Part shown: piece after piece, positions 1 through 42,190 of the stretch
How the letters are laid out: each line of letters starts with the position of its first letter
Numbering within the stretch: the stretch's first letter is position 1
Virus record (IMG/VR): IMGVR_UViG_3300046028_002710
Coordinates: 1-42,190 of that record
Source of the DNA: a virus
Direction: 5' to 3' (one strand)
DNA length: 42,190 nt
The notes under the pieces: model-generated
Told to the model about the DNA's origin: nothing
What the model saw: the letters and a program-made list of their open reading frames with translations, nothing else
The model's database searches: none
Program-made: the position numbers and the translations under genes

Positions 1-129
1 TGCAGCTGCGCCAATATTAGTTGTCACAGCAGCAGCAATGGATACTTCTGGTGCAGCAGTAGATTGAACTACTGAGTCAACCAAAGACTCAACTCCCATA
101 ACAGTAAGAGAATCTCCAACAGTAGCACC
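1..129. repeat. Terminal redundancy of the contig (copy 1)
   Basis: Bases 1-129 match 42062-42190 in the same orientation with one difference (A at 127, G at 42188). The difference is silent in the tailspike frame (GGT versus GGC, Gly). Because the repeat lies inside a gene that reads through it, I take it as assembly overlap of a circular or circularly permuted genome, not a physical terminal repeat. Confidence 0.9.
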
Positions 130-360
130 ACGAGTTAGTGTGATAGAGGATGTAGAAGTCTCAGAGTAATCTGCACCGTTAGTTAACAATACACCATTCA
201 GGTAAACATAGATTGCATCAGTCCCCAGAACATATGTAATGGTAGAAAATGAGATTAAAGTCTGACCTGATCCCAATGTTTGATTAGGTTCACGTACTGT
301 ACCTGATGCAGTTACTTGAGTCGTTACAATAGAACCTGGGTTCCAGATAGAAGCTGTCAT
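1..360 (-). CDS. Tailspike, N-terminal part (gene continues across the contig junction)
   Basis: This is the start of the tailspike gene whose remainder lies at 40433-42061. Translating leftward from the ATG at 358-360 gives 120 codons with no stop, in the same frame as the large reading frame at the right end. The joined protein is 662 residues. The N-terminal part contains YVYLNGVLLTNGADYS, a pattern common in the virion-binding heads of phage spikes and fibres. A TGGA motif lies about 9 bases upstream of the ATG. The SPRY gene ends 54 bases upstream, so the gene sits in a receptor-binding cluster. The Met at 42160 (equivalent to 99) is internal, not the true start. Function follows from the C-terminal part; receptor and substrate are unknown. 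Confidence 0.85.
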   Translation of the reverse strand, partial: MTASIWNPGSIVTTQVTASGTVREPNQTLGSGQTLISFSTITYVLGTDAIYVYLNGVLLTNGADYSETSTSSITLTRGATVGDSLTVMGVESLVDSVVQSTAAPEVSIAAAVTTNIGAAA

Positions 361-414
361 ATTTTTGATCCAATGTATTAAAGAAAGTACGGAATTAAAC
401 ATATCCCACTGTGT

Positions 415-978
415 TTAAGTATACAGCCCTGAGTTGTAGCCAGATGGAACTGCATAGGAGAAGGCTGTCGCGCCAAAGTTGGCTGTACACTGCAAACCAG
501 TTCCATTGATACCACACCCAGCGTGCCAAGTGCCAGTCAACCCTGTGATTGTGTATATAGAACCTGAGTTCCTAAGTATTTCACAAGTACCTGCATCCAT
601 ATCCAATTTGAAACTTACAATATCGCCTGGATTTATCCCTGCGAACGTGCCAAGTGTTCCACCATTATTGTATATCTGACCAGCTTGCCAATAACCATAT
701 GAAATTGCAGTCTGCCCTAAATACGTAAGCGCTGCGTATGGATCAGTTGATTTAACTATACCCACCATTGATACAGTGGAGAAATTAGTCAACTCCCAAT
801 ACCACTTTCCAGAAGATTTACCTACAGTAGAACGTGTTGTACCACTGGTAGTGTTAGTTGCAGTAAGATTCCCGCCAGACAGAGTCATATTAAGACTCTG
901 AGTGGGATCCCAAGTTGCATAACTAGTGTAACTCGCCACCAACTGCTTGATTGCAATCATTATTTGATGCATGAACAT
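415..978 (-). CDS. SPRY (B30.2-like) domain protein, probable virion adhesin
   Basis: This 187-residue protein lies between a fibre gene and the tailspike. From about residue 50 it shows the SPRY pattern: GKWYWE near the start, a VGIV strand, then AISYGYWQAGQIYNNGG, and a DIVSFKLDMDAGTCEI segment followed by a strand-rich end. SPRY domains are beta-sandwich binding modules best known in eukaryotic proteins and also seen in some phage tail and bacterial surface proteins. No signal peptide or membrane segment is visible. An AAAGG motif lies about 9 bases before the ATG at 978. Position suggests a receptor-binding or fibre-decorating subunit (inference). The domain call is by pattern only. Confidence 0.65.
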   Translation of the reverse strand: MFMHQIMIAIKQLVASYTSYATWDPTQSLNMTLSGGNLTATNTTSGTTRSTVGKSSGKWYWELTNFSTVSMVGIVKSTDPYAALTYLGQTAISYGYWQAGQIYNNGGTLGTFAGINPGDIVSFKLDMDAGTCEILRNSGSIYTITGLTGTWHAGCGINGTGLQCTANFGATAFSYAVPSGYNSGLYT

Positions 979-993
979 AATATAAACCTTTAG

Positions 994-2028
994 TTATGTC
1001 AATCCTGCACCATTGATCATCCAGCGTGTGGAAGTTACTTTAATTGCAGTGGCAATTCCATTGGCTGCAAGAGTTCTGCTTCCAGTTGTACCGGCGCCAG
1101 CAAGAACTAAAGTATCTGATGTGATTGCAATTGTTATTACTCCACCTGACGTGTCATTGATGAATGTAATACACGCACCCAATGGATATGCTACACTTGC
1201 ATTAGAGGCAATTGTCCAAGTTCTGGCAGTTGTGTCGGCAGATGGATGATATAAACTCTTGCCATTATCAGCTAATACTGTTGTATAGGCAACAGAAAGT
1301 GAGCGCTGTTGGGCTTCTAATGTTCCCAATGCTCCAGCATCTGCAGGTAATGTATAGACATTGGTTCCTGCAATTGCTGGAGCATTAAGAGTTGCAGCTC
1401 CAGATGTTGAACCACCAAGAAGTAACTTAGTTGTTGCGAATGTTTTAGCACCTGTAACAGTTTGCACTGATGCAAGTACCATATCTCCAGAACCTGCAGG
1501 AGTTGCCCAAGTTCCATCACCTCGCCAGAATGTTGCAGAGGAAGCACTTGTACCAGAACCTAGATTGCCGACTGGAAGATTCCCAGTAACTCCAGTTGTT
1601 AGAGGTAGACCAGTTGCATTGGTTAGGGTAACTGAAGCTGGAGTTCCCAAAAGCGGAGCTATGAGCGTTGCACCAGTTGCAAGAACTAATGTTGTACCAG
1701 TCCCACTAATTGTATAAGATGTGCCCCAAGCACTTCCAGTGGAGTTAGGAATACCTGCGCCAGGATAAGTCATTCCACCGCCACCAGATGCAGCAAGTGT
1801 TCCAGCTGAGAATGTTAAATTTGTGCCAATCGTAACATTAGAAAAACCTCCAGCGCCATCACCATATAATAGTGAGGAGCCAGAAGTTACTGGAGCTTTT
1901 AAGTTAAGTGCTGTTTGCAAGTCAGTTTGCGCACTAAGTGTTCCTGTGATAGTTCCCCAAGTGGCAGCTGCACCACCGCCTGAAACACTCCAACCATTTA
2001 AGGCTACATCTGCGGCTCTTGTTACCAT
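994..2028 (-). CDS. Tail fibre protein
   Basis: This 344-residue protein is rich in Gly, Ser, Thr and Ala. It carries stretches typical of phage fibre shafts: [50 protein letters not shown] and [13 protein letters not shown]. The C-terminal 100 residues ([20 protein letters not shown] onward) resemble the beta-rich ends of many fibre proteins. The start is well supported by AGGAAT about 6 bases before the ATG. It begins one base after the stop of the connector-like gene upstream, so the two are probably translationally coupled. With the SPRY protein and tailspike it forms the receptor-binding cluster. Confidence 0.75.
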
Positions 2029-2029
2029 A

Positions 2030-2626
2030 TTACATTCCTATTCCTGTTACTGCGTGTTGTTTAAGTAGTTGATACTGCTCTTGTACCATTTGCCTGTACA
2101 CTGGTACTTGCTCATCATAACCAATTGTTTTGAATATGATTGCTGCTGCTTCATAGATAATTGCAAACGGGTGGTCGTCTGCAATCCAAGATCTGAATCC
2201 GAGTGCAGTAACATCTGGGTTGGTATATGCACCAACTAGGAAATACTGGCACTGATCTGCTGTGCGAATCTGCACACTTGCTCCAGCTACATAGAATATA
2301 TCTGTTCTGTTAGCACCAAAATTATCTACCACTTTCTCAGGTTCTACATAAGTTAGAAAGGTTCCTGGCATTGCACCAATTGCATCATACTTTCTAATAT
2401 ACCTTGGTTTGCGCCACAGTGGGATAAGAGCTTTATAATCTAAAGACTGGAAGTAATCTGAAGATGAGAATTGAATTGAGTACTCATTAAAATCCTTGAT
2501 GTAATCATCAGATTGGTGGGCTTTAATGAGTGCTGCTTTAATTGCCAATGTGGTTTCACCTACCAGATCAGGCCGATTGGTAAGTAAATAAACATCGGAT
2601 AAGATACTGGCAAGTGTAGTTGACAT
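2030..2626 (-). CDS. Head-tail connector / tail adaptor-like protein
   Basis: This 198-residue protein starts [20 protein letters not shown], an opening often seen in adaptor proteins of short-tailed phages (T7 gp11 type). Later aromatic segments ([36 protein letters not shown]) and a helical end fit a dodecameric adaptor that binds the portal. The assignment rests on general pattern and on position between capsid and fibre genes. No Shine-Dalgarno is obvious before the ATG; the preceding gene stops 6 bases upstream, so translational coupling is likely. Confidence 0.5.
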
Positions 2627-2632
2627 AGCGGA

Positions 2633-3070
2633 TTATTTAGAGAGTTTGGTTGCAGAAGCAACGTGGATTGTCCCAGCTGGGATCGGAGTCTGCGCTGCAG
2701 TTGCTTGAACGTTGGAGGCAGCTTGCAATCCAGCAATAGTGTGGGAATTAGCAATACCTTCTAACTTACCTTGCTTTGTAGTTCCCATATCACGGCTAGG
2801 ATTAGTTGCTGCAATCAACGCTGCTCGCTCTTCTTCCCTAATACGTGCGCGCAAAACAGCAATTGGGTCCAGATCTTCTGAGTCAACTGTTTTAGCTCCA
2901 TCATCAATATAGAAATTTGGATGCCCGTTCTCACATTCTTTAGTAAGTTCATCGATTTCGAATTTCGAAGAGGTGGCGTACTGTCCAGCAGCAAAGTGAA
3001 TTGTGTGCCCGTTTGCGAAAACATAGCCCATCGAGGGCGCTTTCGATTTAAACAAAGTAAGTGTTGACAT
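2633..3070 (-). CDS. Hypothetical virion protein downstream of the capsid gene
   Basis: This 145-residue protein has no family I can name. The first ATG of the open frame is at 3070 (MSTLTLFKSKAPSMGYVF), with GGA about 8 bases upstream. A longer reading from a TTG near 3121 would run into the terminator region and is less likely. The N-terminal 60 residues look like a compact domain (MGYVFANGHTIHFAAGQY, FEIDELTKECENGHPNFYI). The middle has a charged helix (LRARIREEERAALIAATN), and the tail is Ala/Thr-rich. Position between the major capsid protein and the connector suggests a head completion or head-surface role (inference). Confidence 0.55.
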   Translation of the reverse strand: MSTLTLFKSKAPSMGYVFANGHTIHFAAGQYATSSKFEIDELTKECENGHPNFYIDDGAKTVDSEDLDPIAVLRARIREEERAALIAATNPSRDMGTTKQGKLEGIANSHTIAGLQAASNVQATAAQTPIPAGTIHVASATKLSK

Positions 3071-3147
3071 AACATATCCAGGTGTGGGTTTTGGGTAAGA
3101 GGTATAGTTTGGTTTAGGCAAATAACACTACCAGAAAAATTGCACCC

Positions 3148-3210
3148 TTCTCCACCCAGGAGAACTAAATCCTCCACATACACCCAGGAAGCCCTAGACA
3201 AGTGGAGGAT
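3148..3210 (-). terminator. Two hairpins after the major capsid gene
   Basis: Read leftward from the capsid gene, the first hairpin pairs ATCCTCCAC (3169-3177) with GTGGAGGAT (3202-3210), a perfect 9-bp stem with a 24-nt loop. The second pairs TTCTCC (3148-3153) with GGAGAA (3159-3164) around a 5-nt loop and is followed by a U-run in the leftward transcript (about 3136-3140). They could reduce read-through after the abundant capsid message or protect its 3' end. Confidence 0.6.
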
Positions 3211-3220
3211 ATTTGGGAGA

Positions 3221-4456
3221 TTAACCAGCTGCGCCTGCAGTCAAGTTGTACACAATACCGTTCGCAGGAGGATTCTTAACAACGCAAGTCATCTCGGTTG
3301 TCAGAGTTCCGCCAACTGCATCGATACCATTGTCATTAGCATCTTGGTCTGCATTGAACTCTTTGTTCTGTGTCTTACGGTCACCCAAGTAAGCAGCACG
3401 GAATGTGGAGAGATCAACACCAACAGCCATCTTAGCCCAAGTAGTGTTAGAGTTGAACAAAGGATGCTCAATCATCTGGAATGCACCGCGGCTAGTTTTG
3501 ATTGTGGAATACTGGAGGCCCCAAGAAGTTTGACCATCTTGAATTGTGTAAGAACTGCCAATAGCCAGACGGGTAATAGCAGAAATTACTTTCTTAGCTT
3601 GACCGCCAACAAACAAGATACGCTCATTACCAACTTTAGGATCAGTAGTTTGATTGAACAGTGGGTCCAAGAAACCTTCCAACTGTGGGTAAGTGGTAGT
3701 ACCGCCAGCAGTGTAGACGTTAGTTACGCCTGCATAGTAAGGAGGATAGTTACCAGCAGTTCCAACAATGTTAATCAAACCATCCATTGTACGGAAAGGT
3801 TGACCATTGCGCGAACCCTGAGATTTCTGACCGAAGAACAGAGATTTCTCAATATCAGCAGCGTGGAAGGCAGCACAATCAGTACGGCTTTCAGCAACAT
3901 TGGTATCACCTGCAATCATCATTGTCTGACGAATGGTATCGGAGATAGCCCAAGTGTTACGGAAAATCTGAGTGTAGTTGGTGATCCGAACTGGATTGAT
4001 AATCAAAGAGTTAGGGCGCAGCGAAGATTCTTCGAAAGCATTACCAACTTGATACATATCAGTGCTAACTGGAACAGTGGCAGCAGCAACAGTACCAACT
4101 GCACGGGTCACAACAATTTGAGTTGCAGACACAACAGAGTTGACAATCACGTTTTCATAAGAAGCGCTGTTGTTAATCCGCAGAATCATACCTGGCAAAA
4201 TATTTGCAGTAGACAACACGTTGATAACAGTGTCAGAAGCTGTGTGAGTAGAGCCATATGTAGTTACCTGTGGCAACAACATTGTTTTAGTGAAAAAACC
4301 ATGCTCAGTTGCAACAGCAGTTTCCGATTGCAACATTGAAGTCATACCAAAGAGAGGAGCTGCACCATTGGGCATCAAGCGAGTAATCATTCCAGCGAAT
4401 GACTTCTTAGCAAGATCAGTGGTGAGAGCGGCAGTGTTAAAGATACCAGTAGACAT
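3221..4456 (-). CDS. Major capsid protein, SU10-like (DUF5309) family
   Basis: This 411-residue protein has features I associate with the SU10 major capsid group: an N-terminal MITRLMPNGAAPLFGMTSML segment, a strand-rich middle (VTTYGSTHTASDTVINV, ILPGMILRI), NYTQIFRNTWAISDTIR, and a C-terminal half with FVGGQAKKVISA and WAKMAVGVDLSTFRAAYLGD. It would form an HK97-fold shell. The start at 4456 has AGGAAA about 7 bases upstream. It lies between a possible decoration protein and a connector-type gene, with hairpins directly downstream. A 399-residue open frame on the opposite strand is a shadow of this gene. Confidence 0.8.
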   Translation of the reverse strand: MSTGIFNTAALTTDLAKKSFAGMITRLMPNGAAPLFGMTSMLQSETAVATEHGFFTKTMLLPQVTTYGSTHTASDTVINVLSTANILPGMILRINNSASYENVIVNSVVSATQIVVTRAVGTVAAATVPVSTDMYQVGNAFEESSLRPNSLIINPVRITNYTQIFRNTWAISDTIRQTMMIAGDTNVAESRTDCAAFHAADIEKSLFFGQKSQGSRNGQPFRTMDGLINIVGTAGNYPPYYAGVTNVYTAGGTTTYPQLEGFLDPLFNQTTDPKVGNERILFVGGQAKKVISAITRLAIGSSYTIQDGQTSWGLQYSTIKTSRGAFQMIEHPLFNSNTTWAKMAVGVDLSTFRAAYLGDRKTQNKEFNADQDANDNGIDAVGGTLTTEMTCVVKNPPANGIVYNLTAGAAG

Positions 4457-4501
4457 TATAGTTTCCTATTAAATTGTGTGAGATTTAAGAAAGTCTGTAA
4501 A

Positions 4502-4900
4502 TTACAGAACAGTCCAAGTGAAAGTAGCAGCACCGGTACGAGTAAGATAACAAGTAACAGCAGAGGAAGCTGGGCAAGTTGCACGACCAGCAAGAGTAAC
4601 ACCAACACCAGCAGCAAAAGTACCTGCAAACGCAGCAATACTAGATACTGTGAATCCAACTGAGTCACCAATATCCATCTCTGGGAATGCAAGTGCAAAG
4701 TTAGCGCCAGTGTCGGTAGTCAGAACGCGACCAGCACTAAAACTGGTATACATTACAACACCACCAGCAACTTGTGCAGCAGTGATAGTTGCAGCAGCAT
4801 CAGCAGCAACAGTGGAGATAACAGGATTATCCCAGTTGTCACCTTGACGCATATTGCGAGAAAGACCAGAATCCTGAATGATTAGACGTTTAAAGCCCAT
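4502..4900 (-). CDS. Possible head decoration protein
   Basis: This 132-residue protein lies directly upstream of the capsid gene in the late transcript. After a polar start (MGFKRLIIQDSGLSRNMRQG) it is almost entirely Ala, Gly, Thr and Val in short beta-strand-like runs (AAATITAAQVAGGVVMYTSF, AGTFAAGVGVTLAGRA), which suits a small beta-barrel. A clear TAGGAAT sits 5-6 bases before the ATG. I recognise no family by sequence. Position and composition suggest a capsid-decorating or stabilising protein; a minor structural protein is the alternative. Confidence 0.5.
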   Translation of the reverse strand: MGFKRLIIQDSGLSRNMRQGDNWDNPVISTVAADAAATITAAQVAGGVVMYTSFSAGRVLTTDTGANFALAFPEMDIGDSVGFTVSSIAAFAGTFAAGVGVTLAGRATCPASSAVTCYLTRTGAATFTWTVL

Positions 4901-4945
4901 GATATATTCCTAAGAAGTAAGAGAAAACAAAAGAAAGTTGTGAGA

Positions 4946-5629
4946 TTAACCAAAGAACTTATCCCAATCTTCGCCCACAGGAACTGCTGGACCCTTTTTC
5001 TGGGGAACTGCAGCTGATGCAAACTTGCTGAGATAATCGCCTGCCATATCCCGTAACTCATTCACAGTTGCATTGGGGTACTTAACTGAGAACTGAGACT
5101 GCAGTGCTTCCATAATAGGAGCTGCTGCTGGGTGCTGTAAGGCTGGATTGCTTTCGCGGATGGAGTCAGAAACTTGATGTTTCTTAATTTGCGAAGGGAG
5201 CCGGGAATCCAGACCTTCTTGAAATTTAGCTAGAGCTGCTTCCACAATCTTAGTAGATGCGAAAGAGGATTGTGCGTAAGAGCGTTGTGATACATCGTTC
5301 AATGCTGCCATGAATGCTTGTGCTGCTTCTGGTCCACCTGATGTAATCTTAGCAAGCATTTCTGGTGAAATAGATTTAGCAAAATCTACTTTCCTAGCTG
5401 CGTCGAGCATCTTAGCTGGATCGGCACCTGCAAACATATTAGCTGGAAGTGTTCCGTCGATGTTTGGTGTAGCTGAAGGTTCCCACAGAGCACTAAAACT
5501 ATCGAGCGGGGAGACAGGAGCTGCTGGAGTTGCTGGAACAGCTGGAGCTACCGGTGCAGGAGCTACTGGAGTTGGAACAGCTCCATCAGCAGATGATGTG
5601 GAACCAAAAATATTAGAGAAAAAAGCCAT
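4946..5629 (-). CDS. Scaffold-like protein
   Basis: This 227-residue protein has a low-complexity Pro/Ala/Val linker at about residues 18-45 and a largely helical remainder (AAQAFMAALNDVSQRSYAQS, TKIVEAALAKFQEGLDSRL). It ends in an acidic-aromatic tip, VGEDWDKFFG. A helical, charged protein just upstream of the capsid gene is the usual place for a scaffold. There is no protease motif. AGGAAT lies about 6 bases before the ATG. A minor head protein is an alternative. Confidence 0.55.
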   Translation of the reverse strand: MAFFSNIFGSTSSADGAVPTPVAPAPVAPAVPATPAAPVSPLDSFSALWEPSATPNIDGTLPANMFAGADPAKMLDAARKVDFAKSISPEMLAKITSGGPEAAQAFMAALNDVSQRSYAQSSFASTKIVEAALAKFQEGLDSRLPSQIKKHQVSDSIRESNPALQHPAAAPIMEALQSQFSVKYPNATVNELRDMAGDYLSKFASAAVPQKKGPAVPVGEDWDKFFG

Positions 5630-5644
5630 GATAAATTCCTAGGG

Positions 5645-5914
5645 TTACGAGTTGATTACAAGAGAAGGGTTAGAGAGTTGAGATAACTCAACGAGATATT
5701 TAAGAATGCCAATTTGACCTTGCAGTTCAGCAGCTTCTTGGGCATAAGCAACTGGATTGTTTGGATCCAAGGTCATAGCAATTCTCTTTTCAGCTGCATC
5801 GCAGATTAGATTCTGCATATGCTGGAGATTTAAAGTTGTCAGTGTTTGCGCACTTTGTTGCTCCTCTGGGGTTAGTTGGTACTGGGTAAAGGTGGACGGG
5901 ATTTGGGTAGCCAT
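5645..5914 (-). CDS. Small hypothetical head-cassette protein
   Basis: This 89-residue protein is predicted helical (LTPEEQQSAQTLTTLNLQHM, PVAYAQEAAELQGQIGILKY). It lies between the portal gene (16 bases away) and the scaffold-like gene. I recognise no family. A GAGAG motif precedes the ATG at 5914. Position suggests a small portal- or scaffold-associated helical protein (inference). Confidence 0.55.
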   Translation of the reverse strand: MATQIPSTFTQYQLTPEEQQSAQTLTTLNLQHMQNLICDAAEKRIAMTLDPNNPVAYAQEAAELQGQIGILKYLVELSQLSNPSLVINS

Positions 5915-5930
5915 TTTAACTCTCTATTGT

Positions 5931-7994
5931 TTATGATTGTCCAGGAACAATAGTTCCAACATCAGCAGTTTGTGGTTGTGCTGTTTGAGTCTGCTGTTGA
6001 ATGGTTGTCAAGAATGATGTTAGTGCATCAGGTTTTTCATCAGTCTGTTTCAGTTGCCCATTTTGTAGGTAACCAAACTGTTCTGGCGTAGGTTGTGGAT
6101 TGTTCCAAGCTTGCCCTTTCGACAGAGCTAACTGCGCCATTTGCATCCACTGATTAGAAGCTTGCTCATATGCAACTTGCTCTTTAGATTTCTCAAAGTC
6201 TGCAATTTGTGCGCCCTGAGTTTTCATCATATAAGAGAACATTGGTCCGATATTGTAGCCAGCTCCAATTTGTGGAGAAGACCCAATAACTTGCAATGCA
6301 GTTTGGAATGAGTCAGCACTGATTAGTTTAGACGCAGGAGAGAGGCCATCAGTGATTTTGAAATCGATAGTGGCTTTTCTTAGTGCAATTGGATCAACTT
6401 TAATCTGTTTACCTTCCTCTTTGTAATAGAGAGAATCAGGACCTTGATACTGGAGAATGTTAAGTTTCAACATCTCTTTTAGAGGTGTGAATACTTGGGC
6501 CTCCAATAGAATTGCTGTGTTCTGATCTCTACCATTAGAGTTATTCATAACATCAGAATACTCAGTCTGTGTTTTGTTTCCTTTTACAAACTGACCTTGG
6601 CGAGCTGGGTTTTGTCCAGAGATCAATTCTGCGAGTTTAACAACTGCACCCATTTCCTGCATAATTGTAGCTGACTGGTCATCCCTGAACGGAATTGGGA
6701 AGTATGCTTCTGAGAGGGGTTTACCATAAGCCGCTGGACGAACTGGAATCTTAGCAGACGGATTGTCTGAATTGATTTGCGCTTCGCCAACTCGTGATGG
6801 ATCATATAAACCGCGATCTGAAATAGCTCTGCGTCTTGCAGCAATTACCGAATTCATCATTGCACTAGACAGTTCTTGAATTGGCTGTACATTTTGTGCT
6901 AATGATTTAGTTTGGTAAGATAGGCCATCTTCCAAAGGTTGCCCAAACAAGATTGGCAATTTTCCGTGGGCATTAGTTTGACGTTCTGCGTACACCAGGA
7001 TTTGATGATTTATGTAAACAAACTTCCATACCTGCGGAGTGTTAGGGGCAGGAACTCGCATAGCAAAATCAGATGGAATGATTCGTGCATACAAAGTTGT
7101 TACTTCATAGACATTCTTATATTGGATTTTACTTTGAGACTGTGAAGCAGAGGCCCAAGCCATCCAATCAGTTCCAGCTCTGATATTAAGATTAACTAGT
7201 GCATCTTGATTGATCGGAGGAATGTAATAAGAGGCAACAGAAGATGTATTAACTGTGTTGCCTCCCAAACCTGATTCGAATGCAGCTGTTATATTGTCTA
7301 CCATTTTGTTAGGTAGAGTTGCAATAAACATTTTCAACTGAGTTCTGGACATGAGTTCAGTGAAACCTGCAAACTCACCTTTGTCAGGAATCTCAGTCAG
7401 TGGAACTCGTGTATCAAAGATAGTATTGTATGGATCTAGGCGTCGAATAGAGTTGCCAGACCAAATGATCTCTTTAGGTTTACCTTGTTTCCCACCGTCA
7501 AATTGTGGGTCAGAGTCCAAAGCTGCTGTTACTTCGTCTTTCCACTGAACTTCTAGAGCTGATAGATTGTATTTAAATCCATCACGGAAAAACATTTGCA
7601 AGTGCCTGATCCAACCGCCACGAGTTGAATGATTCTCCATCAGAGCTTCCATTGCCATAGCAGCATCTTCATATTGTGCATTAGCTACACAACCAAAGAT
7701 TGGATTACCTGACAAGAACACGGAAGCTTGATAAACAACAGCTGATTCGATTGCTGGAAGAACTACAGGAATTGTAATATTCTGAAACTTGTTAGCATCA
7801 CCATAACGATTAGCAAGTTTAGATTTTTGCTGAATTGATGTTTGATCTTTCTCACGGATGTAAGCGAGATCTACTTGGCGCATCTGTTCCCGTATATTCC
7901 ACTGAGTGTTTAACATTGTATAACACTGTTTCTGGAATTCTAACAATCCTGCTTGTGCAGTTTTTGTGAGAAGCATTGGTGTATTAGTTGCCAT
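5931..7994 (-). CDS. Portal protein
   Basis: At 687 residues it fits the size of portals of short-tailed phages with P22-sized portals. The N-terminal third has NITIPVVLPAIESAVVYQAS and WIRHLQMFFRDGFKYNLSAL, typical of the portal crown and wing. The second half has ARQGQFVKGNKTQTEYSDVM followed by VFTPLKEMLKLNILQY, a helix pattern common in phage portals. The C-terminus is Gln-rich. It follows the terminase and HExxH genes and overlaps the latter by 11 bases, so the two are coupled. It would form the dodecameric ring that DNA passes through. Confidence 0.8.
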   Translation of the reverse strand: MATNTPMLLTKTAQAGLLEFQKQCYTMLNTQWNIREQMRQVDLAYIREKDQTSIQQKSKLANRYGDANKFQNITIPVVLPAIESAVVYQASVFLSGNPIFGCVANAQYEDAAMAMEALMENHSTRGGWIRHLQMFFRDGFKYNLSALEVQWKDEVTAALDSDPQFDGGKQGKPKEIIWSGNSIRRLDPYNTIFDTRVPLTEIPDKGEFAGFTELMSRTQLKMFIATLPNKMVDNITAAFESGLGGNTVNTSSVASYYIPPINQDALVNLNIRAGTDWMAWASASQSQSKIQYKNVYEVTTLYARIIPSDFAMRVPAPNTPQVWKFVYINHQILVYAERQTNAHGKLPILFGQPLEDGLSYQTKSLAQNVQPIQELSSAMMNSVIAARRRAISDRGLYDPSRVGEAQINSDNPSAKIPVRPAAYGKPLSEAYFPIPFRDDQSATIMQEMGAVVKLAELISGQNPARQGQFVKGNKTQTEYSDVMNNSNGRDQNTAILLEAQVFTPLKEMLKLNILQYQGPDSLYYKEEGKQIKVDPIALRKATIDFKITDGLSPASKLISADSFQTALQVIGSSPQIGAGYNIGPMFSYMMKTQGAQIADFEKSKEQVAYEQASNQWMQMAQLALSKGQAWNNPQPTPEQFGYLQNGQLKQTDEKPDALTSFLTTIQQQTQTAQPQTADVGTIVPGQS

Positions 7995-8544
7995 TATTTT
8001 TACCTTGTTTGAACATTGCGCGTAACATGAGATCTTTTCTTATCTCGAATTCTTGTGCTTGTGAAGCATCTGCATGTGCTACAGGATAGATTGGAGTAGC
8101 CCCTTTAACACTGTTTGAAGTTCCAAAAGCCATAGCTTCAGCAGAAGCAGAACGATATTGAGAACCTCCTGTTGCAGCTCTAATCAGTTGCCTTGTGGGA
8201 TCATAACTTGGACCTTCAAACTTTTTAAGTTGTTTGACAAGATAAGGATCATTGTTTTTAGCTGGAAGTCCGTAAGTATTACTAGCAAATACTGAATCTG
8301 CTGCATGAACTAACTCATGTGTTAAAGCAGTTTGAGCCCTCCCGGGAGTTTCCGTAGCTTTAACTGGATCAATCTTAATTGTCCTATATGTATCATAATT
8401 AGCTATTGCACTTTCCGGTAGTGGGCCTTCTTGTTTTATATCAACTGTCTTTCCAGTTTGTTTAAGAAAGTCTAAAATGCTAGCTCCTAAATCTGTTCCT
8501 GCTATCTGCTCAAGAAGTTTATCTATATCTAGTGGGTCAGCCAT
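7984..8544 (-). CDS. Putative zinc metallopeptidase-like protein (HExxH) in the head cassette
   Basis: This 186-residue protein contains TALTHELVHAAD; the HELVH at residues 76-80 matches the zinc-binding HExxH motif of zincin metallopeptidases. Nearby segments (YDTYRTIKIDP before; RSASAEAMAFG after, giving a possible third ligand Glu) fit a small zincin fold. I chose the ATG at 8544 (MADPLDIDKLL), with AAGGA about 11 bases upstream; a TTG at 8613 would overlap the terminase gene. Its stop overlaps the portal start by 11 bases. Function is not established: a morphogenesis or host-directed protease is possible, and so is an inactive structural zincin. Confidence 0.55.
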   Translation of the reverse strand: MADPLDIDKLLEQIAGTDLGASILDFLKQTGKTVDIKQEGPLPESAIANYDTYRTIKIDPVKATETPGRAQTALTHELVHAADSVFASNTYGLPAKNNDPYLVKQLKKFEGPSYDPTRQLIRAATGGSQYRSASAEAMAFGTSNSVKGATPIYPVAHADASQAQEFEIRKDLMLRAMFKQGKNNGN

Positions 8545-8557
8545 ACATATGTTTTCC

Positions 8558-10132
8558 TTAGAATGGTGAGTTATCTTCTTGCACTTGGGCCGCCCCATAC
8601 TCTTGTGCTTCAATGATATTAGAGGAAATTAACTGGTGCCCGTAAAGTTCTATTACTTTGGGCGCATAAGTTAATAAGTCGAGAATACCATCAGTGTTAT
8701 CCCTGCGCATTGGGTTGAATTGAGTAATCTGCAGGTGTGCCGCTGGAACACAATCTGGATGGATCCAAGTTTCTCCTTTAAGTAACTGGAGAAACATTGC
8801 AAGAATTCTAGAGTTCTTAGATGATACACCTGAGTATACTTCAACAGGCTCAATGCCTTGAATACCTTGTTGTGCACATATAAAATTAAACCAGTAGAGT
8901 AGAGAGTATTGAAAAGCATTTGACTCGATCGCAATGATTTGTACCTGATTGGCAAAACAGAGTTTAAGGGCTTCACGTATTGTATCACCTGGGGAGAATC
9001 TGCCCTCAATGAGTTTCCTAAGAACTGGATAACCATTGTGCACCTCGAAATAGCCAATGGAAACTGCGTCAGAGTTGATTTTATCGTTAGATGGATCAAT
9101 TACTAGAAACTTGGCTCCTGGAATGTCATTATCTTGATAGGGATACTGAGGGATTTTAGATATATCAATTGCTGAATTGGCCGAAGCATTCTCATCATTA
9201 AGAACTTCAGAGTAAAAGATCTCTGGGTGGCCTGAAGCTAGATCGTTTTGAAACTCTTTGTGTAATTGTGCGATTGGTTGCAATTCTTCCCACAGAGAAG
9301 TTCCATCGGCAAGTATTCCACCAGCAATAAACTTAACCCAGTTGGGATTAGTTTTCAAATGGCGCAAAATACTCCACTTAGTGGGATACATATTACCAAT
9401 GAAGATGAATAAACAGCCTTCTGGAGACTTTGCTTTCATAGCAGTTCCATACATCTCTCTTTCGAGAGCATCTGAGACTACTTGAGATTCGGCCATTGAT
9501 CTAGATTGAATGTCGTCAAAGATCATTACATCTGGGCGCGCGTTTTTCAAGTTAATCCCACGAATTGTCTCAATTGTTCCAGCTAGAATAGTTATATTTC
9601 TGCCTCTGAATCCAAATTTCTTGAGGACTTGTTGATCTGTTTCAACTCCAGTTTTCCAATCTCCAAAAACTTTCCCAATATTAGGTTCAGATAACATATC
9701 CATTACGTCAGATACAATGTTAACTGCTTTTGCTGTGTTCTCTGCTGTTACTGCAATGAATTTCCTGGATGTGAAAAGGATGCAATAGAGAAGAAATAGT
9801 TTCATTAGAGAAGTTTTAGCAAAACCTCGGGGTAGCCCCAGTGCAAGTTGAGAGAAATCCCGCTTTTTGTGTACATAAGTTAAGAGCCATTGCCATACTG
9901 AGAGATAGACTGGAGGAAATAGGTATTTGAATGTCTCTGGAGTTGCCAATGCAGCTAGGAAATCTAAAGAATTTTTAGCAGACTCTTGTACTTGATCTAT
10001 TTGAAATGCAGTTTCCCTCAGTTCTTGTGGTTCAGAAACTGTTTGGGGAGGTGGCGTGGGTGAGTCTTGCACCTTTGTAAATGCAACTTCAGTTGAATGA
10101 TCTAAACCAAGTTTATCGTAAAGATTAGACAT
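8558..10132 (-). CDS. terL: Terminase large subunit
   Basis: This 524-residue packaging motor has a Walker A-like GLPRGFAKT (about residues 99-107), a Walker B segment VMIFDD (about 202-207), and a C-terminal RNase H-like nuclease part starting at FLVIDPSNDKINSDAVSIGY with a second acidic strand IIAIESN. It would cut and pump genome DNA through the portal. Length is normal for the family. No Shine-Dalgarno is visible before the ATG at 10132; the small-terminase-like gene stops 8 bases upstream and a second overlapping frame stops inside this start, so translation is probably coupled. The packaging strategy cannot be read from the gene alone. Confidence 0.9.
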   Translation of the reverse strand: MSNLYDKLGLDHSTEVAFTKVQDSPTPPPQTVSEPQELRETAFQIDQVQESAKNSLDFLAALATPETFKYLFPPVYLSVWQWLLTYVHKKRDFSQLALGLPRGFAKTSLMKLFLLYCILFTSRKFIAVTAENTAKAVNIVSDVMDMLSEPNIGKVFGDWKTGVETDQQVLKKFGFRGRNITILAGTIETIRGINLKNARPDVMIFDDIQSRSMAESQVVSDALEREMYGTAMKAKSPEGCLFIFIGNMYPTKWSILRHLKTNPNWVKFIAGGILADGTSLWEELQPIAQLHKEFQNDLASGHPEIFYSEVLNDENASANSAIDISKIPQYPYQDNDIPGAKFLVIDPSNDKINSDAVSIGYFEVHNGYPVLRKLIEGRFSPGDTIREALKLCFANQVQIIAIESNAFQYSLLYWFNFICAQQGIQGIEPVEVYSGVSSKNSRILAMFLQLLKGETWIHPDCVPAAHLQITQFNPMRRDNTDGILDLLTYAPKVIELYGHQLISSNIIEAQEYGAAQVQEDNSPF

Positions 10133-10304
10133 TGCACAAACTAGCTCGCACTGCCGTTAGAGACACAACTGTCGTGGTCGAGACTCTGTTCCGAGTTAGA
10201 GACTGGGAGAGAGACTGCAATATTCTCTGCGCCGCTTGCTTGTTCATATCCAATTGCTTTTGCTTCTGCTGTTGCTGATACAGCTCCTTTTCTGTCTGAG
10301 ACAT
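10125..10304 (-). CDS. Possible 59-residue gene overlapping the terS-like 3' end
   Basis: In another frame inside the end of the small-terminase-like gene, an ATG at 10304 is preceded by a strong GGAGG 6 bases upstream. It opens a Gln/Lys-rich frame (MSQTEKELYQQQQKQKQLDM) that ends by overlapping the large-terminase ATG (ATGTCTAA). For it: the ribosome site and the coupling geometry. Against it: the other frame here uses the A/T-ending codons typical of this genome, while this one uses many G-ending codons. Confidence 0.3.
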   Translation of the reverse strand: MSQTEKELYQQQQKQKQLDMNKQAAQRILQSLSQSLTRNRVSTTTVVSLTAVRASLCNV

Positions 10305-10803
10305 TTCTGGCCTCCATTTCCTGAGAATGTTTAAGTAGTTGCCCTGATTGTATAGTGATAAGAGATTGTTGTCCAACTTGAATTACCTGATTGTGTATGT
10401 TTGACTGAAATTTTTCTAAAATAATTTGTGGGATATTGAGTTGAATAATTGTTTGTTTTTGAGTTAGTGATTCTGGCGCAGTTTGGCCTCGCCGTTTCGC
10501 TGCATTTAATACTGAGAAAGACTTAAGAATCTCCATTGGCCTAGTCATGAATGGCATTGTGTCACCCAATTTCTGTAGCAATGCATCCTCTAATGAGTCA
10601 ATCTTAGTATCTCGCTCATTGTGTTTAGATAGAGATTCAAACTTTTTCTCGACAACACGAGAGGCAAAAGAGTCATCTGAGAGCAATTGGGAGATTCTAG
10701 ATATATCTACACCAAGTGCATTGGCAACTGCTGTGGGAGGAACACCTTGCCCTAATAGGGTCAGTGCGCGTTCTTCTGTTGTTGTTGTTGTGGAAGTTGC
10801 CAT
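10141..10803 (-). CDS. Terminase small subunit-like DNA-binding protein
   Basis: This 220-residue protein is the first gene of the leftward late unit and lies just upstream of the large terminase. Residues about 10-45 (ALTLLGQGVPPTAVANALGV, then SRISQLLSDDSFASRV) form a helix-turn-helix as in small terminases. A helical region with LEDALLQKLGDTM follows, then a polar low-complexity tail. I place the start at the ATG at 10803 (MATSTTTTTEER); a TTG at 10854 would add 17 residues. The start has no clear Shine-Dalgarno. It would recognise phage DNA and load the large subunit (inference from HTH plus position). Confidence 0.65.
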   Translation of the reverse strand: MATSTTTTTEERALTLLGQGVPPTAVANALGVDISRISQLLSDDSFASRVVEKKFESLSKHNERDTKIDSLEDALLQKLGDTMPFMTRPMEILKSFSVLNAAKRRGQTAPESLTQKQTIIQLNIPQIILEKFQSNIHNQVIQVGQQSLITIQSGQLLKHSQEMEARNVSDRKGAVSATAEAKAIGYEQASGAENIAVSLPVSNSEQSLDHDSCVSNGSAS

Positions 10804-10949
10804 AGGAATGTTCTGAGATTGGGGGAGGTGGGTGCAGTGGATTAATATTACCAAAGTGAGTTAGTTTGGGTGGGTGGGGAGAATTGATTTCTCTGTTGTG
10901 TTGTGGGATGTGTGTTTGAAAAAATTTAGTAAAATATTTATGCCTCTAT

Positions 10950-10977
10950 AGTATACACAGCGCGCGCAGGGATAAAA
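10950..10977 (-). promoter_or_regulatory. Candidate sigma70-type promoter for the leftward unit
   Basis: On the minus strand, TTTTAT (10972-10977) and TATACT (10950-10955) are 16 bases apart, a near-consensus -10 with a weak -35. It points at the small-terminase-like gene about 150 bases downstream. Confidence 0.35.
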
Positions 10978-11000
10978 AGGCCTTACCCCTCCCCACAGAA

Positions 11001-11060
11001 GATTAGATTGCACATGATTAGATTGTGCGCAATAGAATTGTGGGTGATAGAATTGCACAC
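11001..11060. repeat. Four tandem 15-bp units
   Basis: Four head-to-tail units: GATTAGATTGCACAT, GATTAGATTGTGCGC, AATAGAATTGTGGGT and GATAGAATTGCACAC. The shared core is (A/T)AGA(A/T)TTG followed by CACA-like or GTG-like ends. A 15-bp period in a control region suggests binding sites for a repressor, activator or initiator protein. Confidence 0.75.
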
Positions 11061-11111
11061 AACTTAATATGGGTGTGAGTGCTAACTAACATTGTGAGAA
11101 TTTGGTATGAT

Positions 11112-11166
11112 GTGACAATGTGACATAAATGTAATATGACAAAAATGATGTGACATAAATTGTCAC
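11112..11166. promoter_or_regulatory. GTGACA operator-like sites
   Basis: GTGACA occurs at 11112-11117, 11120-11125 and 11150-11155. The last pairs with TGTCAC at 11161-11166 to give a perfect palindrome with a 5-base centre (GTGACA-TAAAT-TGTCAC). GTGACATAAAT is repeated exactly at 11120-11130 and 11150-11160. This looks like a dimeric transcription-factor operator with extra half-sites. Confidence 0.55.
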
Positions 11167-11175
11167 AAGCAAAAT

Positions 11176-11301
11176 CCGTGCCAACCTTGTGATTTTTAGC
11201 TTATTGAATGTTATATATTAGAGCTAGTTTGAGCTAGTTTGAGCGTGTATGGGACAATATTGGGTGTGAAATAGTTGGTCAATCTTGTGAAGTTGGCACG
11301 G
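11176..11301. repeat. 10-bp inverted repeat flanking the early leader region
   Basis: CCGTGCCAAC (11176-11185) and its exact complement GTTGGCACGG (11292-11301) lie about 106 bases apart. CTTGTGA stands next to each arm in the same orientation. The right arm contains the candidate early -35 (TTGGCA), so a protein bound to both arms could loop over the early promoter. Confidence 0.5.
11221..11244. repeat. 10-bp tandem repeat
   Basis: GAGCTAGTTT is present twice in tandem, followed by a third partial copy GAGC. It lies between the arms of the 10-bp inverted repeat, about 70 bases before the candidate early promoter. Confidence 0.6.
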
Positions 11302-11319
11302 CGCTTGCAAGTATATAAG
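11293..11319 (+). promoter_or_regulatory. Candidate early promoter
   Basis: TTGGCA (11293-11298) and TATAAG (11314-11319) are 15 bases apart, upstream of the first rightward gene. The spacing is slightly short. The -35 overlaps one arm of the CCGTGCCAAC inverted repeat, which would let a bound protein block it. Confidence 0.4.
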
Positions 11320-11356
11320 CATCACCAACCCTGCGACAATGAAAGAGAAACCAAAA

Positions 11357-11581
11357 ATGACAACAACATTTAAACAGTTAGAAGATGGAACAACCCAAAC
11401 AACAATGGGCGCTGTAACTAATGGCGAATATTTCAAGCGTAAAGCAGATTCCAAAATTGTGTGGATTCGTGGTGCATATGACCATTCCAGCAAAAAGTAT
11501 GAGTGTTCAAAAGCAGATGACTTTAATGCATCTATGTTAATAGCAGGTGATAAGGTAGTGTATATAGGATTTACTTATTGA
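11357..11581 (+). CDS. Small early protein, unknown function
   Basis: This is the first gene of the rightward unit. From the ATG at 11357 it encodes 74 residues (MTTTFKQLEDGTTQTTMGAV); an ATG at 11339 would add MKEKPK but has no ribosome site and would start very close to the candidate transcript start. The body GEYFKRKADSKIVWIRGAYD with a single Cys and a beta-rich end (GDKVVYIGFTY) looks like a compact all-beta domain. I recognise no function. Its position suggests an immediate-early host-takeover or regulatory protein (inference). Confidence 0.6.
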   Translation: MTTTFKQLEDGTTQTTMGAVTNGEYFKRKADSKIVWIRGAYDHSSKKYECSKADDFNASMLIAGDKVVYIGFTY

Positions 11582-11605
11582 ATTCAAACAACATAGAATG
11601 CATGG

Positions 11606-11654
11606 TCTGGCATTCTGGCTGCTGTGACACAATGCCAGAATGCCAGAATGCCAG
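11606..11654. repeat. Strong hairpin of 8-bp TTCTGGCA repeats
   Basis: TCTGGCATTCTGGC (11606-11619) is an exact inverted copy of GCCAGAATGCCAGA (11634-11647), with a 14-base loop. A second overlapping copy of the right arm at 11642-11654 gives an alternative pairing register. Nine G follow directly, so it is not an ordinary intrinsic terminator. Confidence 0.75.
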
Positions 11655-11962
11655 AGGGGGGGGGAACGGGTGTTTAGGTGTGGTGTAAATACAACACTAT
11701 ACACTTAGCACTAATTCCCCCACTAATACTAGTTCCTTATCTATAGGGGATTAATATTAGTGTATGTATAAGGGATATATAAGGGTATATATAAGGTATA
11801 TAGATATATAGTATTAGTACCCTTATGTTTTATTGTTTAAATTTTGACAGGGGTAAACTCTATGCTAAGAAAGCTTATGTTATCTACTCTCTCACTCTCT
11901 CACACATCTATATTAGGTGACATGCATCTTAGGGCGCCGTGCCTATTGACACACCATACGGG

Positions 11963-11979
11963 TTCTGGCATTCTGGCAT
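11963..11979. repeat. Distant copy of the TTCTGGCA tandem
   Basis: TTCTGGCATTCTGGCAT repeats the left arm of the 11606 hairpin in the same orientation about 350 bases away, so the two repeat clusters bracket the A+T-rich core. Confidence 0.7.
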
Positions 11980-12102
11980 ATTGGCTGGCGTGCCAAATCG
12001 ACAGACCAGACAACAATTTTATATTTTCTTATGAGTTTCAAAAGAGCTCATAAATCAAGTGTAATCTAATCTCCCGAATCATTAACCTAAAAGGAAATTT
12101 CT

Positions 12103-12753
12103 ATGTCTACAATCTCCAATATCCACACTGCAACAATCTATGATGCCAAAAACTCTAAACCGTTTACAGGACAGAGATTAGTCAAAACAATCGCGAAAGC
12201 TGACAAGTTTGGGAATTATGGTCAACACTTGCAGCAAACAATGTGCACCTCTATTCCAGTTTTAACAGGGAATGATTTAACTGTTTATATGGAAACTAAT
12301 GATAAATTGGATAAACATATAATTGGTTTCTTATTTGATAAACAATCGGAAATGATAGCAGCACGGATCAAGTCAGGAATTAAAACTGTAACAACTGAAG
12401 AGCTTGATATTGGATCAATTGTTGCATTTCTTGAGGCAGTTGGAGACTCAGACAAATGGGACACAGCGCGAGTTACATCATGGTTTAATGATAATCTTGC
12501 GGAACACTTGGGGGTCAAATTGTTGGAGTTAGGAATTGAAGAGGATCAAATGGAAAAACGTCTTGCTAAAGCATCCGTTCGTTTTTCAGAATCATTCGGA
12601 ACAAAAGCCGCAATTGGCAAGACATTGGCAATAGAACTGCAAAAAATCCTGAATTTTGCACCAGACAAGCAAGACCCACAAACTATGAAATTCCAAGCTA
12701 AGATAGATAAAGCATTAGAAGAGAAATCATTGGAAGATGCATTAGGGTTTTAA
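12103..12753 (+). CDS. Unknown early protein, possible paralogue of the 16892 gene product
   Basis: This 216-residue protein starts at a well-supported ATG (AAAAGGAAATTTCT just upstream). It has a beta-rich N-terminus (TATIYDAKNSKPFTGQRLVK), a middle with IGSIVAFLEAVGDSDKW, and a helical C-terminal third (IGKTLAIELQKILNF) ending EKSLEDALGF. The 214-residue protein at 16892-17536 has a comparable layout and ends EESLEDNLGL, so the two may be paralogues. The acidic stretch with a final hydrophobic residue recalls the protein-docking tips of single-stranded-DNA-binding proteins. A DNA-associated role is inference; no domain is recognised. Confidence 0.65.
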   Translation: MSTISNIHTATIYDAKNSKPFTGQRLVKTIAKADKFGNYGQHLQQTMCTSIPVLTGNDLTVYMETNDKLDKHIIGFLFDKQSEMIAARIKSGIKTVTTEELDIGSIVAFLEAVGDSDKWDTARVTSWFNDNLAEHLGVKLLELGIEEDQMEKRLAKASVRFSESFGTKAAIGKTLAIELQKILNFAPDKQDPQTMKFQAKIDKALEEKSLEDALGF

Positions 12754-12817
12754 ACAGTTCTGATTCCCGATAATAACTCATAAGAAATTGTGGGTTATTG
12801 TAGGTAATCTCACCTAA

Positions 12818-12826
12818 CCCCCCCCC
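12818..12826. repeat. Run of nine C in the spacer before the 39-residue gene
   Basis: The spacer 12754-12866 contains AATAAC...GTTATT inverted words and then nine C in a row, striking in A+T-rich DNA. Comparable tracts lie at 11656-11664 (nine G) and 17623-17630 (eight C). Confidence 0.7.
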
Positions 12827-12866
12827 AAATCTTAACTCTCACATTAATTGTAAAAAGGAAATTTAT

Positions 12867-12986
12867 ATGTCAGCCTCACAAATGCAATATTTATATAATG
12901 TGCATTGCGCTAAAATGCGTGCACAAGGTATTCAAAATCTAACTTACCCTAGGTTTGTAGAGATTTTGAATGGTTTAGGTTTCTAA
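12867..12986 (+). CDS. 39-residue small early protein
   Basis: A short frame, MSASQMQYLYNVHCAKMRAQ through ILNGLGF, starts behind AAAAAGGAAATTTAT, nearly identical to the ribosome site of the 12103 gene. That duplicated leader and a protein-like composition (amphipathic, aromatic and basic residues) support a real gene despite its size. The last three residues, LGF, match the tip of the 216-residue protein. Function is unknown. Confidence 0.55.
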   Translation: MSASQMQYLYNVHCAKMRAQGIQNLTYPRFVEILNGLGF

Positions 12987-13014
12987 TTCACCAATTCACC
13001 AATTCACCAATTCA
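12985..13014. repeat. Tandem AATTCACC repeat
   Basis: Three perfect 8-bp AATTCACC units plus AATTCA run from the stop codon of the 39-residue gene to just before the ribosome site (AGGAGA) of the next gene. Copy number is a likely site of replication slippage. Confidence 0.85.
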
Positions 13015-13032
13015 TATCAGGAGATAAAACAA

Positions 13033-13284
13033 ATGTCATTCTATAAAATTGCACAGGATTATTTCAATTCCCCCAAACAATGTAAACTCCCACAAGATTT
13101 TAAATCAACAACTGATATGCTATCAGGAATTAACATTCATTCATTCTCTCAGCCTAATGAATGTTTCTATCCTCCACACTCAGCATTAGAAACATTAAAC
13201 AAACCTGAGACAATAGAACATTTCACAATGTTTCTATTATTTTCTTCAATCGCTCTCAGTGAAACAGAATGGGAGCAGAAATAA
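13033..13284 (+). CDS. Hypothetical early protein
   Basis: This 83-residue protein (MSFYKIAQDYFNSPKQCKLP) has a good AGGAGA ribosome site 9 bases upstream. It is moderately hydrophobic near its end (FTMFLLFSSIALSETEWEQK), perhaps one short buried helix, but there is no clear membrane segment or signal peptide. No family is recognised. Its stop lies one base before the ATG of the next gene, so the two are probably translated together. Confidence 0.6.
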   Translation: MSFYKIAQDYFNSPKQCKLPQDFKSTTDMLSGINIHSFSQPNECFYPPHSALETLNKPETIEHFTMFLLFSSIALSETEWEQK

Positions 13285-13285
13285 A

Positions 13286-13546
13286 ATGGCACACGCATTA
13301 GACCACATGTCTCAAAAAGATATTTCTAAATTACGTAAATCTCCATCTACAATGAACCCAAAATCTCACGCCACAACTTATGAACCCCACGCAAAAACAC
13401 TGGTTTCTAATTTCTTATCTTCTAATCCTAATTGGAGTCTTGATTCTTTATACGATTATTGTATGCGGCAATACGCTGATTACGGTGTTTCCAATTCAAT
13501 AATCTCTCAGTGTGTTAAAGAATATATAGAAGCTAAGATACATTAA
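13286..13546 (+). CDS. Hypothetical early protein
   Basis: This 86-residue protein starts at the ATG at 13286 (MAHALDHMSQKDISKLRKSP), with GGGAG about 11 bases upstream. An upstream ATG at 13259 lies inside the previous gene and is less likely. The N-terminal third is basic and Ser-rich; the rest is helical with LVSNFLSSNPNWSLDSLYDY and SIISQCVKEYIEAK. It might bind nucleic acid or another protein, but no family is recognised. Confidence 0.6.
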   Translation: MAHALDHMSQKDISKLRKSPSTMNPKSHATTYEPHAKTLVSNFLSSNPNWSLDSLYDYCMRQYADYGVSNSIISQCVKEYIEAKIH

Positions 13547-13581
13547 TCACATCTCACATCTCACATCTCACATCTCACATC
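13547..13581. repeat. Five tandem TCACATC units
   Basis: Five perfect 7-bp units start right after the stop codon at 13546. The last one, with TGTGAG at about 13590-13596, can form a small hairpin before the GGGAG ribosome site of the next gene. The unit is far too short for a CRISPR repeat. Confidence 0.85.
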
Positions 13582-13625
13582 AATCATATGGTGTGAGATT
13601 TACTAGTTTTTCGGGAGAATCTTAA

Positions 13626-13931
13626 ATGTCTGAGTTTAAACATATGACCCACAAATTTCGTCCAGTTCTAACATTAGAACAAATCCACCATATCCTCTCA
13701 ATCATTTCTAAATCAAATGATGATGAAGATGTAAATTTAAACAAATCAATCAAGAAAGTTCTTGTTCCTTTAGTTGCAAAAATAGAAGTTGGTGCAATCA
13801 ATCCAGCTTATAAGTTATCAGAAACTCACGCATTGAAACAAGCTCAGAACTCCGAAAGAATCTTATACGAATCAGGTATGATGAGTCCTGAACAGGAAGC
13901 AAAATACGAAACTGAAATCTTAGGAATGTAG
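13626..13931 (+). CDS. Hypothetical early protein
   Basis: This 101-residue, mainly helical protein has a GGGAG ribosome site 8 bases before the ATG. It shows TLEQIHHILSIISK and a Lys-rich acidic middle (NDDEDVNLNKSIKKV), then SERILYESGMMSPEQEAKYE. No known domain is visible. It lies 8 bases before the 355-residue gene that leads into the helicase, so it may belong to the replication set (inference). Confidence 0.6.
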   Translation: MSEFKHMTHKFRPVLTLEQIHHILSIISKSNDDEDVNLNKSIKKVLVPLVAKIEVGAINPAYKLSETHALKQAQNSERILYESGMMSPEQEAKYETEILGM

Positions 13932-13939
13932 GATTTATC

Positions 13940-15007
13940 ATGGCTAAAATACTTTGCGCATTTTCCAGTGTGGAATTTACTTGTGAACATTTACCTTTTG
14001 CTCTCAGTTCGAGAGAAGTTTCTCACCCTTTATTTCATGTTTCTAAAAAGAAACTTCTAGGTTTAGCAGGACAATGGAGCAATGGCAAATTAACACCGAC
14101 TGAATCTTATCTAACCTATCTCTCACTTCTCCATTCAACTGGACTGATAGAATGGAGAACACCGGCACAATACACTGATAAAACTTCATCTATTGTGGCT
14201 AACAATATGGAACAATTAATCCATATTGTAGGTAAGATAGATGTTATTAAACATCCATCATTTGTTCTACCGCATTTTGCAATCTCACCTGATACTGCTA
14301 ATTTAGAGAACTCATTTAATTGGATTCAAATCTGGAATCAAAACTTTAATGATTGGATTGAAAACATTAAAGATCATTCCAATGACCAAGAACTCCAACG
14401 GCGAGAACTATCTTTACAAAAACTGATTAAAACATCACACAAATCAATTGAAGATTACCCTAAAATCTTAGCTGCATGGGCTGTAACAGCTGGAGACTTT
14501 CCTACTTTTGACATTAAAATCAATGGTGTGAAAATGGAACTAGGAGAGTATTGGGAAACAATCATTATTAAATGCGCGAAAGAAGAAACAGTTTTCCAAG
14601 TACCAGAGAATGATCTAAGAGAATTGATTGAACATTGTGAAGATAACATTGTTGCAGAAGGATCAATCTATGCCAACGCTCTGATGAAATATCTTCGCAA
14701 AGGTGCAGCGATGCAAAAGAATTATCTTGGCCTAGGAGATATTGATCTTGCATCACAAATAGGTACAGCTTATAGAATTCTATCTCCTAAGACAAATGCA
14801 GAAGATGCTAATTTGCAAAATATGATTGACACTGCCCCAGTAAGGGAGCCGATGAAACATATGTATCCTGATCTTATCTCATACATCAAAGCTAAAGGAC
14901 GCTGGACAATTGCACAGAACTACAACAATCTCCAGAAACTGCAAGCTGAAACAAACTCTTTAGGAATTCAAAATGGCAACAATGACAACTCAATCGACAA
15001 TATCTAG
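13940..15007 (+). CDS. Unknown protein preceding the SF1 helicase
   Basis: This 355-residue protein begins MAKILCAFSSVEFTCEHLPF, with AGGA 7-8 bases before the ATG. It is largely helical with many Trp and Asn (FNWIQIWNQNFNDWIENI). There is no Walker motif, zinc cluster or TOPRIM signature. Its last 35 bases overlap the helicase start, so the two products are made together, which makes a helicase loader, accessory factor or very divergent initiation protein plausible. That is inference from position only. Confidence 0.6.
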   Translation: MAKILCAFSSVEFTCEHLPFALSSREVSHPLFHVSKKKLLGLAGQWSNGKLTPTESYLTYLSLLHSTGLIEWRTPAQYTDKTSSIVANNMEQLIHIVGKIDVIKHPSFVLPHFAISPDTANLENSFNWIQIWNQNFNDWIENIKDHSNDQELQRRELSLQKLIKTSHKSIEDYPKILAAWAVTAGDFPTFDIKINGVKMELGEYWETIIIKCAKEETVFQVPENDLRELIEHCEDNIVAEGSIYANALMKYLRKGAAMQKNYLGLGDIDLASQIGTAYRILSPKTNAEDANLQNMIDTAPVREPMKHMYPDLISYIKAKGRWTIAQNYNNLQKLQAETNSLGIQNGNNDNSIDNI

Positions 15008-16709
15008 CTCTAGATTTGCAGACATAATTGCAAAAGCAAGATTAGCAAAAGCAATTCAAATTGCAATCGCAGATGATGAAGCACAAGAGAAACTAAGACT
15101 CGAATCCACAATTGAATCCACAGTTGAATTGGTTGTCACATTAGATCAAATCAGAGACATAGATAATATGTCTGTAACTGATAAGTATGGAAAAGAAATA
15201 ACATACAATGACAAACAACAAGAATTTATTTCTCTTGCAACATCACATAAATCTTGTATCTTAATTGGCCCGGCGGGTACAGGTAAAACAACTGCAATGA
15301 AAGGAACTGTTTCCTCTCTGATTCAATCATCAGGTACTGGAATTCTACAGAATCATGACCACAAACATCTTCCTCATGGTGTTCCCGGAATTGTTATCTG
15401 CGCTTATACCCGTCGCGCAACTAACAATATAAGAAGAAATATGTCAGAAGATATGAAAGCAAACTGTGTAACAATTCATAAATTATTAGAGTACCAACCT
15501 GAATACACAGAAATTATAACCGAATCAGGTGAGTCTAAAACAACAATGAGATTTGCCCCCGGAAGAAATCCCGGTAATCCTCTCCCATCTGAGATAACAA
15601 CAATTATTTTTGAAGAATCATCTATGATTGGTACAGCATTGTATCAAGAAGTAATAGACTCTTTACCGAATAAAAACGTAGTGCAGATTATTTTCCTTGG
15701 AGACATTCAACAGTTGCCTCCAGTTTTTGGATCTGCTATTCTAGGATTCAAAATGTTAGAGCTGCCTCTAGTAGAACTAACAGAAGTGTACCGACAAGCT
15801 TTAGAATCTCCAATCATTCGCCTAGCTCACCGAATCTTATCAGGTGCTCCTATTCCACCAGCAGAACTGACAACATGGAATTGTCCCGGACTAACAATCA
15901 AACCTTGGAAAAAGAAAATAGATGCTGAAGCAGCTCTATCAGTATCAGAAAAACTGTTCGACACTCTATATGAAAAAGGTGCGTATGATCCAGAAAACGA
16001 TATAATTCTAATCCCATTCAATAAAGCCTACGGAACAATTGAACTTAACAAATCAATTGCAAACCATTTAGCTAGGAAAAAACAATCTGTTACGTGGGAA
16101 GTTGTTTCTGGATTCATAAAACATTACTTCTCCAGTGGAGATAAAGTTCTCTATGACAGAGAAGATGCAATCATTCTTGATATCTATCCTAATCCATCTT
16201 ACACTGGAGTACCTGCACAGAAAGAATCTACTTACTTAGATTATTGGGGACATAACAACTCTCCTAAAGGACTCTCAGATTCTAATGTTTCTGATTCAGA
16301 ATCAGATATTGACTTCCTCCTAGCACAAGTTGCCGCAGATGATGCAGATAGAGTTACGCAATCTTCCCACTGTATTAAACTTCTAATGCAAGATTCAGGC
16401 ACTGAAAAGACAGTAACAAAAGCAGCAGAGATCAATGCACTCATTCTCGGATATTGTTTAACAGTTCATAAATCTCAAGGCTCTGAGTGGGATAAAGTAT
16501 TCCTCTTGTTCCACAACTCTCACGCAACAATGATGCAAAGAGAACTCTTATACACAGCAGTCACAAGGGCAAAGAAAGAATTATTCGTAATTTGTGAGTC
16601 AGACACATTTACTTCTGCTGTGAAATCACAACGAATCAAAGGCAATACATTAGCTGAGAAAGCAATCTATTTCCAAGGTAAGGTAGATCGCATGGAGCAG
16701 CAATCTTAA
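14973..16709 (+). CDS. SF1 DNA helicase, Dda/RecD2-like
   Basis: This 578-residue protein has the full SF1 motif set: Walker A IGPAGTGKTT (GPAGTGKT at residues 99-106), Walker B IIFEESSMIG, motif III FLGDIQQLPPVFG, a UvrD-C-like segment LTVHKSQGSEWDKVFLLFH, and motif VI LLYTAVTRAKKELFVI. It would use ATP to move 5'-3' on single-stranded DNA, as Dda and RecD2 do. The start at 14973 has AGGA about 7 bases upstream and overlaps the previous gene. It probably serves replication initiation or recombination-dependent replication together with Sak4 and the polymerase. Confidence 0.88.
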   Translation: MATMTTQSTISSSRFADIIAKARLAKAIQIAIADDEAQEKLRLESTIESTVELVVTLDQIRDIDNMSVTDKYGKEITYNDKQQEFISLATSHKSCILIGPAGTGKTTAMKGTVSSLIQSSGTGILQNHDHKHLPHGVPGIVICAYTRRATNNIRRNMSEDMKANCVTIHKLLEYQPEYTEIITESGESKTTMRFAPGRNPGNPLPSEITTIIFEESSMIGTALYQEVIDSLPNKNVVQIIFLGDIQQLPPVFGSAILGFKMLELPLVELTEVYRQALESPIIRLAHRILSGAPIPPAELTTWNCPGLTIKPWKKKIDAEAALSVSEKLFDTLYEKGAYDPENDIILIPFNKAYGTIELNKSIANHLARKKQSVTWEVVSGFIKHYFSSGDKVLYDREDAIILDIYPNPSYTGVPAQKESTYLDYWGHNNSPKGLSDSNVSDSESDIDFLLAQVAADDADRVTQSSHCIKLLMQDSGTEKTVTKAAEINALILGYCLTVHKSQGSEWDKVFLLFHNSHATMMQRELLYTAVTRAKKELFVICESDTFTSAVKSQRIKGNTLAEKAIYFQGKVDRMEQQS

Positions 16710-16891
16710 TCTTATAATATCTGGGGAGACATAACAGGCATCTAAATTTATTTTTATCTTATCTCTGGAAGGGGTTGACAACCGCCCCACCTTATGAGAC
16801 ACTTCAATCACTGCGAAACATAACCCCGGATCGCAGATTAACCCAGACAATACTGTCTACTTTCTTTTTTCTTTTTCTTAGGATATTTTAT
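16710..16891. promoter_or_regulatory. Structured leader before the 214-residue gene
   Basis: This 182-base spacer has no gene. It contains a hairpin GGGGTT-GAC-AACC-(G)-CCCC near 16771-16788 that includes a TTGACA, a CTGCG...CGCAG pair near 16814-16835, and AGACA...TGTCT followed by a long pyrimidine tract (CTTTCTTTTTTCTTTTTC) up to the AGGA ribosome site. The last hairpin plus pyrimidines could act as a weak terminator or attenuator. No -10 at normal spacing follows TTGACA. Confidence 0.4.
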
Positions 16892-17536
16892 ATGAACGAA
16901 ACAACCACTCCAGTCCGCGTTAATTTTGACAACAAGCTTGATTTTAAATCTGCTAAGTTTGGTTTTCGCGAAGTTACTGATAAAGAAACTGGCGTAAAAA
17001 CCAAACGTGCTACAGTTGAATTGGACAAACTGCCTGTCCCAAGTGTTGAAGGAATTGTTGCAATTCTGGAAACTGGTGGCAAAGCTTTGGATCTCTTGCT
17101 CGAAGCTGTCTCTGATATTATTGTGCAACGTGCCCGCGATGTTATCAATGATACAGAAACTGTAACTACTGAGAACTTTGATTATTCTACTTGCGATTGG
17201 AATACAATTGCTAATCTGGAAAAAGAAGATCGTCGCTCTGGTATCTCCAAAGAAACTTGGGAAGATTTTGCAGCAGACTATGTGGAAGTTATGCCTGCTG
17301 TTTCTGGTACTTCTAAAGAACAGTCTGCTAATGCAGCTAAAATCTTTGCAGGTAAGTTTGCTTCCATCAAATCTAAGAAAGATGTTATCGCAAAACTCAA
17401 ACTGCGTTTGGCAATGTATGCAGAACATTCACCCAAAGCTGCTGAGTTTGCTGAGTGCATTGACTTCCTGTTTAAGAAAGCAGACAAGCTGATCCAAGCT
17501 AAGGAAGAATCTCTGGAAGACAATCTGGGATTGTAA
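16892..17536 (+). CDS. Unknown early protein, possible paralogue of the 12103 gene product
   Basis: This 214-residue protein starts at the ATG at 16892 (MNETTTPVRVNFDNKLDFKS) behind AGGATATTTTAT. A longer TTG frame from 16775 would read through the structured leader and is unlikely. It has a beta-rich N-terminal 55 residues, helical middle segments (VEGIVAILETGGKALDLLLE), Trp-containing DWNTIANLEKEDRR, and a helical end finishing EESLEDNLGL. Its layout and tail match the 216-residue protein. It is flanked by structured spacers on both sides and uses more C- and G-ending codons than its neighbours, which can go with high expression. Function is unknown; an abundant DNA-associated protein is one possibility. 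Confidence 0.65.
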   Translation: MNETTTPVRVNFDNKLDFKSAKFGFREVTDKETGVKTKRATVELDKLPVPSVEGIVAILETGGKALDLLLEAVSDIIVQRARDVINDTETVTTENFDYSTCDWNTIANLEKEDRRSGISKETWEDFAADYVEVMPAVSGTSKEQSANAAKIFAGKFASIKSKKDVIAKLKLRLAMYAEHSPKAAEFAECIDFLFKKADKLIQAKEESLEDNLGL

Positions 17537-17646
17537 TCACCCACCTCACTATTCTATGACAGGCTGTATGCCTTGGATTTAGTGGGTTGACATCCTGAGT
17601 ATGATGTAAAACTGCTCGCTTTCCCCCCCCTAAAGATTTTAAAGAT

Positions 17647-17720
17647 AAGAACATTGACTGGTAACTAGGTTCCCTCCTTTTTCCTAGATCAAAGCAGAAA
17701 CTCAATGTTCTTTTCTTTTG
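17647..17720 (+). ncRNA. Candidate structured RNA or large terminator
   Basis: AAGAACATTGA (17647-17657) pairs perfectly over 11 bp with TCAATGTTCTT (17702-17712). Inside, CTAGG (17665-17669) pairs with CCTAG (17683-17687). The outer stem runs into TTCTTTT, so a rightward transcript would end in a U-rich tail. It may simply terminate the 214-residue gene's message or be the 3' end of a small RNA. The stem is long and A+U-rich for a standard intrinsic terminator. Confidence 0.45.
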
Positions 17721-17728
17721 AATCTCAC

Positions 17729-17841
17729 AAATACATTAATTACCCTCTGAGCAGTCTGTAAGCTAGACACGCAGTGCGGTAAGGGACTCTGATCAAGTTA
17801 CTCAATTAGGAAATGAATTGAGTGGGGTAATTAATGTATTT
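17729..17841 (+). ncRNA. Candidate structured RNA closed by a 17-bp inverted repeat
   Basis: AAATACATTAATTACCC (17729-17745) and GGGTAATTAATGTATTT (17825-17841) are exact complements separated by 79 bases. The enclosed DNA holds a perfect 8-bp hairpin, ACTCAATT (17800-17807) with AATTGAGT (17816-17823), stacked next to the closing helix, and a weaker GTCT...AGAC loop. The result resembles a multi-branch RNA. A cruciform DNA site or a protein-binding palindrome is the alternative. No known RNA family is recognised, and strand is assumed from the flanking genes. Confidence 0.4.
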
Positions 17842-17880
17842 TCCTGTGTCCCTACCACGTTTAGTTAGGATTTCCTGAGC

Positions 17881-18204
17881 ATGAACCTAAACTGCTCAAC
17901 CCACCACAATCTCTCTAATCTCTCTGATCTCTCTAACGTCTCTAATGTATTTGTTATGCGCCAGTATGAACCTGTATGGAATCAGATAAAAGAAACAGGA
18001 ATGTGTGAAATATCAGCACACAAGGCATACCATCGTCGTATTATTAAAGCTTTGTGGAAAGAAAAACATATGGATCTTGCATTCAAATTAGAGTGCACTG
18101 AAATGTGTCCACCAATTAGATGCATAACATACACAAAAGTAACAGGATCAGTCATTAAATTTGTAATGATTCGTAAGCCCCTAATCACATTAGATTCAAT
18201 ATAG
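17881..18204 (+). CDS. Hypothetical protein with an N-terminal NLS-type repeat
   Basis: This 107-residue frame starts at the ATG at 17881 with AGGA about 10 bases upstream. Residues 10-23 are made by a 9-bp tandem DNA repeat (LSNLSDLSNVSN). An internal ATG at 17956 (MRQYEPVWNQIKETGMCEIS) would skip the repeat and may be the older start. The body is basic, with an HTH-like look (CEISAHKAYHRRIIKALWKE) and five Cys. No family is recognised; a small nucleic-acid-binding protein is possible. Confidence 0.5.
   Translation: MNLNCSTHHNLSNLSDLSNVSNVFVMRQYEPVWNQIKETGMCEISAHKAYHRRIIKALWKEKHMDLAFKLECTEMCPPIRCITYTKVTGSVIKFVMIRKPLITLDSI
17908..17948. repeat. Four 9-bp units within a coding start
   Basis: AATCTCTCT, AATCTCTCT, GATCTCTCT and AACGTCTCT run in tandem, followed by AATGT. 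They keep frame and encode Asn/Asp-Leu/Val-Ser triplets at the start of the 107-residue protein, so copy changes would not shift the frame. Confidence 0.8.
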
Positions 18205-18217
18205 AAAGCTAAACCAA

Positions 18218-18487
18218 ATGTCACTCAGTGCGCACGAAATAATCTCATTGAAAATCACAGAGCTGCATCAATCAGTTCTAAACTCTCATCCATCCATGCC
18301 AACTCTCTTGCGAGATATTCATGCGAATCTAAAACAAGACCCAGAAATTGTTACTCTTCTGACACCGCAAGAAGTAGCAGTTATTATCTCAGGCTTGTCT
18401 AAACAAACTCAAACAACAATTACTACATCAATCCTCTCAGGCTCCAAAGGTAAATCTTTGAAGAAGATAAGTGTTGATGATATCTGA
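18218..18487 (+). CDS. Hypothetical protein
   Basis: This 89-residue helical protein (MSLSAHEIISLKITELHQSV) lies 13 bases after the previous gene and has a weak GAAAG ribosome site. LLTPQEVAVIISGLSKQTQT looks like a helix-turn-helix-sized unit, and the end is basic (GSKGKSLKKISVDDI). Its last codons overlap the next gene. No family is recognised. Confidence 0.55.
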   Translation: MSLSAHEIISLKITELHQSVLNSHPSMPTLLRDIHANLKQDPEIVTLLTPQEVAVIISGLSKQTQTTITTSILSGSKGKSLKKISVDDI

Positions 18488-18788
18488 TCTCCCAAGATTT
18501 AAGTGTGATCTCTCAATAGCTGAAGCATTAGCAGTTCTAACATACAAGACTCAACTCACACCAACAGCACACAAACAATTGTCTGAGTGGTTAGATTGTT
18601 ATTCATACATCCTCCCTGCTGATAGAGTCTTGAATGAATCTGTACTAATGATTCCGCCGAGAACACAGTACGATATATTATATCTATACCATTTCACAAC
18701 CATTCTATCTTGTTGCTATCTAACATCTGAACAGTCAAACATTATAAGATACATATTATGCACACCGAAACTGATCCCAGGCTGTTGA
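18477..18788 (+). CDS. Hypothetical protein upstream of the Cas4-like nuclease
   Basis: This 103-residue protein is read from the ATG at 18477 (MISDLPRFKCDLSIAEALAV), overlapping the previous gene by 11 bases. GTG at 18471 and TTG at 18474 are alternative starts. It is helical, with ALAVLTYKTQLTPTAHKQLS and an aromatic-rich second half (YDILYLYHFTTILSCCYLTS). Its end overlaps the nuclease start by 31 bases, so translation is coupled. Function is unknown; the coupling suggests an accessory to the recombination pair (inference). Confidence 0.5.
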   Translation: MISDLPRFKCDLSIAEALAVLTYKTQLTPTAHKQLSEWLDCYSYILPADRVLNESVLMIPPRTQYDILYLYHFTTILSCCYLTSEQSNIIRYILCTPKLIPGC

Positions 18789-19690
18789 ATCTATCTTACT
18801 CGGGACTGTTAACAGCCCATTCTTGCCCACGGAAATTCCAACTAGAGAAACTAGGTTCCATTTCTGAGTCATCTGAATCTCTCTCAGAATCAATTACTTT
18901 TTCCTATGGGCAAATCGTAGGTCTGGGTATTCAAGAAGTTCTGGAAAACAAACCAGAAGAAGAGTGGATGTGGAAAATGTTTCTTGGTTGGAAACCAGAA
19001 CTGTTTGCAGACAACCCAAAACAAAACAAATCATTTGCAGCAGCAGTATTTGCAGTACAAAAATTCTCTCTTATGAGGGATGAAGGTTATTTAAATGGAT
19101 ACTCACTTGTCACCTACGATGGAAAACCTGCCTGCGAACTTTCCTTCATCATCACTCTTCCAAATAACTATAAGTATAGAGGCTTTGTTGACGCAGTATT
19201 ACAACATGACACCACAGGAGAGGTTGTTGTATTGGAATGCAAAACATCCAGCGCAACAACACTTAACCCGGCAACATATAAGAACTCTGCTCAAGCAATT
19301 GGATACAGCATTGTTCTCGATGCAATATTCCCCGAGCTTTCATCGTACCGAGTTTTATACCTTATCTACTCAACCAAACAACTCCAATACGAGCAACTTG
19401 AATTCACAAAATCTTATGTTCAACGGGCAAGATGGATTCAAGAGTTAGCTTTAGATTGTGAACTTCTTTCAATGTACGAATCAAATAGTTTGTATCCTAT
19501 GAGAGGTGAATCTTGTTTTACTTATTTCAGAGAGTGCCAGTTTATGGGACTGTGTCAAATGGATACAGACAAGCTAGTTTCTCCGATCACGCCAGAACAA
19601 GCTCAGACAATTGAAGATAAGAATTCAGAGTATCAAATCAAAATAACTCTCGAACATCTAATCCAATCTCAACTATCTAAGGTAGCCTAA
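18758..19690 (+). CDS. PD-(D/E)XK nuclease, Cas4-like with Fe-S cysteines
   Basis: This 310-residue protein has the RecB/Cas4 nuclease signature: an N-terminal YSGLLTAHSCPRKFQLEKLG box, the active-site strand pair GFVDAVLQHD...VVVLECKTSS (Asp, Glu, Lys), and the downstream helix AQAIGYSIVL (Q-x3-Y type). The N-terminal Cys plus the C-terminal cluster CFTYFRECQFMGLC fit the four-Cys iron-sulphur cluster of Cas4/AddB nucleases. It would trim DNA ends for recombination. It sits directly before the Sak4-like gene, a known pairing of exonuclease and single-strand annealing ATPase. No CRISPR is present, so the Cas4 resemblance is to the fold only. Confidence 0.82.
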   Translation: MHTETDPRLLNLSYSGLLTAHSCPRKFQLEKLGSISESSESLSESITFSYGQIVGLGIQEVLENKPEEEWMWKMFLGWKPELFADNPKQNKSFAAAVFAVQKFSLMRDEGYLNGYSLVTYDGKPACELSFIITLPNNYKYRGFVDAVLQHDTTGEVVVLECKTSSATTLNPATYKNSAQAIGYSIVLDAIFPELSSYRVLYLIYSTKQLQYEQLEFTKSYVQRARWIQELALDCELLSMYESNSLYPMRGESCFTYFRECQFMGLCQMDTDKLVSPITPEQAQTIEDKNSEYQIKITLEHLIQSQLSKVA

Positions 19691-19691
19691 A

Positions 19692-20537
19692 ATGAAACTG
19701 ACACTTAAAGCTCTCTCACCTATTCATAGAGTTCTTATCTATGGCCCACCTAAAACAGGTAAGACACAGCTCGCAGGTTCACTGGCAGAATTTAAAAAAC
19801 TAATTTGGTTCGATCTGGAAAATGGTTATGCAACATTACTTAAGTTCCCACAAGAATGGAAAGAACGAATTGAAATCATTTCTTTACCTGACACCAGAAG
19901 TTATCCGATTGCTATCGAAACCTGCCTTAAAGTTATTAAAGGAACAAAGGTTAGTATCTGCGAAGAGCATGGAAAAGTGGGATGCCCCGTATGCACGAAA
20001 GCAGCGAAGGCAGCAGTTGACATATGTCTTAACGATTTAGATGAAGATACAGTTGTTGTATTTGATTCTCTAACCCAACTCACTGCATCTGCAATCGCTC
20101 ACATAACAAAAGGACAGCCTGATGATTACAAATTAGACTATTCTGATTGGGGAAATCTAGGTAAGTTGATGGAGATTTTTCTCTCACACATACAACAAGC
20201 ACAGTATAATGTTGTGTGTATCTCCCATGAAACAGAAGCTGAACTGGAAGATGGAAAAACAAAACTCGTACCAGTAGCAGGGACCAGAGCATTTTCAAGA
20301 AACACAGCTAAGTATTTTGACCATGTTGTATATGCAGAAGTAAAAAACAAAAAGCATAACTTCTATTCGTCTACAACTTCTGCTTCCAATCTCAATACTG
20401 GCTCTCGCACTGGAATTGTTTTGGAATCTATAACTGACTCACCTCTCATAACTTTGTTTCGTGACCCACCAATCTCTCAGCCAAATGCAGTAGCAACATC
20501 TAAACTGCAATCCCTCCTCTCTAACATTAAGAAGTAA
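19692..20537 (+). CDS. Sak4-like RecA-fold recombination ATPase
   Basis: This 281-residue protein has Walker A GPPKTGKT (residues 18-25), a DLENGY segment after it, and Walker B VVVFDS (121-126). The C-terminal half has CISHETEAELEDGK and PVAGTRAF, as in phage AAA_24/Sak4 proteins that act as single-strand annealing recombinases. Unusually, residues 90-101 form a C-x2-H-x4-C-x2-C group (CEEHGKVGCPVC), which could bind zinc. AAGGTAG precedes the ATG, and the gene follows the nuclease by one base. It probably anneals or pairs phage DNA together with the Cas4-like nuclease and the SSB-like candidate. Confidence 0.78.
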   Translation: MKLTLKALSPIHRVLIYGPPKTGKTQLAGSLAEFKKLIWFDLENGYATLLKFPQEWKERIEIISLPDTRSYPIAIETCLKVIKGTKVSICEEHGKVGCPVCTKAAKAAVDICLNDLDEDTVVVFDSLTQLTASAIAHITKGQPDDYKLDYSDWGNLGKLMEIFLSHIQQAQYNVVCISHETEAELEDGKTKLVPVAGTRAFSRNTAKYFDHVVYAEVKNKKHNFYSSTTSASNLNTGSRTGIVLESITDSPLITLFRDPPISQPNAVATSKLQSLLSNIKK

Positions 20538-20900
20538 ATGTCATCTCCTCTTGATCCATTTGGAAAACTTGCACATCAACCCGGAGCTAAACTAGATGCT
20601 GGAAAAATTAAAGCTGGTCTTATGGTTTCCGGCTTTGCTAATGCTCTATCTAGTGTGGCAGAAGTCACAACCTTCGGAGCAAATAAATATACTCCTAACG
20701 GCTGGCTTTCTGTTCCCGATGCTAGTGTTAGATATACTGATGCTTTGTATAGACATCTATTTCAATCGACTCATACAAAAAATGATGTGGAATCAAACAT
20801 CTCCCATCTAGCTCATGCTGCTTGGAACTGTTTAGCTATTTTAGAATTACAACTTAAGAAGGAACTCTCAGAACAAAAAGAATCTGACACACAAATTTAA
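20538..20900 (+). CDS. MazG-like dNTP pyrophosphohydrolase-like protein (DUF5664 type)
   Basis: This 120-residue protein shows the pattern of phage dATP/dGTP diphosphohydrolase N-terminal domains: GAKLDAGKIKAGLMVSGF, VAEVTTFGANKYTPNGWLSV, RYTDALYRHLF and SHLAHAAWNCLAIL, an all-helical fold with acidic and His residues for metal and nucleotide. It might adjust nucleotide pools for phage DNA synthesis. It starts right after the Sak4 stop. No adenylosuccinate synthetase-like (PurZ) gene is present, so a 2-aminoadenine genome is not indicated. The family call is by recall of the motif pattern. Confidence 0.65.
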   Translation: MSSPLDPFGKLAHQPGAKLDAGKIKAGLMVSGFANALSSVAEVTTFGANKYTPNGWLSVPDASVRYTDALYRHLFQSTHTKNDVESNISHLAHAAWNCLAILELQLKKELSEQKESDTQI

Positions 20901-20953
20901 TCTCTCTCACTCTCTCGCTTTTTAATTGTTTTAATTTTTATACTGGAAATATT

Positions 20954-21391
20954 ATGTCCCTCGATAACCTTTTGGATGCTACTCTTGATGACTTGGCCGA
21001 CACTCCCTCTATTCAACTGTTTCCTAACGGTGCTCACAAGGTAACTGTTGGGTTCAAGATTGATGATGCAAAGGCAGCAGTGCAAGTTCAGTTTACTTAT
21101 GTTGAAGTTCTGGAACTGGCTGATCCTACTCAAGTTGCACCAACACCCGGAGATAAGAATGGTTTGTACCTAGGTCTCAAGAAGAAAGATGGGCAACCTA
21201 ATCCATTCTCGCAAGGTACTTTGAAAATGATTGCTCAAGCATTGAAAGAAACTTTCCAAGGTTCATCTACCCGCGAAATTCTGGAAGCTGCTGAAGGTGC
21301 TGAAGTAATGATTGTCACTAAGATTCGCTTAGGTAAGGGTGAGTACGAAGGTAAAGACAATATTGATCTTGTCAAAATCGCAGTGCTGTAA
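20954..21391 (+). CDS. SSB-like candidate of the Sak4-polymerase cluster
   Basis: This 145-residue protein begins MSLDNLLDATLDDLADTPSI and continues with beta-rich segments (HKVTVGFKIDD, VQVQFTYVEVLEL), a glycine-containing loop region, and an end EVMIVTKIRLGKGEYEGKDN. The alternation of strands, aromatics and charged loops would suit an OB-fold single-stranded-DNA-binding protein. Its codons use more C and G at third positions, as expected of an abundant product, and a terminator follows directly. The alternative is a conserved hypothetical protein of this phage gene block with another role. Confidence 0.5.
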   Translation: MSLDNLLDATLDDLADTPSIQLFPNGAHKVTVGFKIDDAKAAVQVQFTYVEVLELADPTQVAPTPGDKNGLYLGLKKKDGQPNPFSQGTLKMIAQALKETFQGSSTREILEAAEGAEVMIVTKIRLGKGEYEGKDNIDLVKIAVL

Positions 21392-21424
21392 CCAGTTCTC
21401 TGCTTCACTAATGTAAATTAGTCT

Positions 21425-21458
21425 AACCCCTTAACTTGTTTAGTCAAGTGGGGGTTTT
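21425..21458 (+). terminator. Rho-independent terminator
   Basis: AACCCC (21425-21430) pairs with GGGGTT (21451-21456), with further pairing of ACTTG and CAAGT inside and a short T-run after. It lies 34 bases behind the SSB-like gene and would let that gene be expressed above the polymerase downstream. Confidence 0.75.
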
Positions 21459-21485
21459 GGCGCATCTAAACTACGGACATTTATC

Positions 21486-21749
21486 ATGACTCTCACAGTT
21501 ACAAAAGTTTTAAATACATTTTACTATCAGAATCAACTGTACATTAGACTAGTCCCAGCTAAACGACTATTCAATTCCACTCTTGTGCATGAAGTTGTTA
21601 ATCGTGGTGACGTATTTGCAATGCGAGTTTCAGATCAACAGTTCACAGTTATTCCTGGCAAGGCAGCAGTAACTCACTCTCGCATTGACATTACTGAACC
21701 TCTCACATTACCAACAGTGCAAGCAGATTTGTTTGGAACAGGAGAATAG
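21486..21749 (+). CDS. Hypothetical protein before the DNA polymerase
   Basis: This 87-residue beta-rich protein (MTLTVTKVLNTFYYQNQLYI) ends in TLPTVQADLFGTGE. The tail QADLFG is a short motif of the kind that docks on polymerase sliding clamps (QxxLF), but the match is short. It lies 3 bases upstream of the polymerase ATG and may be co-translated with it. Function is unknown. Confidence 0.55.
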   Translation: MTLTVTKVLNTFYYQNQLYIRLVPAKRLFNSTLVHEVVNRGDVFAMRVSDQQFTVIPGKAAVTHSRIDITEPLTLPTVQADLFGTGE

Positions 21750-21752
21750 GTA

Positions 21753-23969
21753 ATGTCAGGGCACGATAATCTCCTATTCTTGGGAACATCATATGACAAA
21801 CCGTTCTTACCCAAACTCAAAAGCTGTGTTGGATCAGCAAAAGTATTTCTCTCAACCGAGCAGATTTCAACACTGTTTGAAGTTGAAGCGTACTGCAAGA
21901 AACGAGGAATTACTGGAGTCATCACTACCTCTCCAGTATTGCTTCAAAAACTTTTGCCTCAATCCACATCACAAAAAGCTCCATCGGTTGACAACTTTGC
22001 AGGAAGTCTTTTCACAAAGGCCGGAATTGAATACGTTATTGTTCACCCGCTTGAACATACTATCACGGTACCTTACGGAGAATTTCTTCTTAAAAGATAC
22101 ACGAGTAAATTGGTATACAAGTCCAAGTGGATTCAAGCTCCTCAATTCAATTGGTGCATCCTTACGTTGGATAACATAGAGCATGAATATGAACTCGCAT
22201 CCAGATCACACTTATGTGCAGTTGACATTGAAACTTATAAAGAGAATCTTGCTATACGTTGCATTGGCTTTACCACTCTTACTCTTGTCAATGGTTCTTA
22301 TATTAGTCGCTCAACTGTGTTACCAATGGATACGGATTGGTGTTATGCTTGGACACAAAAGTTCCTCTCAATAGGCGCACCCAAAATCTTACAGAATGGC
22401 AAGTATGATATTAACTATCTCATGCGCTACTCTCTTATTCTAAATAATTATGCATGGGATACAGCAACTCTCATGCACTGTTGGTACTCAGAGTTACCTA
22501 AAGATCTTGCATCCCTGTCTGCATTCTTTGTGCGTGAGTCTATGTACTGGAAAGATCTGGCAGAAACAAATGACCTCGAAACTTATTATCTTTACAACGC
22601 TAAGGATACGCATCAGACAGCACTCGTACTTTTGGGCTGGATCAACGAAGCCCCTAGTTGGGCACACACCAATTATCGTATGGAGTTTCCAATGCTATTC
22701 CCATGTGTGCTCTCTGAGCTTACGGGTATTGCGCGTGATCTCCCAAAATTGACTGACTCAAATGAAAAGATTACTGCGAAAATTAAAGCTGCAAATGAGA
22801 ATCTCTCTACTGAATTGGGAGTGCCATCGTTTAATACGAACAGTCCGCCACAAAAGAAAGCTCTCCTCAAAATCTTGGGCTGTGCAGACTTGGATGCAAC
22901 GGACGAAAAGAATCTTGCTAAAGCGCGTCTACGTCATCCTCTTAACCAACGAATCTTATCTCAAGTATCCACTATACAGAAAGATCGCAAACTCTTATCA
23001 ACGTACCTTGTGGAAGGAAAAGAATTAAGTGGCACATCCAGAATACTTTGGTCACTCAATCCACATGGAACAGATACTGGTAGACTCGCGTCTAAAGAGC
23101 ATCACTTCTGGTGTGGTTTACAAATTCAGAATATCCCGAGAGGACAGACAGTTAAGGCAACCCTCTGTGCAGATGCAGGATTTTACCTTGGCGAGTCAGA
23201 CTTGGAACAGGCTGAGTCCAGAGACACGGCATACATTACAGGAGATAAGAATCTCATTGCAGCTGTCTCCTCAGGAAAAGACTTCCACGCAGTTAATGCA
23301 TCAAGCTTTTTTGGAATTCCTTACGAAAGTATTTACGACGACGCAACTGGAAAAACTCTCGATAAGAAGTTACGCGATCTTGCCAAACGAGTTAATCATG
23401 GTGCTTCATACAACATGGGTTGGTCGGTACTCATTGACACAATGGGTGAAGACAAAATTCAAGAAGCTCAAAGATTGCTTAAGTTACCTACTCGGTGGAC
23501 GCTTCGTGAAGTTGCTGAACATTTGCTTAACGTGTTTACTCTTACTTACCCTGACGTTCGAATTGGGTATCAAGACTGGATACGAAGAACTGTGTCGCTC
23601 ACGCACAAACTCACAGGTGCAACGGGGTGGACTAGATACTGTTTCTCTGACCCAACGAAATCTAAAACTGCACTCAATGGATATGTAGCACACAATCCAC
23701 AATCCCTCAATGCTATGACATTGAATGTAGCGTATCTTAAAGTGTTCTATGAGATTGCATTACCTAACCCGCGTGATTTTAAACTCATGGCCCAGATCCA
23801 TGACTCTATATTCTTTCAGTACAGAATCGGACACGAGCATCTGGCACAGAAAGTTAAATCTCTAATGGAGATTCCAGTGGACATAACAGATGTAAAAGGA
23901 ATCAAACATACATTCACAGTACCTGCTGCATTAAAGTGTGGTAAGAAATACTGGAGTGAACTGGAGTGA
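21753..23969 (+). CDS. DNA polymerase, family A, with 3'-5' exonuclease
   Basis: This 738-residue replicative polymerase has exonuclease motifs CAVDIETY (D158, E160), LQNGKYD (N215, D219) and YLYNAKD (Y281, D285). Polymerase motifs are DTGRLAS, motif A SDLEQAESR (D483, E488), the O-helix RDLAKRVNHGASYNMG (R541, K545, H549, Y553) and motif C QIHDS (H683, D684, S685). Position 549 aligns with E. coli Phe762 and is His; motif C has Ser where the family usually has Glu. About 150 residues precede the exonuclease and lack 5'-nuclease motifs. The start follows the upstream gene by 3 bases. It is the only DNA polymerase seen. Confidence 0.93.
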   Translation: MSGHDNLLFLGTSYDKPFLPKLKSCVGSAKVFLSTEQISTLFEVEAYCKKRGITGVITTSPVLLQKLLPQSTSQKAPSVDNFAGSLFTKAGIEYVIVHPLEHTITVPYGEFLLKRYTSKLVYKSKWIQAPQFNWCILTLDNIEHEYELASRSHLCAVDIETYKENLAIRCIGFTTLTLVNGSYISRSTVLPMDTDWCYAWTQKFLSIGAPKILQNGKYDINYLMRYSLILNNYAWDTATLMHCWYSELPKDLASLSAFFVRESMYWKDLAETNDLETYYLYNAKDTHQTALVLLGWINEAPSWAHTNYRMEFPMLFPCVLSELTGIARDLPKLTDSNEKITAKIKAANENLSTELGVPSFNTNSPPQKKALLKILGCADLDATDEKNLAKARLRHPLNQRILSQVSTIQKDRKLLSTYLVEGKELSGTSRILWSLNPHGTDTGRLASKEHHFWCGLQIQNIPRGQTVKATLCADAGFYLGESDLEQAESRDTAYITGDKNLIAAVSSGKDFHAVNASSFFGIPYESIYDDATGKTLDKKLRDLAKRVNHGASYNMGWSVLIDTMGEDKIQEAQRLLKLPTRWTLREVAEHLLNVFTLTYPDVRIGYQDWIRRTVSLTHKLTGATGWTRYCFSDPTKSKTALNGYVAHNPQSLNAMTLNVAYLKVFYEIALPNPRDFKLMAQIHDSIFFQYRIGHEHLAQKVKSLMEIPVDITDVKGIKHTFTVPAALKCGKKYWSELE

Positions 23970-24214
23970 CCACAGTGCATAAGAGAGACTTACCAAAAGG
24001 AGTTTATCCTAATCATTTGGGAACCAGATTCAGAGCAATTTTTTTCAATAAAAAAGAGAGGTACTATCTAGGATCATATCTAACAATCGAAGAAGCTCAC
24101 ATTGTGTACCTTAGAAAAGTAACTGAGATACAAAATGAAGAAGCGTATTATGTACAAACAAAACCTAAAGCTTATCAACTCAAACTTAGTGGAACTCCTT
24201 GGCAAGGATTATAG
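23966..24214 (+). CDS. AP2-like DNA-binding domain protein
   Basis: This 82-residue protein starts at GTG, overlapping the polymerase stop (GTGA), with GGAG close upstream. The core GVYPNHLGTRFRAIFFNKKE followed by YYLGSYLTIEEAHIVYLRKV matches the AP2 fold: three strands with G-V-Y, R-A, LG-x-Y and then a helix. In phages AP2 domains usually sit in HNH homing endonucleases, but no HNH motif is present here. It may be a stand-alone DNA-binding protein or a remnant of a mobile endonuclease. Confidence 0.65.
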   Translation: MTTVHKRDLPKGVYPNHLGTRFRAIFFNKKERYYLGSYLTIEEAHIVYLRKVTEIQNEEAYYVQTKPKAYQLKLSGTPWQGL

Positions 24215-24220
24215 AAACAA

Positions 24221-24481
24221 ATGACAAACACAGTACCCCCTACACAGATCATATATGAATTTGAATTCCAATTCGAATCACAACCCACTCTTTGGTTACG
24301 AACTGATGTAACAGTTCAACAAGCTCTGGATTGTATCAAAACAGGACTACTTAAAAACCTAGCTGTTGCTAGAGTAAAACTGTTTTCAATCTCAGAATCA
24401 AATCAATCAATCAGTTTTGTCTATGACATTGCTGCTGCCAAATCAGGTAACATACCATGGTCTTTGCTTCCATCATTATAA
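24221..24481 (+). CDS. Hypothetical protein
   Basis: This 86-residue protein (MTNTVPPTQIIYEFEFQFES) follows the AP2-like gene by 6 bases. It alternates strands and a helix (VTVQQALDCIKTGLL, VARVKLFSISESNQSI), giving a small alpha/beta outline. No family is recognised. Its 3' end overlaps the start of the next small gene. Confidence 0.55.
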   Translation: MTNTVPPTQIIYEFEFQFESQPTLWLRTDVTVQQALDCIKTGLLKNLAVARVKLFSISESNQSISFVYDIAAAKSGNIPWSLLPSL

Positions 24482-24630
24482 CACCAGCTGACACTAAGCC
24501 CTCTGTGGCTTTATCAATCAGACCAGAGGATTTAAAAATTCTATTTCAGCGAGCATTAAACACTTGGACAGATGTTCCTCCTTATCTCTTGGAACTATCT
24601 GACAAATTAGACGTCCTGTGTAACTCTTGA
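24457..24630 (+). CDS. 57-residue small gene
   Basis: An ATG at 24457, with AGGT about 8 bases upstream, opens a 57-residue frame (MVFASIIITPADTKPSVALS) that fills the space between the 86-residue gene and the DUF3987 ATPase. The later part PEDLKILFQRALNTWTDVPP looks like ordinary helical protein. It overlaps the previous gene by 25 bases and stops 9 bases before the next ATG, the tight packing usual here. Function is unknown. Confidence 0.55.
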   Translation: MVFASIIITPADTKPSVALSIRPEDLKILFQRALNTWTDVPPYLLELSDKLDVLCNS

Positions 24631-24639
24631 TTGAACCAA

Positions 24640-25890
24640 ATGCGCTCTAGCTTTTTAACTGACTACTTGCATTACACCAATGACTCAGAAGTACCTATAT
24701 CCTTTCACCGTTGGTCTGCTATTGCTGGTATCGGAGCAATACTAGAGCGCAACATTTTCATCCCGCACGGGCACTCTCACATCTATCCTAACCAATATGC
24801 GATGTTGATTGGCACAGCAGGTACTAGAAAATCAACAGCAATTAAACTGATGAAATCAATGTTAGTTAAAGCAGGTTACACAACCATATCTGCGGAACGA
24901 ACATCCAAAGAGAAGTTTCTAATGGATCTTGCAGGACATGAAGATGAATTCGAAACTTCGCCAGACACAATACTAGATAAGAATTTATGGGGGGAACAAA
25001 CAGATGAGTCAACAATCAGGCCAATGTTCATTGGAGCAGATGAGGCAAACGATTTCTTCGGAATTGGAAATCTTGAATTCCTTTCCATTCTCGGAAGTTT
25101 GTGGGACTGGAGTGGGCCTGCCTATTCTAATCGCATTAAGACAGGCAAATCGGTCTCTATACCAAACCCTACAATCTCCATCCTTGCCGGGAACACACCT
25201 ACCGGATTCTCTATTGCGTTTCCGCCAGACATATTGGGGCAGGGATTTTTCTCCAGACTCTTGCTTGTATATGGAGAGCCCAACGGGAGAAAGATTACTT
25301 TCCCTCGCACACCTGATGCACATGAAACCGCGCACATTGTAACATCGCTACAAAAAATTAAGTCCTACCATTACGGAGAACTAACATATACACCAGAAGC
25401 GAAAAAACTCTTAGAACATATATACACAAATGCGAAACCACTTGATGATTTGAGATTTGATTCTTACTCCAACAGACGATTTACCCATTTATTAAAACTG
25501 TCTATTGTTGTTGCTGCTTCCAGATTAGAGAAAGCGATATCAGAGTCAATAGTGATTGAAGCAAATACATATCTCACGTACATTGAAACTCTCATGCCGA
25601 AAGCATTGGGAGAATTTGGCAAGTCAAGAAACTCAGATATTACCCACAAAGTTTTGTCATTCATTGAAGCACATGACGGAATCATTTTGAAAGACTTGAT
25701 GAAACTTGTCTCGGCAGATTTGGAAAAACCTTCTGACATTGGAGACATAATCAGAAAACTGTCCATGTCAGATAAGATCCAGAATGTAAACGGATTGTTT
25801 TTACCTATGAGAAAGATAGGTCTTACAGACGCAGATTATACAATTGATCTGTCCCATTTAACCCAAGAAGAATTAGCTGTAAAAGGCTAA
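24640..25890 (+). CDS. DUF3987-type helicase-like ATPase
   Basis: This 416-residue protein is read from the ATG at 24640 (MRSSFLTDYLHYTNDSEVPI); an in-frame TTG lies 9 bases earlier. It has a Walker A of the GTAGTRKST form near residue 69, Walker B FIGADEANDF, and the segments ISILAGNTPTGFSIAFP and GQGFFSRLLLVYGEP that mark DUF3987/DUF927-like phage ATPases. The C-terminus looks like a winged helix (IGDIIRKLSMSDKIQNVNGL). It is the best candidate for the replicative helicase. The usual primase half was not found in it or beside it. Confidence 0.75.
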   Translation: MRSSFLTDYLHYTNDSEVPISFHRWSAIAGIGAILERNIFIPHGHSHIYPNQYAMLIGTAGTRKSTAIKLMKSMLVKAGYTTISAERTSKEKFLMDLAGHEDEFETSPDTILDKNLWGEQTDESTIRPMFIGADEANDFFGIGNLEFLSILGSLWDWSGPAYSNRIKTGKSVSIPNPTISILAGNTPTGFSIAFPPDILGQGFFSRLLLVYGEPNGRKITFPRTPDAHETAHIVTSLQKIKSYHYGELTYTPEAKKLLEHIYTNAKPLDDLRFDSYSNRRFTHLLKLSIVVAASRLEKAISESIVIEANTYLTYIETLMPKALGEFGKSRNSDITHKVLSFIEAHDGIILKDLMKLVSADLEKPSDIGDIIRKLSMSDKIQNVNGLFLPMRKIGLTDADYTIDLSHLTQEELAVKG

Positions 25891-25911
25891 CATCCCAAGA
25901 AAGAAAATCAT

Positions 25912-26490
25912 ATGAGCGCGAAACTAATTAATATTGTTTTGGATTTGGAAACCCTAGGAACATCGGAGGACGCAGCAATCTTACAGATTGGTTGTTGTAT
26001 CCCAGAGTTCGATCATATACATATACCAACTGGTATCTCCCACGAATTTGAATCAACCATTTCTTATGATGTTGCTCTAGCGTCTGAGTTTAATAAAGAC
26101 AGGGATACATTATCGTGGTGGGAACAACAAGATACGAAAGCTAGAAAACATGTATTCAGTGGGCAAGATTCTTATAGTGATGCTTTTGATCACTTCCGTT
26201 TCTGGTTGGATTCTATCAGAGCTAATGGTGCGGATGTTGCGGTGTGGGGAAACGGTTCAGACTTCGACAATCGTTTGCTTGCGTACTCTCTCAATTCTAT
26301 GGGCTATCATGGTGTGTGGAACTTTAGGAACAACCGTGATCTGCGTACTATTAAAGCTCTGTTCCCGGTAACACACTTGAGCTCAGAGACTGACGGTATC
26401 AAACACACAGCATTAGCTGATGCAAGATACGAAGCAAGATTACTGAACACTATCCGAAACGTTTACTTATACGCTGGAGAGAATCTATGA
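25912..26490 (+). CDS. DEDD-type 3'-5' exonuclease (Rv2179c-like)
   Basis: This 192-residue protein has the DEDDh exonuclease motifs: Exo I NIVLDLETLGTSEDAAILQI, a central VWGNGSDFDN, and Exo III HTALADARYEA. WWEQQD and RNNRDLRTI between them are typical of the 3'-5' exoribonuclease family of phages and Mycobacterium Rv2179c. It could degrade RNA or single-stranded DNA for nucleotide recycling or proofreading support. The ribosome site is weak (AAGAAAG), and its stop overlaps the next start (ATGA). Confidence 0.82.
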   Translation: MSAKLINIVLDLETLGTSEDAAILQIGCCIPEFDHIHIPTGISHEFESTISYDVALASEFNKDRDTLSWWEQQDTKARKHVFSGQDSYSDAFDHFRFWLDSIRANGADVAVWGNGSDFDNRLLAYSLNSMGYHGVWNFRNNRDLRTIKALFPVTHLSSETDGIKHTALADARYEARLLNTIRNVYLYAGENL

Positions 26491-26777
26491 TACACGAATT
26501 TTTCCCTGAAGAGTTTATACAATTACAATTGGAAATCGCGCACCATCCATTACTAATTCAACGCTTGCAGAAACACGCAGGTCTTGGAATGGAAGTTGTA
26601 TTCGCAGAAACTTGTCACTACTGTGGCTATGAAATCAATGCAGAGCTAGACGGTGAACAGTTGAAAGCTCTCGCAGATGTGCTGATTAACAAACTGAAAG
26701 GTATGGCAGTGCGCGCTGCAATCAAAGGTATCTCCTATGATTGGAGTAAAGAAGCTTGGAAATTTGGAGTGCATTAG
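26487..26777 (+). CDS. Hypothetical protein with a CxxC pair
   Basis: This 96-residue protein overlaps the exonuclease by 4 bases (ATGA), so translation is coupled. It has an acidic-aromatic start (MIHEFFPEEFIQLQLEIAHH), a CHYCGYE segment that might bind zinc with nearby His, and a helix LKALADVLINKLKGMAVRAA. No family is recognised. It might modulate the exonuclease (inference from coupling only). Confidence 0.6.
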   Translation: MIHEFFPEEFIQLQLEIAHHPLLIQRLQKHAGLGMEVVFAETCHYCGYEINAELDGEQLKALADVLINKLKGMAVRAAIKGISYDWSKEAWKFGVH

Positions 26778-26788
26778 AGAGCGCTGAA

Positions 26789-27070
26789 ATGAAAAAGCCT
26801 CACGCGCCCAGAGTTAGAGAACTTTTAAAATGTCATCAGTTTGGTCTGAGCACATTAGATATAGCAAGTCTATTGGAGATTAGATCAAACACTATTCTTA
26901 AAGTGCTACATAAAATGCCTGACTGTTATGTAGATAGGTGGGCAACTCCTAACAGAGGGCAGTATGTAGCAGTGTGGTGTTTGGCTGATGTACCTAAGGA
27001 TTGTCCATATCCCACAAGAAATAAAGCTAAGCCTTCAACAGTTTGGATAATAGAAAAGGAACTATCATGA
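26789..27070 (+). CDS. Small helix-turn-helix protein
   Basis: This 93-residue protein starts at the ATG at 26789 (MKKPHAPRVRELLKCHQFGL) with GAGAG upstream; a TTG at 26756 lies in the previous gene. STLDIASLLEIRSNTILKVL followed by KMPDCYVDRW fits a winged-helix unit of the type seen in small phage regulators. The C-terminal part is basic and aromatic. It may be a transcription regulator of the accessory cassette or of the phage. It ends with ATGA overlap into the next gene. Confidence 0.65.
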   Translation: MKKPHAPRVRELLKCHQFGLSTLDIASLLEIRSNTILKVLHKMPDCYVDRWATPNRGQYVAVWCLADVPKDCPYPTRNKAKPSTVWIIEKELS

Positions 27071-27306
27071 AAACGACAATGGAACTCGTAGACGCTTACG
27101 TCGTCAAGATGATGGCAGTTGCAAACTACGTCAAGAATGATGACCCCCATAAAGCCAGAGCAGCACTGGCCCAGCGTATCGAGGCGTTGGAAAAGGATGC
27201 TGCCAAATTGGTGCAGGTTGTGATGGTGCTGGACGGCTACTGGACTCGCTTGCCTCAAGGTATGGCAAATGATCTGAACGAAGCAATGAAAGGTGAAACA
27301 CCATGA
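27067..27306 (+). CDS. Accessory-cassette helical protein
   Basis: This 79-residue protein is read from the ATG at 27067, with AGGA about 7 bases upstream and a 4-base overlap with the HTH gene. It is helical (ARAALAQRIEALEKDAAKLV) and probably coiled. The DNA from here to 28240 is visibly richer in G+C and uses C- and G-ending codons, unlike the upstream genes. It is the first gene of a three-gene ATGA-coupled cassette, probably acquired. Function is unknown. Confidence 0.6.
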   Translation: MKTTMELVDAYVVKMMAVANYVKNDDPHKARAALAQRIEALEKDAAKLVQVVMVLDGYWTRLPQGMANDLNEAMKGETP

Positions 27307-27467
27307 CTTGGGCGCTCGTATTAATGGCTTGCCAACGTGTGTGCGTACCACACTTCGTTGAGCTTTACCTGACCAAGGCTGCGTGTGAATTGAAGGTGGA
27401 CAGCAACACCAGCGTATTCCACGCCCAGAGATCGTACTGTGTGCCAGTAGTTAAGGAAACACCATGA
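27303..27467 (+). CDS. 54-residue cysteine-containing small protein
   Basis: This short gene is linked to both neighbours by ATGA overlaps, which strongly supports translation. The product starts MTWALVLMACQRVCVPHFVE, a hydrophobic stretch with Cys that could be a short signal or lipoprotein-like leader, and has two further Cys after it. Similar tiny Cys-containing exported proteins occur in proteobacterial prophages. Export and function are inference. Confidence 0.55.
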   Translation: MTWALVLMACQRVCVPHFVELYLTKAACELKVDSNTSVFHAQRSYCVPVVKETP

Positions 27468-28240
27468 AAAACTACGATGAACTGATTGCCAAGCTTGCGC
27501 AAGGTGCGTCAATCTCCCGCGAACGAAACATGAATCTCGACTTTGCGAAGGTTGCAGACAAAGCCGCAACCGCAATCCAAGAACTGAAGGCCGAGAACGC
27601 CCAGCTTGATGACGGATGGAAAGACGCCAACCGACTAGCTTTCAACTTGCAATTGGAACGTGACGAGTACCGCAAAGCCGCTGACGATCAAGCCGCTGCG
27701 CACAAGGTGGAGCGTGATGATCTGCGGTTAGTTATAGACCACGCAGAGATTCGAGAGAATCAGTTAGTAAAAGAGCGTGATGCACTCAGCGCAAGGCTCG
27801 CAGCCCTTGAGCAGCAGGAGCCTACCAATGCAATTAATGCCTCTGCGCTATTCACAGCACAGCACCAGTTCCTTGAATGGAATCGACAGCAATCCGAGCC
27901 GTTGGTTCAGGTTGCTTATGAGTATGGCGTGTTTGGTAAGGCAGTAGAGCTTTACCTCGCAGCCGGTGCAGCACCACAGCCAGCGCAGGATGTGAATGCG
28001 GAGCTGGTGGAGACTGCTTACGACAAAGTACAGCAGCAAATAGTTGAGCGTTATCGCGTGGAGAAATCCGCTGGCGGTTTTTGGCCCTGCTGCGTCAAAG
28101 CCGGAGATGGGACCAGGGATATTTTTGTTGGTTCCAAGAAGCAGGCAGAGCATGTGCGACAGGCATTGCAGACGGCCTGCCTGGACGGCGCGTTCATCGC
28201 AACTGCATCCAAAGCAGCACCGCAAGGAGAGCAGCAATAA
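27464..28240 (+). CDS. Coiled-coil accessory protein, Ea22-like style
   Basis: This 258-residue protein has an N-terminal coiled-coil half (DKAATAIQELKAENAQLDDG, RDALSARLAALEQQEP) and a distinct C-terminal domain with KSAGGFWPCCVKAGDGTRDI. The LAALEQQEP junction is common in accessory proteins of enterobacterial and betaproteobacterial phages and prophages (Ea22-type), where function is mostly unknown. Its G+C content is higher than in the rest of the genome, which points to recent transfer. It is the last gene before the convergent terminator. Confidence 0.6.
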   Translation: MKNYDELIAKLAQGASISRERNMNLDFAKVADKAATAIQELKAENAQLDDGWKDANRLAFNLQLERDEYRKAADDQAAAHKVERDDLRLVIDHAEIRENQLVKERDALSARLAALEQQEPTNAINASALFTAQHQFLEWNRQQSEPLVQVAYEYGVFGKAVELYLAAGAAPQPAQDVNAELVETAYDKVQQQIVERYRVEKSAGGFWPCCVKAGDGTRDIFVGSKKQAEHVRQALQTACLDGAFIATASKAAPQGEQQ

Positions 28241-28270
28241 TACTCTTACTTGAATAATTTTAGATTAAAT

Positions 28271-28320
28271 AAAAGCCCCCAATAAGATTCACAACTAAGT
28301 GTTTCCTGTGGGGGCTTTTT
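28271..28320. terminator. Bidirectional terminator at the convergence point
   Basis: AAAAGCCCCC (28271-28280) pairs with GGGGGCTTTT (28310-28319). The stem gives a T-run on both strands, so it can end the rightward early unit (last stop 28240) and the leftward late unit (last stop 28350). CACA and TGTG in the loop may extend the pairing. Confidence 0.9.
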
Positions 28321-28349
28321 CACGTTTGCAATTTTCTACCTATTCCTAC

Positions 28350-31300
28350 CTATTCCAAAGCTGGCTGAGATCTAAAATCCTCGACTGACCCGCCCATTAA
28401 AGATTTCATATGTTCCGCATATGGGCCTTTTAATGCACCTATGATTTGATTGGCTCTCGGGGTATTAGTTCTAGTCATAGTGTTTAACATATTTTGATTA
28501 AAGCTTTCTACCCTTCCACCGTTGCGTACAAATGCAGCCATATAATCATGCACAACAGTTGGGTCAATACTCTCACCTCCTCCAGCTTTTCCTATTACAG
28601 AAGATTTAAAAGTTTCAGTTGCAGTTTTCAATCTAACTTTGTCAGCTGCTTTATATACCATAGACCTAGACACTTCATCATTAGCAAGTGCTTCATCTAA
28701 AGGTTTTCCACCGGCTAACCGAGATAGGGTTGCTAAAGACATTAGATCATTAGTGAAACTGACATCACCTGCATTGGTAGTAGAGAATACTTTACCACTT
28801 CCACCGGCAGCTTGCATTGTTTGTGCAAGACCTGAGAGAGGGCGCGAAATTCCATTATGTTCCAGACCTTGCAATACTGATTGCCACACATCACCTCCGC
28901 CAGCAATCTTTCCAACAGTCTCTTTTAGATTACTTGCAAATTTTGTGAAAGCAGATACAGCGATAACATCTTGCGGAGCAACTGGTACAACTGTCAAAGT
29001 TCTAGGATTAATATCTCCTCTGGAATACAGATTGGTCTGTAAGAGATTAGATGGAATCCCGTACATCAACCAGTCCCCAGCAGTCTTTCCTGCAGCACCA
29101 TACAGAGCAGAGTATGCATCTGTGTGATTTTTATTCCCAGATGCTGTACCAATAATATGTTGATTGATATACTGGAATGCGGGCAGTCCGTTTAAGCCAA
29201 ACATAGTACCTTGCAATCCCATCATCATAGCTGCATCTTTAGCTCCACCTTCTGATACACCTCGGAACAGTTGTTGCATTGTATTAAATTGGAATGATTG
29301 GAACAAACCAATTGCTTGACCTACAGGGCCTTGAAATAACAATGGACGCTGAGAAGCTAATGCATTAGTTTGAGTTCTATTCACAAAAGTATTCATGAAT
29401 GGAATCACATCATCAACACTCATTAACCCAGATGCAACTCTAGCCCCGGCAACTTGCTTAGCAACGTGAGCAGAAATGAATCTGTTATACTCCTCAGCTA
29501 ATTTATTACCTGTGATCTTCTCTCCAGTCTCAGTTAATTGTTGTGCTTTTGCCAAAGCTCTTGTCAACATAGTCTGAGTCTGAGCAACTGTCTCTCCGCC
29601 AGCTAGAGTTAGATCATCCCGCAACATAGATTTCATCTGATCGCGCATCGAAGATGTAAGACCTAAGAATTTAAACGACTGATCCAATTCCAGTGTATCC
29701 TTAAACCAATCTGCATTGGCTTTAGCAATCAGTTTATTAGGAGACAGGATTGTATTGTTGGTTCCGGGAACAGTAACTCCAGCAACATCCATATCACGCA
29801 ACAATTGCTTGTGAATGTTTCTTGTCTCAGACCCCAATAGAACCTGAGCGCCAACAGCATTGGCAATTGGATTCAGGAAATCTAAGCGCAAGAAAGTGTT
29901 GGCAAGAATAGTATTAGCACCTCGGATGAAATTACTCAGGTAAGGTTTAGGCATTGTGTGATTAGCAAGAATCAACTCAGCTGCTGACTTATACGCATGG
30001 CTAATCCCAGCGTCAGACAGCAGTGTATTAATTCTATCAAGATCACTTACAACTTTAACCTCTTTCCACGCATCTACAATGTGTTGTATAGTTCCATCAA
30101 CAGCATTAGACAGCCCGCGGTTAACAGAAGAAAGCAGAGGATACTCACCAAGCCTAGAAATATTGAGCGCAGTTTTTCTATAATCATTATATGGATTGGC
30201 CATTGTAGTTTCAATACTCTTGGCAGTTACACCATATTGTGATGATGCAGTACCAGTATATTGTTTACCCAATTGCTCCAGTTGGTCGAACTCATTCCCG
30301 TACTTAACTGCAACTGCATCACGAGCTAAAGCTGAATCTCTCTTCAGGTGAGAAGCAGTCCACTCATTGACAATAGCATCAGGGTCAGTCTTAGGGAAGA
30401 ACTGATTGTTAATACCAGCAGACTTGAGAGAGGAGTCAATGTAGTTCTCATGCAAAGTACGATCAAACTCATATGATTTGTGAGCTTCGAAAAAGTTCTT
30501 GGTGTCCTCTTTCGTGTATACTTTCATACCTGAGATTGTTCTAGCTTTCTCAATCATCTTACTCAACTGTTCTTCAGTTGCAGCATGAATCATAGATGTA
30601 TGTCCAGCAGCTTTACCTGTAATAGTTTCATCTTTCACAAACGCAAAGAATTTCATGCTCTTAGGATCAGGTTTCCACCCATAGAATCCAGAAGCATCTT
30701 TAGTTCCTTCTGCACCTTCAGCCTGGCGCAAAGCATTCTCGTGCTCAACACGATTACCATTAGCTTTAATGTCAGCTTTAATTGCATCAGCAGCATTAGC
30801 GTTTACAAATTTAACTTGCTCAGGTATGCCTTCCTGCAAAACTGGAATCGCAATATTAGCTTTACCTTTACCTGCTCGCACTGCATCTTGATACTCTTTA
30901 ACTGATTTAACAATCAGTCCATCACCGGCATCATTGAGAACATATTTCTCCACCGTTGAATTGCGTAAGTCATTAAGTTTAGAGAACTCAATTGCACCTG
31001 CTTGGTCTCCTCTCAGTCTCAGAGCAACTGATTCAATAACATCGGAAGTACGCTTTTGGGTTTGTGTAATCAGATCAGCAGTGGCTTTTCCAATCGCCTC
31101 AACTTTAGATGCAAGAGTTAAGTAATCTCCATTGGCCGATGTAACAACTCCAGCTCCAGCTCCGTAGCGATTAGAACCTGAGATTTCTCGTTGGGATATT
31201 TTGGGGAATCTTCCATTGAGTTCAGTGGAGAAGTTGGAGAAAGCCATGTCAGCTTTTTGCTTGGCAATCTTCTGCACCATTGCAACATTAGTAATTGCTG

Positions 31301-33095
31301 ATACAAGATCGGAGTTTACACCTGCGCTACGAGTTGCATCATAAACAACTTTTACATGTTGTGGGATGTAAGCAAGATTAGATACCTCACCAATTGCTTG
31401 TCCAGCAGCAACACGAGCAGCATCAAATGCTTTCTGTGCATCTTGCCTAGCAAACATGGAAGCTCCACCAGTTTCTATTTCACCCCCAACTTGTGATTCC
31501 AAACTCTTAACTGATACATTAACTGCCTTAGCGATCTCAGCGGACGTAGGAATACCATCTGCAGTAGTCCAAGCAGCATTCTTAGCCAGAGTTAATTCGT
31601 GTGCGAGTTCCTGTTTAGATCTGATTACCTCATTCTTCAGGTCATCTAGGTTACTAATCTTCCAAGAGTGAACTCCATCATCTACAGTAATGTCTGCAAT
31701 TCCTCGTTTCAGAGCTCCTTCTAAGAGAGGAATATCAGTAACATTGATAGTCATGCCAGACTTGTATACTGCCTTAGTCTCAGCCCAAATATATCTTGCT
31801 TCAACTTCAGCTGCACCAGAAGCAGTAGCCATTCTCCACTGTTTAGCAGGAGTGAATTTGTGGGAATCCACAACAGCATCAATAGCTTGTTTAGGAGTCT
31901 GTCCCTTGAGTGGGGTTACTGCATCTGCGAGAGTCTGCTCACCTTTGCGCAGTGCATCAAAAGTAACATCACCAACTCCATCAGTTCCATGCAAACGCAC
32001 ATGAGCTACTGTTCCGCCTTCTCCAGCAGTTACTATATAGCCGGGGCGCGCAACCAATTTGGCTCCACCAATTACATTAGCAACTTGGTCGTGGGGTAAT
32101 GTATCCAAGAGGTCTGCAATCTGATTACCTAAACCTTCTTCGCCCCCGCCAGTCAGTGCGTGCATATCTTTACGATTTGCTAGGCGCAAATTATTTAATG
32201 TGTCTTTGCCCAATTGGATTGTTTTCGCATCAACTCCTTCTGGGATCAAAGACATGTCTCCAGCACGGATTACCATGCGATCAGATGCATCAGTTAATCC
32301 ATGAGTTCCAGACACTTGAGTGAAGGGTTTAATTCTTAGGTCCTCACCCACCAAGATTTTCTTGACTCCACCATAAACACCAGCAGCATTAAATGCGCCA
32401 CCAATAGCACCTCCCAAAACTGTTCCAACTAGGATGTTATGTCCAATGTCAGAAATATCTTGCTGTTCTAGAATAGGAGAGCGAAACATAGTTGCTTGAA
32501 CCATTGCCTCAAAAGCAAATGAGTCCAGTGTGGCTTGTCCAACTCCACCAGCAATAGCTTTCAGAACCCCAGAATTCATTACAGTGAATGTCTGATTACC
32601 TTGTGCCAGCGCCTCCCCTGCAATTTGTGTTAGTGATTTTCCACCTGCTCCGAGAGTCTCAACCAATCCAGTTGCCTCAGCAAGACTCCTACCTACTCCG
32701 CCAGTTTTCATAGCACCAGACAACATACGTTGCCCAGTATTCATGAGTTTAACTCCACCCAAACCGGGAACAAAAGAGGTAGCAACAAAGCCAGTCAGAT
32801 CAACTGCTGACTTATGTGCTTCATAGTACTGTCCCAAATTGTCATCAAAATTTCCAAGAGTTTGTTGCAAATCATTCTCTTGTGCGTCAGATATACCAAG
32901 GAAATTTCCAGCAACAACTCCAGAATTATAGATGGAATTAATACCAGATGCGATTGAAGTAACAGCGAAGGCTGGGATCTTAGCTACAAAATCAACAGTA
33001 TTATCAATTGGTGCATCAAAGAATGAGTCAGTGCCCGAACCTACATTATGTAAGTCCGCGCCATGAAGATAGCCGGGTGAAGTTCCATATTCCAT
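28350..33095 (-). CDS. Large internal virion (ejection) protein
   Basis: This 1581-residue protein is the last and largest late gene. The N-terminal 250 residues have hydrophobic, Gly/Ala-rich segments (AFAVTSIASGINSIYNSGVV, NILVGTVLGGAIGGAFNAAG) that could insert in membranes. The long middle is helical (AAWTTADGIPTSAEIAKAVN), and the C-terminal third has QSFQFNTMQQLFRGVSEGG and GLNGLPAFQYINQHIIG. No lysozyme or transglycosylase motif is apparent. Size, composition and position match the gp15/gp16-type proteins that short-tailed phages eject to span the envelope. AGGGT precedes the ATG. Confidence 0.65.
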   Translation of the reverse strand: MEYGTSPGYLHGADLHNVGSGTDSFFDAPIDNTVDFVAKIPAFAVTSIASGINSIYNSGVVAGNFLGISDAQENDLQQTLGNFDDNLGQYYEAHKSAVDLTGFVATSFVPGLGGVKLMNTGQRMLSGAMKTGGVGRSLAEATGLVETLGAGGKSLTQIAGEALAQGNQTFTVMNSGVLKAIAGGVGQATLDSFAFEAMVQATMFRSPILEQQDISDIGHNILVGTVLGGAIGGAFNAAGVYGGVKKILVGEDLRIKPFTQVSGTHGLTDASDRMVIRAGDMSLIPEGVDAKTIQLGKDTLNNLRLANRKDMHALTGGGEEGLGNQIADLLDTLPHDQVANVIGGAKLVARPGYIVTAGEGGTVAHVRLHGTDGVGDVTFDALRKGEQTLADAVTPLKGQTPKQAIDAVVDSHKFTPAKQWRMATASGAAEVEARYIWAETKAVYKSGMTINVTDIPLLEGALKRGIADITVDDGVHSWKISNLDDLKNEVIRSKQELAHELTLAKNAAWTTADGIPTSAEIAKAVNVSVKSLESQVGGEIETGGASMFARQDAQKAFDAARVAAGQAIGEVSNLAYIPQHVKVVYDATRSAGVNSDLVSAITNVAMVQKIAKQKADMAFSNFSTELNGRFPKISQREISGSNRYGAGAGVVTSANGDYLTLASKVEAIGKATADLITQTQKRTSDVIESVALRLRGDQAGAIEFSKLNDLRNSTVEKYVLNDAGDGLIVKSVKEYQDAVRAGKGKANIAIPVLQEGIPEQVKFVNANAADAIKADIKANGNRVEHENALRQAEGAEGTKDASGFYGWKPDPKSMKFFAFVKDETITGKAAGHTSMIHAATEEQLSKMIEKARTISGMKVYTKEDTKNFFEAHKSYEFDRTLHENYIDSSLKSAGINNQFFPKTDPDAIVNEWTASHLKRDSALARDAVAVKYGNEFDQLEQLGKQYTGTASSQYGVTAKSIETTMANPYNDYRKTALNISRLGEYPLLSSVNRGLSNAVDGTIQHIVDAWKEVKVVSDLDRINTLLSDAGISHAYKSAAELILANHTMPKPYLSNFIRGANTILANTFLRLDFLNPIANAVGAQVLLGSETRNIHKQLLRDMDVAGVTVPGTNNTILSPNKLIAKANADWFKDTLELDQSFKFLGLTSSMRDQMKSMLRDDLTLAGGETVAQTQTMLTRALAKAQQLTETGEKITGNKLAEEYNRFISAHVAKQVAGARVASGLMSVDDVIPFMNTFVNRTQTNALASQRPLLFQGPVGQAIGLFQSFQFNTMQQLFRGVSEGGAKDAAMMMGLQGTMFGLNGLPAFQYINQHIIGTASGNKNHTDAYSALYGAAGKTAGDWLMYGIPSNLLQTNLYSRGDINPRTLTVVPVAPQDVIAVSAFTKFASNLKETVGKIAGGGDVWQSVLQGLEHNGISRPLSGLAQTMQAAGGSGKVFSTTNAGDVSFTNDLMSLATLSRLAGGKPLDEALANDEVSRSMVYKAADKVRLKTATETFKSSVIGKAGGGESIDPTVVHDYMAAFVRNGGRVESFNQNMLNTMTRTNTPRANQIIGALKGPYAEHMKSLMGGSVEDFRSQPALE

Positions 33096-33108
33096 TTTGT
33101 TACCCTAA

Positions 33109-34722
33109 TTAGTTAAATGATACCATGCCAGGATTTCTATTAGCTTCACCAATTGTGTGGCGAATGATTGCAGTTTTAATTGCAGTTAGATCAGTTAGAT
33201 CTACAACCTTACCTTCAATTAGTGCTGGATACTTAACTTGAGCTGGCAAACCTTTCTCAACAAACTGTTTTGTAACAGTGTTATTAAGAACTGCCTGATC
33301 ATAGTAAGCTTTAATTCCAGCAGCAGCTGCGTCAATTCCTCTTGGCAGTGTTCCAGCATAGTCAAATGCTTTTGCCATAATCACATCATCATTCATTGCT
33401 AACTTGGGATTAGCAGCAACAAGAGGTGCAATTGTTTTCTGTACAAAATCACTCTGGGCAGGACCTAAAGCATTTAGAATCACAGCTGGAGGCGGAGCTA
33501 CATAGATATTTGGCGAATTGGGATCAATCCGTTTACTCAGTCTAGTTGCTTCACCAATAGCAGCTGCAGTAACAGCAGACGCAACAGCCTCTGGGTCTTT
33601 AGACGCTCCGGGAGTTGCTTTAACTGTTTCCAATTTATCAAACAAGAATTGTGCAACTGGATCTAATTTAAAATTAGTCCCTCCATTTGCATACACCAAA
33701 GCAGCATGACCTGCGGAAGATGCTACAGGAACACCAACAGCACTTCCTGAGTTAGCTACAATCTGTTGACCTGCTGCAATCTTACTCCAGAAATCTGGAT
33801 TCTTAGCATTAGCTGTAGCAACTGTTCTCCAAGTTCTCTGATCTGGAATCTCAGCTTGATTGTTCCTACGAGCATTGGCATTGAACTGTTTCCGCATATC
33901 CTCTTGTGCCTGCAGATTATCTGCCTCAGTCGCATTATCCTTAACAACTTGGGCGCGACGCAAAGCTCTGTCTTCCATCATGTCTTTGTGAGCTTGTTCC
34001 TGCAATTGCAAACCTTTGTCAGAGTTGGCAGACTGATGTAGAGCTAAAGCCATAGATGCTTTTTGTGCAGTCAAACCATTCAAGGTTTCAATACCTTTGA
34101 TCCTAGTTCCAGCTGCTTGCTCTTTCAATTGCGCAATATTGTAGTTAGCAGTTTGTGCTGCTTCTTCTCCTTTAGCGATTGCCAATTCAGTAGACGTAGT
34201 TGCAGCTGCCCTATTAGCGGCAATCACATTAGCATCAGATGCGGAAGTGACCTCATTGAGATTAGCTTCTGCCTGATTGTGTTTACTGGCCCAGTAGTTA
34301 TGTTCAGCAATGTCAGCAGGCAAAGTAAACTGTGCTTGGATAAAACTCAGTGGATCAGACAGTAGAGTATGTGACTGTTTCTCTCTTACAACATCCAGAG
34401 CAGCATATGCTTTATCTGCGTTCTGCTGCATTTCAGTCAGCCACTTGTTAGACTGCGAACCTAACTCAGTTGGATCTGCCCCAAATTGGGTTCGGATTGC
34501 AGCAGCTTTAGCATCCCTAGCTGCAAGTAAAGTTTCTTGTGCTGATATAATTGCTTGCTTACCAGCACCTAAAGCTGCCTGAGACATTTCCGCGTCAGAG
34601 TATGCAGCTTGTTGTGCATCCATCTGAGTCGCAATATCAATACTAGCTTGTTTATTAGATGCCTGTGACTGAGCTACAGCAGCAATGTGATTGATGATTG
34701 GGTTGTCAGTTTGTGTTGCCAT
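33109..34722 (-). CDS. Internal virion protein, coiled-coil rich
   Basis: This 537-residue protein has a very strong ribosome site (AGGAGG about 9 bases before the ATG). The first 300 residues are Ala/Gln/Glu-rich helices likely to form coiled coils (IDIATQMDAQQAAYSDAEMS, LRRAQVVKDNATEADNLQAQ). The C-terminal part is more globular (SPNIYVAPPPAVILNALGPA). It lies between the glycine-rich virion protein and the 1581-residue ejection protein, so it is probably a second ejection or core protein. There are no enzymatic motifs. Confidence 0.6.
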   Translation of the reverse strand: MATQTDNPIINHIAAVAQSQASNKQASIDIATQMDAQQAAYSDAEMSQAALGAGKQAIISAQETLLAARDAKAAAIRTQFGADPTELGSQSNKWLTEMQQNADKAYAALDVVREKQSHTLLSDPLSFIQAQFTLPADIAEHNYWASKHNQAEANLNEVTSASDANVIAANRAAATTSTELAIAKGEEAAQTANYNIAQLKEQAAGTRIKGIETLNGLTAQKASMALALHQSANSDKGLQLQEQAHKDMMEDRALRRAQVVKDNATEADNLQAQEDMRKQFNANARRNNQAEIPDQRTWRTVATANAKNPDFWSKIAAGQQIVANSGSAVGVPVASSAGHAALVYANGGTNFKLDPVAQFLFDKLETVKATPGASKDPEAVASAVTAAAIGEATRLSKRIDPNSPNIYVAPPPAVILNALGPAQSDFVQKTIAPLVAANPKLAMNDDVIMAKAFDYAGTLPRGIDAAAAGIKAYYDQAVLNNTVTKQFVEKGLPAQVKYPALIEGKVVDLTDLTAIKTAIIRHTIGEANRNPGMVSFN

Positions 34723-34727
34723 ATCAA

Positions 34728-34925
34728 TTAGCCTCCTGCATCCTGAATTGCTTTATCCATTTTAGACTTCCTGTTCTGTCCACCAGTCTTAGACTCTTTT
34801 GACAAAGTCTTAATCATGTCACCGGCAGGATCGGAGGAACCAAACATATGCTCTTTGATTGCGGAGATTATCTTATCTCCCAAAGATGGAGCTTCTTGTT
34901 TCTTGTCGTCAGATTGTTCAGCCAT
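34728..34925 (-). CDS. Small charged protein in the internal-virion block
   Basis: This 65-residue, Lys- and Asp-rich protein (MAEQSDDKKQEAPSLGDKII) has little hydrophobic core beyond IISAIKEHMFG. It lies 5 bases before the 537-residue gene and could be a linker or assembly peptide for the ejection proteins. No family is recognised. Confidence 0.55.
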   Translation of the reverse strand: MAEQSDDKKQEAPSLGDKIISAIKEHMFGSSDPAGDMIKTLSKESKTGGQNRKSKMDKAIQDAGG

Positions 34926-34953
34926 AATATTCTCACGTGAGTTAGTTGGTATG

Positions 34954-36897
34954 TTAATGAATTGCAGAAGCCCGGCGATTGGCGGCTTTAAGAATTGGAT
35001 TCTTAGCTTCCTGCTCAGCTTTTGGTGTGTGATACTTAGCCTGCAAAGCTTCCAGTTTGTCTAAGCCAATTGCTTTAACTGTGTCAGCTGAAAGAACGAA
35101 CTCTCCATCAGACAAGCTAACATCGTGAATGGAGTCTGAGGTGCCAGTTCCTGGACCTTCCATATGTCCCCCATCTGCAACATTGGATCCACCATAACTA
35201 GAACCTACATCAGAACCAGATGATATTGATTCACCTCCTGGGCCTGTAGGATTACCGCCGTATCCAGAGTTAGATGATCCTGTTGTTGGTGTTGTAGCTG
35301 ATACGGTATCGAATGCATCAGTCATATCCATCAGTGCAGCCATAGGATCTGGATTCTCGGATGCCATAGATACTTGCATTCCAGTCAGGGCAGAAGTCCC
35401 ATCACTGTAGTTAGTACTATCTGCTGTGCGAACTGGAGTACCTAAGCCAGACCCAATATCACCAACTCCAAGTGGACCTGGCCCAAATGCTGAATAGGCA
35501 TCTGAGGATAAAGTTCCTAGATTAGGGGCACCTACAAAATTAGCAACTGCATTCAAGGCAGCAGTAATTGGGTTCAATGAAGCTGCAAAATTAACGGTTG
35601 ACTCCACGCTTGGATTAGCTAGCGCAGTGTAAGCTTGCTTAGCTTTTCCGTATGCACCCTGCGATGCTATATTAATTCCAGTCTCAGCAGCAGATTTCAC
35701 AGGATTAGCTGAAGCTCCAATCTGTCCCAATGTTCCCACAGTAGAAAGATTACTGTTACCAGTCAGTCCACCTACAATAGATAGACCTCGTGATATTGTA
35801 CTAACATCAGATTTAGTTGTCTCTCCTGACATAGCCCTAGAAGCCATATCAGATGCAGCACTAAATCCACCACTTAGACCAGCATCTGCGCCAAACCCCT
35901 CACTTGCAGAAATACCTCCGCCCATTGATATTGGCATTGGGGTGTTAGTACTAACTGTCTGACTAGGGCCAGTTGCCTCTTGTCCAACATTGGCCTCATT
36001 AGCACCAGCAGAACCTTTGCCCATCAAACCAGTTTTCGGGTCAATAACAATATTACTTTGTTGTCCTAGCATTGACCCAAGTTGCTTTTTTGCTGCAGCA
36101 GTAACTGACCCTCCATCTGCCATCTTAAGAATTGGGTTGACACTTTTCTTTTTACCAATCAATCCACCATCTGCGTATCCTCCACCTTCCTGCATTGGAA
36201 TAATATCCTCAGTGTAAGATGTGTCTATTACAGGTTCGATAACGGGAGTCTCAGCTTGACTCTCATAACTCTGGTAGCTAGAGTTGTCATCAATAATGGC
36301 AGTCTGCCCCATGTCCAGTGCCGCAGTTTGGTCCGTTCCAGCTTCTGTAACCATATTAGACGGAGAACTGGAGAAGTAATTAGGATTACCGGTTGAGTTA
36401 TCCCCAGAGAAAGTCTGTTGAGTTGTCTCACTGACAGGTTCAGATGCAGCACCATCCTTGCCAAATACATTCTTTTTAACCCAATCTCCTGCACCTGTTT
36501 TATCTAAAGCATTCAGTGCAGCTATGAATCCGGCAGATTTGATTCCACCCTCTGCTGTTACTCCACCTTTAACAGTGGTTGCAGGAGCTGTTGTGGTTGT
36601 CTTAGACGAGGCTGCTTGTGCAATCTGACCAGCTGTTCGTGTCAACAGGTCATTAGTTAACATAGTATTAACTGACGAACCGTAACCTCCAGCAGAGCGT
36701 TGACCACTAGAAACAGCAGCCAATCCAGAAGTGGAAGACAAAGCTGATTGCAACATGGCATTCATAGACTCAGGAGAAATTCCTGCAGTGGTCGTAGTTG
36801 TGCCACCTGATGTAGAGGTTGTTTCCCCTGCCATTAGGTTGTATAAATCTTGAATGGATTTGATTCCATCTACTTGGGGTAGTGCTGTAATTGCCAT
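34954..36897 (-). CDS. Glycine/serine-rich virion protein
   Basis: This 647-residue protein is mostly low-complexity Gly, Ser, Thr and Ala. Near the end, GGHMEGPGTGTSDSIHDVSL and GEFVLSADTVKAIGLDKLEA form a small conserved-looking domain found in tail- or core-associated proteins of podoviruses. A shorter related motif, QEGGGYADGGLIGKKK, lies mid-protein. The ATG overlaps the holin stop (TAATG), with AAGGA upstream. Probably a structural internal or tail protein; exact role unknown. Confidence 0.6.
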   Translation of the reverse strand: MAITALPQVDGIKSIQDLYNLMAGETTSTSGGTTTTTAGISPESMNAMLQSALSSTSGLAAVSSGQRSAGGYGSSVNTMLTNDLLTRTAGQIAQAASSKTTTTAPATTVKGGVTAEGGIKSAGFIAALNALDKTGAGDWVKKNVFGKDGAASEPVSETTQQTFSGDNSTGNPNYFSSSPSNMVTEAGTDQTAALDMGQTAIIDDNSSYQSYESQAETPVIEPVIDTSYTEDIIPMQEGGGYADGGLIGKKKSVNPILKMADGGSVTAAAKKQLGSMLGQQSNIVIDPKTGLMGKGSAGANEANVGQEATGPSQTVSTNTPMPISMGGGISASEGFGADAGLSGGFSAASDMASRAMSGETTKSDVSTISRGLSIVGGLTGNSNLSTVGTLGQIGASANPVKSAAETGINIASQGAYGKAKQAYTALANPSVESTVNFAASLNPITAALNAVANFVGAPNLGTLSSDAYSAFGPGPLGVGDIGSGLGTPVRTADSTNYSDGTSALTGMQVSMASENPDPMAALMDMTDAFDTVSATTPTTGSSNSGYGGNPTGPGGESISSGSDVGSSYGGSNVADGGHMEGPGTGTSDSIHDVSLSDGEFVLSADTVKAIGLDKLEALQAKYHTPKAEQEAKNPILKAANRRASAIH

Positions 36898-37313
36898 TAT
36901 GCTTTATCCTTAACTTTTTCTATTGTACGTTGAACACCGTAACCAGTCATCACTGTACCAAACAGAATGTAAAGTGGATCTGGTATCGCAGTCAGCCAAG
37001 CTTTAAAACCGGCTGCTACAGATTCTGCCATAAGAGGATTCCAAGCTGCTAGAAACCCCATCGGGATGCCCATTAACAACATTAAATACACAACATACAG
37101 GAAGGAAGGTCTAGCCCTAGAAGTCCAAGGATCAGCTGAACTTGCTTCAGCCAACATTATAGACATTCCTGCTTTCAGTGTTTCCAGATCACCTGCGCGA
37201 TCAGCTTGTGCGAATGCAAGTTTTGCTTTAGCTGCTTCAACTGGGTCAGGCCATATCTTATCTATGATACCATGCCCCAAATCTATCAGCGCAGTTGCTG
37301 GATCTAATGCCAT
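36897..37313 (-). CDS. Holin, 3-TM (GTA-type) family
   Basis: This 138-residue protein resembles the GTA_holin_3TM family: a helical charged N-terminus (AAKAKLAFAQADRAGDLETL), then DPWTSRARPSFLYVVYLMLL with the first membrane span, a second near SVAAGFKAWLTAIPD and a third at LYILFGTVMTGYGVQRTIEK. It would form the inner-membrane lesions that release the endolysin. It lies next to the coiled-coil/TM protein and close to the endolysin, a normal lysis cassette. The start directly follows the neighbour's stop. Confidence 0.75.
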   Translation of the reverse strand: MALDPATALIDLGHGIIDKIWPDPVEAAKAKLAFAQADRAGDLETLKAGMSIMLAEASSADPWTSRARPSFLYVVYLMLLMGIPMGFLAAWNPLMAESVAAGFKAWLTAIPDPLYILFGTVMTGYGVQRTIEKVKDKA

Positions 37314-37574
37314 TTAATGTCCTTTAGGAAATAAATCCTTGAAATTATACCAAAGTGCCCCGATTGAGGCTACGAATCCAAGAGGTTTTGCTAATTTACC
37401 TATCCAATTAAGAACAGTCCAAGCACCTTTCAGCGCTGTGAATGTTGCAAGTAGTTCTGAAGTATTAGCTTCAATCCGTTTGCTCTGATCTATCAAGGCT
37501 AACCTCTCAGTCTCAAGTGATGTAACTCGCCTGTCTAAGTGAGCTATCTGTTCCTGCATTTCAATCTCCGTCAT
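37314..37574 (-). CDS. Coiled-coil single-TM lysis protein (XhlA-like)
   Basis: This 86-residue protein begins with a coiled coil (MQEQIAHLDRRVTSLETERL, continuing to about residue 45). A hydrophobic segment near the end (LAKPLGFVASIGALWYNF) is followed by a short basic tail. That layout fits XhlA-like holin-associated proteins; an inner-membrane spanin component is an alternative. GAGGA lies about 5 bases before the ATG. It is between endolysin and holin. Confidence 0.6.
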   Translation of the reverse strand: MTEIEMQEQIAHLDRRVTSLETERLALIDQSKRIEANTSELLATFTALKGAWTVLNWIGKLAKPLGFVASIGALWYNFKDLFPKGH

Positions 37575-37621
37575 GTAATCCTCACCTGATTTTGATTAGA
37601 GATTGTTATTCTAAATACACA

Positions 37622-37641
37622 CAGTTGCTAATAACTGTGAG
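37622..37641. other. Short hairpin behind the endolysin gene
   Basis: CACAGTT (37622-37628) and AACTGTG (37635-37641) form a perfect 7-bp stem with a 6-base loop in the 79-base spacer between the endolysin stop and the next start. No T-run follows, so it is more likely a message-stability or spacing element than a terminator. Confidence 0.5.
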
Positions 37642-37653
37642 ATAGAGATGTTG

Positions 37654-38133
37654 CTAGTCATAATGTTTTCCTTGTGCGTCGGTTAAGCCGATGGCATAAT
37701 CACCACCTGAAAGTAATGATAATACCTCACCACGTTGTTTAGAGTTGGGGAGAGAATTCCAAGATATGTGGACCCAAGTATGTTCTAAGATAAGCTGGTC
37801 GAAATTAATAAGTAACTTCTCAGCTACAAGTTTCTTACAGATTTCAACAGGAGATCCAAACATGTGACAGGTAAAATCTACTGCCTCACCTTTCATATGT
37901 TGCGAAGTATCTTTTGATTTCAAAGCTCTGTTGAGCTCCTGACACCTTATCCAAGATCCAACATTCATAGGTTGACCTAAAGTAGCTCTAACTTTTTCCA
38001 ACCTAGTCGCAGTTTTAATTGCATTATCAACTATCCACTTGTCAGGGTGAAAGTTATCTATGCCTAATCTTGATGCAATTTGTGAGTCAGTTGCCTCTTT
38101 GAGAGAGAAGTGCTCTGATAGTTGTGATATCAT
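37654..38133 (-). CDS. Endolysin, M15 family peptidase
   Basis: This 159-residue enzyme carries the M15A signature SQHMKGEAVD (His79 and Asp86 as zinc ligands), preceded by SWIRCQELNRAL, and has Glu117 and His122 in LEHTWVHISW. It would cut peptide cross-links of the cell wall (L-Ala-D-Glu or D-Ala bonds). No signal peptide is visible, so release depends on the holin. Its start overlaps the upstream tail gene by 4 bases. Length is normal for single-domain endolysins of Gram-negative hosts. Confidence 0.85.
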   Translation of the reverse strand: MISQLSEHFSLKEATDSQIASRLGIDNFHPDKWIVDNAIKTATRLEKVRATLGQPMNVGSWIRCQELNRALKSKDTSQHMKGEAVDFTCHMFGSPVEICKKLVAEKLLINFDQLILEHTWVHISWNSLPNSKQRGEVLSLLSGGDYAIGLTDAQGKHYD

Positions 38134-38672
38134 AATAGGTCTGGGCTAAAGAATAATGTTGTTGTGCTTAAGGCATAACCAACTTTTTGTGACACAGTGC
38201 CTGCTGATGGTGCAACTGTGCCTGGAGTATTGCCATTATAGTATGTAACTCCTGGAGTAAGTCCGCCTATTGCAGTACACAATCCTCCAAGTGACACTTC
38301 AATGTAAGCTCCACTCGCACCTCCTGCTGGATTAGAACAGAATCCGTGACAGTGTTTTCCTGCAGTAGTTGCATCACTTAACCTTGCAGTAAGCACACCA
38401 GCATTATTGTACAGGTTTACAGTTTTCCCGTAAGCTATTGCAGTCGAGGTTATTACATACACTTTCTGTATGTTTTGAGTCCTGACAGAAGATGCAGGTG
38501 GAGTGATATTGTAATACTCAGGATCAGGTGGCAATGCTCCAGTGTAGGCATCAATTGCTAAGGTAAGATTTCTGATGGCGTTGTAGATCCTAGTGAATTC
38601 GGCAAAGAATTTTGGGTCAGGAGAATCTGCCACATTGGGCAATCCTGTATTGATTGAGGATTTATACGCCAT
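38130..38672 (-). CDS. Tail-associated protein
   Basis: This 180-residue protein has a helical start (DPKFFAEFTRIYNAIRNLTL) and a beta-rich remainder (QKVYVITSTAIAYGKTVNLY, AYIEVSLGGLCTAIGGLTPG) ending TLFFSPDLL. Such small beta proteins with a G-x-Y turn pattern often form fibre bases or tail tips. It is coupled to the nozzle-like gene (TAATG) and to the endolysin. Function is inferred from position. Confidence 0.55.
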   Translation of the reverse strand: MAYKSSINTGLPNVADSPDPKFFAEFTRIYNAIRNLTLAIDAYTGALPPDPEYYNITPPASSVRTQNIQKVYVITSTAIAYGKTVNLYNNAGVLTARLSDATTAGKHCHGFCSNPAGGASGAYIEVSLGGLCTAIGGLTPGVTYYNGNTPGTVAPSAGTVSQKVGYALSTTTLFFSPDLL

Positions 38673-40255
38673 TATCTTCTACCAGCTATGTGAAATGTAA
38701 GAATGAGGGACGCAAGAAAGAATCCTCCAAGCACTAAGACTGAGTGGTTTATTGCAGTTTTGTGGAACTTATAAGTTCTCTGAGTTTGCCCAGACACAGA
38801 AGTCTCGTAACCTTGTGTGACCTGAAATGATTCAGATGTCCCTCCAGTTAAAGATGACATATCATAACAGAACGCAGTTTGATTAGAGTGAACTGATTGC
38901 AATTCCACCGCTTCCAATGTTAACAACCTAGATCGTACATACTGGAACTTACCAAACAGAGCAACTCCAGAAGAGCCGGAAAATGTAACTGAGAGATTTG
39001 CAATTTTAATATTACCGTCGGCACCTAAAAACGCAATACTTTTTCTTGGTGCATCAGCAAGAGCTGGATCTAGATACTCGTACTCAAAACAGTCTACATG
39101 AGAGACTTTCAGTTTCCCGTATCGCCTCTGGGTCATGTCATATAAAATAGCATGAGTTAGAGAGGTTACTCCATAGGAGAATATTAAATACCTATCAGCA
39201 ACACTGGTGATTTTTTTAATCATTGGAGAGGTCAGAGTATTTTGAGAGAATGTTTTAGTAGTCTCATCAAAATCTTCGAAATCCGCACCGGCCAAGAAGT
39301 CTGTTATCTCAGGGAATATAGTCTGTGTTGCTGTTGCTGTTACAGTTTGCATACCAGAGGTAGTGTACGCATACTGATTACCAGTGTTGGCATCATATGT
39401 TACATAGTCACCCGAGGTGCAACCTCCAGAAGATACAACCTCTTTAAAGTTAAACGGATAACGTGAGTTACCTGAGTAAATTGCGGACACAATATTAGAT
39501 GTAGTGTATACTGCCAAACCAAATGTAGCAGGAAGAACAATAGTGATTGGGCCTCGCGCACCTTCTGGTCTAATATTACCTGCACCCGTGGTTAAGGATG
39601 GAGTAAAGTCTACGCTGTTAACTGTATAATCAATGTCTAGAACGGAACTCCAATACACGTTGTTAGTATCATAGGCGATCATGTATCCTTGGTACGATGT
39701 TACACCAAGAATATTAGCAGGAACCAATCCTGTCAACGTCACTGCGACCAATGTATCAGTGGTGGAGTCGTATTTATAACATCCAATACCAGAGAAGTAG
39801 ACATAAGATATCCCCTGCACAGTTGCATAAGTAACAACAGTGGAAGCAGTTATAGCTACTGGTGTAGAGATCGAAGTCCAGGCTGTTGAACCAAGTGTGA
39901 GTTTGTAGTGCACACCTGAGACTGTTGGAGCAAAATAAATTCTAGGGCCATCAGCAGCTGCTGATAGTGCATTAGACCTAAGAATTTTAACTGACTTAAA
40001 CACCGTACCAGACCCTGCTAATTTAGGTATCTCTGTCTCATACCCTACACTTGAGAATCCATAAGGCGCAGGTATTACATTGTGGCAGTAATACATTATT
40101 GGTACACCAACATCACGATCCAGATCTTCCGAAGAAACTAAAGATCGATTGAATGTATTATCAGGGCCGGGTACTATAACAGTGCGGCCCTGAAAGTCAG
40201 TCAGAAATGGAAATGCTTTAGCAGAGAGATTAGCCCTGTAAACTATCTGGCTCAT
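38672..40255 (-). CDS. Tail nozzle / stabilisation-like protein
   Basis: This 527-residue protein is almost entirely strands and loops with repeated Y-x-Y and GYMIAYD-type blades (GISYVYFSGIGCYKYDST, GYMIAYDTNNVYWSSVLDID), consistent with the beta-propeller tail nozzle of short-tailed phages (P22 gp10 or T7 gp12 type). It ends with a hydrophobic stretch LVLGGFFLASLILTFHIAG. I start it at the ATG at 40255 (MSQIVYRANL), which has AGGAG about 10 bases upstream; an upstream TTG start is weaker. Family assignment is by pattern and position. Confidence 0.6.
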   Translation of the reverse strand: MSQIVYRANLSAKAFPFLTDFQGRTVIVPGPDNTFNRSLVSSEDLDRDVGVPIMYYCHNVIPAPYGFSSVGYETEIPKLAGSGTVFKSVKILRSNALSAAADGPRIYFAPTVSGVHYKLTLGSTAWTSISTPVAITASTVVTYATVQGISYVYFSGIGCYKYDSTTDTLVAVTLTGLVPANILGVTSYQGYMIAYDTNNVYWSSVLDIDYTVNSVDFTPSLTTGAGNIRPEGARGPITIVLPATFGLAVYTTSNIVSAIYSGNSRYPFNFKEVVSSGGCTSGDYVTYDANTGNQYAYTTSGMQTVTATATQTIFPEITDFLAGADFEDFDETTKTFSQNTLTSPMIKKITSVADRYLIFSYGVTSLTHAILYDMTQRRYGKLKVSHVDCFEYEYLDPALADAPRKSIAFLGADGNIKIANLSVTFSGSSGVALFGKFQYVRSRLLTLEAVELQSVHSNQTAFCYDMSSLTGGTSESFQVTQGYETSVSGQTQRTYKFHKTAINHSVLVLGGFFLASLILTFHIAGRR

Positions 40256-40427
40256 TTGTGTGTGCTCCTTCAGTTTGTTGAATTGCAAGGGTCAGTCTCT
40301 CAATATTATCATTGGCCTCGCGGCCCTGATAAGGTATGAGTTGAAACTGGAGATTAGCAATAGTAGCTTTGAGTTGCCACTTCTCCAGTTCAGATTTCAG
40401 TAGCACTAAATTAGTAGAATTGCTCAT
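40230..40427 (-). CDS. Small coiled-coil protein between spike and nozzle
   Basis: This 65-residue protein starts at the ATG at 40427 (MSNSTNLVLLKSELEKWQLK), 5 bases after the tailspike stop. It is one long amphipathic helix (KATIANLQFQL, then ANDNIERLTLAIQQTEG). It overlaps the nozzle-like gene by 26 bases. A small tail assembly factor or spike chaperone is possible; no family is recognised. Confidence 0.55.
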   Translation of the reverse strand: MSNSTNLVLLKSELEKWQLKATIANLQFQLIPYQGREANDNIERLTLAIQQTEGAHTNEPDSLQG

Positions 40428-40432
40428 AATAC

Positions 40433-42190
40433 TTACATGTTGTAGCACGGAACTTTATATTGCGTGCCATTAATATTTACTGTGAGATATGTTAGCGGTG
40501 TAGCTGGGAGTGCGGATGCTCCTCCTGCTGCTCCAACTGTCGAAGCATTAATACTTGTGCCTGTGAACTTAACGATACCATTCAGTTCTACACCAATACT
40601 ATTTGCCTGATTCCCCAGATACAGTCCTGAAGTATTAGCAGTAATTGACGCAGCTCCATCCGCCCCTCCACTGGGCACACAGATAAATGTGTTCTTACTG
40701 CGTGTGTATGTAGCATCAACAAAAAGCTTGTTGTTAGTACCATCAGGGGTTACAAAGAATCCATTGGCACCTTGCACTAACACTTGGTTGGATTTAATTT
40801 GCAGCGAAGGAGAATCACCCACAGCTATTGATAATACACTGGAACTACTGGAATAGGAGATATACTCAGTTCCATACCCAACTGAATCGTAGGATGTACC
40901 AGAATCAGTTGCATTAAAGTAAATGCGGTTATTAGCTTTAAATGCAATTGCAGCCAGCGTAGCTCCAGATATGACAGCAGCAGTAAGATTGACACCGACT
41001 TTCATGTTACCACTTGCGTAGTAAGCAGAGTCGATAGCTGCAGTTCCTGTGGATTGTACACGAACACCTGACCAGAAGGCTTTCTTAGCTCCAGTTGCTA
41101 CACTCCTGCTCAGGTTAAATACAGCACCAGCACCTGCAGCATCGTAACCATTATCTCCAAGATCAATCTCGACTGGATTACAGTAACCTCCTGCTACATG
41201 AGAGTAACAATCTCCTGCAATTAGAACACCTGCAGGATTAGCTAATACATCAGTACTTCCAGCTTTAGTTGAATATATATGTGAGGTTGCATTGAATGCC
41301 ATGCAGTCACCTTGACCATACTGATCAGCTTTAACCCTAACAGCAACAGCTGCTGTTCTACCAGAATTAGCACTCAAACTCTGGTTGTGCCCAGAAGTAT
41401 TCATCATATACAAGTAAAGAGGTGTAGCCTCATTAGTATATACATAACCAGATGCTGGAGTGCCCAGTGTCGCAGCACCGCTAATACGGTGTTCGATGTT
41501 GAATAAGTTACTAGACCAGTCCCCATTGAATGCAGTTAGAATTGAATCGTCATTTCCGAGTGCGGTTGGTGCAGCAGTAATAGAGGTCAGAAAACTTCCT
41601 CGCTTATTTCCTGTGGTTGAGTCTTTCAATCTTCCAGCACCCCAGAAATTAACAGGAGTAGCGGAACTATCTAAGGCAGTTTTATAGTCGCCGGGTTGCA
41701 CATATGTAGGAACATCTAACAATAAAGCAGCAGTTGTAGCTGCTGTGTTATCCGTAGCTCCATCACCTACTGCGCCGAAGTCTTTAATACTAGATCCCCA
41801 GGCTGCAGCAACAACACTACCACCGCCAGCAGCTTGTACTACAGCAGAAATCACCCAGCCATCTGACACAGTAGTGGTTGACTTTGGTGTGGCAATACAA
41901 GTAGAACCAGCACTCATTACAAGATCGGTAGAACCTGGACAGATAAGACTTACAGAGTGGGCCAGTGTACAAGTTCCCATGAAGCGCAGGAACAGTGGGC
42001 CTTGATAGACCGTGCCAAGAGATAAGATTGTATCTGAACCAGTCACTCGGATAAAGTCTGATGCAGCTGCGCCAATATTAGTTGTCACAGCAGCAGCAAT
42101 GGATACTTCTGGTGCAGCAGTAGATTGAACTACTGAGTCAACCAAAGACTCAACTCCCATAACAGTAAGAGAATCTCCAACAGTAGCGCC
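40433..42190 (-). CDS. Tailspike, main part (pectate-lyase-like start; gene begins at 360)
   Basis: The frame is open to the right edge of the window and continues at 129-360, giving a 662-residue protein; 42062-42190 duplicates 1-129. The segment WGSSIKDFGAVGDGATDNTA is the usual opening of right-handed beta-helix spikes of the pectate-lyase superfamily. Long Gly/Ala/Ser-rich strands follow, and the end LTVNINGTQYKVPCYNM is compact. Such spikes bind and often cut surface polysaccharide; catalytic residues cannot be picked out here. Because the start lies across the junction, a start at 42160 would lose 87 residues. Confidence 0.8.
   Translation of the reverse strand, partial: GATVGDSLTVMGVESLVDSVVQSTAAPEVSIAAAVTTNIGAAASDFIRVTGSDTILSLGTVYQGPLFLRFMGTCTLAHSVSLICPGSTDLVMSAGSTCIATPKSTTTVSDGWVISAVVQAAGGGSVVAAAWGSSIKDFGAVGDGATDNTAATTAALLLDVPTYVQPGDYKTALDSSATPVNFWGAGRLKDSTTGNKRGSFLTSITAAPTALGNDDSILTAFNGDWSSNLFNIEHRISGAATLGTPASGYVYTNEATPLYLYMMNTSGHNQSLSANSGRTAAVAVRVKADQYGQGDCMAFNATSHIYSTKAGSTDVLANPAGVLIAGDCYSHVAGGYCNPVEIDLGDNGYDAAGAGAVFNLSRSVATGAKKAFWSGVRVQSTGTAAIDSAYYASGNMKVGVNLTAAVISGATLAAIAFKANNRIYFNATDSGTSYDSVGYGTEYISYSSSSSVLSIAVGDSPSLQIKSNQVLVQGANGFFVTPDGTNNKLFVDATYTRSKNTFICVPSGGADGAASITANTSGLYLGNQANSIGVELNGIVKFTGTSINASTVGAAGGASALPATPLTYLTVNINGTQYKVPCYNM
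42062..42190. repeat. Terminal redundancy of the contig (copy 2)
   Basis: Second copy of bases 1-129, differing only at 42188. It marks the join of the circular map and should be counted once. Confidence 0.9.

Follow-up and report, generated by a model that had tools for sequence, protein, structure and literature searches.

What is encoded in a long spacer among the replication genes of an uncultured phage, where an earlier reading of the letters (the sequence-only reading) had noticed a pair of large structured elements? The window analysed here is the whole 42,190-base virus record IMGVR_UViG_3300046028_002710. Its + strand carries genes for a PolA-type polymerase, a primase, a Dda-like helicase and an exonuclease, and its − strand carries the head genes. 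The best polymerase hits in isolated phages are only distant (24–35% identity) and include those of Aeromonas phage P5, EBPR podovirus 3, Polaromonas phage Tiera and Pseudomonas phage 119X. Two further intergenic regions of the window contain recognizable features. Between divergent gene blocks, positions 11600–12000 hold direct and inverted copies of AATGCCAG/ATTCTGGC together with AT-rich TATATAAGGG arrays, a candidate replication origin or promoter region; between convergent genes, a GCCCCCA..TGGGGGC hairpin followed by a T-run (28271–28319) is a probable bidirectional terminator.

The spacer is bordered on the left by a + strand gene (16775–17536), found in the ORF list and conserved in the alignment of relatives, with the conserved start probably at 16892. 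Searches of Pfam and PHROG with its product gave no match, and the AlphaFold model is of low confidence (mean pLDDT 58). An SSB identity for the upstream genes generally was considered and dropped, as the window's family has neither a match nor a good model and the gp2.5-like protein is found only in the gene of locus L089, unrelated to that of the window. On the right, a conserved + strand gene (17956–18204) encodes a small basic protein of 82 aa with a confident AlphaFold model (pLDDT 90); a fold search with it gave no significant match and a weak resemblance to IF3-C/SpoVS-like folds. The spacer had been put at 344 bases, ending at an ATG at 17881; because the conserved downstream gene begins only at 17956, its true length is 419 nt. 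It also contains two pseudoknots, designated PK-A, which lie outside the stretch that the sequence-only reading had described.

Element 1, hereafter motif B, occupies positions 17636–17723 of the + strand, as delimited by a covariance-model match and the covariation of 25 members. The 11-bp stem with a nested hairpin that had been reported is exact (17647–17657 pairs with 17702–17712) and forms the perfect inner part of a longer helix P1 (17636–17657 with 17702–17723). What had been taken for a U-rich tail (UUCUUUUCUUUU) is thus not single-stranded; it is the 3′ strand of this longer, interrupted lower stem. The element has a folding z-score of −3.9, with none of 200 dinucleotide shuffles folding equally well; folded together with element 2, the value is −4.35, again equalled by 0 of 200 shuffles. 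The remark that there is far more pairing here than a terminator needs holds for the structured element. No terminator-like site was called at 17.6–17.85 kb, and since the U-rich stretch is paired within P1 and covaries, element 1 is not an intrinsic terminator; the likely terminator of the window genome at 28271–28319 looks quite unlike it.

The first relatives were located via the neighbouring gene and the polymerase, and in them the same spacer contained the same unpaired letters with different stems. A pattern scan of viral contigs then yielded 25 distinct members, after removal of three coding-region look-alikes. Across these members 90.7% of cells are paired, and changes on both sides occur at 30 of the 33 pairs, with all four Watson–Crick pairs present at many P1 positions. 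The compensatory changes that the sequence-only reading had looked for in relatives are present for element 1: there are 275 double-change cells against 91 in shuffled alignments, a number reached in 0 of 500 shuffles, although the counts for P1 are biased upward because P1 pairing was one of the acceptance criteria for members. The inner hairpin P2, which was no selection criterion, pairs in 87% of cells, and when the partner is shifted by one to three bases the pairing score of the motif falls from 0.83 to 0.17 or less. We regard it as almost certain from this comparison that element 1 is a real, strongly conserved structured RNA that folds from the coding strand.

The same alignment bears on an older suggestion, that of a cruciform DNA site. 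A long inverted repeat present once per genome among replication genes could indeed be a DNA element, whether a cruciform, a replication origin or a recombination site. However, 26 G-T and only 9 A-C oppositions stand in P1 on the + strand, which argues that one strand folds, namely the +, which is sense for the flanking genes; moreover, a better origin candidate lies at ~11.6–12.0 kb (three copies of AATGCCAG and AT-rich arrays). The cruciform is therefore disfavoured, and we consider a DNA element of any of these kinds very improbable.

Element 2 (17729–17841, + strand) consists of a 17-bp closing helix, a multi-branched interior and an 8-bp hairpin. Both parts had been read accurately: the 17-bp perfect inverted repeat is exact (17729–17745 with 17825–17841), as is the enclosed 8-bp perfect hairpin (ACTCAATT at 17800–17807 and AATTGAGT at 17816–17823), which stands one base from the closing helix. 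No other perfect inverted repeat within 140 nt is as long anywhere in the 42-kb window, whereas block-shuffled windows gave at most 12 bp, and the folding z-score is −4.0 (0 of 200 dinucleotide shuffles fold equally well). The arm sequence was found elsewhere only in contigs of the same species, apart from single isolated words in L001 and L273. Being confined to one species, element 2 has no covariation or other comparative support, so that the description of the two structures as a pair of equal standing does not hold: element 1 has relatives outside the window's species, unlike element 2. The latter may be an accessory hairpin, like the ordinary hairpins found beside motif B in several other loci.

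The structure of motif B can be written as P1 – CUGGUAA – P2 – (A/G)UC(A/U)A(A/U)G CAG AAA(U/C) – P1′, where P1 usually has 17–24 bp and P2 is variable among members. In the window, the 5′ core CUGGUAA (17658–17664, + strand) is identical to that of all other members (25/25); it is followed on the same strand by the P2 hairpin CTAGG/CCTAG (17665–17688), with an apical loop CCUCCUU (17673–17679) and then one unpaired purine, and by the conserved 3′ core UC(A/U)A(A/U)G-CAG-AAAY (17689–17701), in which CAG pairs with CUG and AAAY forms a bulge. The window thus shows the invariant core, the P1 and P2 pairing and the set distances of the family, and cmsearch scores it at 63.1 bits (E 2.8e-14), the window itself being among the sequences from which the model was built. 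The invariance of the core is partly built into the search pattern; when four core positions were left free in a further scan, no new core variants appeared.

Comparison with known RNAs agreed with the earlier statement that the structure matches none of them, the window having no Rfam 15 match at the gathering score. Six loci including motif B gave no Rfam 15 match with E up to 5, and the covariance models of known self-cleaving ribozymes (hammerhead, twister, pistol, hatchet and others) were without a match. A literature search, a text search being an unreliable way of finding sequences, returned no description of motif B or PK-A. Because no nearest known system shares its structure, motif B is filed as a new RNA family; as judged from these sequence comparisons, it is one without an entry in Rfam 15.

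In small ribozymes, a set of invariant nucleotides, unpaired or fixed, usually adjoins helices whose sequence is free. Motif B, with ~17 such nucleotides beside helices of this kind, has the same appearance, it lies as a single copy between phage genes, and no phage protein co-occurs with it across 14 phage records, so that a host factor or the RNA itself would suffice for its action. Motif B could accordingly represent a new class of small self-cleaving ribozyme, or some other machine made of RNA only, its invariant internal loop serving as a catalytic core that would cut the polycistronic mRNA behind a stop codon, beside the PK-A pseudoknots shaping the message ends. We consider this unlikely: no Rfam ribozyme family matches, a P1 of the usual length exceeds what small ribozymes need, and the pattern shows no readable cleavage site.

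The apical loop of P2 raises a different possibility. Loops of the CCUCC type occur in six of the eight short-loop members, despite P2 stems that are mostly different, and together with the conserved core and the single copy this would suit a trans-acting small RNA whose C-rich loop pairs to Shine–Dalgarno sequences. But a C-rich loop is no universal trait of the family, since it is confined to short-loop members and mostly missing from long-loop ones; there is also no promoter excess in the region and no terminator after the element. A small RNA of this kind therefore appears quite unlikely. Of the roles offered by the sequence-only reading, a phage small RNA in general and a host-directed decoy are both conceivable.

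The two pseudoknots of the spacer flank this arrangement. PK-A copy 1 (17590–17618, + strand), just upstream of element 1, is an H-type pseudoknot with stem A ACATC/GATGT, stem B TGAGTA/TGCTCG and loop 3 AAAAC. The weaker copy 2 (17871–17898, + strand), downstream of element 2, has a perfect stem B (TGAGCA/TGCTCA), three of four stem A pairs and the loop 3 CTAAAC. The general pattern comprises a stem A of 4–5 bp, C, stem B UGRNCA/UGNYCA, Y and a loop NNAAAC, the conserved letters being CCUGAGCA..AAACUGCUCA. A strict descriptor found 146 distinct instances in the loci examined against 4 in a wrong-polarity control. A less biased pattern, fixing only the unpaired letters, one stem A base and the stem B ends, gave at least 124 distinct matches, a number below the true abundance; among the 124 listed, the full stem A is present in 100 (16 expected by shuffling) and both free stem B pairs in 122.

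The position of PK-A is equally characteristic. Among the same 124 listed matches, 94 begin no more than 40 nt 3′ of the stop of a long ORF; the stops are mostly TAA, and the offset has a sharp minimum of 5 nt and is typically 5–15 nt. A readthrough or frameshift signal was considered and rejected: for the 94 instances behind stops, each of the three frames mostly continues only a short way past the stop, so that PK-A is not a recoding signal. PK-A occurs in very many phage contigs, with up to several copies per genome (L281–L398, L452–L456), and also in cultured phages, namely Mycobacterium phage Labelle, Paracoccus phage ParMal1 and cyanophages; its start lies ~5–10 nt behind the annotated stop in five phages that are isolated or named.

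The gene 32 leaders of phages T4 and T2 and the preQ1-I RNA are compact H-type pseudoknots with two short stems, a 1-nt first loop and an A-rich third loop. PK-A resembles them in each of these traits but stands just behind stop codons instead of in leaders, and it has no Rfam match in the tested loci, where four PK-A-rich ones gave only tRNA/tmRNA and chance-level matches. A second covarying pseudoknot, motif C (N4-UUU-N5-UU-N4′-..AAAA..-N5′), was seen at L001:1768–1800, L003:4722–4755, L006:4831–4860, L007:4780–4809 and L014:268–297; it replaces PK-A before motif B in L003, L006, L007 and L014, whereas L001 has no motif B.

Motif B has a recurrent genomic setting in the replication-gene region. 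In nearly all members P1 starts 31–170 nt 3′ of a stop codon, the exceptions being L016, where a small ORF intervenes, and L136, where P1 lies at the stop codon itself; two members are too close to a contig end for this spacing to be read. The motif is usually preceded by a stop-proximal PK-A, by its look-alike motif C or by an ordinary hairpin, and ordinary hairpins adjoin it in L003, L006, L007, L019, L020, L115, L124 and L142. The upstream genes of L089 and L136 encode a gp2.5-like ssDNA-binding protein and a Sak4-like protein, respectively. At the equivalent site, plain intrinsic terminators are present in several relatives that are more distant, which marks it as a point of transcript punctuation. 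Two neighbouring arrangements were also observed. In L005, an HNH-type homing endonuclease-like ORF (4807–5274) lies directly behind motif B and is followed by the intact small gene, whose first codons persist as a short truncated frame. In L009, in the spacer behind the homologue of gene 16775, the sequence AGCTA..GTCATTA is common to the loops of two hairpins, perhaps another repeated RNA element.

Evidence for and against a role in translation comes from the downstream side. The ATG of the next gene falls within the P1 foot in L004, L014, L031 and L091 and is base-paired in L014, no Shine–Dalgarno sequence is visible before the small downstream gene in the window or in the relatives read, and the encoded protein is small and basic. 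A translational switch could therefore be imagined, in which P1 hides the start codon or stand-by site of this gene, perhaps bound by the protein. In most members, however, including the window, the start lies tens of bases 3′ of motif B, the downstream gene belongs to a different family in L089, L115, L124, L136 and L142, and the small gene is retained in phages without motif B. As the downstream gene varies between phage groups, motif B is not tied to one regulated gene, and we find the switch rather unlikely.

Where present, motif B occurs in one copy per genome according to the covariance model, which recovered it clearly in 10 of 27 records and as one weak match (E 0.06). It is absent from close relatives (e.g., L002 and L021) and is hence dispensable. 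In four isolated relatives (Aeromonas phage P5, EBPR podovirus 3, Polaromonas phage Tiera and part of Pseudomonas phage 119X) the model gave chance-level matches only. A search of bacterial genomes gave at least 119 pattern matches; among those listed, P1 never exceeds 6 bp, and none of these is genuine. As far as seen, motif B appears to be a phage element that is gained and lost, all its carriers to date being uncultured phages.

Its occurrence as a single sense-strand copy in a long operon, with no phage protein needed, recalls the put RNA of phage HK022, an RNA of ~70 nt with two stems that is located near early promoters and contains an RNA triplex in stem I (PMC9378689). Like put, motif B would be a phage RNA acting without a phage protein, and a pseudoknot with a bulged hairpin is a plausible ligand of RNA polymerase, so that a put-like antiterminator or pause-control RNA, binding the host polymerase during transcription, can be envisaged. 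In contrast to put as described, which is a short two-stem RNA near early promoters (PMC9378689), motif B consists of one long helix interrupted by a single invariant internal loop, lies behind a stop codon ~5.5 kb into the operon and is far from the presumed promoter. This possibility thus seems distinctly improbable.

We tentatively favour the reading that motif B is a cis-acting mRNA punctuation element, either processed or blocking exonucleases. It would act on its own transcript, in the spacer behind the stop codon of a replication-gene transcript. A host double-strand nuclease, e.g., RNase III, would cleave motif B, together with the preceding pseudoknot or hairpin, at a set position, or motif B would alternatively block exonucleases; the 3′ end of the upstream gene's mRNA would become defined and stable, and the downstream message would acquire a new 5′ end. 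The role of the invariant loop would be to position the cut or the host nuclease, or to bind a factor, and element 2 may reinforce the barrier in the window's species alone. Covariation, the stop-proximal position, the preceding pseudoknot or hairpin, the terminators at the equivalent site in distant relatives, the changing downstream gene and the lack of a partner protein support this reading. Against it stand the invariant core of ~17 nt, which exceeds what RNase III requires, the occurrence of motif B about once per genome with absence from close relatives, and the fact that the sole described RNase III-like precedents differ in sequence.

Among these precedents is the sib site of phage lambda, a hairpin behind a gene that controls the upstream message (retroregulation). 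RNase III cleaves the R1.1 RNA of phage T7 early mRNA at just one phosphodiester (PMC4858673). Motif B resembles both in being an internal-loop hairpin between genes of a phage transcript, and it has the irregular double helix between genes expected of R1.1-type signals, a feature that is necessary and not distinguishing. It differs from them in its longer, covarying P1 and its fixed core. To our knowledge, neither the T7 processing signals nor lambda sib have a family-wide invariant loop of the kind seen in motif B. In bacteria, a structured RNA behind a stop codon has been described as highly unusual by Weinberg et al., who cite phage precedent for upstream-gene control (PMC2864571). The L17 downstream element and other bacterial 3′-UTR motifs share with motif B a conserved structured RNA behind the stop codon; the structure, host range and upstream gene of motif B are different from those of the L17 element, and no Rfam family matches. 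The role of motif B is probably a variation on one already described.

The analysis adds to phage biology a structured RNA family that Rfam 15 does not list and that combines an invariant core with very strong covariation. It also adds a pseudoknot, PK-A, which very many phages carry just behind stop codons, often in several copies per genome, and which is possibly the more important of the two findings. If motif B and PK-A define or protect mRNA ends, they would represent an RNA-based punctuation of phage transcripts, and the occurrence of PK-A in cultured phages makes this idea testable in laboratory phages.
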